Shown in pieces: positions 1 through 64,000 of a DNA stretch of 64,000 nucleotides; position 1 is the stretch's first letter, and the number at the start of each line of letters is the position of its first letter. The position numbers and the translations under genes were made by a program. Source of the stretch: Oscillospiraceae bacterium (GTDB taxonomy: Bacteria > Bacillota > Clostridia > Oscillospirales > Ruminococcaceae); NCBI GenBank assembly GCA_022835495.1, contig BQOK01000001.1, positions 2,232,001 through 2,296,000 on the forward strand, given 5' to 3'. The notes under the pieces were generated by a model that made no database searches, was not told the origin of the DNA, and was given only the letters and a program-made list of their open reading frames with translations.

Positions 1-263
1 CCCACACCGCCGGTGGAGTGTTTGTCCGCCTTTACCCCCTCAATGGCCGACAGGTCCACCATGTCGCCCGAATGGGCCATGATCTGGGTAAGCTGCGCGG
101 TTTCAGCGTCGGTCATGCCTTTTAAATAAATGGCCATCAGCAAAGCGCTCATCTGGTAATCGGGCACATCGCCCTTTACAAAGCCGTTTACCGCGAATTC
201 CAGCTCCTCCCGGTCAAGGGTGCCGCCGTCCCGCTTTTTTGCAATGATGTCATACATGCGCAT
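1..263 (-). CDS. pdp: Pyrimidine-nucleoside phosphorylase (N-terminal part)
   Basis: N-terminal 87 residues of a thymidine/pyrimidine-nucleoside phosphorylase; the 3' end lies beyond the window edge. The family phosphorolyses uridine and thymidine to base plus (deoxy)ribose-1-phosphate in the cytosol. Visible family features are the opening [14 protein letters not shown], the helix [16 protein letters not shown], and the phosphate-loop region with D-KHSTGGVG at the edge. The start ATG at 263 follows AAAGGAGG at good spacing. It is the last visible gene of the nupO-nupP-nupQ transcription unit, so imported nucleosides probably feed straight into it. Alternative: deoA-type thymidine phosphorylase; the two cannot be separated from this fragment. 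Confidence 0.9.
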
Positions 264-295
264 AGGGCCTGCCTCCTTTGGCAAAAGATGCGGCA

Positions 296-315
296 GCCCC
301 CGGTCGCCCGGGGGC
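296..315 (-). other. Intercistronic GC hairpin between nupQ and pdp
   Basis: Perfect 8-bp inverted repeat (GCCCCCGG at 296-303, CCGGGGGC at 308-315) in the 79-nt gap between nupQ and pdp. No T-run follows, so it is more likely an RNA-stability or processing hairpin than a terminator. Confidence 0.45.
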
Positions 316-342
316 CGCCTGCAATGATTTTCAAACTGCCGG

Positions 343-1332
343 TCAGCGCGAACCCTTGTCGTAGGGAATGCCCTCGGCCTTGGGCGCGCGGCTCTTTTTG
401 CTGGTAAAAATCAGCACGATCATGGTAACGATATAGGGCAGCATCTGGTAGATGTTGCTGGCGGATTTAACCCCCTCGAAGCTGGGCAAAAACGGGATGC
501 TGGAGCTGTACGAGGCGATCACCTTGAACAGCGCAAAGAAGAACGAGCCGCCCAAAATGGTCCAGGGGTTCCAGTTGCCGAAGATCATCACGGCCAGCGC
601 CAGGAAGCCGTAGCCCGCCACGCTGGAGGCAAAGGTGCTGCCCGCCGCCAGGGTGTAGGCAAAGCCGCCGATGCCGCCGAAAATCCCGCCGATCATCACG
701 CCCGCATAGCGCATTTTATACACATTGATGCCCACCGAATCGGCCGCCTGAGGGTGCTCGCCGCAGGCCCGCAGCCGCAGGCCGAACTTTGTCTTGAACA
801 GCAGCACCCAGGCGCCGATCAGCAGCAGGATGGCAATGGGGGTGGTAAGGTAAAAATACTTGAAGATCAGGTTGTTCCAAAAACTGGGGTCCGCATCGCC
901 CAAGCCAAAGGTGGAACGGGTGATGCGCACCCAGGTCGGGATCATGATCTGGGTCTGGCCCTGGCCCTGGATCGCCCAGGTCACCACAATGGCAAAGGCC
1001 GGCGCAAACTGGTTCAGCGCGGTGCCCCCGATGGTCTGGTCCGCCTTCAGGTTGATGGCGGCAAACGCCAGGAACACCGAGTACAGCATGCCGCACAGGC
1101 CCGCCACCAGCACCGCGATAAACACGCCGAGCTGCGGGTGGGCGGGGCCGAAGCCGCTCATGTCCAGCGCCCGCAGGGTAAAGCAGGCCGCCAGTGCGCC
1201 AATCACCATAATACCTTCCAGCGCAATGTTGATCACGCCCGAGCGCTCACTGAACATGCCTCCCAGCGCCACCAGAAGAAGCGGCACCGCAAACACGATG
1301 GTGCAGCTGAGAACGTTGGCTAAGGTGATCAT
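343..1332 (-). CDS. nupQ: Nucleoside ABC transporter permease NupQ-like
   Basis: 329-residue polytopic membrane protein of the BPD_transp_2 family, matching the second permease of BMP-type nucleoside importers (B. subtilis NupQ/YufQ). Residues about 5-30 form the first membrane segment, followed by the conserved [17 protein letters not shown] stretch, which in this family lies next to the coupling loop. About eight further hydrophobic segments follow. The start overlaps the stop of nupP by four bases (ATGA), indicating translational coupling. Together with NupP and NupO it would form the transmembrane pore for purine or pyrimidine nucleosides. Substrate is inferred from family and from the adjacent pdp; a simple-sugar substrate is the alternative. 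Confidence 0.85.
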
Positions 1333-2438
1333 TGTTTCGCCTCCTCTTCCTTTTCCTTGCGGCGCATCGAAAGCTTTGCCAGCATGGTGCGCATGAGCAG
1401 GCTGAACGCGGCCAGGTAAATAATGACCGCGATGATGATGTTGGTGGTCTCGCTGGAGAAATTCGGCTGCATGGCGCTGCCGCCCACGCTCAAATAGCTG
1501 ATGAACAGCGAGCTCAGAATGGTACCCAGCGGGTGCGAGTTCGCCAGCAGCGCCACGGGGATGCCGTCGAACCCGCGGGTCAGCAGCACCTTTTCCAGCA
1601 CGTACTGGCCGGTGCCGGCCAGGTAGTAAAGGCCGCCGCCGATGCCGGAAAGCGCGCCCGCGATCACCATGGAGAGCACGATGTTGCGGTTGGCGTTGAT
1701 GCCTGCGTACCGGCTGGCGTTTTTGTTCATGCCGCAGGCCTTGAGCTCATAACCGAACGTGGTCTTCTGCAGCACGATGAACATCACAATGGCAAGCCCC
1801 ACGGCAATGAAAATGCTGATGTTCATGTAAGGGGAGTTGAACGCCTCGTCCAGGCCCAGCTTCGGGATCAGGGCGCCGGGGTTCGCCTTGTTCAGGTCGG
1901 CCGTGCGGTCGCTGTTGGTGGCGCCCCAAAAGTTTGCCAGCGCCTTGGGTGTGTTCGCAAAGATCAGGTTCACCAGATACATGCCGATCCAGTTGAACAT
2001 GATGCTGGTAATTACCTCGTTCACGTTGAACAGCGCTTTAAAGAGGCCCGGGAACAGGCCCCAGATGGCGCCGCCCAGCATCGAGGCGATCAGGCAGGCC
2101 CACCAGGGCATCTGGAACTGGGTCGCGCACATAATGGCAAAAAATGCGCCCATGGTGTACTGGCCCGGCGCGCCGATGTTGAACAGGCCGGTCTTAAAGG
2201 CAAAGCCCACCGAAAGGCCGCACATCAGCAGCGGGGCCGCCTGATACAGCACCTTGGCAATGCGGTCCGGGCTGGAAAAGCCGGTGGTCAGCATGGCTTT
2301 CATTCCCTGCAGCGCCGCGGGCGCTTTTAGGATCAGCAGCAGCACAAAACCGAACGCCAGGCCCACCACGATCGAGATCAGGCTGGCCAAAAAGCTGTTG
2401 AAGGCCTGGCTCGAAACCGCTTTTTTGAGCTTATTCAT
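1329..2438 (-). CDS. nupP: Nucleoside ABC transporter permease NupP-like
   Basis: 369-residue permease. I chose ATG 2438 ([10 protein letters not shown]) because the longer reading frame would run through the end of the ATPase gene; this start overlaps the nupO stop by eight bases. The conserved segment FKTGLFNIGAPGQYTMGAFF (about residues 80-100) is the counterpart of the FxxGxxNIGxEGQ motif of BMP-family permeases. Length agrees with NupP (about 350). It pairs with NupQ in a heterodimeric membrane domain. No membrane lipoprotein (BMP/NupN) gene lies directly upstream of the ATPase, where it usually sits. Confidence 0.86.
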   Translation of the reverse strand: MNKLKKAVSSQAFNSFLASLISIVVGLAFGFVLLLILKAPAALQGMKAMLTTGFSSPDRIAKVLYQAAPLLMCGLSVGFAFKTGLFNIGAPGQYTMGAFFAIMCATQFQMPWWACLIASMLGGAIWGLFPGLFKALFNVNEVITSIMFNWIGMYLVNLIFANTPKALANFWGATNSDRTADLNKANPGALIPKLGLDEAFNSPYMNISIFIAVGLAIVMFIVLQKTTFGYELKACGMNKNASRYAGINANRNIVLSMVIAGALSGIGGGLYYLAGTGQYVLEKVLLTRGFDGIPVALLANSHPLGTILSSLFISYLSVGGSAMQPNFSSETTNIIIAVIIYLAAFSLLMRTMLAKLSMRRKEKEEEAKQ

Positions 2439-3975
2439 TTGCAGCAGCCCCCTTTGTATTGCGTTTTGCGCCGGCCATGTAAAGGCCCAACTCCTGCACG
2501 GTGGTCTCCTTGGGGTCCAGCTCGCCCACAATTTCGCCCTCATACATCACCAGGATCCGGTCCGAAAGGTTCATCACCTCGTCCAGCTCCAGGCTCACCA
2601 GCAGCACCGCCTTGCCCCTGTCGCGCTCGGCCACCAGCTGCTTATGGATGTATTCAATGGCGCCCACGTCCAGGCCGCGGGTGGGCTGCACCGCCACCAG
2701 CAGCTCGGGGTCCTTGTCGATCTCGCGGGCAACAATGGCCTTCTGCTGGTTGCCGCCGGACATACTGCGCGCCACCGTCGCCGGGCCCTGGCCGCTGCGC
2801 ACATCGTACTGCTCGATCAGCTTCTGGGCGTATTGCACCACCTCGCCCTTTTTGATGAATCCCCGGCTCTGGAACTCCGGCTGCCAGTAGCGCTGCAGCA
2901 CCATGTTGTCGGCCAGGGTATAGTCCAGCACCAGGCCGTGCTTGTGCCGGTCCTCCGGGATGTGGCTCATGCCCAGCTTTGAGCGCTCGCGGATGGTGGC
3001 ATGGCTGATGTCGTGCCCTTCCAGCTCCAGGCTGCCGCCGGTGATCTTTTCCAAACCGGTCAGGCCATACACAAACTCGGTCTGGCCGTTGCCCTCAATG
3101 CCGGCAATGCACACGATCTCGCCCGCCCTCACTTCCAGCGAAACGCCCTTCACGGCATTGTTTTTATGCATTTTGCTGGGCACCACCATGTCCTGCACCT
3201 TCAGCACGGTCTTGCCGGGCTTTGCGGGCTGCTTTTCCACCGCAAAATCCACGTCGCGCCCCACCATCATGTGCGAGAGCTCCTCCTTGGTGGTATCCTT
3301 GATCTCCACGGTGCCGATGCACTTGCCCTTGCGCAGCACGGTGCAGCGGTCGGCCACCGCCATAATCTCGTTCAGCTTGTGGGTGATAAAAAGGATGCTC
3401 TTGCCCTCTTTGGTGAAGCCCCGCATGATCTCCATCAGCTCGTCGATCTCCTGCGGGGTCAGCACGGCGGTGGGCTCGTCGAAAATCAATATCTCATTGT
3501 CCCGGTACAGCATTTTCAGAATTTCAACCCGCTGCTGCATGCCCACGCTGATGTCCTCCACCATGGCGTCCGGGTCCACCCGCAGGCCGTACTTCTCGCT
3601 CAGGGCCACCACCTTTTTGCGGGCCTCGTCCTTCTGGATGAACCCGCCCCTGCCCGGCTCTACCCCCAGGATGATGTTATCCAAAACCGAAAACACTTCC
3701 ACCAGCTTAAAATGCTGGTGCACCATGCCAATGTGCAGAGCGTTGGCGTCGTTGGGGTTTTTGATCTTGACCTCCACGCCGTCTTTTTTAATGATGCCGG
3801 CCTCGGGCTGGTACAGCCCGAACAGCACGCTCATCAGGGTCGATTTGCCCGCGCCGTTCTCGCCCAGCAGCGCGTGCACCTCGCCTTTTTTCAGCTGCAA
3901 AGTGATGTTGTCATTCGCCTTGATGCCCGGGAACTCTTTGGTGATGTTCAGCATCTCAATGACATACTCACTCAT
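2431..3975 (-). CDS. nupO: Nucleoside ABC transporter ATP-binding protein NupO-like (two ABC domains)
   Basis: 514-residue double ATPase. First domain: Walker [10 protein letters not shown] at residues 38-46, signature SVGMQQR at 143-149, Walker B ILIFDEP at 162-168. Second domain: degenerate Walker A (GIEGNGQTE) with intact signature SGGNQQK and a degenerate Walker B ([10 protein letters not shown]). This one-good, one-degenerate pattern is typical of sugar/nucleoside importers (RbsA, NupO). Start ATG 3975 follows AGGAGGAGGAG; upstream in-frame codons would cross the -10 box. It is the first gene of the operon nupO-nupP-nupQ-pdp and energises uptake at the cytoplasmic membrane face. Confidence 0.9.
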
Positions 3976-4024
3976 TGGCTCCTCCTCCTTTTTTCGCCAC
4001 AAAGCCGCGGCTTTCTTACTATAC

Positions 4025-4054
4025 ATTATATCTTTTTTCGTGGATAAAAAGCAA
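4025..4054 (-). promoter_or_regulatory. Promoter of nupOPQ-pdp
   Basis: -10 TATAAT (4025-4030) and -35 TTGCTT (4049-4054) on the minus strand with an 18-base spacer, about 50 bases upstream of the nupO start. Confidence 0.7.
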
Positions 4055-4085
4055 GTAAAGGTGAGAAAAAGTGGCAAAACCGCTC

Positions 4086-4122
4086 AAAAAAGCGGGGCGT
4101 TCCGCACCACGGAGCGCCCCGC
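4086..4122 (-). terminator. Intrinsic terminator of valS
   Basis: Arms of 13 bp (4092-4104 and 4110-4122, one G-U pair) followed on the minus strand by six T (4086-4091). It lies 70 bases after the valS stop. Confidence 0.85.
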
Positions 4123-4190
4123 CCGCAAACACTTCCCCCCGAGCGGGGGCGCGGCCTTTCGCCCGCCCTCACCTGCCGCCGGGCCCGGGC

Positions 4191-6818
4191 TTATTCCAGC
4201 CCCTGGATGGACTGCTCCACCCGCGCCAGTTTTTCTTTGGCCCGCGCCAGCTTTTGGCGGATCTCTTCCACCACCTGCGCGGGCGCCTTGCTCACAAAGC
4301 CCTCGTTTTCCAGCTGGCGGCTGAATTGCGCGATCTCTTTTTCAGCGCCTGCCTTTTCCTTTCCCAGGCGCGCCAGCTCTTTTTCCCGGTCGATCAGCTC
4401 CATCATGGGAATAAAGCCCCGCGCATTGTGGGTGATGGCCTGTGCCATTCCGGCGGTGGGCCCCTCATAGGTTTCGGTCAGGGTCACATCCGTGGCAAAG
4501 GCAAACTTGGCCAGGTATTCGCCTCCGCGGCCAAAGGCGGCCGTCTCGGCGGTTTCAATGATCATGCTGGTGCGTTTGGCCGGGTGCACGCCCATCTCGG
4601 CGCGCAGATTGCGCACGGCCTTGATGTAATCCATCAGCATTTCAAAGTCGGCCTCGTCGGCGGCAAAATCCAGCTCTTTGCAGAACACCGGCCATTGCTC
4701 CACCATAATGCTCCCGCCTGCGCCGGGCAGCGCCCGGTAGATTTCCTCGGTAATAAAGGGCATGAACGGGTGCAGCAGCTTCAGCGCCTGGCACAGCACA
4801 TACACCAGCACTTTCCGGGCGGCGTCGGCCTCAGCCGGGTCGGCCGCGTTCAGCCGCACCTTGGCGATCTCGATGTACCAGTCGCAGTACACCTCCCAAA
4901 TGAAATCCTGCACCTTCTGCGCCGCCAGGCCCAGCTCAAATTTTTCCAGATGTTCGGTCACAGCCGCCGCCAGGTGGTTCAGGGTCGAGAGCACCCATTT
5001 GTCGCTCAGATCCAGCTGGTCCGCCCCGGGCAGGCCGGGCGCAAAATCGCCCGGCAGGTTCATCATCACGAACCGGGCCGCATTCCACAATTTATTCGCA
5101 AAGTTGCGGCTGGCCCGGATCTTCTCTTCAGAAAAGCGGGTGTCATTGCCCGGGGTGGACCCCAGAATCAGGGTCAGGCGCAGCGCGTCCGCGCCGTATT
5201 GCGCAATGACCTCCAGCGGGTCGATGCCGTTGCCCAGGGACTTGGACATTTTGCGCCCCTGGGCGTCCCGCACCAGGCCGTGGATGAGCACCGTGTCAAA
5301 GGGCGCTTTGCCGGTGTATTCCAGGCCCGAAAAGATCATGCGGCTCACCCAGAAGGTGATGATGTCGTAGGCCGTAACCAGGGTGTTGGTGGGGTAGAAA
5401 TACTTGTAATCCTCTGTGTCGCCGGGCCAGCCCAGGGTGCTGAACGGCCACAGTGCGCTGGAGAACCAGGTATCCAGCGTGTCTTCGTCCTGCCGCACCG
5501 GGCCGCCGCATTTGGGGCAGGCGGCCAGCGGTTCAGCGCTCACATGCACCTCGCCGCATGCGTCGCAGTAATAAGCCGGGATGCGGTGCCCCCACCACAG
5601 CTGGCGGCTGATGCACCAGTCCCGGGTGTTTTCCATCCAGTGATAATAATTTTTACTGAACCGCTCGGGCACGAACCGGATGGTTCCGTTTCTTACCGCC
5701 TCAATTGCGGGTTTTGCCAGCGGCTCCATGCGCACGAACCATTGCTTTGAAACCATGGGCTCAATGGTGGTACCGCAGCGGTAGCAGGTGCCCACGTTGT
5801 GGGCATGGGGCTCGATCTTTTCCAGGTAGCCGCCCGCTTCCAGGTCGGCCACGATCGCCTTTCGGGCCTCGTACCGGTCCAGCCCGGCATACCTGCCGCA
5901 ATCCGCGGTCATGTGGGCGGTTTCGTCCAGGCATTTCACAATGGGCAGCCCGTGGCGCTGGCCCACCTCAAAATCGTTGGGGTCGTGGGCCGGGGTGATC
6001 TTCACCACACCGGTGCCAAAATCCATGTCCACATAGGTGTCGGTCACAATGGGGATCTCTTTGTTCACCAGCGGCAGCAGCACCTTTTTGCCCTGCAGGT
6101 GCCTGTAGCGCTCGTCGTCCGGGTGAATGGCCACCGCCGTGTCCCCCAGCATGGTTTCGGGCCGGGTGGTGGCAAGCACCAGGCATTCGCTTGTGCCCAC
6201 AATGGGGTATTTCAGGTGCCAGAAAAAGCCCTCCTGGTCCTCATACTCCACCTCGGCGTCTGAAATGCTGGTCCTGCAATGGGGGCACCAGTTGATGATG
6301 CGCTCGCCCCGGTAGATCAAATCCTTGTCATACAGGTCCTTAAAAACCTTCAGCACGGCTTTGGAACAGCCCTCGTCCATGGTAAAGCGCTCGCGCTCCC
6401 AGTCGCAGCTGCACCCCAGCTTTTTGAGCTGGTCCACAATGCGCCCGCCGTATTGCTCTTTCCAGGCCCAGGCCCGCTCCAAAAAGCCGTCGCGCCCCAG
6501 GTCCTCTTTCGTCAGGCCCTCTTCCTTCATCTTGGCCACCACCTTGGCTTCGGTGGCAATGGAGGCATGGTCGGTGCCGGGCACCCACAGGGCGGCGTAG
6601 CCCTGCATGCGTTTAAAGCGGATCAGGATATCCTGCCAGGTCTCGTCCATGGCATGGCCCATGTGCAGCTGGCCGGTCACGTTGGGCGGGGGCATCACGA
6701 TGGTATAGGGCTTTTTTTCCGGATCCGGCTGGGTGTGAAAATAGCCGCCGTTCAGCCAAAACGCATAAATGTCGTCTTCCACCCGTGCGGGGTCATAAAG
6801 CTTTTCCAGTTCCTGCAT
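4191..6818 (-). CDS. valS: Valyl-tRNA synthetase
   Basis: 875-residue class I synthetase that charges tRNA-Val in the cytosol. The HIGH signature appears as PPNVTGQLHMGHAM (HMGH at residues 52-55) and the second ATP motif as KMSKS. A CP1 editing insert lies between, with Cys pairs resembling a zinc site (CPHC, CYRCG, CDACG, CPKCG). The last about 70 residues are charged and heptad-like (LIDREKELARLGKEKAG...), the ValRS C-terminal coiled coil. Length is normal for the family. Start ATG 6818 is preceded by AGGAGGG; further upstream lies the T-box terminator, so longer starts are excluded. Expression is controlled by that T-box. Confidence 0.97.
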   Translation of the reverse strand: MQELEKLYDPARVEDDIYAFWLNGGYFHTQPDPEKKPYTIVMPPPNVTGQLHMGHAMDETWQDILIRFKRMQGYAALWVPGTDHASIATEAKVVAKMKEEGLTKEDLGRDGFLERAWAWKEQYGGRIVDQLKKLGCSCDWERERFTMDEGCSKAVLKVFKDLYDKDLIYRGERIINWCPHCRTSISDAEVEYEDQEGFFWHLKYPIVGTSECLVLATTRPETMLGDTAVAIHPDDERYRHLQGKKVLLPLVNKEIPIVTDTYVDMDFGTGVVKITPAHDPNDFEVGQRHGLPIVKCLDETAHMTADCGRYAGLDRYEARKAIVADLEAGGYLEKIEPHAHNVGTCYRCGTTIEPMVSKQWFVRMEPLAKPAIEAVRNGTIRFVPERFSKNYYHWMENTRDWCISRQLWWGHRIPAYYCDACGEVHVSAEPLAACPKCGGPVRQDEDTLDTWFSSALWPFSTLGWPGDTEDYKYFYPTNTLVTAYDIITFWVSRMIFSGLEYTGKAPFDTVLIHGLVRDAQGRKMSKSLGNGIDPLEVIAQYGADALRLTLILGSTPGNDTRFSEEKIRASRNFANKLWNAARFVMMNLPGDFAPGLPGADQLDLSDKWVLSTLNHLAAAVTEHLEKFELGLAAQKVQDFIWEVYCDWYIEIAKVRLNAADPAEADAARKVLVYVLCQALKLLHPFMPFITEEIYRALPGAGGSIMVEQWPVFCKELDFAADEADFEMLMDYIKAVRNLRAEMGVHPAKRTSMIIETAETAAFGRGGEYLAKFAFATDVTLTETYEGPTAGMAQAITHNARGFIPMMELIDREKELARLGKEKAGAEKEIAQFSRQLENEGFVSKAPAQVVEEIRQKLARAKEKLARVEQSIQGLE

Positions 6819-6851
6819 TGGTTTCCCTCCTGTTGTTGAGTCTGGGGCAAC

Positions 6852-7127
6852 AAAAAACAGGCCGCCCCAGGTGCTTGATGAAAACACACTTGGGACGGCC
6901 TGTGCGCACACAAAACCGCGGTACCACCCAAATTGCCCCGCCTTTTTGCCGGCACGGCCACTCGAGAGCCCGGTAACGGGGGCAAGGCGTGCAAGGCTAC
7001 TTCAAACAACGTTCGCCCTGCCTGCTCAAAAGCGACAACGCGCCGCGCCCTTTGCCGGGCTTTCACCTGCCCCCGGCTCTCTTTTTCAAACGGCATTGCG
7101 GCGCGCCCTCTTTCTCGGCGCATTTAT
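6852..7127 (-). promoter_or_regulatory. T-box leader of valS
   Basis: The conserved T-box GGGTGGTACCGCGG occupies 6916-6929 (minus strand). It is followed by a terminator hairpin with 17-bp arms (6857-6873 and 6887-6903) and six U (6852-6857). The 5' half contains a Stem-I-like region with the distal-loop motif GGUGAAA. A GUC triplet (plus-strand gac, 7034-7036) in the Stem I 3' side is a candidate Val specifier; that placement is inference. Uncharged tRNA-Val would favour the antiterminator and read-through into valS. Confidence 0.92.
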
Positions 7128-7133
7128 TGTTTT

Positions 7134-7162
7134 ATTATAGGTGCAAAGGCGTGATTTGTCAA
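7134..7162 (-). promoter_or_regulatory. Promoter of valS
   Basis: Consensus -35 TTGACA (7157-7162), 17-base spacer and -10 TATAAT (7134-7139). It begins eight bases past the pfkA stop, so no terminator separates pfkA from valS and some read-through is likely. Confidence 0.88.
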
Positions 7163-7169
7163 CGGGGAC

Positions 7170-8246
7170 TCACCCCATCGACACCCCCATCCGGCGGGCC
7201 ACTTCCAGCATGCCGTGGCCGTCCGGCACAAGGCGGCTCTTGCCCGCCACCTCGGCCAGCGGGTTTTCGGTCACATGGTTGTTTTTCATCGCCACCGTCA
7301 CGCCGTAGTGCTCGTGCTCCACCAGCTTTGCCGCATAGGCGCCGAACTGGGTGGCCAGTACCCGGTCGTAGGGCGACGGGCTGCCCCCGCGCTGCATGTG
7401 GCCGGGCACACAGACCCTCGTTTCAAACCCGGTCATCGCCTCGATCTGGCGGGCGATTCGGTTGGTCGCCGTAACCTCCCCCGCCTCGGCGCGCTTTGCC
7501 GCCCGCTCTTTTTTCTTCATGCGGGCTTCTTCCGCGTCATAAACCCCCTCGGCCACCGCCAAAATGGAAAAGGTCTTGCCCTCGCCCGCCCGCTTTTCCA
7601 CCGCAGCGCACACGTTATCAATGGTATAAGGCAGCTCAGGAATGAGAATAATATCTGCGCCGCCCGCAATTCCCGCATACAGGGTCAGCCAGCCTGCCTT
7701 GTTTCCCATCAGCTCCACCACCATGCAGCGGCTGTGGCTGCCGGCCGTGGTGTGCACCCGGTCGATCACCTCGGTGGCAATGTCCACCGCCGTGTGAAAG
7801 CCAAAGGTAACGTCGGTGCCAAAAATGTCGTTGTCGATGGTCTTGGGCAGGCCGATCACATTCAGGCCCTCTTCGCTGAGCAGGTTGGCCGTTTTGTGGG
7901 TGCCGTTGCCGCCCAGGCACAAAAGGCAGTCCAGCTTCATCTCTTTATAATTCTTTTTCATGGCGGCCACCTTGTCCACCTTGTCCTCCCCCACCACGCG
8001 CATCAGCTTAAAGGGGGTCCGCTTGGTGCCGAGAATGGTGCCGCCCACCGTAAGAATGCCGGAAAACTCGTCCGGCCGCATGACCCGCCATTCGCCGCCG
8101 ATCAGCCCGGAATAGCCGTTGGAAATGCCAATCAGCTCCACCTCTTCGCCCATGCGCTGGTACAGCGCCTTTGCCACGCCCCGCAAGGTGGCGTTCAGGC
8201 CAGGGCAGTCGCCCCCGGAGGTCAAAATGCCCACGCGCTTTTTCAT
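7170..8246 (-). CDS. pfkA: 6-phosphofructokinase (group III type)
   Basis: 358 residues; phosphorylates fructose-6-phosphate in glycolysis. N-terminal GILTSGGDCPGLNA (residues 6-19) is the nucleotide-binding start. The phosphoryl-donor loop reads GGNGT (112-116) instead of the usual GGDGS, and the catalytic loop reads PKTIDND (134-140) rather than PGTIDND. Gly at the fourth loop position fits ATP use, while Lys in PKTIDND is common in PPi-dependent and mixed group III enzymes, so the donor is uncertain. The length exceeds the 320 residues of classical bacterial PfkA and fits group III. Start ATG 8246 has GGGGAC upstream. No allosteric-site claim is made. Confidence 0.9.
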   Translation of the reverse strand: MKKRVGILTSGGDCPGLNATLRGVAKALYQRMGEEVELIGISNGYSGLIGGEWRVMRPDEFSGILTVGGTILGTKRTPFKLMRVVGEDKVDKVAAMKKNYKEMKLDCLLCLGGNGTHKTANLLSEEGLNVIGLPKTIDNDIFGTDVTFGFHTAVDIATEVIDRVHTTAGSHSRCMVVELMGNKAGWLTLYAGIAGGADIILIPELPYTIDNVCAAVEKRAGEGKTFSILAVAEGVYDAEEARMKKKERAAKRAEAGEVTATNRIARQIEAMTGFETRVCVPGHMQRGGSPSPYDRVLATQFGAYAAKLVEHEHYGVTVAMKNNHVTENPLAEVAGKSRLVPDGHGMLEVARRMGVSMG

Positions 8247-8293
8247 GATCTCACGTCCCCTTTTTACCTGAAAATACAAGCTTTGCTACTAAA

Positions 8294-8323
8294 AGAGTAG
8301 ACCCCTTGCCCCCGGTTTGTCAA
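8294..8323 (-). promoter_or_regulatory. Promoter of pfkA
   Basis: -35 TTGACA (8318-8323) and -10 TACTCT (8294-8299) on the minus strand, 18-base spacer, about 48 bases before the start codon. Confidence 0.6.
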
Positions 8324-8371
8324 TGGCTTCAGAATAAAAATGCCGCACCGAAAAATTTTACCAGCGGGGTG

Positions 8372-8400
8372 TTGACAAACGCAAACAGCTTCGCTATAAT
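8372..8400 (+). promoter_or_regulatory. Promoter of the tRNA-Gln/tRNA-Pro cluster
   Basis: Consensus TTGACA (8372-8377), 17-base spacer, TATAAT (8395-8400), about 40 bases upstream of tRNA-Gln. Confidence 0.9.
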
Positions 8401-8440
8401 AATAAAGCACTCGGGAAAATCCCCTTGTGCGAACCGGTAT

Positions 8441-8514
8441 TGGAGAATTGTGTAAGGGTAGCACGACAGACTCTGACTCTGTTTGTGAGGGTTCGAATCC
8501 TTCTTCTCCAACCA
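8441..8514 (+). tRNA. tRNA-Gln (anticodon CTG)
   Basis: 74 nt with encoded CCA. Acceptor TGGAGAA pairs with TTCTCCA; anticodon stem ACAGA/TCTGT holds loop CTCTGAC with anticodon CTG at 8473-8475; the T-arm contains GGTTCGAATCC. It reads CAG codons. Confidence 0.95.
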
Positions 8515-8555
8515 AAAAATAGCAGCAGCGTAAAAAGTGCTGCTGCTATTTTTTT
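8514..8555 (+). terminator. Terminator between the two tRNAs
   Basis: 16-bp hairpin (8514-8529 and 8539-8554) whose 3' arm ends in a T-run. It starts at the tRNA-Gln CCA end, so tRNA-Pro transcription depends on read-through or its own weak promoter. Confidence 0.8.
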
Positions 8556-8560
8556 CAGCA

Positions 8561-8636
8561 CGGGGTGTAGCGCAGTTGGTAGCGCGCCTGGTTCGGGACT
8601 AGGAGGCCGTGGGTTCGAATCCCGTCACTCCGACCA
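8561..8636 (+). tRNA. tRNA-Pro (anticodon CGG)
   Basis: 76 nt with encoded CCA. Acceptor CGGGGTG pairs with CACTCCG (one G-U); anticodon stem CCTGG/CTAGG with loop TTCGGGA, anticodon CGG at 8594-8596; T-loop GGTTCGAATCC. It reads CCG codons. Confidence 0.95.
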
Positions 8637-8643
8637 TGCTCAG

Positions 8644-8686
8644 AAGAAGTCGATTCCTTTAAACAGGAATCGACTTCTTTTGCTTT
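8644..8686 (+). terminator. Terminator after tRNA-Pro
   Basis: 15-bp perfect arms (8644-8658 and 8665-8679) with a 6-nt loop, followed by TTGCTTTTT. From here to 8808 I see no clear promoter for the following gene, only a weak AACCTTT/AAAGGTT hairpin. Confidence 0.8.
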
Positions 8687-8808
8687 TTGTGCTATGGTTT
8701 AATCATAAAAAACCTTTCCCCTGCAACGGGATGAAAAGGTTGCAATTTGCCTATGGCGTTCCAAAATGATTCATCCTATCATTAAAAAGCGTGTAAAGGA
8801 GGCTGCCT

Positions 8809-9534
8809 GTGGGCCTTATTTTATTGGTGGAAGACGAGCCGGGCGCAGCCGCGCTCCTGCGCCGCTGCATTGAAAACGGTGCCTCGGGGCATCAGCTTGC
8901 AGCTTTTCCAAAGGCGGCCGAGGCCCTTTCCTATGCGGCGAAAAACAAGGTTGATCTGTTCATTTTAGACATACAGCTTTTGGATTACCGGGGAACTGAA
9001 CTGGCAAGGCAGCTGCGCTCCATGCCGGAATATCGGTTTACGCCAATCCTTTTTACCACAGAGCTGGCTGGGGAAGAGCTGGCTGCCTACCGGGAAATCA
9101 AATGCTACGATTTTCTGGTGAAGCCCTTCACAGAGGCTGAATTTCAAAAGGCATTTCAAGCAGCGCTGGAAATGAAGGCCCAGATGCAGGCGGCTCCGGA
9201 AATCCTCCGGATTGAGCAGAAGCAGTTTCTGTTTGAATACGAGATCAAAAACATCCTCTACATCGAATCGTTCGGCAAAAGGCTTTTGATCCATACAGCA
9301 CAAAGCGGCGAACGCGAAGTAACCGACCAGATCTCTGGTTATGGCCTGTCAAAGCTGCTGAGCATGGTGCCGCCGAACCGTTTGCTGCAATGCCATAAAA
9401 GCTTTTTGGTCAATCCGGTTCACATTTGTAAAATAGACAAGGCAAACCGCCTGCTTTACCTGAAGGGGTGCAAAACCGCAATCCCGGTTGGTGAAAAATA
9501 TCAAAAAACAGTGTATGAGCGTGAACAGCCATGA
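8809..9534 (+). CDS. LytTR-family response regulator
   Basis: 241 residues: receiver domain (about 1-120) with acidic pocket EDE at 8-10, phosphoacceptor Asp54 in FILDIQ and Lys105 in FLVKPF, then a C-terminal LytTR DNA-binding domain (about 140-240; FLVNPVHICKID, PVGEKY). Family members (AgrA, ComE, VirR) bind paired direct repeats upstream of target promoters. The start is GTG 8809 behind AAAGGAGG. It overlaps the following kinase gene by ATGA, so the pair is co-translated. The likely target is the ABC exporter downstream, where phased direct repeats occur. Confidence 0.9.
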   Translation: MGLILLVEDEPGAAALLRRCIENGASGHQLAAFPKAAEALSYAAKNKVDLFILDIQLLDYRGTELARQLRSMPEYRFTPILFTTELAGEELAAYREIKCYDFLVKPFTEAEFQKAFQAALEMKAQMQAAPEILRIEQKQFLFEYEIKNILYIESFGKRLLIHTAQSGEREVTDQISGYGLSKLLSMVPPNRLLQCHKSFLVNPVHICKIDKANRLLYLKGCKTAIPVGEKYQKTVYEREQP

Positions 9535-10823
9535 CTAGTTCTATCTTTTTGCAGAGCGTATTGGACGGGCTTCTGCTGGCCCTTTCCAGCCTCGGGCTGC
9601 TGGGCCGCTCCAGGGGAAAGCTGGACCGGCTGCTTCCGTTGCTGTTCGTCGGCATCTGCCTGCTTTCCCGCCTGGGGCTTGGGGATCACGATACCGAAAT
9701 GGCATATGCCGTGCTCCCTGTGGATCATATCGTCGCATTTCTGTTTCTTTTCCTCGGCGTGCTGTTGTTGAACAGCCTGTGGTTTCAAAAGAGCGAGGGG
9801 CATACGCTCTTCGGCACGGTTGCCGCCTTTGCGCTGTATCTTCTGCTGAGGGAACTCTGTTTGTTGTTTCTGGCCCTGTGCGGCCTGCCGGAGCCTGTGT
9901 GGTATCTCTATGTGGGCCGGGCGCTGCCCCTCTGCCTCTGGCTGGCGCTTTGGAGCACGGGGGCGCTCCGGTGGCTGCGGGACAAGCTGGCGGATGGCGA
10001 CCCCGTTATTTGTGTGGTGTGCAGCAACACGGCGCTGCTGCTCTTGCTGCTGCTCCTCCTGTTTCAATTTGACTTTTCCGCCATGCTCCGCTGGCTGCCG
10101 GCAACGGTGGGTGCGGTGGGGCTGTTGGCGGTTTGCGATGCGGCTGCCCTGCTCCTTCGGCAGCACCGTATCCAGGCCCAGCGCAGAACAGCTATGTTGG
10201 AGCAGTATCTTCCCCTGGTGGAAGAGCTGATTGAGCAGGTGCGGGCGCGTCAGCATGACTTTAACAACCAGATGATGGCGGTTGCCGCGGCGGTTGCCAC
10301 TGCACACGATTTACAGCAGGCGCAGCAAGCAGTTACCTCTCTGCTCCAGCACGTAAAACTGGACGGCGCGGACAAAGAACTGTTAAAATGCGACAGTAAA
10401 GTGATCAGCGGGCTGCTGTTTGGCAAAATAAAGCAGGCGGAATTAAAACCGGTTCGTGTGGAAGTAACAATCGCAGGCTCCTTTCTCCGCCGTACCTTAT
10501 CGGAGGCAGACTGGGTGGAGCTGATCGCCATTTTGCTCGACAACGCCGTTGAGGCTGCTTCGCCCGGCGATGTTCTTTATGTCAGGGCCGCAGAGCAAGC
10601 GGATGGGCTGCGGTTTTCTGTTTTGAACCCCCACCGGGCTTTATCCAACCTGGAATTTATCCAGATGTTCCGGCGTGGCTGGTCCACCAAGGGGGAAGCC
10701 GGGCATGGCTACGGCCTGTATAACGTCCGCCAGATCGTAGAGCGGCACGCAGGCAAAATCATTACCGGCAACGACCAGCTGAACGGCATTTCCTATATCT
10801 CCATCGGGGTGTTGGTTCCCTGA
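9531..10823 (+). CDS. GHKL sensor histidine kinase (AgrC-like)
   Basis: 430 residues. About six hydrophobic segments in residues 1-210 form the membrane sensor; no large extracellular domain is seen, which in this class fits sensing of peptides in or at the membrane. The phosphoacceptor motif RQHDFNNQ has His at residue 242 (Spo0B-like H-D-x-N-x-x). The HATPase_c domain shows the N box DNAVEAA and the G box GHGYGLYNVRQI near the C terminus. Length is typical for AgrC/ComD-type kinases. Ligand unknown; no propeptide gene is visible nearby. Confidence 0.88.
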   Translation: MTSSIFLQSVLDGLLLALSSLGLLGRSRGKLDRLLPLLFVGICLLSRLGLGDHDTEMAYAVLPVDHIVAFLFLFLGVLLLNSLWFQKSEGHTLFGTVAAFALYLLLRELCLLFLALCGLPEPVWYLYVGRALPLCLWLALWSTGALRWLRDKLADGDPVICVVCSNTALLLLLLLLLFQFDFSAMLRWLPATVGAVGLLAVCDAAALLLRQHRIQAQRRTAMLEQYLPLVEELIEQVRARQHDFNNQMMAVAAAVATAHDLQQAQQAVTSLLQHVKLDGADKELLKCDSKVISGLLFGKIKQAELKPVRVEVTIAGSFLRRTLSEADWVELIAILLDNAVEAASPGDVLYVRAAEQADGLRFSVLNPHRALSNLEFIQMFRRGWSTKGEAGHGYGLYNVRQIVERHAGKIITGNDQLNGISYISIGVLVP

Positions 10824-10842
10824 AAATTGAAGTATCCAACAG

Positions 10843-10887
10843 CAGGGGTTTTATGGGGCGAACCGTTTCGTTCCCATAAAACCCCTG
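10843..10887. repeat. 15-bp perfect inverted repeat between kinase and ABC genes
   Basis: Arms CAGGGGTTTTATGGG (10843-10857) and its complement (10873-10887) around a 15-nt loop; a G-U and an A-U pair extend it outward. The following TTTGTT is a poor terminator tail. It could be a weak terminator of the two-component operon or an operator. Confidence 0.7.
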
Positions 10888-10930
10888 TTTGTTCCCATCG
10901 TCTTGTCTTTGCGGCGGGGGATGCTAATAT
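10870..10930 (+). promoter_or_regulatory. Candidate LytTR-controlled promoter of the ABC exporter
   Basis: Two direct repeats GTTCCCAT begin at 10870 and 10891, exactly 21 bases (two helical turns) apart. The second ends five bases before a -35 TTGTCT (10903-10908); a 16-base spacer leads to -10 TAATAT (10925-10930). Paired direct repeats at this phasing next to a weak -35 are the known architecture of LytTR-regulated promoters; the assignment here is inference. Confidence 0.5.
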
Positions 10931-10973
10931 AAAGATGCAAACAGATAAATTTCAACCGAAAGGAACTGCAGCC

Positions 10974-11735
10974 ATGCAAAATTTCATATTGGAAGGAAAA
11001 AAAATAGCCAGGCCGGTTCTCGTCACACTGTGTCTTCTTACGCTGCTGGCCTGTATTCTTTCCTGTACCCTGTATCGGGAGTATACAATCCATTTTGAGC
11101 TTGACCCCTGGGAAATCGGAACCGAGTTTTTAAGCCTTTTATTCCCCCTGTTTGTTACCGTTCCGATCTGCTGGCAGCTTTACTATGAACGCCGGGACCG
11201 TTTTCTCACCTACACCCTGCCCCGCATCAGCAAGCGCCGCTATCTGGCCACCAAGTGGTGTGCGTGTGCGGTATCGGCATTCCTCATAATCATGCTCCCC
11301 TATTTCATCTCTGCCCTGTTTGCGCTGTACGTCCGGGCTCCGCAGGAGCTTAAGCCGCTCCCCGGGGGCTATTCTCACATTTTCCTCAGCCTGTATGCAC
11401 AAAAGCCGGTTCTCTATGCGTTATTGCTCTCTGTGTGGAAAGGGCTGATGGGCGCACTCACCATGAGCTTTGGTTTTGTTCTGGCGCTTTATGGCAGCAA
11501 TGTATTTGTAATCCTGACCGGGCCGTTTATCTATGTCATTTTGGAGAATTTCTTTTGGGCAATTCTCGGCGTGCCGGAACTGCGCTTTGTAACAGCCTTT
11601 GAGCCCACCAGCCTAAGCGCTCTGGCTGTCCCCGCCCTGTCATTTACGGCAGGGCCGGCGCTGATGTGTATTGTGATGGGATTGGTGGCGTTCTTTTTCC
11701 AAAAAGTAAAAAAGCGCTCCATTTACCTGGTGTAA
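10974..11735 (+). CDS. ABC-2-type transporter permease, small subunit
   Basis: 253 residues from ATG 10974 (AAAGGAA upstream; the alternative ATG at 10935 has no ribosome site). Six hydrophobic segments: residues about 15-40, 50-75, 100-125, 150-180, 185-210 and 220-240. No enzymatic motif. The short cytosolic stretch YERRDRFLTYTLPRISKRRYLATKW between segments 2 and 3 is typical of ABC-2 permeases. It probably forms the exporter channel with the next gene, energised by the ATPase at 13237. Such trios beside LytTR/GHKL systems often handle antimicrobial peptides; that role is inferred only. Confidence 0.75.
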   Translation: MQNFILEGKKIARPVLVTLCLLTLLACILSCTLYREYTIHFELDPWEIGTEFLSLLFPLFVTVPICWQLYYERRDRFLTYTLPRISKRRYLATKWCACAVSAFLIIMLPYFISALFALYVRAPQELKPLPGGYSHIFLSLYAQKPVLYALLLSVWKGLMGALTMSFGFVLALYGSNVFVILTGPFIYVILENFFWAILGVPELRFVTAFEPTSLSALAVPALSFTAGPALMCIVMGLVAFFFQKVKKRSIYLV

Positions 11736-11739
11736 TCTC

Positions 11740-13224
11740 ATGATGTACCGTGTATGGGCAAAGGTCGGCCTGGGAAAATTTTTCCTGCTTTTTGGGTTAT
11801 CCCTTTTGTTTGGGCTGAGCGAAAGGGCGGGCGGGCAAAATTCTCTTCCTCTTCATTTACTTGCAGTCCTGAACGACCAGTATTATTTCATTTTCGCTGT
11901 GCTGCCTGTTTTTCTGTTTCTCTGTACCAGCCTGATGGAGGACGACACGCTTTTGGTGCTGGGCCGGTATGGAACCTATGGCCGATACTTTTTCCACAAA
12001 TGGCGGGCGCTGTCTGTCATCGCTGCGTTGTTCTGCCTTGGGCAGATGGCCGCGCTTGCTCTTTCCGGCCTGGGGCTTCCCGTCTCCGGGGGCTGGCCGG
12101 GAGCTTCGGCAGATCAATGGCGCGGGGTATTTACGCTGCTGCAGGGGTATTTCCCATCACCGTGGGCCGCCATCCTCTGCAGCGCCGGGCAACTGCTTGT
12201 GGGATACTGGCTGATTGGGCTTACAACCCTTTGCCTGGGCCACTTTTGCAGCCGGTCCCTGGCAATCAAGCTGTTCATGGCGCTCTATTTATTCGCGGTG
12301 CTCTGGATCAAGCTTCCGGTCATGTCCCGCCCGCCCTTTGTATTTTTGACCGGCTTCAACCACTGGGTATTCCTGCTCCACAATCTCGCGCAGCCTTGGC
12401 GCCTGCCGCTGACCGCCGCCACCACAGCGATTCTTGTGGCCGGAATGGTGTGGCTTATCACCCAAAAATGGCGATGGCAGCCCTCGATTTCGGGGCCCGG
12501 CGGGCAGGGTCTGGTTTCCTACTATCTCCGTGTTCTGTTTACCAGAAAAAACGGGCTGCTTCTGCTTGGCCTGCTCTTGCCCGTCGCGGCCTGGACCTGG
12601 GTTATCGGGGGCGTGCCGCAGGATGGTACGGATTGGCTGATCCGCCTGTTTGCGGGCCACGGCACCGGATATTTTTACCCAATGGGCCTTTTCGGGCTGC
12701 TGGCCATCGAGCTGCTTCCGCTATGGCCGCTGGGCGTGTTCTGTACCCAGGTTGCCGGCGAGCGCTCCGTTTTTCTGGCAGTCCGCCTGCGGCGAAAAAA
12801 AGATCTTTTGGGGGCGCTGCTTTATACCGGGCTGCTCTGGATTCTTGCGTATGGCTGTGTGCTGGCCCTTGCGGCCGTCGTGCCTCCTCTGCTGCTGGGC
12901 TTTTCCCTAAACATGGGCCTGGCCTTGTCCGCAGTGGGGCTGAAACTTCTGGATGTTGCGTTTCAATTCCTGCTGATCCTGTCCGCCCTCTGCGCAACAG
13001 GGCAGGCGACGGCGGGATTTGTGGCCGTTTTGCTGCTGCATTTTCTTTGCGTGCTCCCCATTCCCTGGCTCCCCATTGGGCTTTCCAGCCTGGCCCGGCT
13101 GAACCTTCCGCAAACAGGCGGAACCGTGTCGGGCACGGCCGCAGCCGTGCTGCTGTCGGCCCTTTGCCTGGCCCTGATTCTCTGGCTTTACCACCGGGGC
13201 GTCCAGCGGCTGTTCAATCATTAA
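11740..13224 (+). CDS. ABC-2-type transporter permease, large subunit
   Basis: 494-residue highly hydrophobic protein with about 11-12 membrane segments and no soluble domain. The start ATG 11740 (or 11743) lies four bases after the upstream stop with no clear ribosome site, suggesting translational coupling. The arrangement (small permease, large permease, ATPase) resembles peptide-export or self-immunity systems. Sequence similarity to a named family is not evident to me; the call rests on hydrophobicity and context. Confidence 0.65.
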   Translation: MMYRVWAKVGLGKFFLLFGLSLLFGLSERAGGQNSLPLHLLAVLNDQYYFIFAVLPVFLFLCTSLMEDDTLLVLGRYGTYGRYFFHKWRALSVIAALFCLGQMAALALSGLGLPVSGGWPGASADQWRGVFTLLQGYFPSPWAAILCSAGQLLVGYWLIGLTTLCLGHFCSRSLAIKLFMALYLFAVLWIKLPVMSRPPFVFLTGFNHWVFLLHNLAQPWRLPLTAATTAILVAGMVWLITQKWRWQPSISGPGGQGLVSYYLRVLFTRKNGLLLLGLLLPVAAWTWVIGGVPQDGTDWLIRLFAGHGTGYFYPMGLFGLLAIELLPLWPLGVFCTQVAGERSVFLAVRLRRKKDLLGALLYTGLLWILAYGCVLALAAVVPPLLLGFSLNMGLALSAVGLKLLDVAFQFLLILSALCATGQATAGFVAVLLLHFLCVLPIPWLPIGLSSLARLNLPQTGGTVSGTAAAVLLSALCLALILWLYHRGVQRLFNH

Positions 13225-13236
13225 GGAGGATTACCT

Positions 13237-13908
13237 ATGGAACCCATTATTTCGTTAAACCAGGTAGGCAAAAGTTTTTCCGGCCGGCGCGTTCTGTCCG
13301 GCGTTTCCCTGAATATCGAAAAGGGAAGCACTGTTGGCGTCGTTGGAACCAACGGAAGCGGAAAATCAGTCCTGTTCAACCTGATCTGCGGCTTTCTGGT
13401 TCCCGACAGCGGGCAGGTCCGTGTGCGGGGGCATATTTTGGGCAAAGGCCGCGATTTTCCTGAGAACGTAGGGGTGCTGATCAACTCTCCCGGTTTTATC
13501 GGCCTCAATACAGGATTGCAGAATTTGCGGTATCTGGCCGGCATTCGCGGCACAGCCGGTGAGAAAGAAATTCGTTCCGCCATGCACAAGGTAGGCCTCG
13601 ACCCGGAGGATAAAACAAAGGTGGAGCATTACTCCCTGGGCATGAAGCAAAAGCTGGGCATCGCACAGGCTATTATGGAAAATCAGGATATCCTGATTCT
13701 GGACGAGCCGTTCAACGCCCTCGACTATAAAACCTACAACGATACAAAAGAGATTATCCGTATCCTCCAGGCGGAAGGGCGGACCATTCTAATGACCTCC
13801 CACAATTATGCCGATTTGGAAACGCTTTGTACCCATCTCTATGCAATAGAAGAGGGAAAACTAAGTGTTTTATCCGGCGAGGAAATGAAGCAGCGATTTC
13901 GTGGGTGA
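13237..13908 (+). CDS. ABC transporter ATP-binding protein
   Basis: 223 residues, single ABC domain: Walker A GTNGSGKS at residues 37-44, signature YSLGMKQKLGIAQ, Walker B ILILDEP, H-loop MTSHNY. The YSLGMKQ signature and short length place it in the CcmA/BcrA-like group that works with ABC-2 permeases. Start ATG 13237 follows TAAGGAGG. It is the last gene of the exporter unit; the stop is followed by a 15-bp palindrome GAACAAAATTTGTTC (13907-13921). Confidence 0.9.
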   Translation: MEPIISLNQVGKSFSGRRVLSGVSLNIEKGSTVGVVGTNGSGKSVLFNLICGFLVPDSGQVRVRGHILGKGRDFPENVGVLINSPGFIGLNTGLQNLRYLAGIRGTAGEKEIRSAMHKVGLDPEDKTKVEHYSLGMKQKLGIAQAIMENQDILILDEPFNALDYKTYNDTKEIIRILQAEGRTILMTSHNYADLETLCTHLYAIEEGKLSVLSGEEMKQRFRG

Positions 13909-14088
13909 ACAAAATTTGTTCCGTTCCAATGCTGCCGCCTGAAAAAAGGTTTAATTTTACCGTGTTCGGCAAATCAAAAGCTCCCTCTCTCCGCTGTTAT
14001 ATCCCTTCCAGAAAGCGGAACACTGAACATAACAAGTGAATTTTTCTTCAATCAGGGGTGTCCCGCGCTATCTTTGTTGGGGTTCGTT

Positions 14089-14097
14089 TGGTATAAT
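14089..14097 (+). promoter_or_regulatory. Extended -10 promoter of the GDPD gene
   Basis: TGGTATAAT (extended -10, TATAAT at 14092-14097) about 62 bases before the start codon; the -35 region (TATCTT at 17 bases) is weak. The rest of 13922-14088 holds only a short CCGCT/AGCGG hairpin. Confidence 0.6.
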
Positions 14098-14159
14098 GTC
14101 CCTATGAGCAAATTTTCCCAAACAGGGGTTAACGCCATTATTTGGAGAGGGAGTGTAGC

Positions 14160-15959
14160 ATGCTGAAATCTTTGGTCCGGTCGGGCCTGCGGGCAGGGCT
14201 GAAAAACTGGCCCTCCATATTGTTTTTTGAAATCACCTACAAAATCGCCGGCTATTTGCTGTTCCTGAATCTCTGGGACCTGCTCAAGGCGTCCGCACTG
14301 CGGGCGGCGGGGGTTTCAGTGATCGGCCAGCGGAACATCGGCCTGGTCTTCCGCAGCCCCTTCTGTGTGCTGCTGATCCTGTGCTTTTTCTTGTTCCTTG
14401 TATACTATGTCTATCTGGAAATCACGGCCCTGGTTCTTTACTGCGAGGAGGGCTGGCAGGGCCGCTTCATTTCAATCTGGCCGCTCTGGAAACAGGCTTT
14501 TCTGCGGTCCCTGGCACTTTTTCAGCCGCGGAATCTGCCCGCAATCCTGGCCCTGGTACCCGTGATCGGGCTGTCCGCTCTGCCGCTTACAAACGGCTTT
14601 GCCGGGAAAATACAAATTCCCGAATTTGTATTTGACTATCTCAAAGGCGCCCCCAGCCTGTTCGCCGCGTTTCTTGCCGTCATGGCGGCTTTAAACCTTC
14701 TGCTTTTTTTCTGTCTTTTCTCCTTTCCCGCCGTCATTCTGGGCGGGAAGCGCTATTGCGGCGCTTTGGGGGAAAGCCGGCGGCTTTTGAAGGGCAGAAA
14801 GCTCAAAACGGCTCTCTTTCTTTTAGCCTGCGTGCTTGCCTTCCTTTTGGCCGCGTTCCTGCTGTCGGTCTGTATGATCCTTCTTCTCTGGGGCTTCAGC
14901 AAGCTGGAATTTGCGCCCGACGGCGGTAAGTCTGCATTTACGTTCCACTACCTCAAGTGGAGCGCCGCAGGTGATGTGCTGCTTGGCATCCTGGGGCCTG
15001 TGTCGCTGTTCTCTGCGATCCTTTCCCTGTACCATCACTACCGCGGTGATCCCCGGCCGTGCGCCGCGCCAGCAAAGCGCACGGTCAAGTCGGTTCTTTT
15101 CAGCGGCTTTTTCGTCGCCGCTGCCCTGTTTGCCCTGATGGTATTCAGCGAAACCGAGCTGGGCGGGGTCCCCTACTCCGCGCCGCAGGCCGGCATGATC
15201 GTGGTGTCCCACCGGGCGGGCGCCGCCTTTGCGCCCGAAAACACCCTGGCCGCGCTGGAATGGTCCATTCGCGAGGGTGCCGGCATGGCCGAGATCGACG
15301 TACAGCAGACCCGGGACGGCGAGCTGATCGTTCTGCACGACTCCGATTTTCGGCGCGTGGCGGGGCTTGACCAAAAGGTCTGGGAAACCGATTATTCCAC
15401 GGTGCAGTCGCTGGACGCAGGGTCCCATTTTTCCCCTGCGTTCGCGGGGGAACGGATCCCCACCCTGAGCGAAATGCTGAACGCGGCCAAGGGCCGCATC
15501 CGGCTGATGATCGAACTGAAAGCCACCGGGCACGAAACCGCGCTGGTGGAACAAACGATCGCCCGGATCCGGGCCGCCGGGATGGAAAACCAGTGTGTCA
15601 TCGCCTCCATGGATTCTCTCCTGCTCCAAAAAAGCAAGGAACTCGCCCCCGGCATCAATACCGTCTATATCACGATTATGGCCTTCTCCGACCGTTACGA
15701 TCTCCCCTATGTGGACGGTTACAGTGTGGAAACCAGCTTTTTAAACGCCGAACTGGTAACGCAGCTCCATGCCGAGGGGAAAGAGGTCTACGCCTGGACC
15801 GCCAATTCCGACGCGAACATGCTCAAAATCATTCGCATGGGCGCCGACGGCCTGGTCACAGACAATCCGCCCCTGGCAAACTTTTTTCTGAGCATTACCG
15901 ATCGCAACTATTTTTTGAACTCCCTCACCGAGCTGCTTTATCCCAAAGTTCCAAATTGA
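14160..15959 (+). CDS. Membrane-anchored glycerophosphodiester phosphodiesterase
   Basis: 599 residues from ATG 14160 (GGAGAGGGAG upstream). Residues about 1-330 form a membrane domain with roughly eight hydrophobic segments (GDPD membrane-domain type); residues about 345-590 are a GDPD catalytic domain. Catalytic features are VVSHRAGAAFAPENT, the metal pair EID in MAEIDVQQTRDGELIVLHD, and MIELKATG. The enzyme hydrolyses glycerophosphodiesters to glycerol-3-phosphate plus alcohol, probably with the catalytic domain outside the membrane. The fused layout is known in Firmicutes and may act on lipid or lipoteichoic-acid glycerophosphate; the substrate here is inferred. Confidence 0.88.
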   Translation: MLKSLVRSGLRAGLKNWPSILFFEITYKIAGYLLFLNLWDLLKASALRAAGVSVIGQRNIGLVFRSPFCVLLILCFFLFLVYYVYLEITALVLYCEEGWQGRFISIWPLWKQAFLRSLALFQPRNLPAILALVPVIGLSALPLTNGFAGKIQIPEFVFDYLKGAPSLFAAFLAVMAALNLLLFFCLFSFPAVILGGKRYCGALGESRRLLKGRKLKTALFLLACVLAFLLAAFLLSVCMILLLWGFSKLEFAPDGGKSAFTFHYLKWSAAGDVLLGILGPVSLFSAILSLYHHYRGDPRPCAAPAKRTVKSVLFSGFFVAAALFALMVFSETELGGVPYSAPQAGMIVVSHRAGAAFAPENTLAALEWSIREGAGMAEIDVQQTRDGELIVLHDSDFRRVAGLDQKVWETDYSTVQSLDAGSHFSPAFAGERIPTLSEMLNAAKGRIRLMIELKATGHETALVEQTIARIRAAGMENQCVIASMDSLLLQKSKELAPGINTVYITIMAFSDRYDLPYVDGYSVETSFLNAELVTQLHAEGKEVYAWTANSDANMLKIIRMGADGLVTDNPPLANFFLSITDRNYFLNSLTELLYPKVPN

Positions 15960-15962
15960 CCT

Positions 15963-16010
15963 CCGCCTTGGGGCCGAACCCGGCGCGGGCGTAGGCCCGG
16001 GGCGGCTTTT
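15963..16010 (+). terminator. Probable terminator after the GDPD gene
   Basis: Imperfect GC-rich hairpin: CCGCC (15963-15967) plus GGGGCC pair with GGCCC and GGCGG (15994-16005), followed by CTTTTCTG. Confidence 0.45.
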
Positions 16011-16052
16011 CTGTATTTTCGATTTATGATAGGGAGAATCCCGGGAGCCATT

Positions 16053-16886
16053 ATGTCTGATATCATTGAAGTGAAGGATCTTGCCCTGCCGGAACTGGAC
16101 GTTTTCGCCCGTCTCACAGAAGCCCAGCTGCGCAGCCGGCTCGAGCCGGAAAAAGGTATTTTTATCGCCGAGAGCCCCAAGGTGATCCAGCGCGCGCTGG
16201 ACGCCGGGTGCGAGCCAATTTCGCTTTTGATGGAGCGCAGGCAGATTGAGGGGCAGGCCAGCGGCATCCTTGCCCGCTGCGGCAGCGCGCCCGTCTATAC
16301 CGCCAGCCGGGAGCTGCTGGCCGGTCTGACCGGTTATCAGCTGACCCGCGGCGTCCTGTGCGCCATGCGCCGCCCCCGCCTGCCCCAGGCGGAGCAGCTC
16401 TGTGCCGGGGCGCGCCGGATCGCGGTGCTGGAAGGGATCGTGGATTCCACCAATCTCGGCGCTATCTTCCGGTCCGCCGCCGCGCTGGGGGTCGACGCCG
16501 TATTGACCACCCCCTCCTGCTGCGATCCCCTTTGCCGGCGGGCCGTGCGGGTCAGCATGGGCACCGTTTTCCAGGTGCCCTGGGCGTGGCTCGGCGCCGC
16601 CCCTTCCGAATGGCCGCAGCCGGGGCTGGAGCGCCTGCAAAAGCTGGGCTTTAAAACCGCCGCCATGGCCCTCAGCGATACCGCCCTCAGCATCGAGGAC
16701 CCCCGCCTCATGAAGGAAGAAAAGCTCGCGATCCTGCTGGGCACCGAGGGCGACGGCCTGGCCCCCTGCACAATCGCCGGCTGCGATTACACGGTCCGCA
16801 TTCCCATGGCCCACAATGTGGACTCGCTGAACGTGGCCGCCGCCAGCGCCGTGGCCTTTTGGCAGCTCCGGGCCAAAAGCGAATGA
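16053..16886 (+). CDS. TrmH/SpoU-family RNA 2'-O-methyltransferase
   Basis: 277 residues from ATG 16053 (GGGAGCC upstream; ATG 16026 has no ribosome site). Residues about 1-100 look like the SpoU substrate-binding domain. The SPOUT catalytic domain shows motif 1 DSTNLGAIFRSA, motif 2 LLGTEGDGL and motif 3 IPMAHNVDSLNVAAA, which build the knotted SAM site. Family members methylate ribose 2'-OH in rRNA or tRNA. The target nucleotide cannot be told from sequence. It lies between two hairpin terminators and so appears monocistronic. Confidence 0.9.
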   Translation: MSDIIEVKDLALPELDVFARLTEAQLRSRLEPEKGIFIAESPKVIQRALDAGCEPISLLMERRQIEGQASGILARCGSAPVYTASRELLAGLTGYQLTRGVLCAMRRPRLPQAEQLCAGARRIAVLEGIVDSTNLGAIFRSAAALGVDAVLTTPSCCDPLCRRAVRVSMGTVFQVPWAWLGAAPSEWPQPGLERLQKLGFKTAAMALSDTALSIEDPRLMKEEKLAILLGTEGDGLAPCTIAGCDYTVRIPMAHNVDSLNVAAASAVAFWQLRAKSE

Positions 16887-16926
16887 CCCTACAAAAAATC
16901 ATTATAATTCACAAAAACCATTGCAA

Positions 16927-16954
16927 TTGTTCGTCTAAAATGCTAAACTATAAA
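16927..16954 (+). promoter_or_regulatory. Promoter of the helicase leader
   Basis: -35 TTGTTC (16927-16932), 16-base spacer, -10 TATAAA (16949-16954). The predicted transcript starts near 16961, about 113 bases before the helicase ATG. Confidence 0.6.
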
Positions 16955-16960
16955 TATTAC

Positions 16961-17040
16961 AGATCTTGTCTTTGCCAAGGTCTGCGTTCGTAGCAGAGAG
17001 TTGATACCTTTATGCCACGCGGCATAAAGGTATTTTTTTG
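16961..17040 (+). promoter_or_regulatory. Attenuator-like leader of the DEAD-box helicase gene
   Basis: A strong terminator (arms ATACCTTTATGCC 17004-17016 and 17021-17033, loop ACGC, seven T) lies between promoter and start codon. Upstream, AAGGT at 16977-16981 can pair with the ACCTT of the terminator's 5' arm (17006-17010), around a small TCTGC/GCAGA hairpin, giving a mutually exclusive antiterminator. The mechanism is inferred; I do not assign it to a named RNA family. Confidence 0.65.
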
Positions 17041-17073
17041 CGAAAAAGTATTTTGGAAAGTTTAGGAGAATTC

Positions 17074-18744
17074 ATGTCAGACGCACTTTTATTCGATTCG
17101 TTGTCCCTTTCCTCCCCGCTGGCACGCGCCGTTTCCGAGCTGGGCTATGCCGAAGCCACCAACATCCAGGCCCAGGCGATCCCTTACCTTTTAAATGGGC
17201 GGGACGTCATTGGCCGCAGCAGCACCGGCACGGGCAAGACCGCCGCGTTCGGCATTCCCGCCGTGGAATGTGTGGAAGGCGAAAACAAGCGCCCGCAGGT
17301 GCTGGTGCTCTCGCCCACCCGGGAGCTTGCAATGCAGATCGCGCGGGAAATGCAAAAATACGCAAAATACAAGGAGGGCGTCTGCATCGCCACCGTTTAC
17401 GGCGGCGCGCCCATGACCGACCAGATCCGCCTGTTAAAGCGCGCCAACATCGTGATCGGCACCCCGGGCCGCCTGATGGACCACCTGCGCCGCAAGACCC
17501 TCAAGCTCAGCGACATTAAAATGGTCGTGCTGGACGAAGCCGACGAAATGCTCAGCATGGGCTTTGTAGAGGACATTCAGACCATTCTGAAACAGGCCCC
17601 CGCCGCGCGGCAGACCGTGCTCTTTTCGGCCACCATGCCGCCGGCCATCCTCACCATTGCGGAAGAATTCCTCACAGATCCCCAGATGGTGGACGTGATG
17701 ACCGGCCAGGAAACCCAGGCGGACATCGAGCAGACCTATTACTACGTGCCGCACTCCAAAAAGCAGGAGGCGCTCTCGCTGCTTTTGCAGCACTCCGGCA
17801 GCCGCCGCGCCATCGTGTTCTGCAACACCAAAAGCATGGTCGACGAACTGGCGGCCCTTTTGCAGAAGCAGGGCGTCAAGGCCGCCGGCCTGCATGGCGA
17901 TATGACCCAGGCCCTGCGCTCCACCGTCATGCAGAGCTTCCGCAGCGGCAGCACCCGGGTTCTGGTCGCCACCGACGTGGCTGCCCGCGGCATCGACGTT
18001 TCCGACATCGACGCGGTCATCAATTTCGATCTGCCCCAAAGCTTTGAATATTACGTCCACCGCATTGGCCGTACCGGCCGCGCCGGCAAACAGGGCGTGT
18101 CCCAAACCTTGATCACCGATGCAAAGCAGGCTGCCACCCTGCGCAGTCTGATGCGGTTTACCGGCAGCAAAATCTCCGAGCGCAGCCTGCCCACGGGCCA
18201 GGATATGATGGAGCGCCGGGTGTCTGAAATGGCCGGGGAGCTTCTGCCGCTGCTGCAGCAGCCCGCGGGCCAGGCGGCACAGCTGCTGGTAAAGCGCCTG
18301 CAGGGCGGCGAGGCCTCCGGCATTGGCTCAGAGCAGATCGCGCTTGCGCTGGCCGAAAAGCTGCTGGGCGGCGACAGCCAGTTCAAAACGCTCGTTATGC
18401 CAAAGCTCAAGCCTGCCCCGCAGGCGGCCGGCAGCGCTTCCCCCATGGTCACCGTCACCGCAAACATCGGCCGCAGCGACCGGGTCATGCCCAACCACTT
18501 TGTGGGGGCCATTGCCGAAATTCTGGATATCCCGGGCAGCAGCGTGGGCAAGATCGACATTGGGCAGGAGGCAACGCGCATCGGCCTGCGGGAGGATGTT
18601 GCGGCCGCCCTTATGAACCACAAAAAGGCGATCCGCATCAACGGCCGGGAGGTCGCGTTCACCGTATCCCATGCCAAGCGGGGCGGCCGGCCGGCCGCCG
18701 ACCGCTCCAGGCGCGCGCCGCAGCGGCGCAAATCCGGCCGATAA
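17074..18744 (+). CDS. DEAD-box ATP-dependent RNA helicase with DbpA-type RNA-binding domain
   Basis: 556 residues from ATG 17074 (AGGAGAATTC upstream). Q motif region GYAEATNIQAQAI (about 25-37), motif I SSTGTGKT (49-56), PTREL, GTPGR, DEAD (154-157), SAT (185-187), then ARGIDV and HRIGRTGRAG in the second RecA domain. Residues about 460-540 form a DbpA-like RNA-binding domain (RVMPNHFVGAIAEI, REVAFTVSHAKRGG), and the tail is basic. DeaD/CshA/DbpA relatives unwind rRNA or mRNA during ribosome assembly and cold adaptation. The attenuator leader suggests that its own activity or a growth signal sets its level. Confidence 0.93.
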   Translation: MSDALLFDSLSLSSPLARAVSELGYAEATNIQAQAIPYLLNGRDVIGRSSTGTGKTAAFGIPAVECVEGENKRPQVLVLSPTRELAMQIAREMQKYAKYKEGVCIATVYGGAPMTDQIRLLKRANIVIGTPGRLMDHLRRKTLKLSDIKMVVLDEADEMLSMGFVEDIQTILKQAPAARQTVLFSATMPPAILTIAEEFLTDPQMVDVMTGQETQADIEQTYYYVPHSKKQEALSLLLQHSGSRRAIVFCNTKSMVDELAALLQKQGVKAAGLHGDMTQALRSTVMQSFRSGSTRVLVATDVAARGIDVSDIDAVINFDLPQSFEYYVHRIGRTGRAGKQGVSQTLITDAKQAATLRSLMRFTGSKISERSLPTGQDMMERRVSEMAGELLPLLQQPAGQAAQLLVKRLQGGEASGIGSEQIALALAEKLLGGDSQFKTLVMPKLKPAPQAAGSASPMVTVTANIGRSDRVMPNHFVGAIAEILDIPGSSVGKIDIGQEATRIGLREDVAAALMNHKKAIRINGREVAFTVSHAKRGGRPAADRSRRAPQRRKSGR

Positions 18745-18760
18745 ACACAAGTTCAAAATA

Positions 18761-18801
18761 AAAACACGGGGGCGCGGCCAATGGCCGCGCCCCCGTGTTT
18801 T
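18761..18801. terminator. Bidirectional terminator between convergent helicase and sugar-permease genes
   Basis: 19-bp perfect arms (18761-18779 and 18783-18801) with loop AAT; A-tract on one side and T-tract on the other serve both strands. Confidence 0.9.
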
Positions 18802-18828
18802 ATCCTTCAAATTCAGTTTCCTTGCACA

Positions 18829-19704
18829 TCAGCCCTTGATGGCGCCGCCGGTCACGCCGGCAATGATCTTGTCAGACAGGAATACATACAGCAGGAACGT
18901 GGGCGCAAACACAATCACCACGGCCGCAAACATTCCGCCGTAATCGTTGGTGTACTGCATGCCCTTCACCATGTTGTACAGGCCCACCGCAATGGGGCGC
19001 ACCCGCGCCTTGCTGGCGAACAGCATGGACATGAAGAACTCGTTCCAGATGGTGATAAAGTTGAAGATGGTCACCGTGATAATGCCGGGCTGTGCCAGGG
19101 GGAACATGATCTTCCAAAAGGTCTTGGTGGGGGTGCAGCCGTCAATGGCGGCCGCCTCCTCAAAGGTAAACGACAGGTTTTGGAAGAACGACAGCAGGAA
19201 GAAGATTGCGAAGGGCACGTTCATGGCAATGTACAAAAAGATGATCAGGCCCCGGGTGTTGGTAAGGCTCAGCTGGGTAATCACCGAGAACAGCGGCATA
19301 ACGATCATGATGACCGGAATGCCCAGCGCCGTGGCAAACATATTCTGCAGCAGCATGTTGCCCTTGAAGCGGAAGCGGGACAGCGCGTAGGCCGCAGGGG
19401 CCGACACCAGCACAATAAGGGTGCAGGAGATCGCGGTGTAAATGAGGGAGTTCACAAAGAACCCGCTCACCTTCTGCGATTTCCAGGCGTTGGTGTAGTT
19501 CTCCCAATGGAAGCCGGAAGCAAACTTAAACAGCTCGCCGCCCAATATCTCGCGGCTGGTCGAAAGCGAGGCCAGCATCACCCAGCCCACCAGCAGCACA
19601 GTGAACACCAGCCAGATGATGCACAGCAGATACCCAGGCAGCAGGGGCAGCTCCTTTTTCAGCTTAAAAGGCTCGCGGATCTTCTTTTCTTTTGTTTTGG
19701 CCAT
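18829..19704 (-). CDS. Carbohydrate ABC transporter permease (MalG/LacG type)
   Basis: 291 residues, six membrane segments and the cytosolic EAA loop EEAAAIDGCTPTKTFWKIMFPLAQPG (about residues 180-205) that contacts the ATPase. An N-terminal basic tail precedes segment 1. Start ATG 19704 follows GGGGGGAG. Third gene of the unit solute-binding protein, MalF-like, MalG-like; no ATPase gene accompanies them, as is usual for CUT1 importers sharing one MsmK-type ATPase. The glycan substrate is inferred from the adjacent GH112 and NahK genes. Confidence 0.92.
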   Translation of the reverse strand: MAKTKEKKIREPFKLKKELPLLPGYLLCIIWLVFTVLLVGWVMLASLSTSREILGGELFKFASGFHWENYTNAWKSQKVSGFFVNSLIYTAISCTLIVLVSAPAAYALSRFRFKGNMLLQNMFATALGIPVIMIVMPLFSVITQLSLTNTRGLIIFLYIAMNVPFAIFFLLSFFQNLSFTFEEAAAIDGCTPTKTFWKIMFPLAQPGIITVTIFNFITIWNEFFMSMLFASKARVRPIAVGLYNMVKGMQYTNDYGGMFAAVVIVFAPTFLLYVFLSDKIIAGVTGGAIKG

Positions 19705-19719
19705 TGTCTGCTCCCCCCT

Positions 19720-20661
19720 TTACAGTTCCACATCGTCGTTCTTGACGATGAAGTTGGTCAAAGCGAATACCAGCACCACCACAATGGCCATCATCACGCC
19801 GATGGCCGCGCCAATGCCGGAATTGCGCACCGCCTGCGAGGCGTTGGACGAACCGAACACAAGCTCATACATGTAGTTCAGCGGCATGACCGTCTGTGTG
19901 GAAAGGTTCACCGGGTCGAACACCTGGCCCCAGATAAAGAACCCCACGCTGGACACAGTCCACATCACAAGGTTTGTGCGGATGGCGCCCCGCAGCAGCG
20001 GCAGGGTGATAAAGCGGAACTTCTGGAACACGTTGGCGCCCTCAATGGTGGCGGCCTCGTAGTAATCGTTTCCGATCCGCTCAATGCCGCTCATAAAGAT
20101 CAGCATATGATAGCCCACCATGCCAAAGCAATAAGCCAGCAGCATGCTCCAGAATTTATGGGTGGGGTCGGTCCACAGCACATTGTCCACGCCGAACCAG
20201 CCCAGAATGGTGTTCAAAAGGCCGTAGTCCTCCTTGCTGAGGGCGTAATACAGCCACATGGTACCCATGGCCACCGCCGACACAAGGTTCGGTAAGTAGA
20301 TCACGCTGCGGAAAAAGCTCTTGCCCCGCAGGCCGCTGGTCAGCACCACCGCGTACACCAGCGCCAGCAGCATCACCGCCACACCGCCGATCAGCCACAG
20401 CTTGCCCAGGTTGAGCATGGCCGATTTGAACAGGGTGTCGTTAAAAGAATCGATGTAGTTGGTCACACCGTTGAAGCTCCATGTGGAGACCGGGTCCGTC
20501 ACGCCTTCCACCTTGAAAAAGCTCATCACGATGGTGCGGATCGACGGGTACAGGAACACGATCAGATACAGCAGCACTGCGGGGGTGAGAAACATTACCA
20601 GCATTGGTTTGTTCCGGTTGCGCAGCGGGCTGCCAGACTTTTTCTCTTTTTGCTTTGCCAT
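19720..20661 (-). CDS. Carbohydrate ABC transporter permease (MalF/LacF type)
   Basis: 313 residues from ATG 20661 (GGAGG nine bases upstream; a longer frame to 20709 lacks a ribosome site). Six membrane segments and the EAA loop YEAATIEGANVFQKFRFITLPLL. It partners the MalG-like permease 15 bases downstream. The terminator hairpin between this gene and the binding-protein gene should make the binding protein more abundant than the permeases. Confidence 0.92.
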   Translation of the reverse strand: MAKQKEKKSGSPLRNRNKPMLVMFLTPAVLLYLIVFLYPSIRTIVMSFFKVEGVTDPVSTWSFNGVTNYIDSFNDTLFKSAMLNLGKLWLIGGVAVMLLALVYAVVLTSGLRGKSFFRSVIYLPNLVSAVAMGTMWLYYALSKEDYGLLNTILGWFGVDNVLWTDPTHKFWSMLLAYCFGMVGYHMLIFMSGIERIGNDYYEAATIEGANVFQKFRFITLPLLRGAIRTNLVMWTVSSVGFFIWGQVFDPVNLSTQTVMPLNYMYELVFGSSNASQAVRNSGIGAAIGVMMAIVVVLVFALTNFIVKNDDVEL

Positions 20662-20727
20662 AGCACACGGCCTCCATTCGTTTTTTCCAACAGAACCACC
20701 GCCGTTCACGCGCGGCGGCCGCTCATA

Positions 20728-20762
20728 TAAAAGCAGGGCGGCGGCATTGCCGCCGCCCTGCT
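20728..20762 (-). terminator. Partial terminator between binding-protein and permease genes
   Basis: 13-bp perfect arms (20733-20745 and 20749-20761, loop of 3) followed on the minus strand by TTTTAT. This is the common way to lower permease expression relative to the binding protein. Confidence 0.8.
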
Positions 20763-20784
20763 GTGTGCCGGGTTGGGAAATTAC

Positions 20785-22101
20785 TCAGGCGCTCTTCTGG
20801 GTCTTGCCGAACGCATCGGCAAAGCCCTTGGCGTCCAGCTTGCCGCTGATCATCATGGCCATGTTGGTCTTGATGGCAGCGTTTACGTTGGCGTCGTTCT
20901 CCATATCCACAGCCCAGGAAAGGCGCTGGGTGGTGTTGTCGATGCAGGCCTTGGCGTCAGCCAGGGCAGCGGGCCAGGTGGCGTCGTTGGCCATGGGCAC
21001 GCCCATGCTGTCGTCGGCCAGCTTCTGGTCCCATTCACCGCTGGTCAGCCACTGGATCAGGGCAAACGCGGCGTTGGGGTATTTGGTGTCCTTGTTGATG
21101 GCGAAGCACTGGGCGCCAAAGTTGTTGCTCTCAGCGCCGTCGCCGCCCTCGGCGATGTTGGGCAGCGCGAACGCGCCCCACTGGAAGCCTTCCGGGGTCT
21201 GGTTCTTAACTTCGTTGGGCAGCCAGGTGCCGTTCAGGTACATGGCAACACTGCCGTCGGCGATGTTGCTCTGGCCGGCGGGGTACACGTTGCCGGCAGC
21301 GCGGGGGTCGATGTAGCCCTTGCTGATCAGGGTTTCCAGCACTTCAGCAGTCTTCAGCACGGCTTCGTTGGTGAAGTCGCCGCCGGCCACAGCCTTGGTG
21401 GTTTCAAACCCAGCCACACGGTCCATCAGGTATCCGAACAGAGCGGCCATGTAGGCGTCGTCCACAGTCATGGGGATCACGCCGGCGCCCTTCAGGGCTT
21501 CACAGTCGGCCAGGAACTCGTCCCAGGTGGTGGGCACGGCGGTGATGCCGGCCTTGGTAAAGGCTTCCTTGTTGTACATCACAACAAAGGTGGAGGGCTG
21601 GTAGGGCACGCTCTTCAGGCTGCCGCCGCCCAGCTCTTTGGCCAGGTTGATCAGGGTGGCGTTCTGGGCGCCGTTCAGGGCGGAAGCGTCGTACATCGCC
21701 TGGATGTCCAGCAGGTAGCTGCCCCAGGTGTTGTTCACGCGCTCAATGTCCTCGTCGAACACGTCAATGGTTTCGCCGGCGTCCAGCGCGGGCTGCAGGG
21801 TCTTGCGGGTGTCGCGGGAACCGGCGAAGTTCACTTCAACTTCCACGCCGGTCTCATCGGTAAAGGCCTCAATGGCAGCGGCAATCGCCATGCCCTGGGG
21901 CTCGGTCTCCGCCCACATGGGCCAGTAGACCAGTTTGGCGCCATCTTCGATGGCGCCGGCCGTCGCCGGTGCACTGGCGGGCGTGCTGTCACCGCCGGTG
22001 GAAGCCGGCGTGCTGGCGGGAGTGGAAGTGCCGCCGCCGCAGCCCACCATAAAGGTGAGGGCCATGGCCAGCGCCAAAACGATGCAAAGTACCTTTTTCA
22101 T
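20785..22101 (-). CDS. Extracellular sugar-binding lipoprotein of the ABC transporter
   Basis: 438 residues. A lipoprotein signal peptide ends in MVGC (lipidated Cys21), followed by a Ser/Thr/Pro-rich linker (about 25-55) and an SBP_bac_1 fold body (FAGSRDTRKTLQPALDAGE, WLTSGEWDQKL). It captures the glycan outside the membrane and delivers it to the two permeases. Start ATG 22101 follows AGGAGGTAACT. The promoter block upstream is nearly the same as that of the GH112 gene, pointing to common control. Candidate ligands are lacto-N-biose and galacto-N-biose, inferred from neighbours. Confidence 0.92.
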   Translation of the reverse strand: MKKVLCIVLALAMALTFMVGCGGGTSTPASTPASTGGDSTPASAPATAGAIEDGAKLVYWPMWAETEPQGMAIAAAIEAFTDETGVEVEVNFAGSRDTRKTLQPALDAGETIDVFDEDIERVNNTWGSYLLDIQAMYDASALNGAQNATLINLAKELGGGSLKSVPYQPSTFVVMYNKEAFTKAGITAVPTTWDEFLADCEALKGAGVIPMTVDDAYMAALFGYLMDRVAGFETTKAVAGGDFTNEAVLKTAEVLETLISKGYIDPRAAGNVYPAGQSNIADGSVAMYLNGTWLPNEVKNQTPEGFQWGAFALPNIAEGGDGAESNNFGAQCFAINKDTKYPNAAFALIQWLTSGEWDQKLADDSMGVPMANDATWPAALADAKACIDNTTQRLSWAVDMENDANVNAAIKTNMAMMISGKLDAKGFADAFGKTQKSA

Positions 22102-22156
22102 AGTTACCTCCTATGTTCGTCGTGCAGCGGGAGAATCCGCCGCAAGCTCTGTTTCC

Positions 22157-22224
22157 AGTATACCTTTTTGCAGAAAGTTAACAATAAAATTCTTGCGATT
22201 GTTTTTAGAAATATTGTCTTTTTG
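22157..22224 (-). promoter_or_regulatory. Promoter and conserved upstream block of the binding-protein gene
   Basis: -10 TATACT (22157-22162), 16-base spacer, -35 TTGTTA (22179-22184). A 48-bp block (22177-22224) aligns without gaps to 24885-24932 before the GH112 gene, 38 of 48 bases identical, and covers the -35 and the region just upstream, where an AraC-type activator would bind. Confidence 0.75.
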
Positions 22225-22524
22225 ACATTTGGAATAATATTTTGTTTTTCTTTTGTTATTTTTAGTGCACAATCTCCACAAAAGCTTTTTTGTTCTCTTT
22301 GGCAGAATGCCGAAACCCCTTTTTTGTTCAAGTTTGAGCAATATTTTCAAAGAATTTTTTGATCTTAATTCCAAAATCACATATCTTTTGTTTTTTTCTG
22401 GAAATTTAAAAAGATTCCCAGAAATGCGGTTTTCCGGTCATGTTTCGGTGGGTTTATAATTCTTGCCGCCGAAACCCCAGCAATATACATACATCTGTTT
22501 TCACCAGAAGGACAACTCTTTTCC
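22225..22524. other. AT-rich intergenic stretch without recognisable gene
   Basis: Strongly AT-rich for this chromosome, with several poly-T tracts. I see no convincing coding region, tRNA or hairpin in it. It may hold further upstream activator sites or curved DNA. Confidence 0.5.
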
Positions 22525-22572
22525 GGAAAAGCAGCCTTCAGGAACCCCGCGGGCGTGGTTCCTAAAGGCTGC
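22525..22572 (-). terminator. Terminator of the GH112 gene
   Basis: Arms GCAGCCTT-AGGAACC type (22531-22546 with 22557-22572) followed on the minus strand by TTTTCC; separates the GH112 unit from the transporter unit. Confidence 0.75.
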
Positions 22573-22604
22573 CGCAGCAAATTCAAAAAACGCCGGGGGG
22601 CCGC

Positions 22605-24764
22605 TCAGATCTCGTACCAGCGGATCTCGTTGGCTTCCATCGCCAGCTCAAAGCAGCTGCCGTCGCCCTTGTATACGGTGGTGACCTGGGGCTCGTAGGT
22701 GTTGTTCACCACGCAGTATTTGCCGTTCTTCACATAGGCGTGCACTTCCACATTAAAGTTCGAGCTAAACCACCTGTGCAGCTCTTCTTCCGCGCGGGCC
22801 GCCCACAAAATGCTGCGGTACAGCACCCGGCTGTTTTCAAAGCTGTAGGGCAGGCCGCTGATATACACCGTGCGCCCGGCGCCGAACTCGTTCACCGCCA
22901 TCTGCACTTCCTTTTCACGCTGTACCAGCACCTGGGCTCCTTCCAGGGCGTAAATGCTCTTTTTGCCCTCGCCGAAATCCATTTCCTTTGTGCAGTCCGC
23001 CAGAATAAAGTGGCCGGGGTGCTCTTCCCAGTTGTACTTGTCGTAATTCAGGGTAAAACCGGTTTCTTTTTCCACTCCCATCGCCGTGGCGAGCTGCAGG
23101 TAACGGCCCTGATATTGGTGGCCGGCAGGCTCGCCCACGCCGATAAAGCCGCCGCCGCGGTGGATAAAGCCCTTGATCGCCGCCGCAACGGCCGGCTTTT
23201 CCCACCAAACGCCGCCGGTGTGGGCGGTGTCGCCGTCGCCCACATTGATGATCACATCTACGGCGTCCAGCAGGGCCGGGTCCGCTTCAATGTCCTCAAA
23301 GCTGATGAATTTCACGTCGAACGGCGCGCCCGAGAGCGCCTCGATCACCCCGGCATAGCTGTAATTCTGCTTTTGATACAGCGCGTGGTGCACCATATGG
23401 CAGCCCCAGCTGCGGGCTTTGCCCCAGGCGTTCAGCACCGCCACGGTCTTCACACAGTAGGGCGTGGTGCCCTTGATGTTGTCGTACAGGGTGCGGAACT
23501 CGTCGCACACGCTCTCAATGTAATCCACAAATTCCGGGAAATCCAGCGCCAGCTTCAGGTAACCGCCGTAGCCGATGCGGTCAATCGGGCTGCGCAGAAT
23601 GGCACGGCGGGCGGTAACCCAGTTCTCCTTTGCCTCCCGCACCGGGTCGCCCCCCTCGTAGAAGGTGTCGGGGAAGAAATAGGGCAAAAAGCGCCCCTCG
23701 GTATACTTCACGCCCGGGATGTCGCTGATCAGGCGCAGGGTGCTGCCGTTGCCCACGCTGCCCACCACCGAATCAATGCCAATGGTGGCAAACTCCGGCA
23801 TAAAGGGCTCGGTGCCGATCCAGTGATCACCCAAAAACATCATGGCCTCACACCCCAGCTCGTGGGTGATGTCCACCATTTCCTTGGCGAGCCTCGCCAC
23901 CTCGCGGCGCTGAAACGCCATAAAATCCCGGAACTCTTTGCCCGGCACGCGGTACTGGTTGTTGTAATACCCCTGGTCAATGATGTATTCCGGGCGGAAC
24001 GGGTAACCCGCCTCCTGTTCGAACTGCTCCAGGATATAGGGGCTCACACTGGCGGAATAGCCGTACCAGTCCACATATTTTTCCCGCTTCAGTTCGTCGA
24101 ACACCAGGGTAAACTGGTGGAAGAAGGTGGTGTAGCGGATCACGTTCACATACGGGTGCTCCTGGATGAACCGGCGCAGCCGCTCCATGGTGAACTTGTG
24201 GGTCTTGGGCTGGCGCACGTCAAAGGTGATCTGATGCTCAAAATCCTTCCAGTCGTTGACCACGGCGTTGTACATATGTACAGGGTCCCAGATCAGGTAC
24301 GCCAAAAAGCTGACCGTGTAATCGTGGTAGGCCTCGGGCGCGGGGATCACGACCCGGCCGTTCTCATAGTGCCACGCCTGGGCGGGCAGCGGCTTGCCCG
24401 CAGTCCGGTCCATGACCTCCCACCAGCGCGCCGGGTCATCCCTCTCGTTCACCTGCATCAATTCCGGGCTCACCCCCTGCATCAGGGGGATGGAAAGCGC
24501 TTCCCCTGTGGCGGTGTGAAACCCAGTCATGATATAGCACTGCTGCACCTCGTCCGGGTTTTGCTTTGCCCAGGCGTTGTCCTTGCGGGTGGTGTAATAG
24601 GTCGAGTAAATCTTGGCCCCCACCTTGGTCAGCTCGGTGGGAAATTCCGTGCCGTCGCAATCCCGGATCGCGTCCGCGCCCCACCGTTTCAGAATATCAA
24701 TCGTTTCAGGCACCACGTCCAGGTTTGTGGGGATCGTGACCCTGCCCCTGCTTTTTTCACTCAT
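22605..24764 (-). CDS. lnpA: GH112 1,3-beta-galactosyl-N-acetylhexosamine phosphorylase
   Basis: 719 residues, full length for GH112. It phosphorolyses lacto-N-biose I or galacto-N-biose to galactose-1-phosphate plus GlcNAc or GalNAc in the cytosol. The catalytic-acid motif LGDHWIGTEP puts Asp at residue 313, the same number as in the characterised Bifidobacterium longum enzyme. The N-terminal RVTIPTNLDVVPETIDILKRWGADAIRDCDGTEFP is also typical. Start ATG 24764 follows GGAGGG. Binding protein, permeases and NahK lie close by, as in the bifidobacterial lnp locus. Alternative within GH112: galactosyl-rhamnose phosphorylase, made less likely by NahK. Confidence 0.93.
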   Translation of the reverse strand: MSEKSRGRVTIPTNLDVVPETIDILKRWGADAIRDCDGTEFPTELTKVGAKIYSTYYTTRKDNAWAKQNPDEVQQCYIMTGFHTATGEALSIPLMQGVSPELMQVNERDDPARWWEVMDRTAGKPLPAQAWHYENGRVVIPAPEAYHDYTVSFLAYLIWDPVHMYNAVVNDWKDFEHQITFDVRQPKTHKFTMERLRRFIQEHPYVNVIRYTTFFHQFTLVFDELKREKYVDWYGYSASVSPYILEQFEQEAGYPFRPEYIIDQGYYNNQYRVPGKEFRDFMAFQRREVARLAKEMVDITHELGCEAMMFLGDHWIGTEPFMPEFATIGIDSVVGSVGNGSTLRLISDIPGVKYTEGRFLPYFFPDTFYEGGDPVREAKENWVTARRAILRSPIDRIGYGGYLKLALDFPEFVDYIESVCDEFRTLYDNIKGTTPYCVKTVAVLNAWGKARSWGCHMVHHALYQKQNYSYAGVIEALSGAPFDVKFISFEDIEADPALLDAVDVIINVGDGDTAHTGGVWWEKPAVAAAIKGFIHRGGGFIGVGEPAGHQYQGRYLQLATAMGVEKETGFTLNYDKYNWEEHPGHFILADCTKEMDFGEGKKSIYALEGAQVLVQREKEVQMAVNEFGAGRTVYISGLPYSFENSRVLYRSILWAARAEEELHRWFSSNFNVEVHAYVKNGKYCVVNNTYEPQVTTVYKGDGSCFELAMEANEIRWYEI

Positions 24765-24864
24765 AATTCAGGCCCTCCATCTGCTTTTTGCGGCGGCGGC
24801 CCCGCCGCTTCACTGCCGGCGCTCCCGCCCGTTCCTGCCGGGGAGCCGCCGTATGTCCCATTTC

Positions 24865-24932
24865 AGTATACTTTTTCCGTACAAGTTAACAACAAGATTG
24901 TTGCGCTTTTTTTTATTCATATTGCCCTTTTG
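24865..24932 (-). promoter_or_regulatory. Promoter and conserved upstream block of lnpA
   Basis: -10 TATACT (24865-24870), 16-base spacer, -35 TTGTTA (24887-24892), and the 48-bp block (24885-24932) shared with the binding-protein gene. From 24933 to 25075 the sequence is AT-rich with nothing else recognisable. Confidence 0.75.
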
Positions 24933-25075
24933 TGAGTTGCTCCATTAAGTAATATAAGAAGTCCTCTTTTTTTGTACACATTCTCCACAACGCATCCCCT
25001 GCTTTGTAATGCAGATTGCCCAATTCACATTTTTTTACCTCCTTTTGAAGATTTTGACCTCTTGCCGAATTTTAA

Positions 25076-25104
25076 TTGCATCCATCACCCGATTGCGTTA
25101 TAAT
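25076..25104 (+). promoter_or_regulatory. Promoter of the AraC-type regulator
   Basis: -35 TTGCAT (25076-25081), 17-base spacer, -10 TATAAT (25099-25104). Confidence 0.75.
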
Positions 25105-25191
25105 CAAAACGGCAAAGCTTTGCCGAAAGTTCGCTTTATATTGCTTACTTTTAAAGCAACATCTCAAAATTTTCAGGAAGCGGGATTCACC

Positions 25192-26064
25192 ATGAGCAAT
25201 AAACGCTACGACCTGGTAAGCCCGGGGGGCTCCCTCGCAAGCCACAAGGCCGCCAAGCTTTTATATGTAAGCACCGCAAAGTATGGGGGCGATTGGCACA
25301 GCCTGCCCCATACACACGGCTGCACCGAGCTGTTCTATGTGGTGGGGGGCCTGGGCCAGTTCCGCATTATGGATACCATGCTCTCGGTGGTGCAGGACGA
25401 TATGGTCATCGTGAACCCGCAGGTGGAGCACACCGAAGTAAGCCTGAACGCCCACCCCATGGAATACATCGTACTGGGTGTGGAGGGGCTGGAATTTGCC
25501 GCCGCAGGCAGCGGCGACGGCCGCTACAGCCTGTTCAATTTCCGGCGCGGCCGGGAAGAGCTGCTGGCGCTGCTGCGCAGCATCCTGCGCGAGATCGAGC
25601 AAAAGACCGAGGGGTACGAGCTGGTGTGCCAGAACCTGCTGGAGATCCTTGTGGTGCTTTTAATGCGCCACACCGATTTTTCGCTCATTGTAGCGCCCGC
25701 CCGCCGCTCCAGCAAGGAATGCGCGGCGGTAAAGCGCTACATCGACGCCAATTTTAAAGAGAGCATCACCCTGGACCAGCTTGCTGAAATGGCCCATGTG
25801 AACAAGTATTACTTAGTGCACTCCTTCAGCAAGGAATACGAGATTTCGCCCATCAACTACCTCATTGAGCGGCGCGTGCAGGAAAGCTGTTATCTGTTGT
25901 GCGATACCGACCACTCGCTCTCGCAGATTTCCCATATGATGGGTTTTTCCTCCCCCAGTTATTTTTCCCAAAGCTTTCGCAAGACCATGGGCATGAGCCC
26001 CATGGAATACCGCAAAAAAAAGCGGGCCGAACGGGCCTCTTTCAGCAAAAATGAAGCCGACTGA
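25192..26064 (+). CDS. AraC-family transcriptional regulator with cupin sensor
   Basis: 290 residues from ATG 25192 (CAGGAAG upstream; 25099-25104 is the -10 box, so longer starts are excluded). Residues about 30-150 are an AraC-type cupin (LPHTHGCTELFYVVGGLGQF). Two helix-turn-helix motifs occupy about 190-285 (SITLDQLAEMAHVNKYYLVHSFSKEY; SLSQISHMMGFSSPSYFSQSFRK). Divergent to lnpA, upstream of the nucleotidyltransferase. It very likely activates lnpA and the transporter through the conserved 48-bp blocks in response to a sugar; the ligand is not known. Confidence 0.9.
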   Translation: MSNKRYDLVSPGGSLASHKAAKLLYVSTAKYGGDWHSLPHTHGCTELFYVVGGLGQFRIMDTMLSVVQDDMVIVNPQVEHTEVSLNAHPMEYIVLGVEGLEFAAAGSGDGRYSLFNFRRGREELLALLRSILREIEQKTEGYELVCQNLLEILVVLLMRHTDFSLIVAPARRSSKECAAVKRYIDANFKESITLDQLAEMAHVNKYYLVHSFSKEYEISPINYLIERRVQESCYLLCDTDHSLSQISHMMGFSSPSYFSQSFRKTMGMSPMEYRKKKRAERASFSKNEAD

Positions 26065-26244
26065 CTCTTTTGGACAAAACGCAAAGCATTTTGTGCGCAT
26101 CGAAACCCGATTGTGCAAATATTGTGCAGACAAAGCCATTCCCGAAACCGGACGTATTGATTACAATGGTAGCAGATCGTCCCGCTCTGGCGCGGACCTA
26201 TGCGATAAAACACCCAAAAACGCATGAAAAAGGAGAAAACAGCT

Positions 26245-27168
26245 ATGAAAAAACCAATCCTTGTGGTAATGGCGGCCGGTATGGGCAGCCGCTACGGCGG
26301 GCTCAAGCAGATCGACCCGGTGGGGCGGCACGGCGAGGTCATCATCGACTACTCCATCTTCGACGCCAAGCGCGCCGGGTTCGAAACCGTCGTGTTCATC
26401 ATCAAGCACGAGATCGAGGCCGAATTCCGCGAGGCCATCGGCAACCGGATGGAAAAGCACATGGAGGTCCGCTATGCCTTCCAGCAGCTTGAAAACCTGC
26501 CCGAGGGGTACGCTGTTCCCGAAGGCCGCACCAAGCCCTGGGGCACCAGCCATGCCATCCTCAGCGCCGCCGATGTGATCGACGCGCCCTTTGCCGTGAT
26601 CAACGCCGACGACTACTACGGCCCCGAGGCCTTCCAGGTGATGTTCGACTACCTGAGCGCCCACGCCGACGACGAGGTTTACGAATACAGCATGGTGGGC
26701 TATCTGCTGGAAAACACGGTCACCGAAAACGGCCATGTGGCCCGCGGCGTCTGCGTGACCGACGCCAGCGGCTATCTGGACAGCGTGACCGAGCGCACCC
26801 GCATCGAAACCTTCCCCAGCGGCATCCACTTTACCGAGGACGACGGCAAAACCTGGACCGAGCTGCCCGGCAGCACGGTGGTTTCCATGAACCTGTGGGG
26901 CTTTACCCCCAGCTTTGTGGGCGAGGCCAAGCTGCGCTTTGCCAAATTCCTGGATAAGGCCCTGGTGGAGAACCCCATCAAGGGCGAGTATTTCCTGCCC
27001 AGCGTGGTGAGCGAGCTGGTGGCCGAGGGCAAGGCCCGGGTCAAGGTGCTGCACAGTCCCGATAAGTGGTACGGTGTGACCTACAAGGAAGACAAACCCG
27101 TGGTGGTGGCCGCCATCAACGAAAAAATCGACGCGGGCGTGTACCCCGACAAGCTGTGGGAGGACTGA
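26245..27168 (+). CDS. Sugar-1-phosphate nucleotidyltransferase
   Basis: 307 residues from ATG 26245 (AAAGGAG upstream). The N-terminal signature MAAGMGSRYGGLKQIDPVG (about residues 8-26) binds the nucleotide; NADDYYG is the metal site. The fold is that of GalU/RfbA-type nucleotidyltransferases, but the sequence belongs to a group found with NahK. Seven bases separate it from nahK, so it probably makes UDP-HexNAc from the HexNAc-1-phosphate produced by NahK, or UDP-galactose from the galactose-1-phosphate released by lnpA. This would replace GalT (LnpC) of bifidobacteria. Substrate not proven by sequence. Confidence 0.82.
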   Translation: MKKPILVVMAAGMGSRYGGLKQIDPVGRHGEVIIDYSIFDAKRAGFETVVFIIKHEIEAEFREAIGNRMEKHMEVRYAFQQLENLPEGYAVPEGRTKPWGTSHAILSAADVIDAPFAVINADDYYGPEAFQVMFDYLSAHADDEVYEYSMVGYLLENTVTENGHVARGVCVTDASGYLDSVTERTRIETFPSGIHFTEDDGKTWTELPGSTVVSMNLWGFTPSFVGEAKLRFAKFLDKALVENPIKGEYFLPSVVSELVAEGKARVKVLHSPDKWYGVTYKEDKPVVVAAINEKIDAGVYPDKLWED

Positions 27169-27175
27169 AAGCATT

Positions 27176-28288
27176 ATGAAGTATACTGCGGAACAGATCC
27201 TGCCCGAGGCGCTTGCCGCCTGGAACTGGAACGGCCAGGTGGCCGGGGCCCTGCGCTACGGCGCGGGCCACATCAACGATACGTTCTGTGTGTATGTGCA
27301 GGATGAAGCCGGCGACTGTGTGCGCTATATCCTGCAGCGCATCAACACCAACACCTTCACCGACCCCAAGGGCCTGATGGAGAACATCTGCGGCGTGACC
27401 GGCTACCTGCGCGGCATGATCGAGCAGCAGGGCGGCGATGCCATGCGCGAGACCATGAACGTGGTGCCCACAAAGCAGGGCGAAAACTACTACTCCGATT
27501 CCGACGGCGGCGCCTGGCGGGTATATACCTTTGTCGAGGGCACCCTGTGCCTGCAAAAGGCCGAAACCCCCCAGGATTTTTACGAGAGCGCCGTGGCCTT
27601 CGGCAACTTTCAGCGCCAGCTGGCCGGCTATCCCGCCGCCACCCTGCACGAGACCATCCGCAAATTCCACGACACCGTGAACCGCTATGCAAACTTTGAA
27701 AAAGCCCTGGCTGCCGACGTGTGCGGCCGCGCCAAAGGCATTCAGTCCGAGATCGATTTTGTGACGGCCCGCAAGGCGGACTGCGGTTACATGGTGGGGC
27801 TTCTGGCCGAGGGGAAACTCCCCCTTCGCGTGACCCACAACGACACCAAGCTCAACAATATCCTCATGGATAAGGCCACCCGCAAGGGCATCTGCGTGAT
27901 CGATCTGGACACCGTGATGCCGGGCCTTGCCGCCAACGATTACGGCGACTCCATCCGCTTCGGCGCCAACAACTGCGCCGAGGACGAGCCGGACCTCGCC
28001 AAGGTAAACTTCAGCCTGCCCCTGTTCGAGAGCTACACCAAAGGCTTTTTGCAGGCCGCGGGCAGCGCCCTGACCGATCTGGAAAAAGAAACCCTGCCCT
28101 GGGGCGCCAAGCTCATGACCCTGGAATGCGGCATCCGCTTCTTGACCGATTATCTGGAGGGTGACCACTACTTCCGCACCCACCGGGAGGGCCAGAACCT
28201 GGACCGCTGCCGCACCCAGTTCAAGCTGGTGCGCGACATGGAAGAGCACTGGGCCGAAATGGCCGAGATCGTAAAAAAATATTCCTGA
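27176..28288 (+). CDS. nahK: N-acetylhexosamine 1-kinase
   Basis: 370 residues of the APH-like kinase fold. It phosphorylates GlcNAc/GalNAc at C1 with ATP. Visible motifs: YGAGHINDTFCVY in the N lobe, the catalytic loop THNDTKLNNIL with Asp at residue 223, and the metal-binding VIDLDTVMPG. Length matches bifidobacterial NahK (about 360). It follows the nucleotidyltransferase by seven bases and ends in a strong terminator. With lnpA it completes release and activation of both halves of lacto-N-biose/galacto-N-biose without using kinase ATP on galactose. Confidence 0.9.
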   Translation: MKYTAEQILPEALAAWNWNGQVAGALRYGAGHINDTFCVYVQDEAGDCVRYILQRINTNTFTDPKGLMENICGVTGYLRGMIEQQGGDAMRETMNVVPTKQGENYYSDSDGGAWRVYTFVEGTLCLQKAETPQDFYESAVAFGNFQRQLAGYPAATLHETIRKFHDTVNRYANFEKALAADVCGRAKGIQSEIDFVTARKADCGYMVGLLAEGKLPLRVTHNDTKLNNILMDKATRKGICVIDLDTVMPGLAANDYGDSIRFGANNCAEDEPDLAKVNFSLPLFESYTKGFLQAAGSALTDLEKETLPWGAKLMTLECGIRFLTDYLEGDHYFRTHREGQNLDRCRTQFKLVRDMEEHWAEMAEIVKKYS

Positions 28289-28321
28289 CCCCGGTCTTCA
28301 CCCGCACCCCGGTCCCCTGCG

Positions 28322-28356
28322 CCCCGCCGGCCCCTGGCCCGGCGGGGTTTCTTTTT
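28322..28356 (+). terminator. Terminator of nahK
   Basis: 9-bp arms CCCCGCCGG (28322-28330) and CCGGCGGGG (28339-28347), then TTTCTTTTT. Confidence 0.88.
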
Positions 28357-28433
28357 GCGGCGCGGCCCCCTCCCCTTCTGTTTAGGCGGGCGCACAAAAG
28401 CGGCCCCCCTCCCTTTCTCCAAAATTCTGTGCA

Positions 28434-28477
28434 CAAAAATAGCGCCCCGCGCGATGAGATCCATCGCGCGGGGCGCT
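28434..28477 (-). terminator. Terminator of oadB
   Basis: 16-bp perfect arms (28441-28456 and 28462-28477, loop of 5) followed on the minus strand by ATTTTTG. Confidence 0.9.
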
Positions 28478-28497
28478 CTGTGCGTTCAAATTCTTGT

Positions 28498-29751
28498 TCA
28501 GCGGAAAATATTGATCAGGATACCGGCCGCCACCGCACTGCCGATCACGCCGGCCACATTGGGGCCCATCGCGTGCATCAGCAGGAAGTTCTGCGGGTTC
28601 TCGGCCTGGCCCACCTTTTGCGACACGCGGGCCGCCATGGGCACCGCCGACACGCCGGCCGAACCGATCAGGGGGTTCACCTTGCCATGGGTGGCCCAGC
28701 ACATCAATTTGCCGAACAGCACGCCGCCGGCCGTACCAAAGCAGAACGCCAGCAGGCCCAAAATCACGATCAGCACCGTGCGCGGGGTAAGGAAGGTGCC
28801 CGCGCTGGTGGTGCAGCCCACCGACAGCCCCAGGAAAATGGTGATGATGTTCATCAGCTCATTGCCTGCGGTGCGGTTGATGCGCTCCACCACGCCGGAT
28901 TCCTTCATCAGGTTGCCCAGCATCAGCATACCGATCAAAATCGCCGAGTCGGGCAGGATCAGGCTGATGATGATGGTGCACAGGATCGGGAAAATGATCT
29001 TCTCCGTGCGGGACACCGGGCGCAGCTGGGTCATCACAATGCTGCGCTCCTTCTTGGTGGTGAGCGCTTTCATGATGGGCGGCTGGATCACCGGCACAAG
29101 CGCCATGTAGCTGTAAGCCGCCACCGCAATGGAGCCAAGCAGCCCGGAAGCCAGGATCGAGGTCACATAAATGGCCGTGGGCCCGTCGGCGCCGCCAATG
29201 ATCGCAATCGAAGCCGCCTCCGGCCCGGTAAAGGGCGCCAGCGCCTGGATGTTCCAGCCAAAGGTGCCGTTCAGGAAGCCGACCACCGCGTTGTAGGGGA
29301 TGTCAATGTATTTGGCCATAAAGAAGGTGCTGAAAATACCTATCTGCGCGGCCGCCCCCAGCAGCAGGCTTTTGGGGTTCGAGATCAGGGGGCCGAAGTC
29401 GGTCATGGTGCCGATGCCCAAAAAGATCAGCGGCGGGTAGATGCCCAGCTTTACGCCCATGTACAGCATATCGGCCAGGCCGCCGCTGTTCAGAATGTCC
29501 GTCCACAGGGGGTGCCCGGTGGCGGTATCAATAAAGAACTGCATGTGGATGATGCCGCTGCCCGGCAGGTTTGCAAGCAGCATGCCAAAGGCGATGGGCA
29601 GCAGCAGCAGGGGCTCAAACTCTTTCACAATGGCTAAGTACAGCAGCGCGCAGGCCACCACGATCATGACCAGGTAGCGCGGGTCGGCCGCAATGCCGTT
29701 GAAGCCGGAATTTCGCCAGATGCTGGCAATGGTATCAAAAAATGCGCTCAT
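28498..29751 (-). CDS. oadB: Na+-translocating decarboxylase beta subunit
   Basis: 417 residues from ATG 29751 (GGGGGG eight bases upstream). Polytopic membrane protein of the OadB/GcdB/MmdB family, which couples carboxybiotin decarboxylation to Na+ export. The conserved IIGGADGPTAIY motif carries the Asp needed for Na+ translocation in the family; other conserved stretches are GIGTMTDFGPL and GSAGVSAVPMAARV. It follows the gamma subunit with a 15-base gap. No carboxyltransferase (alpha) or biotin-carrier gene is adjacent, so whether it serves oxaloacetate, methylmalonyl-CoA or glutaconyl-CoA decarboxylase cannot be decided. Confidence 0.92.
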   Translation of the reverse strand: MSAFFDTIASIWRNSGFNGIAADPRYLVMIVVACALLYLAIVKEFEPLLLLPIAFGMLLANLPGSGIIHMQFFIDTATGHPLWTDILNSGGLADMLYMGVKLGIYPPLIFLGIGTMTDFGPLISNPKSLLLGAAAQIGIFSTFFMAKYIDIPYNAVVGFLNGTFGWNIQALAPFTGPEAASIAIIGGADGPTAIYVTSILASGLLGSIAVAAYSYMALVPVIQPPIMKALTTKKERSIVMTQLRPVSRTEKIIFPILCTIIISLILPDSAILIGMLMLGNLMKESGVVERINRTAGNELMNIITIFLGLSVGCTTSAGTFLTPRTVLIVILGLLAFCFGTAGGVLFGKLMCWATHGKVNPLIGSAGVSAVPMAARVSQKVGQAENPQNFLLMHAMGPNVAGVIGSAVAAGILINIFR

Positions 29752-29766
29752 CTGCAACGCCCCCCT

Positions 29767-30159
29767 TTAAAACGGCTCGGTGCCGCTCACGGCACCGGCT
29801 GCGCCCCAGCTGCCCCTGCCCGAAGCGGCCCGGGTGAGCGAACGCAAGGTATACTTTCCGCCGGAGGAAGCCGCCACCGCGGCCGCGATCGCCGCCACCA
29901 CTTCCTCAGGAATGCCCTCCTCCACAAAGGGCGGGCATTTAACCGGCGCAGCGGGCGCCGGCGCTTGCTCTGCGGCCTGTGCAGGCGCAGCCTTCGCTTT
30001 TTTGCGCTGTTCAATCACGCCAAAGATCTTCCCCTGCAGGGTAATGATCAGGGTGAGCAGGACCAGGATCAGGAACACCAGCGAGATGCCCGTGCCCGCG
30101 ACCACCGCCACCGACGGCTCAGCGGACGTGACCGCTGCTGCGGCAAGGAACGCTTTCAT
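29767..30159 (-). CDS. oadG: Decarboxylase gamma subunit (OadG family)
   Basis: 130 residues from ATG 30159 (GGAGGAGG upstream). One membrane helix (about 20-45, GTGISLVFLILVLLTLIITL), a charged segment, an Ala/Pro-rich linker (about 58-78) and a short C-terminal region (EEVVAAIAAAVAA, then TLRSLTRA). This helix-linker-tail layout is typical of OadG, which holds alpha and beta subunits together. First gene of the two-gene unit. Confidence 0.82.
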   Translation of the reverse strand: MKAFLAAAAVTSAEPSVAVVAGTGISLVFLILVLLTLIITLQGKIFGVIEQRKKAKAAPAQAAEQAPAPAAPVKCPPFVEEGIPEEVVAAIAAAVAASSGGKYTLRSLTRAASGRGSWGAAGAVSGTEPF

Positions 30160-30204
30160 GGTACGGCCTCCTCCAACAAAAACTTTCAAACGATATCTTG
30201 TAAC

Positions 30205-30233
30205 ATTATAACGGATCGCCCCTTTTCTTTCAA
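30205..30233 (-). promoter_or_regulatory. Promoter of oadG-oadB
   Basis: -35 TTGAAA (30228-30233), 17-base spacer, -10 TATAAT (30205-30210). Confidence 0.82.
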
Positions 30234-30278
30234 GCTCGAATCCCTTTTCACGTTAAAAAAATAGCATTTGTGCAAATT

Positions 30279-30317
30279 AAAAAAGCAAAAGGGAACGCTC
30301 TCCGTTTTCCCTTTTGC
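30279..30317 (-). terminator. Terminator of mreB
   Basis: 11-bp arms GCAAAAGGGAA (30285-30295) and complement (30307-30317) with six T on the minus strand (30279-30284). Confidence 0.82.
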
Positions 30318-30348
30318 CTTTGCTTTTATGGGGCGGGCCGCGCCCGGA

Positions 30349-31371
30349 TCAGCGGCGGCCCAGGCGCGGCGTGGCGTCCTGAAAGCCGCTTTCCAGCTCC
30401 TCGCCAATGACCAGGCACCGGGCTGTGCCCAGGGCAACGCAGTTGATGGGGTCGGGCGCAACCCTCACCCTCACCTTGATCTGCTGGGCCAGGTATTCGT
30501 CCAGCCCTTTCAGCATGGCGCCGCCGCCAGTCAGCATCACGCCGTCGGTATAAATATCGCCCGCCAGCTCCGGCGGGGTCTTTTCCAGCACCTGGTGGGC
30601 CGCCGCTGCGATCTGCTCCGCCAGCGGCATCACCGCCTCGTACAGGTCCTCTGTGGTCACCGTCAGGCGCTGGGGCAGGCCGGTCAGCAGGCTGCGGCCC
30701 TTTACTTCCATCGCATCGGCAAATGTGCCCGGCCGGCAGCAGGCGATTTCCTTTTTCAGTTCCTCGGCGGTGCGCAGGCCAATGGCCACGCTGAACTTCA
30801 GGCGCAGCAGCTTTACAATCTCGTCGTCAAAGGTGTTGCCCGCCACATTCACGCTGGTGGCGCGCACCTTTCCGCCCATGCTGATCACGGCGATGTCGGT
30901 GGTCCCGCCGCCGATGTCCACCACCATGTGGCCCGAGGGCTCGCGCACATCAATGCCCGAGCCAATGGCGGCCGCAATCGGCTCGTCGATCAAAAACACC
31001 TGCCGGGCGCCGGCGGCGACCACGGCCTCCACCACGGCGTCGCTCTCAATACCGGTAATGGCCGCGGGCACGCACACGGCCACCCGGGGCTTAATCAGGT
31101 GCGAATCGTAAACTTTATTCACAAAGCGGCAGATCAGCTCTTTGGTGAGCATGTGGTTTGAGATAACGCCATCCTTCAGGGGCCTAACAGCCGCGATATA
31201 GTTGGGGGTGCGCCCCACCATGGCCAGCGCCTCGTCGCCCACGGCAAGCACCTGGTCCTTGCGGTGGTCCACCGCCACCACGCTGGGCTGGTTCAGCACC
31301 ACGCCCTTTCCCTCCAGCGCCACAATGATGCTGGTGGTGCCCAAATCGATTCCAATATCGTTTTGTGCCAT
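30349..31371 (-). CDS. mreB: MreB-family cell-shape actin homologue
   Basis: 340 residues with actin-fold ATP motifs: phosphate-1 DIGIDLGTTSIIVAL (residues 5-19), phosphate-2 VVDIGGGTTDIAVIS, and adenosine motif LTGGGAMLKGLDEYL. The family forms filaments under the membrane that guide lateral wall synthesis. Length matches MreB/Mbl. Start ATG 31371 follows AGGAGAGGG. No mreC/mreD follow, so this is a stand-alone paralogue (Mbl/MreBH-like) rather than the mreBCD operon copy. Confidence 0.93.
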   Translation of the reverse strand: MAQNDIGIDLGTTSIIVALEGKGVVLNQPSVVAVDHRKDQVLAVGDEALAMVGRTPNYIAAVRPLKDGVISNHMLTKELICRFVNKVYDSHLIKPRVAVCVPAAITGIESDAVVEAVVAAGARQVFLIDEPIAAAIGSGIDVREPSGHMVVDIGGGTTDIAVISMGGKVRATSVNVAGNTFDDEIVKLLRLKFSVAIGLRTAEELKKEIACCRPGTFADAMEVKGRSLLTGLPQRLTVTTEDLYEAVMPLAEQIAAAAHQVLEKTPPELAGDIYTDGVMLTGGGAMLKGLDEYLAQQIKVRVRVAPDPINCVALGTARCLVIGEELESGFQDATPRLGRR

Positions 31372-31416
31372 AGTTTGCCCTCTCCTTTATTGATCCGCAC
31401 ACCAAAATGTTCCGTT

Positions 31417-32133
31417 TCAACTGCTCAAGGGGGTTTCAGCCACACTCACGGCAAATACTTCCAGCGCGCCGGCCCGCAGCAGCGCCTCGGCACAGGCGGC
31501 CGCAGTGGCCCCCGTTGTGATCACGTCGTCCACCAGAAGCACCCGCCGCCCTTCCGCCAGGGCAGGCTGCGCGGTAAACGCCCCCCGCACATTTTCCAGC
31601 CGTTCGCGGGCGTTTTTGCCCTCCTGCTTTTCCGTGCGGCGGCTTTTCTGCAGCGCGCGGGGCTCGCAGGGCGTTTGCAGATACGCCGCCAGCGGCTTTG
31701 CCAGCCGGTCCGGCGGGTTGTATCCCCGCGCGCCGCCCCGTGCCGTCGGCACGGGCGTCACCAGGTCAAAGCGGGCCAGCGGCGGCGGGGTCTTAAGAGT
31801 TATTATACCACGTTTTTGCGCCAATGTGCAACCAAAAACTGCCTGCGCCAGCTCCGCCGCAAAGTACCCGGCATAGCAGGCACGGCCGCCGTTCTTCATG
31901 CGCAGCACGGCGGTGCGCACGCAGCCCTTGTAACGGTACAGCGCCGCCGCGCCGGCCAGCCGCCCAAAATGGTGGTCGCCCGCCGCCAGCCTCGGCACCG
32001 GCAGCCGCAGGGCCGCCGCCTCTTTTTCACACGCCTCGCAGCGGGTGCACAGGCCCAGCACCCCGTCGCAGAACGGGCACCGCCGGGGGTACAGCAGCGC
32101 CAGGGCAGGGCGCAGGATCCCCGGCCCGCTCAC
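31417..32133 (-). CDS. comF: ComF-family amidophosphoribosyltransferase-like protein
   Basis: 238 residues starting at GTG 32133, which overlaps the recD2 stop (GTGA). An N-terminal four-Cys zinc ribbon (CPFC...CTRCEAC) and a C-terminal phosphoribosyltransferase domain with PRPP loop VLLVDDVITTGAT. ComFC-type proteins are needed for handling incoming single-stranded DNA in natural transformation. Coupling to a RecD2 helicase fits a DNA-processing role. The longer upstream frame overlaps recD2 coding sequence and is rejected. Confidence 0.88.
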   Translation of the reverse strand: MSGPGILRPALALLYPRRCPFCDGVLGLCTRCEACEKEAAALRLPVPRLAAGDHHFGRLAGAAALYRYKGCVRTAVLRMKNGGRACYAGYFAAELAQAVFGCTLAQKRGIITLKTPPPLARFDLVTPVPTARGGARGYNPPDRLAKPLAAYLQTPCEPRALQKSRRTEKQEGKNARERLENVRGAFTAQPALAEGRRVLLVDDVITTGATAAACAEALLRAGALEVFAVSVAETPLSS

Positions 32134-34346
32134 TGTTCGCCCCCGTGCTGTAAAAGGCCGGCCAGGCAGCTGTAGCGCAGGTTCTGTCGCACGTTTTCCA
32201 CCATGCGCTGCACGGTGGCCCCCTGCCCCGCCAGAATGCACAGGCGCTTTGCCCGGGTCACGCCTGTGTACAGCAGGTTGCGGTAACAAAGCTTGGGGGG
32301 CGTGTCGCTCACCGGCACCACCACCGCGGCAAACTCGCTGCCCTGGCTCTTGTGCACGGTAACAGCGTATGCGATCTCCAGCTCGGGAATGTTTTCCGGG
32401 GTGTAAAGCAGCTTTCGGTCGTCCATCTGCACCAGCAGCGTGCGCTCGGCCGCATCCACCTTCAAAATCACGCCCATATCGCCGTTGAAGGCCCCCACGC
32501 CCGCCTCGCCGCCGTCCCGTTCATAGGGGATCAGGTAATCGTTGCGCACCTGCATTACCTTGTCGCCCAGGCGGAAGGTCTGGCCGTTCATCTGCAATTC
32601 AGGCTTGTCCGGCAGGGGCGGGTTCAGCAGCTCCTGCAGGCGCTGGTTCAGCGCGGCGGTGCCCACCGGCCCCAGCTTTGTGGGGCAGAGCACCTGGATG
32701 TCCCGCACCGGGTCCAGCCCGTAGCTTTTGGGCAGCCGGGCGCTCACCAGGTCGCACACCAGCTGCTGGCAGGCAAGGCCGGCCGCCTGCAAAAAGAAAA
32801 AGTCGCTGTTTTTATCGCCCCGCTGGGGCATGAGCCCCTGCACAATGCGGTGGGCGTTCTCCACAATCAGGCTGCTGGCGCTTTGCCGGAAGATGCGGGT
32901 CAGGCAGACCGTGGGCACCGCCCCGCTGCGCACCACCTCGCCCAAAATGTTGCCGGGCCCCACGCTGGGCAGCTGATCCGCGTCGCCCACCATCACAATG
33001 CGGCACCCGTGTTTCAGGGCCGCCAAAAGGCTCTGGAACAGCTTCACGTCCACCATGCTCATCTCGTCCAGCACCACCACGTCGTACTTGAGCAGGTTCT
33101 TCTCGTTGTGGATAAACCGCAGAAGGCGGCTTTGAGGGTCGTAGTCCACCTCCAGCAGCCGGTGGATGGTCTGCGCCTTCTGGCCGGTCAATTCGGCAAG
33201 CCGCTTGGCCGCCCGGCCTGTGGGGGCGCACAGCGCCACCCGGTCCGCCTGGTGCTGGAACAGGCTCAAAATGGCGTTCACCGTGGTGGTCTTGCCTGTT
33301 CCGGGGCCGCCCGTCAGCACCATTACATTGCTGCACAGCGCCATCTCAATGGCCTTTCGCTGCTCCGGCGCATAGGCAAACCCCTGGGCCTGCTCCAGCA
33401 CCTGGATGTTCCGCTCCAGCCCCTTTGGCTGGGGCGCCGGGTAGCGGGTCAGGTCCCACAGGCGGGCCGCAATATCCCGCTCGGCCTGCAAAAGGTCCGG
33501 CAGGTACACATAGTCCCGCCCGCCGCAGGCGTAAACGGCAGCCTCGCCCTCGGCCAGGGCCGTGTCCAGCTCACGCTCCACCGCCGCCTCGCTCACTCCC
33601 AGAAAGCGGGCCGCCGTGGCCAGCAGCTGTTCCTTCGGCAGGCAGGTGTGGCCGTTGCCGCTGTTGTGCCGCAGGGTATACGAAAGGCCGGCCCACACCC
33701 GCAGCGAGCCGTCCTGTGCCAACTGCAGCTCGGCCGCCATGGCGTCCACCTGCTTAAATTTCAAAAACAGCGGCTCTGCACACAAAAGGTAGGGGTTTTG
33801 GCTCACCGCCTCCACCGTGGCGGGCCCCAGGTGGCGGTACACCTCCACCGCCCGGGCGGGCGATATCCCAAACCGGCCCAGATAAGCCACCGCCTCCCGC
33901 ACGCCGAACATCCGCTTGAACTCATTCGAAATCGCGGCCGCCTTGTCCGGCGTGATCCCCCGCAGCTCGGTGAGGCGCAGCGGTTCGTTTGCAATGACTT
34001 CCAGGCTGTCGGCCCCAAACTTTTCCACCAGCTTTTTCGCCGTGGCCGGGCCGACGTAGGGCAGCGCCCCGCTGGAAAGATAGGCCAGGGTGGCGGCCAG
34101 GTCCTGGGGCATGCTGGCCTCGCAGGTGGCCGCCCGGAACTGGGGGCCGTGGGCGGGGTGGGTCTCAAATTTGCCGTACAGGGTCACGCTCTCGCCGGGG
34201 TTCACCTCGCCCACCACGCCGGTCACCACATGCACCTCGCCCCCGGCGTTCACCTCGAACACGGCATAGCCGCTGTCCTGGTTTTCATAAATGACGTGCT
34301 CGATCACGCCCTCCATGCGCAGCAGCTCCTCCTGCCCCTCGCTCAT
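32130..34346 (-). CDS. recD2: RecD2-like SF1B DNA helicase
   Basis: 738 residues from ATG 34346. N-terminal OB-like region (about 10-70), helix-hairpin-helix repeats (LAYLSSGALPYVGPATAKKLVEKFG; LRLTELRGITPDKAA) and helicase core with Walker A LTGGPGTGKTTT, motif II VVLDEMSMVD, motif III GDADQLPSVGPG, and motif VI near TVHKSQGSEF and YTGVTRAK. RecD2 unwinds DNA 5' to 3' and occurs outside RecBCD in Firmicutes. It is the first gene of a two-gene operon with comF. Confidence 0.94.
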   Translation of the reverse strand: MSEGQEELLRMEGVIEHVIYENQDSGYAVFEVNAGGEVHVVTGVVGEVNPGESVTLYGKFETHPAHGPQFRAATCEASMPQDLAATLAYLSSGALPYVGPATAKKLVEKFGADSLEVIANEPLRLTELRGITPDKAAAISNEFKRMFGVREAVAYLGRFGISPARAVEVYRHLGPATVEAVSQNPYLLCAEPLFLKFKQVDAMAAELQLAQDGSLRVWAGLSYTLRHNSGNGHTCLPKEQLLATAARFLGVSEAAVERELDTALAEGEAAVYACGGRDYVYLPDLLQAERDIAARLWDLTRYPAPQPKGLERNIQVLEQAQGFAYAPEQRKAIEMALCSNVMVLTGGPGTGKTTTVNAILSLFQHQADRVALCAPTGRAAKRLAELTGQKAQTIHRLLEVDYDPQSRLLRFIHNEKNLLKYDVVVLDEMSMVDVKLFQSLLAALKHGCRIVMVGDADQLPSVGPGNILGEVVRSGAVPTVCLTRIFRQSASSLIVENAHRIVQGLMPQRGDKNSDFFFLQAAGLACQQLVCDLVSARLPKSYGLDPVRDIQVLCPTKLGPVGTAALNQRLQELLNPPLPDKPELQMNGQTFRLGDKVMQVRNDYLIPYERDGGEAGVGAFNGDMGVILKVDAAERTLLVQMDDRKLLYTPENIPELEIAYAVTVHKSQGSEFAAVVVPVSDTPPKLCYRNLLYTGVTRAKRLCILAGQGATVQRMVENVRQNLRYSCLAGLLQHGGEQ

Positions 34347-34389
34347 CCCGCTCACCTGCCCTTCGCCGCACTTTTTTGCATTGCTAAAC

Positions 34390-34419
34390 ATTATAACCCA
34401 CCCCGCCCCTTTTTGTAAA
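34390..34419 (-). promoter_or_regulatory. Promoter of recD2-comF
   Basis: -35 TTTACA (34414-34419), 18-base spacer, -10 TATAAT (34390-34395). Confidence 0.7.
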
Positions 34420-34421
34420 CC

Positions 34422-34457
34422 AAAAGCCCGCCGGTTCAGCTGAACCGGCGGGCTTTT
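34422..34457. terminator. Terminator of the YeiH-like gene
   Basis: Perfect 36-base palindrome with arms of 18, A-tract on one side and T-tract on the other. It stands seven bases after the yeiH stop and directly before the recD2 promoter. Confidence 0.9.
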
Positions 34458-34464
34458 CACAGGT

Positions 34465-35478
34465 TTACCAAAACAGGGCGATAAGCGCCAGCGCAAACAG
34501 GATCTGGCAGCCGCCCACCGAAAGGCCGTACAGCAGGGCCTTGGGCCCCTCGGCCGCCAGATCCCGGAACTTCACCCGCATGCCAATGGCGGCCAGTGCA
34601 ATGATCTCGAACTGCTGGCTCACCGCCTTGGCCGCCGCCCCCACCGGGGCGGGCACCAGGTGCAGCGTGTTGGCGGCCGCGAAAATGAAAAAGCCCACGA
34701 TGAACCAGGGCACCCCGGCTTTTACCTTGCCCGCAGCCGCGCCCGCGCCCCGCTCAAACAGGGGGCCGTCGTTTTTTTCCACGCTCATGCGCGAGAACGC
34801 CAGCGCCACCAGCACAATGAACACGATGCGGATGATCTTAAAGATCGTGGCCGTCTGCACCACCTCGCCGCCCACCAGCTGGGCCGCCGCGATCACCTGC
34901 CCGATCGACTGGGTGATCCCGCCGATCATGGCCGAGCTGCGCAGGGTTTCGTGCCCGTACACAAGCCCGGTGATCAGCGGCAGCGCCAGGATCATAAAGG
35001 TGCCCGTCACGTTCACCACCGTGATCGAGATCCCCTTGTCTTTGCTCTCCGCCTTGATGACCGGCGACACCGTGGCAATGGCGGACGAGCCGCACACCGC
35101 GTTGCCCGCGCCCATCAGCAGGCTGAACTTTTTGCCAAAGCCCAGCTTGCGGCCGATCCAATAGGCGGCCAGAATGGTAAGCCCCATCTGGCAGGCAATA
35201 AAGCCCAGCCCCGGCAGGCCCAGTGCCAGGATATCCCCCAGCAGCAGGGTAGCGCCGGTCAGCACAATGGAATATTCCAGCAGGTTCCGCTCAGAAAATT
35301 TGGTGCCCGCGTCAAAGCAGGGCTTATTTAAAAACGTGTTGCCGCACACGATCCCCAGCCCGATGGCGAACAGCGCAGCCCCCACCGCAGGGGCCAGCCG
35401 CGCAATGCCCTGGGCAATGGCTGCAATCACCAGGCACACCAAAAAGCCCGGCCCGTTTTTTACAATAAAGTTTTTCAT
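34465..35478 (-). CDS. yeiH: YeiH/UPF0324-family membrane protein
   Basis: 337 residues from ATG 35478 (GAGGAATCGG upstream). About ten membrane segments and the family stretches CGNTFLNKP near the N terminus, MGAGNAVCGSSAIATVSPVI in the middle and FEIIALAAIGM near the C terminus. The family is annotated as putative sulfate exporters; transport function is not firmly shown. A LysR regulator is divergently transcribed 130 bases away, matching the yeiE-yeiH pair of enterobacteria, so that regulator probably controls this gene. Confidence 0.88.
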   Translation of the reverse strand: MKNFIVKNGPGFLVCLVIAAIAQGIARLAPAVGAALFAIGLGIVCGNTFLNKPCFDAGTKFSERNLLEYSIVLTGATLLLGDILALGLPGLGFIACQMGLTILAAYWIGRKLGFGKKFSLLMGAGNAVCGSSAIATVSPVIKAESKDKGISITVVNVTGTFMILALPLITGLVYGHETLRSSAMIGGITQSIGQVIAAAQLVGGEVVQTATIFKIIRIVFIVLVALAFSRMSVEKNDGPLFERGAGAAAGKVKAGVPWFIVGFFIFAAANTLHLVPAPVGAAAKAVSQQFEIIALAAIGMRVKFRDLAAEGPKALLYGLSVGGCQILFALALIALFW

Positions 35479-35608
35479 ATCCGATTCCTCTTTCCCCATC
35501 AAACGGAACATTTTTCCTGTTTCCTCTTGATTATAGAGGCGGATATATATAAAATCAAATTAGGATTTCGCGTTTAATTATAAGTAATTTTTATAAATCG
35601 AGGCAGCT

Positions 35609-36511
35609 ATGCTGGAAACAAAACTTTACACCTTCCTTAAATTGGCCGAATGCGGCAGCACGACCCGCTGTGCAGAGCAGCTGCACATCACCCAGCCCGC
35701 CGTGAGCCAGCATTTAAAAGCGCTGGAAGCGGAATACGGGCTTTGCCTGTTTGCGCGCGAGGGCCGCCGCCTGGTGCTCACGCCCGAGGGCAAGCGTTTT
35801 TACCACCTCGCGCGCCGTCTGGCCACCATGGACCGGCAGCTGCGCGAACTGGCGGTCCATGCGCAGCCCCCGGCCCTGCGCTTCGGCGCCACCCTTTCCA
35901 TCAGCGAGGGGGTAATGCCAAGCCTGCTGCCCGCACTTGCCGGGCGCTTTCCCTCCCTGCCCATCCGGCTGGTCACGGCCAATACCGCGGCGCTGCTCGA
36001 ACAGCTGGAAAACGGCGCCTTGGATTTTGCGCTGATCGAGGGCAATTTCGACCGGCAGCGCTACGCCTGGCGCCCCTTTATGCAGGCCCGCTTTCTGGGG
36101 CTATGCCGGGCCGGCGGGCCGTACAGCCATTTTACCCGGCTGGAAGAATGCCTTACCGCGCCGCTGCTGCTGCGCGAAAAGGGCAGCGGCAGCCGGGATA
36201 TCTTCGAGAGCGAGTGCCTCGCCCACAACCTGCATCCCGGCGACTTTGCGTGCCTGCACGAGATCGACAGTATCCCGGTCATTCTGCAAATGGCCGCGCA
36301 GGATAGGGGCGTCACCTTTGCCTACGAGTGCGCCGCCCGCCCCCTGCTGCGCGCAGGGCTGCTGCAGGCCATTCCCCTTACCGACTTTGGTCTCGTGCGT
36401 CCTTTCTGCTTTGTCACGCTGCCCAACAGCCTCGCCGCCGAGCGCAGCGCCGAGCTGGCCGCAATCCTGGAACAGCTCGCGCGTGGGCTGTCCAGCGCCG
36501 CCCCGGGCTGA
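35609..36511 (+). CDS. LysR-family transcriptional regulator (CysL/YeiE-like)
   Basis: 300 residues. Winged helix-turn-helix at about 1-60 (GSTTRCAEQLHITQPAVSQHLKALE) and a co-inducer domain (about 90-295). Start ATG 35609 follows GAGGCAGC. The 130-base divergent gap to yeiH (35479-35608) is AT-rich and should hold the shared operator. Its transcript originally ended in the terminator now split by an insertion element. Confidence 0.92.
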   Translation: MLETKLYTFLKLAECGSTTRCAEQLHITQPAVSQHLKALEAEYGLCLFAREGRRLVLTPEGKRFYHLARRLATMDRQLRELAVHAQPPALRFGATLSISEGVMPSLLPALAGRFPSLPIRLVTANTAALLEQLENGALDFALIEGNFDRQRYAWRPFMQARFLGLCRAGGPYSHFTRLEECLTAPLLLREKGSGSRDIFESECLAHNLHPGDFACLHEIDSIPVILQMAAQDRGVTFAYECAARPLLRAGLLQAIPLTDFGLVRPFCFVTLPNSLAAERSAELAAILEQLARGLSSAAPG

Positions 36512-36627
36512 GCCGCCGCTGGCATTTGAAAAACGGGGCCCCGGCTGTGAACAGCCCCAGTAAAAACGGACAATAGACAAACGGCCCCCTGATGTAGGAA
36601 AATAAGACTACATGAGGGGGCAATTTT

Positions 36628-36939
36628 ATGAAAAAACGGAAGTACACAAAAGTGGAAACAATGGAAGCAGAAATTATGGAGATGCGGGGGGCGGGAAAGA
36701 CACGGCGCGAGATAGGCGAGCGGTTAGGGTTAACACTCAAACAGGTTGAAACATGGATTACACGGTATAACCGAAAACAGGCAAAGCTGGCGGCGGGAAT
36801 CATACCTCGTCCTAAGGGAAGGCCGAGGAGTGATGCCACACCAAGAAATGTGGAGGCAGAGCAGGCCTACGAGATCAACCGTCTGCGGATGGAAAACAAG
36901 CTACTGCGGGATTTTCTGCAATTGACAGGGAGGAAGTGA
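36628..36939 (+). CDS. IS3-family transposase OrfA (helix-turn-helix), IS-A
   Basis: 103 residues. A basic N terminus is followed by a helix-turn-helix (GKTRREIGERLGLTLKQVETWI, about residues 23-45) and a C-terminal leucine-rich helix (AYEINRLRMENKLLRDFLQL) for multimerisation. Start ATG behind GAGGGGG. The stop overlaps the OrfB GTG start (GTGA). OrfA binds the element ends and modulates transposition. Confidence 0.9.
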   Translation: MKKRKYTKVETMEAEIMEMRGAGKTRREIGERLGLTLKQVETWITRYNRKQAKLAAGIIPRPKGRPRSDATPRNVEAEQAYEINRLRMENKLLRDFLQLTGRK

Positions 36940-37787
36940 GAGTAAGGGTAAAGTATCATATAATTTATCGCCACAGAAAGGAATATCCAGTATTCGTTAT
37001 GTGTCAGTTCTTTTCTGTGTCCAGAAGTGGCTATTACGATTTTGTTCATCGTCTTGACAGCACAGAAAAGGATGCTGAGCTTGCCGAGATGATCGCCAAG
37101 CAGCGTGAGCAATGTTTCCGAACCTATGGCTATCGCAGGATGTGGTTATGGCTGGAAAGGCAAAACATTCATCGTAATCCCAAGACAGTCTTGAGAATCA
37201 TGAAGAAGTATGATCTGCTGTCTGAAATTCGCCGGCGCAGAAAGTGGGTTCAGATGGGCCAGCAGGTTCACAAATATGAAAATCTGCTCAATCGGGAGTT
37301 TCGCGCAGAACATCCCAAGCAGAAATGGGTGACGGATATCTCTTATATTTTTACAAAACAAGGGGTGCTCTATCTGTCTATGATCCGCGATCTCTATGAC
37401 AACAGTATTGTGGCATACAAGACTGGCACCCAGCAGACGGTAAACCTTGTCTTAGATACAATTCACCTTGCTATGAAGCGAAAAAGAGCCGCTGCAGAGT
37501 TACAGCTCCACAGCGACCAGGGATTTCAGTACACCTCGCAAGCATACTTCAACCTGACTCAAGAATACGGCATAACGCCCTCTATGTCAAGGCGTGGAAA
37601 CTGCTACGACAATGCTATGGCGGAGAACTTCTTTTCTATCCTCAAGGTGGAGTGTATCTACCGCTATAAACCAAATACATTCGCCGAAGCCAATGATATG
37701 ATTGATCGTTTTATCTATTTCTACAATCACGAGCGCATCCAGACAAAGACCGGAGAGGCGCCGCTTGCGCGCCGCCTCTCCTCTTAA
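36936..37787 (+). CDS. IS3-family transposase OrfB (DDE integrase), IS-A
   Basis: 283 residues from GTG 36936. rve/DDE core: Asp in WVTDISYIF, Asp in LHSDQGFQY, Glu in NAMAENFFSILKVE, with an HTH_21-like region before (GYRRMWLWLERQNIHRNPKTVLRIMKKY). All three catalytic residues and the C terminus are intact, so the element could be active. I see no A-rich slippery heptamer at the orfA/orfB junction; expression is likely by coupling at GTGA. Confidence 0.93.
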   Translation: MRVRVKYHIIYRHRKEYPVFVMCQFFSVSRSGYYDFVHRLDSTEKDAELAEMIAKQREQCFRTYGYRRMWLWLERQNIHRNPKTVLRIMKKYDLLSEIRRRRKWVQMGQQVHKYENLLNREFRAEHPKQKWVTDISYIFTKQGVLYLSMIRDLYDNSIVAYKTGTQQTVNLVLDTIHLAMKRKRAAAELQLHSDQGFQYTSQAYFNLTQEYGITPSMSRRGNCYDNAMAENFFSILKVECIYRYKPNTFAEANDMIDRFIYFYNHERIQTKTGEAPLARRLSS

Positions 37788-37882
37788 AATTTCGTTTTCC
37801 TACTTAGGGCCCCGCTTTTTTGTGCTGTCTGCATAATCTGGGGCTGTTCACTGCCTAAACGGCCGGGGCCCCGCTTTTTCCG

Positions 37883-39028
<1,146 letters not shown>

Positions 39029-39116
39029 GGGTCTGTCTCCTTTCGTTGCCCGTGGTCCGGCGCTGCCGCCGGTCCGGTAAAAAATGGTTTTGCCGAAAAG
39101 CAACTTGCCGGAAACG

Positions 39117-39251
39117 AAAAAACGCCCAGGGGCCGAAAGCCCATGAGCGCTATTAACGCTTATCTTTCGGTTTCCCGCAGGATTTGGCACCTTGCATCGC
39201 TGTAGGTTGCCGGGCTTCACAGGGCCTGTTCCCTCCGCCACTCTTGATAAG
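39117..39251 (-). promoter_or_regulatory. SAM-I (S-box) riboswitch of metK
   Basis: The aptamer runs from CTTATCAAGAG (39241-39251) to GATAAG (39159-39164) on the minus strand, with the hallmark segments GGCGGAGGGA, GAAGCCCGGCAACC and GGTGCCAAATCC. The expression platform is a terminator with 11-bp arms inside 39121-39149 and six T (39117-39122). High SAM should stabilise the terminator and shut off metK. Confidence 0.96.
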
Positions 39252-39273
39252 TTGCTATTCAGTTCAGTGATAA

Positions 39274-39302
39274 ATTATAGCCTGCTCCAAAAAATTTGTC
39301 AA
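39274..39302 (-). promoter_or_regulatory. Promoter of metK
   Basis: TTGACA (39297-39302), 17-base spacer, TATAAT (39274-39279). The -35 box overlaps the last bases of ribU, and I see no terminator between them. Confidence 0.9.
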
Positions 39303-39895
39303 CTCCTGCCGGCGCTTTTTTCCGCCGCGGGCTCCGGCTGCCCCAGAATGCGGTGCGCCACCCGGCTCACGGGCTTGTAAACGATATAGGTCACCACCGC
39401 GTTGATGCCGCTTTTCATCAGGTTGAAGGGCAGGATGATGGGCAGCAGCATGGGCACCACGTCCTTCATGGCGGTGCCCATGAACAGCGGGGTAAAAACA
39501 AGGTTGCACAGGATCATCACCGCCACCTGCACCACCACGCCGGCCCCCAGGGCGATCAGGGCATTTCTGCGGGTTTTGGCGCGCTTGTAGATCGTCCCCG
39601 CCACCAGTGCAAAGCTGCCGGTGGCCAGCACGTGCATCAGAATGCCAATGGGCCCGCTGCCCGCCGAAACCGTGAGCCCCTGGATCAGGCTTGCCAGCAC
39701 GGTCAGCGCCAGCCCGGGCACCGGCCCTAGCAAAAAGGTCCCAATGAAAATGGGAACATCAGCGGGGTCGTACTCCAAAAACGGGGCGGGCGGGAACGGG
39801 ATGTGGATCAGCGTGACCAGCACGATGCTCACGGCCACCAACAGGCCCATCACCACCATTTTCAATACTCTTGCGTGTGTTTTGTTGCGTTCCAT
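39299..39895 (-). CDS. ribU: Riboflavin ECF transporter S component RibU
   Basis: 198 residues from ATG 39895 (AGGAGGCAG upstream). Six membrane segments; the EYDPADVPIFIGTFLLGP stretch after segment 1 is typical of RibU, the riboflavin-binding subunit that works with the shared EcfAA'T energising module. The FMN riboswitch upstream independently supports riboflavin as substrate. Monocistronic between an FMN riboswitch and the metK promoter. Confidence 0.94.
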   Translation of the reverse strand: MERNKTHARVLKMVVMGLLVAVSIVLVTLIHIPFPPAPFLEYDPADVPIFIGTFLLGPVPGLALTVLASLIQGLTVSAGSGPIGILMHVLATGSFALVAGTIYKRAKTRRNALIALGAGVVVQVAVMILCNLVFTPLFMGTAMKDVVPMLLPIILPFNLMKSGINAVVTYIVYKPVSRVAHRILGQPEPAAEKSAGRS

Positions 39896-39963
39896 TTGTT
39901 CTGCCTCCTGATCAAATATTTTCAGAAAGCTGTTCTTGGTCCTGCGCCCCGGAAAAACCAAAC

Positions 39964-40137
39964 AAAAACGCCCCTTTGCAACACTGCAAAAGGGCGTAAA
40001 CGCGTAGCTTTTCCGCTGCCGTTTCTTTCATCCGGACTATACCGTCGGCCCCGGAATCTCACCGGGTCAGCACCTTATTGCAAAGGTGGTCGCGGGCTAT
40101 ACCGCCGGTGGGGAATCGCACCCCGCCCCGAAACAGA
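39964..40137 (-). promoter_or_regulatory. FMN riboswitch (RFN element) of ribU
   Basis: The aptamer covers about 40021-40134 (minus strand), with GGGGCGGGGTGCGATTCCCC near its 5' end, then ACCGGCGGTATAG, CCCGGTGAGATTCCGGG and GACGGTATAGTCCGGATG. Its terminator platform has 12-base arms CGCCCCTTTGCA (39969-39980) and 39985-39996, and a T-run at 39964-39968. Confidence 0.96.
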
Positions 40138-40149
40138 CTTTCTGATGCT

Positions 40150-40178
40150 ATTATATACCCATTCCAGCCCGCCTGCAA
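40150..40178 (-). promoter_or_regulatory. Promoter of ribU
   Basis: -35 TTGCAG (40173-40178), 17-base spacer, -10 TATAAT (40150-40155). Confidence 0.8.
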
Positions 40179-40230
40179 GTGCCAGGGGCAACATTTTTCG
40201 GTTCTGGGCATACATTTTACCGGCCGGATT

Positions 40231-40260
40231 TTGCCAAACGGGCGGAAAGCGTGGTATAAT
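40231..40260 (+). promoter_or_regulatory. Promoter of mscS
   Basis: -35 TTGCCA (40231-40236), 18-base spacer, extended -10 TGGTATAAT (TATAAT 40255-40260). It excludes ATG 40261 as the start of mscS. Confidence 0.8.
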
Positions 40261-40302
40261 ATGCGGTATCTGAAAAACCAAAAATTGAAGTGGGTGGTTT
40301 CG

Positions 40303-41382
40303 ATGCTGCAAAAAGCACAGGCCTATTGGGCCGAAAACCCCGGCTCGCTGGTGCAGTTCGGGCTGTGCCTTGCGATCTTTGCGGGTTGCTATATCTTCAG
40401 CCGCGTGGTGCGCTACAAGCTGGCGCCCTGGCTGGTGGAAAAAGCCGGGGCGCGGGCTAAAAAGGGCCTGTACGTGGCGGTGCGGGGGTTTTCAAAGCCC
40501 GCACCGGTCTTTGTGTGGGCGGTGGGGCTGTATATCGCGCTGATCATGCTCCCCTTGCCCCCCGAGCTGCTCGCCCAAATGCGCCTGTGGCTGGACAAAG
40601 CGCTGCACATCGCCCTGATCGCCCTGCTGGCCTGGGGCCTGGTCGGCTCCAGCGATATCGGCCCCCTGATGATGCAGCGGGTGCAGGGCACCCTGGATCT
40701 GGAACTGGACAACACGGTCACCACCTTTGTGAACCGCATTCTAAAAGGCGTAGTGCTGGTCTTCGCGCTGCTCATGGTGCTGGAAGAACTGGGCGCGCCG
40801 GTGACCAGCCTTATCACAAGCCTCGGCATTGTGGGCCTGACCATCAGCCTTGCCGCCAAGGATTATGCGGCCAACTTTTTCGGCGGCCTCATCATTATTT
40901 TTGAAAAGCCCTTTGCCATCGGCGACTGGATCGAGTGCAGCGCGGGCGAGGGCGCAGTGGAAGACATCACCTTCCGCAGCACCCGCATCCGCACCCTGGG
41001 CGACGCCGTAATCATCGTGCCCAACAGCGTGCTGGTGGGCGGCGCGGTCACCAACTACAGCCGCATCGGCAAGCGGCTGGCAAAGGCCACGCTGGGCGTG
41101 ACCTACAGCGCCACCCGCCCGCAGCTGGAAGCGCTGCTCACCTCCATCCGCACAATGCTGGCGGCCCGGCCGGATGTCTGGCCCGACAGCGTGCGGGTGC
41201 AGCTCACCGGCTTCGGCGCCTCCAGCATCGACCTTCTGGTGCAGTATTACGCCCGCACCGGCGCCCTGGCCGACTTTTTGCAGGTGCAGGAGCAGGTGAA
41301 CCTGGAACTGATGGGCCTGGTGCAGGCCGCGGGGTGCAGCTTCGCCTTCCCCAGCACCAGCGTTTATATCGAGAGGAATTAA
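40303..41382 (+). CDS. mscS: Small-conductance mechanosensitive channel MscS
   Basis: 359 residues from ATG 40303. Three to five membrane helices (about 17-35, 70-90, 100-120, 145-165, 172-200). The pore helix and the start of the beta domain are in SLAAKDYAANFFGGLIIIFEKPFAIGDWIE, which is the MscS signature, followed by the cytosolic vestibule domain (VEDITFRSTRIRTLGDAVIIVPNS). It releases osmolytes on hypo-osmotic shock. The ribosome site (GGGTGG) is weak. An extra N-terminal helix pair makes it longer than E. coli MscS (286), like YkuT/YnaI-type channels. Confidence 0.92.
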   Translation: MLQKAQAYWAENPGSLVQFGLCLAIFAGCYIFSRVVRYKLAPWLVEKAGARAKKGLYVAVRGFSKPAPVFVWAVGLYIALIMLPLPPELLAQMRLWLDKALHIALIALLAWGLVGSSDIGPLMMQRVQGTLDLELDNTVTTFVNRILKGVVLVFALLMVLEELGAPVTSLITSLGIVGLTISLAAKDYAANFFGGLIIIFEKPFAIGDWIECSAGEGAVEDITFRSTRIRTLGDAVIIVPNSVLVGGAVTNYSRIGKRLAKATLGVTYSATRPQLEALLTSIRTMLAARPDVWPDSVRVQLTGFGASSIDLLVQYYARTGALADFLQVQEQVNLELMGLVQAAGCSFAFPSTSVYIERN

Positions 41383-41386
41383 AAAA

Positions 41387-41414
41387 GGGCGGGCCGCCTG
41401 GCCCGCTCCTTTTC
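41387..41414 (+). terminator. Terminator of mscS
   Basis: 7-bp GC arms GCGGGCC (41389-41395) and GGCCCGC (41400-41406), then TCCTTTT. Confidence 0.7.
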
Positions 41415-41431
41415 CATTGCTATAACTTATT

Positions 41432-41945
41432 TTATGAAATGACGGTAGATTCACCGCCTTCAGTATAGGTGATTGTTTCTTCTCCCGAACGGCTTTCGTA
41501 CCTAAAATACGGCTCTTTTAAATATTCTTTCAAATAATAAACAACAACCACATACGAACCGTTTTCGCCATTGTTAGTATAGTAAGCCACTTGAATTTTG
41601 CCAAGCATTGCGTCATCCAAATTCTCTTCAAAATGTTTCGCAAACAGTTCGTCAAATTCGGTTAGATTTTCCGCTCCTGTAATAACTGGATAAAACATCG
41701 CGCCAGCTGAATCTTTTATGTCCAAACTGCCCGTAGCAACCGTGATTGCCGCCTTCGCCCCCACCACTGCAGCCCTCAGTTCAGCCAAATGAGCCGACAT
41801 CTGCGCCTTTTGCACATACCCCATCATCGCCGGCCATCGCCGGCACGGCCGCCGCTGCAAGCACCGCCAAAATCACCAGCACCACAATCAGTTCAATCAG
41901 GGTAAACCCTTTTTTGCCGCGCAGCCTTAACAGGTATTTCAGCAT
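41432..41945 (-). pseudogene. Type IV prepilin-like protein, frameshifted by a 10-bp duplication
   Basis: ATG 41945 behind GGAGTGG opens a class III/IV prepilin N terminus: MLKYLLRLRGKKG, cleavage before F, then FTLIELIVVLVILAVLAAAAVPA with the essential Glu5. A 10-bp tandem duplication at 41825-41844 shifts the frame, and translation ends after 54 residues at 41781-41783. Deleting one repeat copy restores a 167-residue pilin whose body (YVQKAQMSAHLAELRAAVVGAKAAI...) continues in frame to 41432. The body lies intact in the other frame, so the lesion looks recent, phase-variable or an assembly error. No other pilus gene is near. Confidence 0.85.
41825..41844. repeat. 10-bp tandem duplication inside the prepilin gene
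   Basis: CATCGCCGGC occurs twice in direct succession (41825-41834, 41835-41844). Ten is not a multiple of three, so the copy number decides the prepilin reading frame. Confidence 0.95.
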
Positions 41946-42154
41946 TCGTTCCACTCCTCTGCTCTGCCATGCTGGCTTTCATGATCTGTTTCACCAAAAG
42001 CATACAACAAATCACACATTTATGCAATGTGCAAGGTCCATTTTCTTGGTTTGTGCAGTTCGGCCAGGCCCTCCCTGCCTGGAACAAATACTGTACAACT
42101 TCCGCCGGTTGTGGTACATTCAATATAGCTTTTATTCAGAAGGAGGCGTTTTCC

Positions 42155-42190
42155 GTGCTCTGCATTGATACCGCTCCATGCAAAGTCTAG
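42155..42190 (+). CDS. Candidate 11-residue leader peptide of the MFS gene
   Basis: GTG start with an excellent ribosome site (AGAAGGAGG, eight bases upstream) encodes MLCIDTAPCKV and stops at TAG 42188-42190. The last five codons overlap the first arm of an 11-bp hairpin. Such short coding units with strong ribosome sites ahead of efflux or ribosome-protection genes commonly act by ribosome stalling; function here is inferred. Confidence 0.55.
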   Translation: MLCIDTAPCKV

Positions 42191-42275
42191 TCGACGGGCG
42201 AATTTGCATGGAGACGAAATAATTTCGTCCGCGCTGGCTTTGCATCCTTGCCATTTAAAATTTAAAGGAGCAAAG
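42174..42275 (+). promoter_or_regulatory. Predicted translation attenuator of the MFS gene
   Basis: Four complementary segments: 1 CTCCATGCAAA (42174-42184), 2 TTTGCATGGAG (42203-42213), 3 CTTTGCATCC (42238-42247), 4 GGAGCAAAG (42267-42275). 1:2 form an 11-bp hairpin. 3:4 form a 9-bp stem (one bulge) that buries the GGAG ribosome site of the MFS gene. 1 can also pair with 3 (8 bp). A central palindrome GACGAAAT-A-ATTTCGTC (42213-42229) lies between. I found no convincing promoter in 41946-42154. Confidence 0.6.
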
Positions 42276-42281
42276 TCGACG

Positions 42282-43586
42282 ATGAAACCTGATAAAAAAT
42301 ATTTTTTAAGCGGAATGTCCGCGTTCGTTCTGCTGTGGGCTACCCAGGGCCTTTCCACCCTGGGCAGCTCCATGACCAGCTATGCGCTGGTGGTGTGGGC
42401 TTACGAGCAAACCGGCTCGGCGCTGTCCACCGCGCTGCTCACCATCTGTTCCTATGCCCCTTATGTGCTGTGCAGCATTTTTGCGGGCGCACTGAGCGAC
42501 CGGTGGGACAAACGGCGCACCATGCTGGCGTGCGACACCCTGGCCGCGGCCACCACCCTGCTGGTGCTCGTGCTGTTCGCCTCGGGGCGGTTGGCCCTGT
42601 GGCATCTCTATCTCATCAATGCGCTGAACGGCCTTGCCAATACGGTCCAGCAGCCCGCCTCGGATGTGGCGGTGAGCCTGCTCGCCCCGCCCCGGGAATA
42701 CCAGCGGGTGGGCGGCATGCGCGCCTTTTCAAACTCGCTTGTCACCATCCTGGCGCCGGTATTTGCCACGGCCCTGTTCGGCCTGGCCGGCCTTACCGCT
42801 GTCATCGCGTTTGACCTTGCGAGCTTCGGCGCGGCCTTTCTCGCGCTCGCGCTGTTCATCCGCATCCCCCGGGCAAACGCCGGCGACACGCCCCCCTGCA
42901 CGGTGTGGCGCGCCGCAGCCCAGGGCCTCGCTTACCTGCGTCAAAACCGGGGCATTTTAGACGTGATCCTGTTTTTGGCCGCCATCAATCTCACCGCCTC
43001 CATGTACGAGGCCGCGCTGCCCGCCATGCTGCTCTCCCGCGCGGGCGGCGGGCGGGCCGTATTGGGGCTGGTGAGCGCCTGCACCGGGGCGGCGACCCTT
43101 TTGGGCAGCGCGGCAATGACCCTGCGCCCCGCGCCCAAAAGCCGGGTGCGCGCCATCTGCAACGCCCTGCTGTTTGCCATGAGCACCGAGAATTTTCTGC
43201 TGGCGTTTGGGCGCAGCGCTCCGGTGTGGTGCCTGGGCGCGGTGCTCGGCTGGGTCAGCATCCCCGTCATGAACACAAACCTGGACGCGCTGCTGCGCAG
43301 CCGCATCCCCCTCGGGATGCAGGGCCGCGTGTACTCGGTGCGCAACACCCTGCAGTTCTTCACCATTCCCCTGGGCTCGCTGCTGGGCGGGCTGCTGGTC
43401 GACCGGGTGTTCGAGCCGCTGATGGCCGCCCAAGGCTCCGCCGGCTTGCTGGCGTGGCTGTTTGGAAGCGGCAAGGGCTCCGGCGCGGCGTTTTTGTTTT
43501 GTGTGCTGGGCGTTCTCGGCTCGGCCACCTGCCTGTTTTTCCGGCATGACCGCCACCTTTGGGCGCTGGAGGCGCCGTCCGAATAA
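42282..43586 (+). CDS. MFS transporter, probable drug efflux
   Basis: 434 residues from ATG 42282 (AAAGGAG upstream). Twelve predicted membrane segments. The motif-A-like loop GALSDRWDKRRTM between segments 2 and 3 (about residues 60-75) is the H+/substrate antiport signature, resembling MefA/Tet(V)-type exporters. It follows a leader peptide and a stem that hides its ribosome site, a layout typical of antibiotic-inducible resistance genes. No substrate can be named from sequence. The ribosome site is 11 bases from the ATG, a little long. Confidence 0.85.
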   Translation: MKPDKKYFLSGMSAFVLLWATQGLSTLGSSMTSYALVVWAYEQTGSALSTALLTICSYAPYVLCSIFAGALSDRWDKRRTMLACDTLAAATTLLVLVLFASGRLALWHLYLINALNGLANTVQQPASDVAVSLLAPPREYQRVGGMRAFSNSLVTILAPVFATALFGLAGLTAVIAFDLASFGAAFLALALFIRIPRANAGDTPPCTVWRAAAQGLAYLRQNRGILDVILFLAAINLTASMYEAALPAMLLSRAGGGRAVLGLVSACTGAATLLGSAAMTLRPAPKSRVRAICNALLFAMSTENFLLAFGRSAPVWCLGAVLGWVSIPVMNTNLDALLRSRIPLGMQGRVYSVRNTLQFFTIPLGSLLGGLLVDRVFEPLMAAQGSAGLLAWLFGSGKGSGAAFLFCVLGVLGSATCLFFRHDRHLWALEAPSE

Positions 43587-43614
43587 CGCGCTTTCTATTT
43601 GATTTTCCCGCACG

Positions 43615-43660
43615 AAAAGCACCCTCGCAGGCCGTTGGCCTGCGAGGGTGTCCTGTTTTA
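43615..43660. terminator. Bidirectional terminator between MFS and aldo/keto reductase genes
   Basis: 13-bp perfect arms (43621-43633 and 43637-43649, loop GTT), followed by TCCTGTTTT on the plus strand and CTTTTC on the minus strand. Confidence 0.8.
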
Positions 43661-43679
43661 TGACATGCAGCGCTTGCCG

Positions 43680-44798
43680 TCATGCGCCGGTCTGCCCAAA
43701 CAATGCAGCGGTCTGGCGCATGCGCGCCGCCACCGGCAGCCGCTGCGGGCACACGGTCTCGCATTTTTTACAGCCCACACACTGGGCTGCTTTTGCCCCG
43801 GGCAGCGCCGCGTACGCCGCGGCCTGCCCGGCTGTGGGCGCGCCCGCGGGCAGCGCCTGGTTATAAAGCTCCAGCACCTGTGGGATGGGAATCCCCGCCG
43901 GGCAGCCCTCGGCGCAGTAGCCGCAGCCCGTGCAGGCCACCAGCTCGCTTTGGCGCAGCAGCCGGGCCGCCTGCTCCAAAAGGGCCTGTTCCTCCTTTTC
44001 CAGCGGAACGAGCGCCTTTAGCACGGCGGTGTTTTCCAGCACCTGCTCCAGGGTGTTCATGCCGCTCAGCACCATCTCCACCCCTTCCAGCCCCGCTGCA
44101 AACCGGAACGCCCAGCCCGCCGCCGGCGTGCCGGGGGCCCGCGTGTTCAGCAGCGCCTGGGCCTCGGGGGGCAGCTTTGCCAGCCTGCCGCCCTTGCAGG
44201 GCTCCATCACAAAAATGGGCTTTGCATGCGCCCGGGCGATCTCGTAGCAGCGGCGGGCCTGCACGGCGGGGCTGTTCCAATCCAGATAATTGATCTGCAG
44301 CTGCACAAAATCCAGCTCCGGGTGTTCCGTGAGCACCCGGTCCAAAAATTCGGGCGTATCATGGAACGAAAGGCCCGCCCGCAGGATCTTTCCCTCCCGC
44401 TTTTTCTGTGCGATGAATTCAAATACCCCGTACTCCTTCGCCTGGGCGTAGTGCTCCCGGTTGATGCTGTGGGCCAGGTAATAGTCAAAATATTCCACCC
44501 CGCACCGCTCCAGCTGCCCGGCAAACAGGCGTGCCGGGTGTTCCGGCCCCTCCAGCCGCCAGGGCGGCATTTTGCTGGCCAGGGTAAACGCCCCGCGGGG
44601 GTAGCGCTCCACCAGCACCCTGCGCAGCGCCTCCTCGCTGTGGCCCGCGTGGTAGGTGGGGGCGGTGTCAAAATAGGTGAACCCCCGGGCCAGAAACGTG
44701 TCCACCAGCGTTTCAAGCGCGGGGTAATCAATCGAGGCGGGATCCTCCTCTTTCAGCAGCGGCAGGCGCATAAATCCAAAACCCAACTTTTTTGCCAT
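43680..44798 (-). CDS. Aldo/keto reductase with C-terminal 4Fe-4S domain
   Basis: 372 residues from ATG 44798 (GAAGGAG upstream). The TIM-barrel AKR shows the catalytic tetrad Asp and Tyr in FDTAPTYHAGHSEEAL, Lys in TLASKMPP and His in YYLAHSI. A C-terminal ferredoxin-like part (about 290-365) carries CTGCGYCAEGCP and CVGCKKCETVCP, enough for two clusters. This fused group is common in anaerobic Firmicutes; substrates are mostly unknown. It could pass electrons between NAD(P)H, a carbonyl substrate and the Fe-S clusters. Monocistronic. Confidence 0.92.
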   Translation of the reverse strand: MAKKLGFGFMRLPLLKEEDPASIDYPALETLVDTFLARGFTYFDTAPTYHAGHSEEALRRVLVERYPRGAFTLASKMPPWRLEGPEHPARLFAGQLERCGVEYFDYYLAHSINREHYAQAKEYGVFEFIAQKKREGKILRAGLSFHDTPEFLDRVLTEHPELDFVQLQINYLDWNSPAVQARRCYEIARAHAKPIFVMEPCKGGRLAKLPPEAQALLNTRAPGTPAAGWAFRFAAGLEGVEMVLSGMNTLEQVLENTAVLKALVPLEKEEQALLEQAARLLRQSELVACTGCGYCAEGCPAGIPIPQVLELYNQALPAGAPTAGQAAAYAALPGAKAAQCVGCKKCETVCPQRLPVAARMRQTAALFGQTGA

Positions 44799-44888
44799 TT
44801 TCCCTTCTCCTTCCGGCAGCTCCCTCCCGTTCATACCGCGTTCTTCCCTTCCGGGCGCATAAAAGCGGCCTGTGCTGCGTCTGTTTTC

Positions 44889-44917
44889 AGTATACGCCCG
44901 CGCGTCCCGCAGCACAA
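44889..44917 (-). promoter_or_regulatory. Promoter of the aldo/keto reductase gene
   Basis: -35 TTGTGC (44912-44917), 17-base spacer, -10 TATACT (44889-44894). The remaining gap to 45006 shows nothing recognisable. Confidence 0.6.
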
Positions 44918-45006
44918 GCCCCGGCCGCGCGGGTTTCGGGTAGCCGGAAATATCGCACGAGCCTGCGGCGGCGTGCCGCTGAAAGCCCAAACCGCCCAAG
45001 CAGCGT

Positions 45007-45756
45007 TCAGCGCACAAAGCCCAAAAGGCATAAGTACAGCACCGGCTGGTGCAGCAGATAAATGGGCAGCGAATAGCGCCCGATCCAGTTCAGGGGCGCA
45101 AATCCCCGGCCCGCCCACCGGGCGAGCCGCTCCCTGCCGCCGCAGGCCCGGCATGCAAAATACCCCGCCAAAAACAAAAACATCCAGGGCAGCAGCGAAA
45201 AATAATCTGTGGAAAAAAAGCCCGGCTCCATAAAGCCCAGCCAGGTGGCAAAAAGCCCATGGTACAGCCGGTCGGGCAGCCGCAGCAGGTGCAGCCCGCC
45301 AAACCCCAGCCAGCCCTGGTTCACATCCCGCGTCAGGGCGAACAGCACCGCGCTGGCGGCAAGGCCCGGCACCGCGGGCACATGGCGCAGCAGCTTTTCC
45401 AGCGGAATGAGCAGCAGCGCACAGGAGCCCAGCAGCGTGAGCACACCGAACACGACCCTGCTTTCCGGCATGGCCAGGACCGTGACCAGCGTGACCGCCG
45501 CGCCCCCTGCCAGCACCGTGAGCCCGCGTTTCAGCGGGCGGCGCCCCAGCGGCCAGCAAAAACCCGAGAGAAAAATAAAGGTCCAGCAGATGCTCTGCTG
45601 CCAAAGAAAGCCCAGCCCGCCCTTGTACCAGTCCCACTGCACCCCAAACAGATACACCAGATCCCACACGGTGTGGTAGGCCGCCATGCTCAGCAGGGTG
45701 GCCCCGCGAATGCTGTCCAGCAGGTCCAGGCGTGTTTTCGCTTGCGTTGCTTGCAT
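45007..45756 (-). CDS. DUF1624/HGSNAT-type membrane protein
   Basis: 249 residues, about seven membrane segments. N-terminal RLDLLDSIRGATLLSMAAYHTVWDL matches the heparan-alpha-glucosaminide N-acetyltransferase-like/acyltransferase membrane family; the C-terminal IGRYSLPIYLLHQPVLYL is also typical. Members move acyl groups across or along the membrane, but the bacterial substrates are unknown. Start ATG 45756 follows AAGGGG. No partner gene is evident. Confidence 0.8.
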   Translation of the reverse strand: MQATQAKTRLDLLDSIRGATLLSMAAYHTVWDLVYLFGVQWDWYKGGLGFLWQQSICWTFIFLSGFCWPLGRRPLKRGLTVLAGGAAVTLVTVLAMPESRVVFGVLTLLGSCALLLIPLEKLLRHVPAVPGLAASAVLFALTRDVNQGWLGFGGLHLLRLPDRLYHGLFATWLGFMEPGFFSTDYFSLLPWMFLFLAGYFACRACGGRERLARWAGRGFAPLNWIGRYSLPIYLLHQPVLYLCLLGFVR

Positions 45757-45949
45757 TTTATTCCCCTTGCCCGCCGGGTGCGGGCCCTCTCTTGTTCCCT
45801 TTTCGCTTTTTCCATCACCATCATATATCCTTGCCCCGGGTCCCCGTCAAGGGGTTCGGGGCATTTTTCTCATTCTTTTCAAAAAAGCGCGGTACGGGAG
45901 ACCGATCCTCTGATATGTACCCAGAATTCTGGACACATAAAAAATTGAA

Positions 45950-46768
45950 TTAGGTGCACATGGATGCCTCTCTGAATTTTGTAGGAGGCATCCATTTTGT
46001 TTTCTCTTGGATTCTTTCGTTGTTGTAGTAATTTATGTAGCCGTCAACAGCCTTGGCAAATGTTTCAAAAGAGGAATACTCTTTTTCATGCCCGTAGAAC
46101 ATCTCGTTTTTCATCCGTCCAAAGAAGGTCTCCATGATGCAATTGTCGTAACAGTTGCCCTTCCTTGACATGGATTGAATGATTTTGTGATCTTTAAGTG
46201 CCTGCCTGAAGTACACGTGCTGGTACTGCCACCCTTGATCAGAGTGAAAGATCAGGCCATCTACAGAGGGAAACTTCGTAAAGGCGCCGGCCAACATTCT
46301 CTGGATCTGTTCCATATTGGCACTTTGAGATAAATCATAAGAAATGATTTCGTTTGTGTTCATGTCGAGTATAGGAGAGAGATAACACTTCCCCCACGAA
46401 AAACCGAACTGAGATACATCGGTAGTCCATTTTTGCATAGGAGCTGTCGTGCTGAAATCCCGGTCAAGGATATTCTCAGCAACCTTGCCGACCTCGCCCT
46501 TGTAGGAATGATACTTTTCCTTTGGGCGCTTTCCTGCCAACCCCATAGTGTGCATAAGCCGTTGTACCCGCTTATGATTGACCTTGTGGCCGCGCTTTAT
46601 CAGTTCCTGATATACTCTTCGCACACCGTAGCGGCCTTTATGCTGTGAGAAAATGTCTTTGATTTCATCTGCCAAGCAATGGTTTCGAACAGCAACTTGA
46701 TCGGCCTTGCTCAACTCAAAATAATAGGTAGACCGTGCCATCTGCATAGATTTCAACAGATATTTCAA
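45950..46768 (-). CDS. IS3-family transposase OrfB (DDE integrase), IS-B
   Basis: 272 residues from TTG 46768, overlapping the orfA stop. Catalytic Asp in WTTDVSQFGF, Asp in FHSDQGWQYQH, Glu in NCIMETFFGRMKNE; HTH_21 region GRYGVRRVYQELIKRGHKVNHKRVQRLMH. The frame stays open upstream of TTG as EKGYQLKYLLKSMQMARSTYYF, the usual OrfB N terminus, so the working protein is probably an OrfAB fusion made by -1 slippage on the AAAAAG run at the end of orfA. Confidence 0.93.
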   Translation of the reverse strand: MKYLLKSMQMARSTYYFELSKADQVAVRNHCLADEIKDIFSQHKGRYGVRRVYQELIKRGHKVNHKRVQRLMHTMGLAGKRPKEKYHSYKGEVGKVAENILDRDFSTTAPMQKWTTDVSQFGFSWGKCYLSPILDMNTNEIISYDLSQSANMEQIQRMLAGAFTKFPSVDGLIFHSDQGWQYQHVYFRQALKDHKIIQSMSRKGNCYDNCIMETFFGRMKNEMFYGHEKEYSSFETFAKAVDGYINYYNNERIQEKTKWMPPTKFREASMCT

Positions 46769-47328
46769 TTGGTATCCTTTTTCACGCAGCTCTTTGATGA
46801 TCGCTGCTTTCTCGCCTTGAGTTGCGCTGCGTGCCTCTCTTCTCTCAAGGCGATCTCTTTTTTTATAACTTCATTCTCCGCCTTTATATACTCGTTTTCT
46901 GCCCGAAGCCGGATCAATTCTTCTCGTTCGGATTCATTCAGTGGCCTTGCTTCTTCCTTTTTCATTTGGGGTACCCCTTTACTTGGACGACCTTTTTTCA
47001 TTTCTACCAGGCCATTATACCCCTTTGTTTTATAGTTTTGAACCCATTGATACAATAGTCTATCTTGAATACCGGCCTCGATTGCCACTGACACACAGGA
47101 TTTTCCGGACATTACTTGGGATACTAGTTCCAGCCGTTCTTCTGGTGTCCAGTTCCTGTTGAAATTTTTGTGTTTCAGTGCTTCTGGACCGCGGCTATCC
47201 TCTGCTCTTACCCATAGTCTCACTTTATCCCGAAAGGATTTATCGCTAACACCTTCCGGCGTTTCTGGCCATTTTCCTTCTCGATACAGTTCTACACATT
47301 TCCTTTTGTACTCATATGTGTACCGCAT
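46765..47328 (-). CDS. IS3-family transposase OrfA, IS-B
   Basis: 187 residues from ATG 47328. Two helix-turn-helix units (MRYTYEYKRKCVELYREGKWP...; LVSQVMSGKSCVSVAIEAGI) followed by a leucine-zipper-like helix (ESEREELIRLRAENEYIKAENEV). Longer than the minimal OrfA and typical for the IS150 group. The final codons contain a GTG AAA AAG run suited to -1 frameshifting into orfB. Confidence 0.9.
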   Translation of the reverse strand: MRYTYEYKRKCVELYREGKWPETPEGVSDKSFRDKVRLWVRAEDSRGPEALKHKNFNRNWTPEERLELVSQVMSGKSCVSVAIEAGIQDRLLYQWVQNYKTKGYNGLVEMKKGRPSKGVPQMKKEEARPLNESEREELIRLRAENEYIKAENEVIKKEIALREERHAAQLKARKQRSSKSCVKKDTN

Positions 47329-47423
47329 AATAATACCCCCTCTACTGGGTGTCCAGTAAAGGGGGTACATATCACCTCCCGCACCGCGCTTTTCCTCAAT
47401 TCCCGGGGCGCCCCCGGGGGCCT

Positions 47424-47576
47424 TCAGTGCTTGTCTGGGTGGCACATCCCCGCGCTGGGGCAGCCGGAGCAGCCGCATCCGCAGCCGCCCTTTTTGCGCC
47501 CCCGCACCAGGTGCACCACCACGGCAACAAAAGCCGCCAGCACCACCAGCCCAATGATCATGGTGGGAAGATTCAT
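47424..47576 (-). CDS. FeoB-associated Cys-rich membrane protein
   Basis: 50 residues from ATG 47576 (GGAGGTGC upstream). One N-terminal membrane helix (MIIGLVVLAAFVAVVVHLV) and a short Cys-rich tail (GGCGCGCSGCPSAGMC). Small proteins of this kind follow feoB in many Firmicutes and are thought to assist ferrous iron import. Last gene of the feo operon, 17 bases after feoB. Confidence 0.9.
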   Translation of the reverse strand: MNLPTMIIGLVVLAAFVAVVVHLVRGRKKGGCGCGCSGCPSAGMCHPDKH

Positions 47577-47593
47577 AAAAAGCACCTCCGTTC

Positions 47594-49777
47594 TCAGGCT
47601 TTTACTGTATCGTTTCGTTCGGTCAAAAGGGCCGCCCTCTTTTGGTAATCCGCGTTGTACTTGTTGGGCCGCAGCAGCATGTAAAGCAGGAACGCCAGCA
47701 CGGCCAGCGCAGCAACGGTGCCCGCGCCAAAACTCGTTTCGCCGGTGAACAGGCCGCCCAGCTGGTACGCCATCAGCGAGACCGCATACGCAAGGCCACA
47801 CATGTATCCAATGGCCGCCAGGGTCCATTTGCCGTTGTTCATCTCCCGCTTAATGGCGCCCATGGCCGCAAAGCAGGGGGCGCACAGCAGGTTGAACAAC
47901 ATAAAGCTGTAGGCGGTCAGCGCGGTGTAATCCGCCGCGATCGAGCCCCAGATCTCGTCGCCGTTTTCCGAAAGCTCGCCCGCAAAGTGGTACAGCACGC
48001 CGAAGGTGGAAACCACGTTCTCCTTTGCGATCAGGCCGGTAAAGGTTGCCACCGCGGCCTTCCAGCTGCCAAAGCCCAGGGGCGCAAAGATCGGTGCAAC
48101 GCCCTGCCCGATCCAGGCCAGCAGGCTGGTGTTGTTGTCTTCCACCATGCCGAACACGCCGCCTGCAAAGCCGAAGCCCTGCAAAAACCACAAAATCACC
48201 GAGGATGCCAGGATCACCGTACCCGCACGCTTGATAAAGCTCCAGCCGCGCTCCCAGGTCGCGCGCAGCACGTTTGTGCCGCTGGGCACGTGGTAGGCGG
48301 GCAGCTCCATCACAAAAGGCGCCGGCTCACCCGCAAAGGCTTTCATCTTTTTCAGCATGATGCCGCTCAGGATAATGGCGGCTACCCCAATAAAGTAGGC
48401 GCTGGTGGCCACCAGGCCGCTGCCGCCGAACAGCGCGCCCGCAAACAGGCCGATGATGGGCATCTTTGCGCCGCAGGGCACAAAGCAGGTGGTCATAATG
48501 GTCATTTTCCGGTCGCGGTCGTTCTCAATGGTGCGGCTGGCCATCACGCCCGGCACGCCGCAGCCGGAGCCGATCAGCATGGGGATAAAGCTCTTGCCCG
48601 AAAGGCCGAACCTGCGGAAGATGCGGTCCATGATAAAGGCGATGCGGGCCATATAGCCCACGTCCTCCAAAACCGAGAGCATCAAAAACAGCACCAGCAT
48701 CTGGGGCACAAACCCCAGCACTGCGCCCACGCCGCCCACAATGCCGTCCACGATCAGGCCGGTCAGCCAGGGGACCACACTCATGCTCTCGAACCAGCCT
48801 GTCAGGTTGCCGCAGATCACCTCGCCAAACAAAACGTCGTTCGTCCAATCGGTCAGCAGGCTTCCCACCGTGCCGATCGAGATATAATACACCAGGAACA
48901 TCACCGCCGCAAAGATGGGCAGCGCCAGAATGCGGTTGGTTACCACCCGGTCGATCTTGTCCGAAACGGTCAGGCTGTGCTTTGCCGCTTTTTTCTTCAC
49001 ACAGCGGTCCATCACCCTGCTGATATAGGCATAGCGCTGGTTTGTAATAATGCTCTCGGCGTCGTCGTCCAGTTCCCTTTCACAGTCCTGAATATGGGCT
49101 TCCAGGTGCTTGTACAGCTCATCGCCCAAGGCCAGCTCCTCCAGCACCTTTTCATCCCGCTCAAACAGCTTGATGGCATACCAGCGCAGGCTGGCCGCTT
49201 CCACCTTTTCCGGGATCGACTCCTCAATGTGGGCAAGCGCGTGCTCCACGCTGCCGGTAAACACATGGGGGTGCTCACCCGCTTTTTTCTGCCGGGCGAT
49301 CTCGATCGCCTTTTCCGCTGCTGCCATGCTGCCTTCGCCCTTCAGGGCGCTGGTCTCCATCACGGCGCAGCCCAGTTCCTGCCCCAGCCTTGCAAGGTCG
49401 ATCCGGTCCCCGTTCTTTCGCACCAGATCGATCATGTTCACTGCCACCACCACAGGCAGCCCCAACTCGATCAGCTGGGTGGTAAGGTACAGGTTGCGCT
49501 CTATGTTGGTGCCATCCACAATGTTGATGATGGCGTCCGGCTTTTCCTTTACCAGGTACCCGCGGGCCACCACCTCTTCCAGGGTGTAGGGCGAAAGGGA
49601 GTAAATGCCCGGCAGGTCCTGGATCACCACATCCTTGTGCCCCTTCAGCCTGCCCTCTTTTTTCTCCACCGTTACCCCGGGCCAGTTGCCCACATACTGG
49701 CTGGAACCCGTGAGATCATTGAACATGGTGGTCTTGCCGCAATTCGGGTTGCCCGCCAGCGCGATGGTAATGCTCAT
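47594..49777 (-). CDS. feoB: Ferrous iron transporter FeoB
   Basis: 727 residues from ATG 49777 (AAGGAGTGG upstream). N-terminal G domain: G1 GNPNCGKTT (residues 8-16), G3 DLPG, G4 NMID. A helical GDI region precedes the membrane part, which has two Gate motifs around GCGVPGVMASRTIEN and CFVPCGAKMPI, each with Cys residues conserved in FeoB. It imports Fe2+ across the cytoplasmic membrane. It follows two feoA genes and a 16-bp hairpin that includes a probable DtxR-type site. Confidence 0.97.
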   Translation of the reverse strand: MSITIALAGNPNCGKTTMFNDLTGSSQYVGNWPGVTVEKKEGRLKGHKDVVIQDLPGIYSLSPYTLEEVVARGYLVKEKPDAIINIVDGTNIERNLYLTTQLIELGLPVVVAVNMIDLVRKNGDRIDLARLGQELGCAVMETSALKGEGSMAAAEKAIEIARQKKAGEHPHVFTGSVEHALAHIEESIPEKVEAASLRWYAIKLFERDEKVLEELALGDELYKHLEAHIQDCERELDDDAESIITNQRYAYISRVMDRCVKKKAAKHSLTVSDKIDRVVTNRILALPIFAAVMFLVYYISIGTVGSLLTDWTNDVLFGEVICGNLTGWFESMSVVPWLTGLIVDGIVGGVGAVLGFVPQMLVLFLMLSVLEDVGYMARIAFIMDRIFRRFGLSGKSFIPMLIGSGCGVPGVMASRTIENDRDRKMTIMTTCFVPCGAKMPIIGLFAGALFGGSGLVATSAYFIGVAAIILSGIMLKKMKAFAGEPAPFVMELPAYHVPSGTNVLRATWERGWSFIKRAGTVILASSVILWFLQGFGFAGGVFGMVEDNNTSLLAWIGQGVAPIFAPLGFGSWKAAVATFTGLIAKENVVSTFGVLYHFAGELSENGDEIWGSIAADYTALTAYSFMLFNLLCAPCFAAMGAIKREMNNGKWTLAAIGYMCGLAYAVSLMAYQLGGLFTGETSFGAGTVAALAVLAFLLYMLLRPNKYNADYQKRAALLTERNDTVKA

Positions 49778-49802
49778 TGCTTCCACTCCTTCTTTTCGGT
49801 GC

Positions 49803-49840
49803 TTCGCCGTACAGTTAGGCAAAGCTAACTGTACGGCGAA
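49803..49840. promoter_or_regulatory. 16-bp inverted repeat with iron-box-like core between feoA and feoB
   Basis: Arms TTCGCCGTACAGTTAG (49803-49818) and complement (49825-49840), loop GCAAAG. The core AGTTAGGCAAAGCTAACT (49813-49830) matches the palindrome at 50371-50388 in both half sites. It may be a second operator, an RNA hairpin lowering or protecting feoB mRNA, or both. Confidence 0.7.
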
Positions 49841-49855
49841 AAAATAGGCCGCCTC

Positions 49856-50077
49856 TTACTCTACCTCGATCATCCCGGCGTCGGCCTTGCGCACGCTCAG
49901 CTCGTAGCCGCGCACGTTCAGTTCCATCGGGTCTCCCAGCGGGGCCACCTTGCGCACCTGCAGGCCCACCCCCTTGGTGATGCCCATATCCATGATGCGG
50001 CGCTTCACCGGGCCCTCGCCGTGCAGCTTTTTCACCGTCGCGGTCTCGCCCACCTTCACGTCTTTCAGGGTCTTCAT
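49856..50077 (-). CDS. feoA: FeoA-family protein
   Basis: 73 residues, an SH3-like fold (VGETATVKKLHGEGPVKRRIMDMGITKGVGLQVRKVAPLGDPMELNVRGYELSVRKADAGMIEVE spans most of it in three strands and a helix). FeoA proteins bind FeoB in the cytosol and are needed for Fe2+ uptake. Start ATG 50077 follows AGGAGGAGTG. Second of two adjacent feoA genes. Confidence 0.93.
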   Translation of the reverse strand: MKTLKDVKVGETATVKKLHGEGPVKRRIMDMGITKGVGLQVRKVAPLGDPMELNVRGYELSVRKADAGMIEVE

Positions 50078-50091
50078 GCCTCACTCCTCCT

Positions 50092-50304
50092 TCAAATCAT
50101 CACACGGTTTGCCAGGGTATGGTCCAGGGCGATCCGGCTGTCCTTTACCTGCAGGATCAGATTCCCCGCAAGCTCGCTCACCACAGTCACGGTGCCGTCC
50201 GCCACAAAGCCCAGCTCCGCAAGGTGCTGGCGCACCTCGTCCCGGCCGGTGACCTTACGGATGGTCACGGTCTCGCCTGGTTTTGCCATTGTCAAGGGCA
50301 TCAT
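50092..50304 (-). CDS. feoA: FeoA-family protein (second copy)
   Basis: 70 residues from ATG 50304 (GGAGGGGG upstream). Same SH3-like pattern as its neighbour (KPGETVTIRKVTGRDEVRQHLAELGFVADGTVTVV...SRIALDHTLANRVMI), with the RxxLxELGF helix typical of FeoA. First gene of the operon. The two copies differ enough to have distinct roles. Confidence 0.92.
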   Translation of the reverse strand: MMPLTMAKPGETVTIRKVTGRDEVRQHLAELGFVADGTVTVVSELAGNLILQVKDSRIALDHTLANRVMI

Positions 50305-50370
50305 ATCCCCCTCCTTTTGTTCAGCCCTTCCACGCGCGCCCTGCGGCCGTGCGAAAAGGGCTTTGGATGA

Positions 50371-50388
50371 AGTTAGCATGCGCTAACT
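50371..50388. promoter_or_regulatory. Probable DtxR-type operator of the feo operon
   Basis: Palindrome AGTTAGCATGCGCTAACT, 15 bases downstream of the feo -10 box, so bound repressor would block early transcription. Half sites AGTTAG/CTAACT recur at 49813-49830. Confidence 0.72.
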
Positions 50389-50403
50389 CTCTGAACAGTT
50401 CGA

Positions 50404-50432
50404 AGTTTAACACAACTAACCTGCTTTGTCAA
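50404..50432 (-). promoter_or_regulatory. Promoter of the feo operon
   Basis: TTGACA (50427-50432), 17-base spacer containing a further ACTAACC half site, -10 TAAACT (50404-50409). Confidence 0.82.
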
Positions 50433-50468
50433 CCGTCCATTCCAAAGTTTGGGCACTTTCCGGCAAAC

Positions 50469-50497
50469 TTGCTAAAATCCCTTGTTTGTGGTATGCT
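50469..50497 (+). promoter_or_regulatory. Promoter of the DtxR-family gene
   Basis: -35 TTGCTA (50469-50474), 17-base spacer, extended -10 TGGTATGCT (TATGCT 50492-50497). Confidence 0.65.
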
Positions 50498-50533
50498 GGA
50501 TTCCAGCAAATTGTTTTAAGGGGGCCAGCGACC

Positions 50534-50926
50534 ATGGAGATCCACGAATCCGCCGAAGACTATCTCGAGAGCATCCTGATGCTCAAAGAACGCAAGGGCA
50601 TGGTGCGCTCGATCGACATTGCAAACGAGCTGCAGTTCACCAAAGCCAGCGTGAGCGTGGCCATGAAAAAGCTGCGGGAAAACGGCTATATCGAAGTGGA
50701 CGCCGACGGTTTCATCGGCCTCACCCCCGCGGGGCTGCAGATCGCCCGGCACATCTACGACCGCCACAAGCTGCTCACCGAGTTCTTTGTGCACCTGGGC
50801 GTGAGCCCGGAGGTGGCGGCGGCCGACGCCTGCAAGGTGGAGCACGATCTGAGCGACGAAACCTTTGAAAAGCTTTTGGCCCATGCCCGCAGCGGCATGC
50901 CGCCCAAAAACGGCACGCCGGAATAG
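50534..50926 (+). CDS. DtxR-family iron-dependent regulator
   Basis: 130 residues from ATG 50534 (GGGGGCC upstream). Winged helix (about 1-65; VRSIDIANELQFTKASVSVAMKKLRENGYIE) and dimerisation/metal domain (about 70-125). The metal-site segment DACKVEHDLSDE keeps the Cys-x2-Glu-His arrangement of DtxR/IdeR rather than the Glu of MntR, which favours iron. No SH3 domain, as in short Firmicutes members. Divergent to feo and next to matching palindromes, so it most likely represses feo when iron is plentiful. Confidence 0.9.
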   Translation: MEIHESAEDYLESILMLKERKGMVRSIDIANELQFTKASVSVAMKKLRENGYIEVDADGFIGLTPAGLQIARHIYDRHKLLTEFFVHLGVSPEVAAADACKVEHDLSDETFEKLLAHARSGMPPKNGTPE

Positions 50927-50942
50927 CCGCGCGCCGCTTTTT

Positions 50943-50975
50943 GCAGCGCCCTGTACAGGGCGCTGCTGTTTTATT
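50943..50975 (+). terminator. Terminator of the DtxR-family gene
   Basis: 24-base perfect palindrome (50943-50966) followed by TGTTTTATT. Confidence 0.85.
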
Positions 50976-51024
50976 GCGATCCCTTATCCTTTCCACCGGA
51001 ATTTGAACAAAAAGGAGGGCGCCT

Positions 51025-51747
51025 ATGAACTGGGAGCCATGGACAGGCTGTTATAAAATAAGCGACGGCTGCACCAACTGTTACTTTTACGGGCCGCACG
51101 CCAAGCGCTTCGGCCAAAATACGATCCAAAAAACCGATCAATTCAATTGGCCCGTCCGAAAAAACGCAAAAGGCGAATACAACATCAAGGGGAACAAAAT
51201 CCTTCCAACCTGTTTTGCAACCGACTTTTTCCTTCCCGAAGCGGACGAATGGCGCGAAGAAGCCTGGTCCTTTATCCGGGAACGGCAGGACATCGAGTTT
51301 CTGATCCTCACCAAACGGATCGACCGGTTCCCCGTATCGCTTCCCGCCGATTGGGGCGATGGGTACGGCAATGTGAATCTTGGCTGTACCGTCGAAACCC
51401 AGGAACTGGCCGATTACCGGCTCCCGCTGTTTTTGTCCTACCCGATCAAGCGGCGCTTTATCGCCTGCGCGCCGCTTTTGGAGGCGATCGACCTGGCGCC
51501 CTATCTTCATGGGGCAGAGCATGTTACCGTGGGCGGCGAAACAGGCCGCGACGCCCGTGAATGCAATTACGACTGGGTGCTTGCCATCCGCGAGCAGTGC
51601 ATAAAAGCAAACGTGACCTTTTGGTTCAAGAATACCGGCTCCCTTTTCCGGCGCGGCGGCGCGGTGGAAAGGGTGAATCCCTTTAAACAGTCTGGCCTGG
51701 CCAAAGAACTGGGGATCGATCTCCTGCATGGAAAGCGGCTGTTTTGA
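51025..51747 (+). CDS. DUF5131 (phage Gp37/Gp68-like) three-Cys protein
   Basis: 240 residues, ATG behind AAAGGAGGG. The N terminus MNWEPWTGCYKISDGCTNCY has Cys9, Cys16 and Cys19, the three-Cys signature of the family; further conserved stretches are PTCFATDFFLPEAD, FLILTKRIDRF, NLGCTVETQELADYRLP and VGGETGRDARECNYDWV. The Cys triad suggests an Fe-S cluster or metal. In phages and mobile elements the family often neighbours a TcmP-type partner, which is absent here. Function unknown; it stands alone between the iron regulator and the glycine operon. Confidence 0.82.
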   Translation: MNWEPWTGCYKISDGCTNCYFYGPHAKRFGQNTIQKTDQFNWPVRKNAKGEYNIKGNKILPTCFATDFFLPEADEWREEAWSFIRERQDIEFLILTKRIDRFPVSLPADWGDGYGNVNLGCTVETQELADYRLPLFLSYPIKRRFIACAPLLEAIDLAPYLHGAEHVTVGGETGRDARECNYDWVLAIREQCIKANVTFWFKNTGSLFRRGGAVERVNPFKQSGLAKELGIDLLHGKRLF

Positions 51748-51834
51748 TTCCGTTCCCCCGCTCCGTTTTGTGAATATTATATCAATAGTTTTCATTTATC
51801 TTTCAAAAACAGGAAATTTTGCACAACAAATTCA

Positions 51835-51863
51835 TTGACGCGGGCCCCGGCGGATGGTAAGAT
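51835..51863 (+). promoter_or_regulatory. Promoter of the gcv operon
   Basis: -35 TTGACG (51835-51840), 17-base spacer, extended -10 TGGTAAGAT (TAAGAT 51858-51863). Confidence 0.75.
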
Positions 51864-51886
51864 AAAGGCAGGACAATTGAATTATT

Positions 51887-52041
51887 CGGATGACGGGCCG
51901 GGAAGAACCGCGCCGCCGCTTGCGGCAGGGCGCGTACCGAAGGGGAATGCGAAAACTCTCAGGTAAAAGGACCAGGCCCCGACGAACCTCTGGAAAGCAG
52001 CCCCGGCTGCACCGAAGAAGCAAATCTTTCAGGTCGATGAC
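51887..52041 (+). promoter_or_regulatory. Tandem glycine riboswitch
   Basis: Two aptamers in series. The first has GGGAAGAACCG, CCGAAGGGGAATGC and ACTCTCAGGTAAAAGGACC; the second has GACGAACCTCTGGAAAG, CACCGAAGAAGCAAAT and CTTTCAGGTCGATGACAGAG. A short linker separates them. It sits directly before the glycine cleavage genes and a terminator hairpin, so glycine binding should permit read-through. Confidence 0.95.
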
Positions 52042-52080
52042 AGAGCGCACAGGAACCGCTTGTTCCCGTGCGCTCTTTTT
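52042..52080 (+). terminator. Expression-platform terminator of the glycine riboswitch
   Basis: Arms AGAGCGCAC (52042-52050) and GTGCGCTCT (52068-52076) with an inner GGAAC/GTTCC, then TTTT. Confidence 0.88.
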
Positions 52081-52150
52081 GTTTGCCCCGCCGGGGGCGC
52101 CCCGTTCCCGTTTCCCCATCACCGTTTCACACAAGAAAGGAAGGGTCACA

Positions 52151-53245
52151 ATGGAAAAGAAAACGCCCCTGTACGAGGAACATCTCCGCGCGGGGGGCAA
52201 AATGGTGCCGTTCGCGGGTTATCTGCTGCCGGTCCAGTACGGCACGGGGGTGATCGCCGAGCACATGGCGGTGCGCACGGCCTGCGGCCTGTTCGACGTC
52301 TCCCACATGGGCGAGGTGCTGTGCGCCGGGCCGGGCGCTGTGGCTTATCTGAACCGCCTGCTCACCAACGATTACACCATTATGTACAACGGTCAGGCCC
52401 GCTACAGCCCCATGTGCAGCGAGCAGGGCGGCGTGGTGGATGACCTCATCGTGTACAAGGTGCGCGACGAGTGCTATTTTATTGTCGTAAACGCCGCCAA
52501 CAAAGAAAAGGACGTCGCCTGGATGCGAGCGCACGCCCAGGGGGACGTGCAGCTCACCGACCTCTCGGACCAGGTGGCGCAGCTGGCGCTGCAGGGGCCC
52601 GCGGCCCGGGCCATCCTGGCACGGCTGGCGGGCGAAGACCAGCTGCCCGCCAAATATTACAGCGCCAACTTTTCCGGCAGCGTTGCGGGCATTCCCTGCG
52701 TGATCTCCCGCACCGGCTACACCGGCGAGGACGGGTTCGAGCTGTATCTCTCCCCCGCCGAAGCCCCCCGCATGTGGGAGCTTTTGCTGGCTGAAGGCGC
52801 GCCCGAGGGGCTCATCCCCTGCGGCCTCGGCGCCCGCGACACCCTGCGGCTGGAAGCCTCGATGCCGCTGTACGGCCACGAGATGACCGACGCCGTCACC
52901 CCGCTGGAGGCGGGCCTCGGCTCGTTCGTAAAGCTGGAAAAACCGGCGTTCATCGGGCGCGGGGCGCTGCTGGCGCAGGGCGAGGCGCCCCGGGTGCGGG
53001 TGGGGCTGCGGGTGAACGGCCGCGGCATCGTGCGGGAGGCCTGTCCCCTCTTTTCCGGCGGCAGGCAGGTGGGCGTTTCCACCTCGGGCACCCACTGCCC
53101 CTATCTGGGCGAGCCCCGGGCAATGGCCCTGGTGGAGCGGGCCTTTTCCGCCCCCGGCACGGCGCTGGAAGCCCAGGTGCGGGGCCGCCCGGTGGCGGTC
53201 GAGGTCGTTCCCCTGCCCTTTTATAAACGCGCGCGGCGGGGCTGA
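52151..53245 (+). CDS. gcvT: Glycine cleavage system T protein (aminomethyltransferase)
   Basis: 364 residues from ATG 52151 (AAAGGAAGG upstream). Transfers the methylene group from aminomethyl-lipoyl-GcvH to tetrahydrofolate, releasing ammonia. Family features: PLYEEHLRAGGKMVPFAGYLLPVQY, the catalytic region LFDVSHMGE, LSDQVAQLALQGP, SRTGYTGEDGFELYL and GARDTLRLEASMPLYGHE. Normal length. First gene of a six-gene operon under the glycine riboswitch. Confidence 0.96.
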   Translation: MEKKTPLYEEHLRAGGKMVPFAGYLLPVQYGTGVIAEHMAVRTACGLFDVSHMGEVLCAGPGAVAYLNRLLTNDYTIMYNGQARYSPMCSEQGGVVDDLIVYKVRDECYFIVVNAANKEKDVAWMRAHAQGDVQLTDLSDQVAQLALQGPAARAILARLAGEDQLPAKYYSANFSGSVAGIPCVISRTGYTGEDGFELYLSPAEAPRMWELLLAEGAPEGLIPCGLGARDTLRLEASMPLYGHEMTDAVTPLEAGLGSFVKLEKPAFIGRGALLAQGEAPRVRVGLRVNGRGIVREACPLFSGGRQVGVSTSGTHCPYLGEPRAMALVERAFSAPGTALEAQVRGRPVAVEVVPLPFYKRARRG

Positions 53246-53282
53246 CCCCGCCTGAACACAACAAAAATTGGAGGAAAACAGT

Positions 53283-53663
53283 ATGAAAATCGAAGCGGAC
53301 CGCAAGTATACCAAATCCCACGAATGGGTGCTTTTCGAGGGCGACGGCGCCGCCATCGGCCTGAGCGACTACGCCCAGGACGCGCTGGGCGACCTGGTGT
53401 TCGTCAACCTGCCCCAGGAGGGCGACGAACTGGCCGAGGGCGAGGTATTTGCCGATGTGGAATCGGTAAAGGCCGTGTCGGACATTTACTCCCCCATCTC
53501 CGGCGCCGTGTGCGCGGTCAACGAGGCCCTGCTGGACGCGCCTGAAGCCATCAACCAGGACCCCTACGGCGCCTGGCTGGTAAAGGCCGGGGGCGTGTCG
53601 GGCGGCGAGGACCTGATGGACGCCGCCGCTTACGAAGCTTACTGCGCCGGGCTGGGCGGCTGA
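53283..53663 (+). CDS. gcvH: Glycine cleavage system H protein
   Basis: 126 residues from ATG 53283 (GGAGGAAAAC upstream). Lipoyl-bearing shuttle of the complex; the lipoylated Lys is residue 63 in [14 protein letters not shown]. The N-terminal KYTKSHEWV and the [16 protein letters not shown] stretch are typical. Confidence 0.97.
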
Positions 53664-53683
53664 GCCGCGAAGGGAGCGTTTTT

Positions 53684-55006
53684 ATGGGCAGTTATATCCC
53701 AAGCAGCCCGCAGGAACAGCAGGAAATGCTGCGGGCTGCCGGTTTTTCCGGTTTTGACGCGCTGTATGCCGACCTTCCGCCTCAGCTTCGCCTGGCCCCC
53801 GGCGCACTAGACCTTCCCGCCGGCCTCTCGGAGCTGGAGATGCGCGCCCAGATGGAGCAGCTGGCCGGGCAAAACACGGTCTTTCCTCATCTGTTCCGGG
53901 GCGCGGGCGCCTACCGGCATTACATCCCGGCCATCGTGCAGAGCGTGGTGGGCAAGGAGGAGTTCGTCACCGCCTACACCCCCTACCAGGCCGAGATCAG
54001 CCAGGGCATCCTGCAATCCATTTTTGAGTACCAGACCATGATCTGCGAGCTCACCGGCATGGAGGCCTCCAACGCCTCGGTGTACGACGGCGCCACCGCG
54101 GCGGCCGAGGCGCTGGCCATGTGCAAAGAGCGCGGGCGCACCGTGGCACTGGTGAGCGTGGCCGCGCAGCCCCAGGTGCGCAGCGTGCTTGCCGCCTATT
54201 GCTTTGGCAGCGGCATGGAGCTGCGCCTTATCCCCGAGCGCGAAGGCCGCACCGATCTCGACGCCCTTGCCGGTCTGCTCGGCAGCTCGGTGGCCTGCGT
54301 TTACCTGCAGCAGCCGAACTTTTACGGCTGCCTGGAAGACTGCGCCCGCGCGGCCGAACTGGCGCACGGGGCCGGGGCCAAGCTCATCCTGGGCTGCAAC
54401 CCCATCTCCCTGGCCCTGCTCAAAAGCCCCGGCGAATATGGGGCCGACGTGGCGGTGGGCGAGGGCCAGCCCCTGGGCCTGCCCCTGGCGTTCGGCGGGC
54501 CCTACCTGGGCTTTATGGCCACCACCAAGGCGCTCATGCGGCGGCTGCCTGGGCGCATCGTGGGCCAAACGGCCGACGCCGACGGCAAACGCGCCTATGT
54601 GCTCACCCTGCAGGCGCGGGAGCAGCACATCCGCCGCGAAAAGGCAAGCTCCAACATCTGTTCCAACCAGGCGCTGTGCGCCATGACCGCGGCGGCGTAT
54701 CTGTCCGCCATGGGCGCAGAGGGCCTTACCCGGGTGGCGCAGCACTGCATGGCCAACGCCCGCCTTCTGGAAGCGGCCCTGGCCGGCGCGGGGTACCCCC
54801 GCAAGCACACCGGGCCCTATTTCCACGAGTTCGTCACCACCTGCCCGGTGCCCGCGGCGCAGGCGCTCCGCGCGCTGGAAGCGCAGGGGTATCTGGGCGG
54901 CCTGCCGGTGGGCGAAAACGAGCTGCTCTGGTGCGCCACCGAGCTGAACACGCCGGAGGAAATCGAAACGCTGGCCGCCATTTTAAAGGAGGTGGGCAAG
55001 GCATGA
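53684..55006 (+). CDS. gcvPA: Glycine dehydrogenase (decarboxylating) subunit 1
   Basis: 440 residues, the N-terminal half of the split P protein found in Firmicutes. Features: YIPSSPQEQQEML at the start, TAYTPYQAEISQGILQSIFEYQTMICELTGM, and the C-terminal NICSNQALCAMTAAAYL. With GcvPB it decarboxylates glycine using PLP. Start ATG 53684 follows GAAGGGAG. Overlaps gcvPB by ATGA. Confidence 0.96.
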   Translation: MGSYIPSSPQEQQEMLRAAGFSGFDALYADLPPQLRLAPGALDLPAGLSELEMRAQMEQLAGQNTVFPHLFRGAGAYRHYIPAIVQSVVGKEEFVTAYTPYQAEISQGILQSIFEYQTMICELTGMEASNASVYDGATAAAEALAMCKERGRTVALVSVAAQPQVRSVLAAYCFGSGMELRLIPEREGRTDLDALAGLLGSSVACVYLQQPNFYGCLEDCARAAELAHGAGAKLILGCNPISLALLKSPGEYGADVAVGEGQPLGLPLAFGGPYLGFMATTKALMRRLPGRIVGQTADADGKRAYVLTLQAREQHIRREKASSNICSNQALCAMTAAAYLSAMGAEGLTRVAQHCMANARLLEAALAGAGYPRKHTGPYFHEFVTTCPVPAAQALRALEAQGYLGGLPVGENELLWCATELNTPEEIETLAAILKEVGKA

Positions 55007-56445
55007 AACTGATTTTTGAGCGCGGCGCCCCGGGGCGCGGGTGCGATCTTGTGCCCCCCTGCACCCTGCCCCTGCCCGATCTGGGCGGGTTTGCCCGCAC
55101 GGCCTCGCCCCGCCTGCCGCAGGTCAGCGAGACCGAGCTCAGCCGCCACTACACGGCGCTTGCCGGGCGCACCCGCGGCGTGAACGGCGGCTTCTACCCC
55201 TTGGGCTCCTGCACCATGAAGTACAACCCCAAGGCGGGCGAAGCGGCCGCGGCCCTGCCCGGTTTCACCGGCGTGCATCCCCTGCAGCCCGCGCACACGG
55301 TGCAGGGCTGCCTGGAGACCCTGGCCCAGGCCGAGCGGTATCTGTGCGAGATCACCGGCATGGACGCCATGAACTTTCAGCCGGCGGCGGGCGCCCACGG
55401 CGAATTCACCGGCCTTCTGCTCATCAAAGCCTACCACGCCGCCCGGGGCGACGGCCCCCGCACAAAAATGCTGGTGCCGGATTCCGCCCACGGCACAAAC
55501 CCCGCCAGCGCGGCCATGGCAGGCTTCGAGGTGGTGAACATCCCCTCCCTGCCGGACGGCTGCGTGGACCTGGACGCCCTGCGGGCGGCCGCCGGGCCGG
55601 ACACCGCCGGCCTCATGCTCACCAACCCCAACACGGTGGGCCTGTTCGACAAAAACATCCTCGCCATCACCGAGATCGTGCACGCGGCGGGGGGCCTCTG
55701 CTATTACGACGGCGCCAACCTGAACGCGGTCATGGGCGTCGCCCGCCCCGGCGATATGGGCTTCGACGTGGTGCATTTAAACCTGCACAAGACCTTCGCC
55801 ACCCCCCACGGCGGCGGCGGCCCCGGCAGCGGCCCGGTGGGCTGCAAGGCCCTGCTCGTCCCCTATCTGCCCGGCGCGCGGCCGGAATGCCTGCCCGAGG
55901 GCTGGCGCTGGCACCGCGAGTCGCACAGCGTGGGCGACGTCAAGGCGTTTCACGGCAATTTCCTGGTGGTGGTCCGGGCGCTGGCCTACATCCTCACCCT
56001 GGGGCGCGAGGGCATCCCGCAGGCAGCCCGGAATGCCGTTCTGAACGCAAACTATCTGATGAGCCGCCTGCGGGGCCATTACGACCTCGCCTACGACCGC
56101 CCCTGCATGCACGAGTTCGTGCTCACCCTGGAGCCGCTCAAGCAGCAGACCGGCGTGAGCGCACTGGACATCGCCAAGGCACTTCTGGACCGCGGCATCC
56201 ACCCGCCCACCATGTACTTCCCGCTCATCGTGCACGAGGCGCTCATGATCGAGCCCACCGAGACCGAGCCCCGCGAAACGCTGGACGAGGCGGCCGACGC
56301 CCTGCTGGAAATTCTGGCCGAGGCGCGGCGCGCGCCGGCCGACCTTCACGCCATGCCCCGCACCACCCCGGTGCGCCGCCCGGACGAGGTCGCCGCCGCC
56401 CGCAAGCCGGTGCTGCGCTATTGCTGGGAAGGGCCGGCCACATGA
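55003..56445 (+). CDS. gcvPB: Glycine dehydrogenase (decarboxylating) subunit 2
   Basis: 480 residues from ATG 55003 (overlapping the gcvPA stop; AAAGGAGG upstream). Carries the PLP Lys in VVHLNLHKTFATPHGGGGPG and the family stretch YPLGSCTMKYNPK. Longer upstream frames run through gcvPA and are rejected. Overlaps the lipoate ligase gene by ATGA. Confidence 0.96.
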   Translation: MKLIFERGAPGRGCDLVPPCTLPLPDLGGFARTASPRLPQVSETELSRHYTALAGRTRGVNGGFYPLGSCTMKYNPKAGEAAAALPGFTGVHPLQPAHTVQGCLETLAQAERYLCEITGMDAMNFQPAAGAHGEFTGLLLIKAYHAARGDGPRTKMLVPDSAHGTNPASAAMAGFEVVNIPSLPDGCVDLDALRAAAGPDTAGLMLTNPNTVGLFDKNILAITEIVHAAGGLCYYDGANLNAVMGVARPGDMGFDVVHLNLHKTFATPHGGGGPGSGPVGCKALLVPYLPGARPECLPEGWRWHRESHSVGDVKAFHGNFLVVVRALAYILTLGREGIPQAARNAVLNANYLMSRLRGHYDLAYDRPCMHEFVLTLEPLKQQTGVSALDIAKALLDRGIHPPTMYFPLIVHEALMIEPTETEPRETLDEAADALLEILAEARRAPADLHAMPRTTPVRRPDEVAAARKPVLRYCWEGPAT

Positions 56446-57452
56446 CCCGGGCGCTCTACCTCTGCACGGCTTCCGGCACAGACCCTTATCAAAACCTGGC
56501 CGTGGAAGAATACCTCACCTTCCACACCCGGCCCGGCGAGTGCATTTTATACCTGTGGCAGAACCAGCGCACCGTCGTGATCGGCCGCAACCAAAATGCC
56601 TGGGCCGAGTGCGACCTCGCCCGCCTGGCGCAGGAGGGCGGCCATCTGGCCCGCCGTCTGTCCGGGGGCGGGGCCGTGTACCACGACCTGGGCAACCTGA
56701 ATTTTACCTTTTGCCTGCCCAAGGCCGAGGCGGACCTGCAAAGGCAGCTGGGTGTGCTGCTGCGGGCCCTCGCCCTGGCCGGCATCCCGGCCGAAAAAAG
56801 CGGCCGCAACGATCTCACCGTGGGCGGTCGCAAATGCTCGGGCAACGCGTTTTTTTCCTCAGGGTCCTATTATTATCACCACGGCACCCTGATGCTGCAG
56901 GTGGAGGAGGAAGCCCTGGGGCGTTACCTCACCGTCTCCCCCGCAAAGCTTGCGGCAAAGGGGGTGCCCTCGGTGCGCAGCCGGGTCACGAACCTGTGCA
57001 GCCATGCCCCCGGCCTTACCGCGCAGCGCATGCGGGAGCTGCTGGCGCAGGCCGCCGCCGAACAATATGCCCTTGAGGCAAAACCCCTGCCGCCGGATCG
57101 CCTGAACGAGGCCGAAATCGGGCTTTTGCGAAAAAAGTACGCCTCCGGGCAATGGCTGTACGGCCCGCACCTGCCCTTTACCCACCGGCTGGAACAGCGC
57201 TGGCCCTGGGGGGGCGTCACCCTGGAGCTGGTCGTGGAGCACGATCTCGTGCAGGCGGCAGTGCTCTACACCGACGCGCTGCAGGGCGATTGGTTTTCGG
57301 GCGCGGGCCGCGCCCTGGAAGGGCTGTCCTGCCGCCCGGCGCTCCTCGCCGACGCGCTGGACAAACACCTGGCCTGCCGGGGCGCGGACCAAGCGCTTCG
57401 CGGCGATCTGCGGCAGCTCTGGCACGGCGGGGGCCGGGTCCCCACAAATTGA
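56442..57452 (+). CDS. lplA: Lipoate-protein ligase
   Basis: 336 residues from ATG 56442. BPL_LplA_LipB catalytic domain: YLWQNQRTVVIGRNQNAWAE, RRLSGGGAVYHDLGNLNFTF, and KSGRNDLTVGGRKCSGNAF with the conserved Lys, followed by a C-terminal accessory domain (about 250-336). It attaches lipoate to GcvH Lys63. Placement inside the gcv operon fits scavenging of lipoate from the gut instead of synthesis. Separate octanoyl-transfer activity cannot be excluded. Confidence 0.93.
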   Translation: MTRALYLCTASGTDPYQNLAVEEYLTFHTRPGECILYLWQNQRTVVIGRNQNAWAECDLARLAQEGGHLARRLSGGGAVYHDLGNLNFTFCLPKAEADLQRQLGVLLRALALAGIPAEKSGRNDLTVGGRKCSGNAFFSSGSYYYHHGTLMLQVEEEALGRYLTVSPAKLAAKGVPSVRSRVTNLCSHAPGLTAQRMRELLAQAAAEQYALEAKPLPPDRLNEAEIGLLRKKYASGQWLYGPHLPFTHRLEQRWPWGGVTLELVVEHDLVQAAVLYTDALQGDWFSGAGRALEGLSCRPALLADALDKHLACRGADQALRGDLRQLWHGGGRVPTN

Positions 57453-57493
57453 CCTTTACAGCGGGCGGCACACCGCCCGGGAACGGAGGAACG

Positions 57494-58870
57494 ATGGAAC
57501 GCTATGACCTGGTGGTGATCGGCGCGGGCCCCGGCGGCTACGAAGCCGCGCTGGAGGCCGCGGGCCTGGGCCTGCGCACCGCGCTGATCGAGCGGCGGCA
57601 GTTGGGCGGCACCTGCCTGAACCGGGGCTGCATCCCCACAAAAGCGCTGGCGCACGCCGCCGGCCTTTATGCCGAGTTGAGCGCCTGCGGGCGGTTCGGC
57701 CTCTCAGCGGAACAGCTGCGGTGCGACCCCGCCGCGCTGGCCGCTTACCGCCAAAGCACGGTGGAAACGCTGCGGGGCGGCATCGCCCTGCGGCTCAAGC
57801 AAAAAAAGGTGGATCTGTTCCAGGGCTCCGGCCTTGTAACGGCGCCCCACCGGGTCCGGGTGGAGCCCCCGCAGGGCGGCGCGCTGGAGCTGGAAGCGCA
57901 GAACATCCTGGTGGCCGCGGGCGCAAAGCCCGCCGTGCCCCCCATCCCGGGCGCGCAGTTGCCCGGCGTGATGACCAGCGACGAGCTGCTGGAATGGGGC
58001 GGCCCGCTCTTCGGCACCCTTCTGGTGATCGGGGGCGGGGTTATTGGGGTCGAGTTCGCCTCCATCTACGCCGCCCTGGGCAGCCGCGTGGTCATTCTTG
58101 AGGCGCTGGACGGGCTTCTCGCAAACCTGGACCGGGAGCTGGGGCAAAGCCTTAAGCTGCTGTTCAAAAAGCGCGGCGTCCAGGTGCACACCCGCGCCCG
58201 GGTGGAAGCCCTGGAACCCGCCGGCGAAAAGGGCCGCCTGTGCTGCCGCTACACGGAAAAGGGCGTTCCCGCCGAATGCGGGGCGGACGCCGTGCTGCTG
58301 GCCGTGGGCCGCACCCCCTGCGGCCTCGGGGCCTTTGCTCCCGGTGTTGCCCCCGCCAGCGAAAGGGGCCGCCTTCTGGTTAACAGCGCCTTCGCCACCT
58401 CCCTGCCGGGGGTATACGCCATTGGCGACGCCATCGGCGGCGCGCAGCTGGCCCACCTGGCCACGGCCCAGGGCCTGGCGGTGGTGCGCGCCCTGGCGGG
58501 CAAAGCCCCCGGCCTGCGGCTGGACGTGGTGCCCGCCTGCGTGTACACCGAGCCCGAGATCGCCAGCGTGGGCCTCTCGGCCGACGAGGCAAAGGCCCGG
58601 GGCCTGGCGGTCCAGACCAAAAAGTATCCCATGTCCGCCAACGGCAGGTCGGTGCTCACCGGGCAGGAACGCGGCTTCATCAAGGTGGTATACGACCCCG
58701 CCGGGCGCGCCGTGCTGGGCGCCCAGCTGATGTGCGCCCGCGCCACCGACCTGGTGGGCGAGTTCGGCCTCGCCATTGCAAACGGCCTCACGGTGGAGCA
58801 GATGGCCGCGGCCATCCGCCCCCACCCCACCTTCAGCGAGGGCATCAGCGAAGTTCTGCGCAGCTGCTGA
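57494..58870 (+). CDS. lpdA: Dihydrolipoyl dehydrogenase (glycine cleavage L protein)
   Basis: 458 residues from ATG 57494 (CGGAGGAACG upstream). FAD motif VVIGAGPGGYEAALEAAGLG (residues 7-26), redox disulfide GGTCLNRGCIPTK, NAD motif LLVIGGGVIGVEFASIYAALG, second FAD motif GVYAIGDAIGG, and C-terminal HPTFSEGISE with the catalytic His-Glu. It re-oxidises lipoyl-GcvH with NAD+. Last gene of the operon. Confidence 0.96.
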   Translation: MERYDLVVIGAGPGGYEAALEAAGLGLRTALIERRQLGGTCLNRGCIPTKALAHAAGLYAELSACGRFGLSAEQLRCDPAALAAYRQSTVETLRGGIALRLKQKKVDLFQGSGLVTAPHRVRVEPPQGGALELEAQNILVAAGAKPAVPPIPGAQLPGVMTSDELLEWGGPLFGTLLVIGGGVIGVEFASIYAALGSRVVILEALDGLLANLDRELGQSLKLLFKKRGVQVHTRARVEALEPAGEKGRLCCRYTEKGVPAECGADAVLLAVGRTPCGLGAFAPGVAPASERGRLLVNSAFATSLPGVYAIGDAIGGAQLAHLATAQGLAVVRALAGKAPGLRLDVVPACVYTEPEIASVGLSADEAKARGLAVQTKKYPMSANGRSVLTGQERGFIKVVYDPAGRAVLGAQLMCARATDLVGEFGLAIANGLTVEQMAAAIRPHPTFSEGISEVLRSC

Positions 58871-58937
58871 GCCAATCGGGAAAAGCAATTTTCTTACGCC
58901 TCGGGCTTTTGTTCCCGCAACCTTTCCCGGGCAGGCC

Positions 58938-58988
58938 AAAGGCGCGCCGCAAATGGCTTTGTGATGCCATTTGCGGCGCGCCTTTTTG
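58938..58988 (+). terminator. Terminator of the gcv operon
   Basis: 17-bp perfect arms (58941-58957 and 58966-58982) followed by five T. Confidence 0.92.
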
Positions 58989-59021
58989 ATCATTCAAATT
59001 CGCTCTTGGCGCAGCGAATCA

Positions 59022-59204
59022 TTATGCCAGTAATCCAAGATTGCCAAGTAGCCATACGCAATCCTCTAGCCCCTGCCGGTAGATGAGTTCTGTTTCACGT
59101 TTTTGCCCTGATCCAAGCTCAAGCAAAACTTCATCTATCATGTCTTTCTGATCTCTTGTCAGATTGGTGGTCAGCATTTCATCTATTTTTGTCGAGGTTG
59201 TCAT
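59022..59204 (-). CDS. Small protein of unknown function, paired with an RHH protein
   Basis: 60 residues (MTTSTKIDEMLTTNLTRDQK... ending YRQGLEDCVWLLGNLGLLA), all-helical by appearance with an amphipathic C-terminal helix. Its ATG 59204 lies inside the 3' end of the RHH gene (26-base overlap), so the two are co-expressed. I do not recognise the family. The RHH-plus-small-protein layout resembles a toxin-antitoxin or mobile-element regulatory pair, but nothing shows toxicity. Confidence 0.6.
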   Translation of the reverse strand: MTTSTKIDEMLTTNLTRDQKDMIDEVLLELGSGQKRETELIYRQGLEDCVWLLGNLGLLA

Positions 59205-59361
59205 AAACCTTATGAATCCCCTGCCTTATCACTTCCGCCCGCGAAACATTCATTTTTTCACTGCACTTCTTTAGCTTATCGAATGTTTCATCGTCGGCTT
59301 GAAATTTGACAGATACATTCTTCGGGTTATCAGTAGGACGTCCCATCTTTTTTTCACCCAA
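59179..59361 (-). CDS. Ribbon-helix-helix DNA-binding protein
   Basis: 60 residues from TTG 59361 (GAGGTGAG upstream) or 55 from ATG 59346. VSVKFQADDETFDKLKKCSEKMNVSRAEVIRQGIHKVYDNL is a clear CopG/Arc-type strand-helix-helix: one beta strand for the major groove and two helices. An 11-bp palindrome overlaps its promoter, so autorepression is expected. Confidence 0.78.
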   Translation of the reverse strand: MGEKKMGRPTDNPKNVSVKFQADDETFDKLKKCSEKMNVSRAEVIRQGIHKVYDNLDKNR

Positions 59362-59384
59362 TCGATTCTCACCTCACTTTATTA

Positions 59385-59424
59385 GGTCATTAAGTATTAC
59401 AACTTAATGACCCAATAAAGTCAA
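59385..59424 (-). promoter_or_regulatory. Promoter with overlapping palindromic operator of the RHH gene
   Basis: -35 TTGACT (59419-59424), 17-base spacer, -10 TGTAAT (59396-59401). Inverted repeat GGTCATTAAGT (59385-59395) and complement (59402-59412) is centred exactly on the -10 box. The remaining gap 59425-59568 shows nothing recognisable. Confidence 0.75.
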
Positions 59425-59568
59425 TGGAAAGAATGTTGGTTTTCAAATTATCTGCTATATTCCTTCTGCTCTTCCTGTTTTAAGAAGGTCGGAACAATAA
59501 GTATTCTTTGCTTGAATCACACTTTGTAATTTTTTGGGCGATCTTCCTGCCAGTCGTACTCAACAGGC

Positions 59569-59614
59569 AAAAAAACATCCTGGAAGCCCAGTATTCCTGC
59601 AGGTTTCCGGGATG
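59569..59614 (-). terminator. Terminator of the interrupted nuclease gene
   Basis: 10-bp arms CATCCTGGAA (59576-59585) and TTCCGGGATG (59605-59614), one G-U pair, followed by seven T on the minus strand. Confidence 0.7.
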
Positions 59615-60563
59615 CTTTTATACTGTCACTAAATTATAGATGCTATATCAACACTGTTTTGCAAATCATTCCACTTTTCGATCATCAACCTTTTGCATTC
59701 TTGCGCAGAGTTTAATTGAAGAAGTTCCTTCGCCGTTATACAAACAATAAAAAGATTTTCTGCCGCCAAGCGATAAATCTCTTCATGTGCGTTCTCTGTA
59801 ATACCGTTAGACGCAAACAGAATAGCAGTTTTATTCCCCTTCCTGTTGGAGATATGTGCTATATTCCTAATTTGGTGGATATTCACATGTGAACTCCAGT
59901 TTTTACATTCCACCAAAATATAAGCCCCCAACTGCCACAGCTCATCATCCAAAGAAATATTTGCCACACTGAGATCTATTTCCTGAGCGCCTGCCCGGAT
60001 ACGGCGACCTGTTATTTTCCACCCGTTCACATTGGAGAGCATATATGCCGCTGCGTCTTCCCAAAGCGCTCCCTTTTTGTTTGGATCCTTTTCATATATG
60101 GCATTATTGATTAATGCATGAAACTCCGGGGGTAAAAATTTGTTATGTGGTATCTGAAGATTCAGCAGCTGCCACAAATATGGCAAATAGACATATCTTG
60201 AATTCATAGTTTGGTGCATATCTTTGGATATTACAGGTTCGTCATCTCCTTCAAGAAATTTACGGAAATCAAAAATATATCTTAAAAGAGTTTTCCAATA
60301 CATTGACTTTGGAATGATAGGAGGTGCATCCATAGTTATGCAGATGTTCTCTTCAAGAAGATTGATGAATAACTCATACACTTTTGATATACTTTGCGCA
60401 TCCCACTCTTTTCCCGAAATCGCACACAAATAGAGAAAAGCTTTATGCCATTCTTCGCAGATATCGGTTGGTTGAAGCCATTTTCCATAAGCATAAATAG
60501 TGCCCCCATACCCGATTTGCCGGACAGAAAAACAATCTGTATAATGGAAAGGGGTAATGAAAA

Positions 60564-60884
60564 ATGTCAACCAAAGAACGAAAGCACCCAGCGCCGCCGC
60601 GTTACGATGAGGCCTTCAAGGCGGGGGCAGTGCGGATGGTCACCGAGCAGGGGCGGCCCAGCCGGGAGGTGGCCGCGGAACTCGGCATCTGCATCGACAC
60701 GCTGCGCAGCTGGCTGAAAGCGGCGGGCGCACCATCGCCGGGGCAAGCTGACCGCCAAAACCGCGACGCCAGACGCCTGCGCGAACTGGAGACGGAGATT
60801 CGAGCACTGCGCAAGAAGCTTGAAGAGAAAGACGGGGTCATTGACATCCTAAAAAAATCCGTCGGCATACTTTCCAAACCATAG
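60564..60884 (+). CDS. IS3-family transposase OrfA, IS-C
   Basis: 106 residues. HTH (REVAAELGICIDTLRSWLKAAG, about residues 34-55) and a coiled coil (RRLRELETEIRALRKKLEEKDGVIDILKKSV). A run of seven A at 60851-60857 (A AAA AAA in frame) near the end is the usual -1 slippery site leading into orfB. Confidence 0.92.
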   Translation: MSTKERKHPAPPRYDEAFKAGAVRMVTEQGRPSREVAAELGICIDTLRSWLKAAGAPSPGQADRQNRDARRLRELETEIRALRKKLEEKDGVIDILKKSVGILSKP

Positions 60885-60928
60885 AGGACAAGTACCGGTA
60901 CATCCGTACGGCCCGCGCGGGGGCCTCT

Positions 60929-61753
60929 GTGGAACTTGTATGCCGACTGCTGGAGGTCTCCCGCAGCGGGTACTACGAATGGCTGGGCCGCAAACCCTCT
61001 TTGCGCCGGCAGAAGGATCAGGAACTGAAACGCCGGCTGCTGAGCCTGCACCAGCGTTATCCCGCCCTTGGGCTGGACAGCCTGTATCACCTGATCCGCC
61101 CGCAGCTTTCCTGCTCGCGCAAGCGCATCCACCGCCTGATGAACGAGATGAACATCTCCTCCACGCGCAGGCGTGCCTACAAAGCCACGACCAACTCAAG
61201 ACACGCGCACCCCATCGCGCCCAATCTCCTTGCGCGCCGCTTCTCCTTTGACAAGCCAGACACCGCATGGGTCGGCGATATTACCTATATCCCCACCGGC
61301 GAGGGCTGGCTCTACTGCGCTGTTGTGAAAGACCTTTGCACAAAGCAGATCGTCGGCTACGCCTTCTCCGACCGCATCGACACAAATCTCACTCTCGCCG
61401 CCCTCGGCATGGCCGTCCGGCGCCGCAAGCCTCTGCCCGGCCTCATCTTCCACTCCGACCGCGGCGTCCAATACGCCGCCTACGCTTACCGTCAGCGTCT
61501 CGCCAGCCTCGGCATCCGGCAAAGCATGTCCCGCAAGGGCGATCCCTATGACAACGCCGTGGCCGAAAACTTCTTCAGCTGCCTCAAGTGCGAGTGCGTC
61601 CATCTGCGCCATTTCGCCTCAAGGGCACAAGCCATGGCAGACGTCTTCGCTTATATCGAGACCTTTTACAACCCAGTGCGCCCGCATTCCTCTATTGGCT
61701 GGCGTCCTCCGGATGCCTTTGCGCGTGCCTTGTCTGAGCATCCCGCCGCCTGA
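60929..61753 (+). CDS. IS3-family transposase OrfB (DDE integrase), IS-C
   Basis: 274 residues counted from GTG 60929, but the frame is open from the slippery A-run upstream (RRHTFQTIEDKYRYIRT...), so the working protein is probably an OrfAB fusion by -1 frameshift at 60851-60857. Catalytic Asp in WVGDITYIP, Asp in FHSDRGVQY and Glu in NAVAENFFSCLKCE are present. Intact and potentially active. Confidence 0.93.
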   Translation: MELVCRLLEVSRSGYYEWLGRKPSLRRQKDQELKRRLLSLHQRYPALGLDSLYHLIRPQLSCSRKRIHRLMNEMNISSTRRRAYKATTNSRHAHPIAPNLLARRFSFDKPDTAWVGDITYIPTGEGWLYCAVVKDLCTKQIVGYAFSDRIDTNLTLAALGMAVRRRKPLPGLIFHSDRGVQYAAYAYRQRLASLGIRQSMSRKGDPYDNAVAENFFSCLKCECVHLRHFASRAQAMADVFAYIETFYNPVRPHSSIGWRPPDAFARALSEHPAA

Positions 61754-62570
61754 GTGTGATACGACAAGATATCCTGCGTTTCTTTCTGTTTTTTCTTCAT
61801 TTTTACTGTCCACGAAACCGGGAAGGGCACATAGGGTTTAAGAATATGGACTGTAGGTTTGATGAACAAAAGGCACCTAAATCGTTTGGGTGCAGGGTTT
61901 CTTTCATATACGTGGCATCTTCGCTCAAAATAACTTGATGCCCTCCCTCAAATAAAAGTCTCCATGTACCTGTTTGCGTTTCGGGTAACGCCGCAATCAC
62001 TTTTCTGCCAACAAAATCACGCATAAAGAAAGATCGAATCATCAACTGCGAACCACATAATTCAGGCAGTTCACGCTCTATCCACAGCGAAATTGTGCCC
62101 TCAATGATAGGATCTCCCATATCATTGGATCCATGGTTGCAACATATTCCGCCAATGATAAAATCACCGTAATCTTGATAAACACGCTTTGGAAAATGAT
62201 CTGGTTGTTCGCAGAAAAACTCCTGAATGCTTCGATTAAAAACATTTCCTGCAGTATCTAGCCTGCCTGATGCTTTTTTAATCCGCTTTCCGCAGAGAAT
62301 CCGTTGATAATTTAATTTCAGTTCCTTCTCAATAATAGAAACCACTTTGTTTGCTTTTTCCTTTATGCCTACAACAGCGAAAATATGAACAAACCTTGCA
62401 TCTTCATCAGTTGCTTCAGCCAAAGCCATTGTTTGCTGATAGAAGCCCTCTTCAATATGGTTATATGTATTAACTTGCTGCATATATATCATGCCGTTCT
62501 CTTCATATCCGCTGAGGTATAGGTACAAAAGCCCTGCCGAAGAAATCCACGCTTTCATATCCTCACCTCC

Positions 62571-62608
62571 AAAAAAGTAAAACCGCGTGGAATTGCTTCC
62601 ACACGGTT
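62571..62608 (-). terminator. Leader terminator upstream of the nuclease gene
   Basis: 12-bp arms (62581-62592 and 62597-62608, one G-U, loop GCAA), followed on the minus strand by TTTTACTTTTTT and then the GGAGGTG ribosome site. It lies between a promoter (62640-62667) and the gene, so it could attenuate transcription; it may also end guaA transcripts. Confidence 0.75.
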
Positions 62609-62639
62609 GACTTGGCTGGGCAAAGCACACTAATAATAT

Positions 62640-62667
62640 ATTATAGCACAAAATGCCCATTTTTCAA
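62640..62667 (-). promoter_or_regulatory. Promoter of the interrupted nuclease gene
   Basis: -35 TTGAAA (62662-62667), 16-base spacer, -10 TATAAT (62640-62645). From 62668 to 62811 I see only a weak CTCAG/CTGAG hairpin after guaA. Confidence 0.7.
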
Positions 62668-62811
62668 TTTGATATAATTATTTTTAGTATCAAAATGGTC
62701 TCCGTTCATTCTCCAAATTCTTAAACTATGGAAAAAGCACGAGATAAGCTGGGCTTTTCTGGGAAAAACGAGGCTCTGGGAGACCTCAGAGAACTGAGAG
62801 AATTTTACCCC

Positions 62812-64000
62812 TTATTCAAATTCAATGGTAGCCGGCGGCTTACCGGTGCAGTCGTACAGCACGCGGTTCACATGCGGCACCTCGTTCACAATGCGGCTGG
62901 TCACCTTCGCGATCAGTTCCCAGGGCAGATAGGCCGGCTCAGCCGTCATAAAGTCCGTGGTGGTCACCGCACGCAGGGCCACCGCGTAGTCGTAGGTGCG
63001 CTCGTCGCCCATCACGCCCACGCTGCGCATGTTGGTCAGAGCCGCAAAATACTGGCCCAGGTGCTTTGCCTCGCCGCTGGCGGCAAGCTCCTCCCGCCAG
63101 ATGGCGTCAGCCTCCTGTACCATTTTGATCTTCTCTCTCGTCACCTCTCCCACAATGCGGATGGCGAGTCCCGGCCCCGGGAAGGGCTGGCGGCTCACCA
63201 GCTCCTCGGGCAGTCCCAGCTCCCGCCCCGCGCTGCGCACCTCGTCCTTGAACAGATCCCGCAGCGGCTCAATAATCTCTTTAAAATCCACATAGTCCGG
63301 CAGGCCGCCCACATTGTGGTGGCTCTTGATCACGGCCGACTCGCCGCCCTGGCCGCTCTCCACCACGTCCGGGTAGATGGTGCCCTGCACCAAAAAGTCC
63401 ACCGTGCCGATCTTTTTTGCCTCCTGCTCGAACACCCGGATGAATTCCTCGCCGATGATCTTGCGCTTTTCCTCGGGCTCCACGGCGCCCCGCAGCTTTT
63501 CATAAAAGCGCTGGCGGGCGTCCACGCACACAAAATTCAGGTCATACGCCCCCTCGGGTCCAAAGACCGCGCACACCTCCTCGGCCTCGTTTTTGCGCAG
63601 CAGGCCGTGATCCACAAACACGCAGGTCAGCTGTTTGCCCACGGCCTTTGCCAGCATTACCGCGGCCACGCTGCTGTCCACCCCGCCGGAAAGGGCGCAC
63701 AGCACCCTGCCCTTCCCCACCTTTTGGCGGATGGCGCAGATCGAATCCTCCACAAAGGAATCCATCTTCCAGTCGCCCGCGCAGCCGCACACGCCGTGCA
63801 CAAAGTTTGCCAGCATTTTGCTGCCCTCGCGTGTGTGAAGCACTTCGGGGTGGAACTGCACGGCATACAGCTTTTTTTCAGGCCATTCCATTGCGGCGAC
63901 CGGGCAATTTGTCGTGTGACCAGTAATGGTGAACCCCGGTGCCGCGGCCTCGATGTAATCGTTGTGGCTCATCCAGCACACGGTTGCCGGGCTCACGCCC
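62812..64000 (-). CDS. guaA: GMP synthase (glutamine-hydrolysing), 5' end outside window
   Basis: 396 codons of the C-terminal part are present; the frame is open at the window edge. End of the class I glutamine amidotransferase domain with the catalytic His-x-Glu in QFHPEVLHT, then the ATP pyrophosphatase domain with P-loop [11 protein letters not shown] and [10 protein letters not shown], and the dimerisation domain ending PPATIEFE. Converts XMP to GMP. The neighbouring genes do not belong to purine synthesis. Confidence 0.97.

Follow-up and report, generated by a model that had tools for sequence, protein, structure and literature searches.

A predicted Mrr-type nuclease gene interrupted by an IS3-family insertion sequence in an AT-rich island behind guaA

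The window, a stretch of 64,000 nucleotides from the genome of an Oscillospiraceae bacterium, contains two open reading frames on its minus strand that are separated by an insertion sequence and lie close behind guaA. This arrangement raises the question of whether both frames are the halves of one gene and, if so, what the encoded protein may have done and how it came to this site.

The interrupted gene and its insertion sequence

The 5' part (61832-62558, minus strand) runs from the ATG at 62558, with GGAGGTGAGG immediately 5' of it, to residue 242 and encodes an N-terminal segment of no known family. The 3' part (59629-60500, minus strand) covers approximately residues 242 to 531, with a helical middle and a C-terminal Mrr-type PD-(D/E)XK nuclease domain. 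When 60501-61831 and one copy of the flanking TAG are left out, the minus-strand join of 59629-60500 and 61835-62558 gives 1596 nt, equivalent to 531 codons plus the stop codon, uninterrupted by any other stop and identical in sequence whichever TAG is dropped.

Since the frame would be recovered exactly by chance in about one case in three, this result alone is weak evidence, and intact relatives were therefore sought. The scan of genome contigs provided three full-length homologues, each as a single ORF, in Diplocloster agilis (75% identity), in a Phascolarctobacterium MAG (about 61%) and in a Clostridia MAG (about 60%). In addition, a profile search over 398 genomes of the phylum found three distant full-length members (L027-L029) with 24-28% identity to the Diplocloster protein and E values from 1e-69 to 1e-81. 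Intact single ORFs are thus present in six other genomes. At the insertion point the window reads LNP|IYAYGKW, Diplocloster LNPIYSYGKW and both the Phascolarctobacterium and Clostridia MAGs LNPIYAYGKW, and the distant members also read across it. Since all intact members span the insertion point, the two fragments are, judged from their sequence, one gene broken by a transposon in this copy, as the initial annotation had proposed. The opposite reading, in which two unrelated genes recovered a common frame by chance, has in its favor that the fragments are separate ORFs in the window and that such a recovery is not rare, but six single-ORF homologues cross the junction with residues that agree with the window there, and neither close nor distant homologues have the halves as independent genes. 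Its probability is therefore negligible.

The insertion sequence (60501-61831, plus strand, 1331 bp) is antiparallel to the nuclease gene and presents the features of the IS3 family: orfA with a Pfam HTH_Tnp_1 match (60564-60884, plus strand), orfB with an rve integrase-core transposase match (60929-61753, plus strand), terminal inverted repeats and, at the window copy, a 3-bp target duplication (TAG at 60498-60500 and 61832-61834). Recent activity is indicated by 21 copies of approximately 100% identity in this genome. A matching 3-bp duplication was found in two of the eight copies inspected (L001-L008, the best-scoring ones of the own genome), as would be expected if copies had recombined with one another or if the duplication were less regular. 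The G to the left of the element, present in all eight fetched copies, was considered as part of the IS and rejected, since the fetched copies were the best-scoring ones and the match starts after this G in 11 of the 21. In the IS end, an outward-directed TTGACA-18-CATTAT match (60541-60570, minus strand) is oriented towards the nuclease fragment, which might be transcribed from it.

Upstream of the gene, a promoter-like site TTGAAA-16-TATAAT (62640-62667, minus strand), with 11 of 12 consensus positions and a TG before the -10 box, is followed by a 12-bp terminator-like hairpin with a T-rich tail (62581-62608, minus strand; fold z of -4.35), located between this site and the ribosome-binding site. 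A hairpin is found at a comparable leader position in Diplocloster, and the Phascolarctobacterium MAG has one behind its att site, while the region upstream of the gene in the Clostridia MAG contains no such hairpin. Since guaA reads towards the island, these hairpins might just as well act as terminators and shield the cargo from guaA. Of the "attenuated promoter" initially proposed, then, the promoter-like site and the hairpin do precede the gene, but attenuation is not supported, both being consensus matches only.

Domains, relatives and selection

The C-terminal domain was assigned from family motifs and a predicted fold. Pfam PF04471 (Mrr_cat) is matched above its curated cut-off in all seven full-length members: the window 3' piece scores 30 bits (E of 5.9e-7) against a cut-off of 21, and the weakest member 21.3 bits. 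E389, D417 and E439-x-K441 (Diplocloster numbering) are invariant in the seven proteins. The AF2 model of residues 361-525 has pLDDT values mostly between 62 and 88, falling to about 41-48 at 401-440, and VIA-align comparison of this part (approximately 361-525) returned Nt.BspD6I (Z 11.2), FokI (10.2), AF1548 (9.6), EcoT38I (9.0), AspBHI (7.9) and MspJI (7.8), and in several of these matches the recognition part is distinct from the nuclease, which is C-terminal. Modeling and structure comparison left out the distant members. RPB5 entries appear among the same structural matches with Z of 8-9, so a Z of that size may mean only a common arrangement, and it is the motif and the Pfam match that carry the assignment. 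Searching PDB sequences with the family profile returned no meaningful match (best E of 0.07). Motif, profile and model together indicate a complete Mrr-type PD-(D/E)XK nuclease domain, which agrees with the initial description of the domain as Mrr-like; the check that it had proposed for a nuclease fold gave a predicted fold matching PD-(D/E)XK restriction nucleases at Z of 8-11.

The N-terminal part behaves differently in the searches. Its approximately 240 residues gave no significant match in Pfam, NCBIfam, PHROGs or PADLOC, as had been anticipated, and together with the helical middle it extends over about 370 aa. Pfam searches of this region found no Mrr_N winged-helix domain at E values up to 0.1-1 and no SRA-like domain (the N-terminal model is of low confidence), nor any CARF or other ligand-binding family. 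The AF2 model has pLDDT values mostly of 25-65 in the N-terminal part, and 41.5 when this part was folded alone. A PADLOC match to "oligonucleotide-cyclase" (one distant member, E of 0.003) and the families SIS (two of seven members) and DUF5751 (one of seven) were dropped since they are not common to the family. Invariant residues are nonetheless distributed along the segment (G9, D51, G64, W159, E163, P165, G169, R185, K186, W199, E204-G206). For non-saturated pairs, dN/dS lies between 0.10 and 0.18 in the N-terminal, middle and nuclease segments alike, which indicates purifying selection on all parts of the protein. Being about as constrained as the nuclease, the N-terminal part has a definite function.

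The family has a patchy distribution among the Bacillota genomes scanned. Besides the own genome, full-length relatives were found in 1 of 197 relatives, 0 of 393 genomes of the order, 1 of 390 of the class and 3 of 397 of the phylum, and in one family-level relative (G033) a copy of the gene is scattered over different frames. Scanning of viral contigs with the protein and two alignments gave no relative, nor did tblastn against 50,697 phages, and among 72,556 plasmids tblastn gave only a distant nuclease-domain match of 25% identity in Kozakia.

The Kozakia baliensis plasmid (L020, 2337-6260) encodes a distant Mrr_cat protein of 331 aa, behind which lie a SIR2-family gene and an ATP-binding gene. 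In another locus (L041, 608-2031, in genome G1380), a gene whose product has a Nuc_deoxyrib_tr-like N-terminus is overlapped at its end by a 179-aa nuclease-only ORF akin to the C-terminal domain. This arrangement is a different sensor-nuclease pairing.

The island behind guaA

Directly behind guaA, the nuclease gene makes up the main cargo of an AT-rich island of 3.8 kb, whose borders and recurrence in other Bacillota lineages the initial annotation had missed. The 3' end of guaA, GAATTTGAATAA, forms one att-like end (62812-62823, minus strand), and GAATTTGAATGA, which agrees with it in 11 of 12 positions, forms the far one (58990-59001, minus strand). No other same-strand site in the 64 kb reaches 11 of 12 matches, and between the two lie 3834 bp, or 2500 bp once the IS and one copy of the target site are subtracted. 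Without the IS, the GC content of the island is 39.5%, compared with 59.9% for the rest of the window, so that the AT-rich character noted before was confirmed. No integrase ORF was found in the window island.

Directly behind guaA, the element arm that begins with CTCTCAGTTCTCTGAGG (62764-62811, minus strand; arm sequence CTCTCAGYTCTCNGAGG) is common to the Phascolarctobacterium and Diplocloster loci, with alignment scores of 33 and 21, respectively, against shuffle maxima of 19 and 14. In the Phascolarctobacterium MAG, the order is guaA, a tyrosine integrase broken into two frames and the nuclease gene. In Diplocloster, about 165 bp before the nuclease gene, there is a guaA-like core, GAGTGGGAGTAA, accompanied by this arm. 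Altogether, the gene is found 0.15-1.5 kb behind a guaA-type att site in three genomes. A pattern search of 99 family genomes for the arm gave no match; guaA in the family is thus not generally accompanied by it. Since the Phascolarctobacterium gene has the sequence behind guaA beside it and the Diplocloster gene is preceded by it, the nuclease can be regarded, at least in part, as cargo of guaA-targeting elements. No guaA-type att site or integrase was seen near the Clostridia MAG copy or two further copies (L031 and L032). Within the genus, the search for an empty guaA site retrieved no genome other than the own one.

guaA is a known integration site: its 3' ends, carrying 11-bp repeats, serve as att cores in Tn5801-like elements (PMC4844618), several IMEs target it, and CIMEs are elements that have kept their att sites and lost the genes for integration and transfer (PMC5704250). 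With att-like repeats kept and the integrase absent, the window island was filed as a CIME-like remnant instead of a complete element, and its sequence fits a decayed guaA-targeted one. It resembles the guaA-targeting ICE, IME and CIME elements (Tn5801, ATE-1, GIsul2) in the site at the guaA 3' end and in the short direct repeats, and the Phascolarctobacterium relative has a tyrosine integrase as well. The window island differs in its size of 3.8 kb (2.5 kb if the IS is not counted), in lacking genes for an integrase or for transfer, and in a cargo of one nuclease gene and small ORFs.

One of these ORFs (59182-59361, minus strand) encodes a small ribbon-helix-helix protein of the CopG/Arc-like type (phrog_876, E of 7.5e-18; RHH_1 and RHH_3 just below the Pfam cut-off). 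Directly upstream of it, a 20-bp inverted repeat (ACTTTATTAGGTCATTAAGT; 59376-59421) is possibly its operator. A perfect 20-bp inverted repeat at 58938-58985, ending just before the far att-like site, is probably the terminator of a dihydrolipoamide dehydrogenase-like gene.

Possible function and comparison with known systems

The neighborhoods lend moderate support to a role in defense. The Diplocloster gene is accompanied by genes for a PLD nuclease, a HEPN-TPR protein and a ParE toxin, and at a distance of about 7 kb there is a type IIG-like methylase. The Clostridia MAG gene has AbiN-like and Fic (PDC-S04) genes as neighbors. No defense genes were recognized in the L031 and L032 neighborhoods, and no recognizable defense island surrounds the distant members L027 and L029. 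A DNA methyltransferase was not recognized beside the window, Phascolarctobacterium, Clostridia MAG, L031 or L032 copies. As for the idea of a defense gene switched off by an IS, the interruption stands, and the defense role is plausible, with two relatives near defense-type genes and others not.

The favored explanation, with a probability of about 0.58, is that of a solitary, methyltransferase-less, type IV-like restriction nuclease that travels as cargo of guaA islands and is inactivated here. The N-terminal and middle regions, together about 370 aa, would recognize or sense the target, presumably incoming DNA with a mark or feature lacking in the host genome, which the Mrr-type PD-(D/E)XK domain would then cut, and the protein may in this way act against phages or plasmids. 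It would have spread as cargo of tyrosine-integrase elements entering the guaA 3' end, until a recent jump of the IS3-family element separated the N-terminal part, still behind the promoter-like site, from the nuclease and thereby inactivated it. A recognition half joined to an Mrr-type nuclease half is the plan of type IV enzymes such as MspJI, but a nuclease of this type does not by itself imply modification dependence, and LlaGI does not target modified DNA (PMC3874153). It is for this reason that the probability was not set higher. Also against the type IV-like reading are a fold common to signal-activated nucleases (Can2, Z of 8.2 and 7.6), the N-terminal fold without a confident model, the surroundings of L027 and L029, which have no recognizable defense genes, and the type IIG-like methylase near the Diplocloster copy.

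The Can2 matches lead to a second, distinctly less probable explanation, a signal-activated abortive-infection effector in which the N-terminal part would respond to a small ligand or to a signal of infection and thereby switch on the nuclease, which would cut nucleic acid with little specificity, as in CARF nucleases such as Can2. The structural matches of the nuclease part include Can2 (8bao, 7bdv) and VC1899, and related nuclease domains adjoin sensor-like genes, namely the Nuc_deoxyrib_tr-like gene of L041 and the SIR2 and ATPase genes of Kozakia. The Can2 match, however, is limited to the nuclease part, a common fold, neither CARF nor another ligand-binding family was matched, and the neighborhoods read contain no conserved partner or signal-making gene. 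It is also conceivable, though unlikely, that the nuclease serves the guaA-targeting element by excluding competitors or processing its DNA, and does not protect the host. The position of the gene shortly behind guaA-type att sites in three genomes, and directly after the integrase in the Phascolarctobacterium MAG, points in this direction, but the Clostridia MAG, L031 and L032 copies stand apart from att sites and integrases, and the ORF of the window island stayed open after the loss of the integrase until the IS hit it.

Compared with E. coli Mrr (PF04471), the restriction-type nuclease favored here shares the C-terminal E...D...E-x-K motif, the solitary gene and a catalytic half behind a putative recognition half, while it lacks an Mrr_N winged-helix match and its N-terminal and middle part is unclassified. 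The modification-dependent type IV enzymes MspJI and AspBHI are alike in having an N-terminal recognition part (putative in our case) and a C-terminal Mrr-type nuclease (Z of about 7.8), but their SRA-like domain gave no sequence match here. The type IIS enzymes Nt.BspD6I and FokI, the best C-terminal structural matches (Z of 10-11), also have separate recognition and cleavage domains. Both are parts of systems that include methyltransferases, and their recognition domains are known, whereas no methyltransferase lies next to the window gene. Can2 and the CARF nucleases are similar in placing a possible sensor part before a PD-(D/E)XK-fold nuclease, and differ in that no CARF match was obtained here and no signal-making system was seen nearby.

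The protein is thus a new, rare subfamily within a known nuclease class and not a new system. The "undescribed architecture" suggested at first holds for the N-terminal part, absent from the libraries searched, while the plan of a recognition or sensor half and an Mrr nuclease half is familiar. A literature search, with subscription papers mostly outside it, found no description of this Mrr architecture or of a nuclease as cargo at guaA. A bolder proposal, to be taken as tentative at best, sees in the conserved N-terminal part (about 240 aa, or about 370 aa if the helical middle is counted) a new fold or a sensor for a phage- or plasmid-specific feature by which the Mrr nuclease is controlled, which would make this a new single-gene defense family in guaA-targeted islands across several Bacillota classes.

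In this small and patchy family, curated libraries recognize the catalytic half only, and the main interest lies in the unclassified N-terminal part, for which the intact relatives are ready test proteins. That a guaA island here carries little besides a nuclease makes it worthwhile to look for other undescribed defense genes at the 3' end of guaA. As regards guaA itself, the Phascolarctobacterium MAG has two such genes, the one adjacent to the nuclease gene (L015, 2187-3545) being the shorter, with 452 aa, and Diplocloster has one long and one short guaA.
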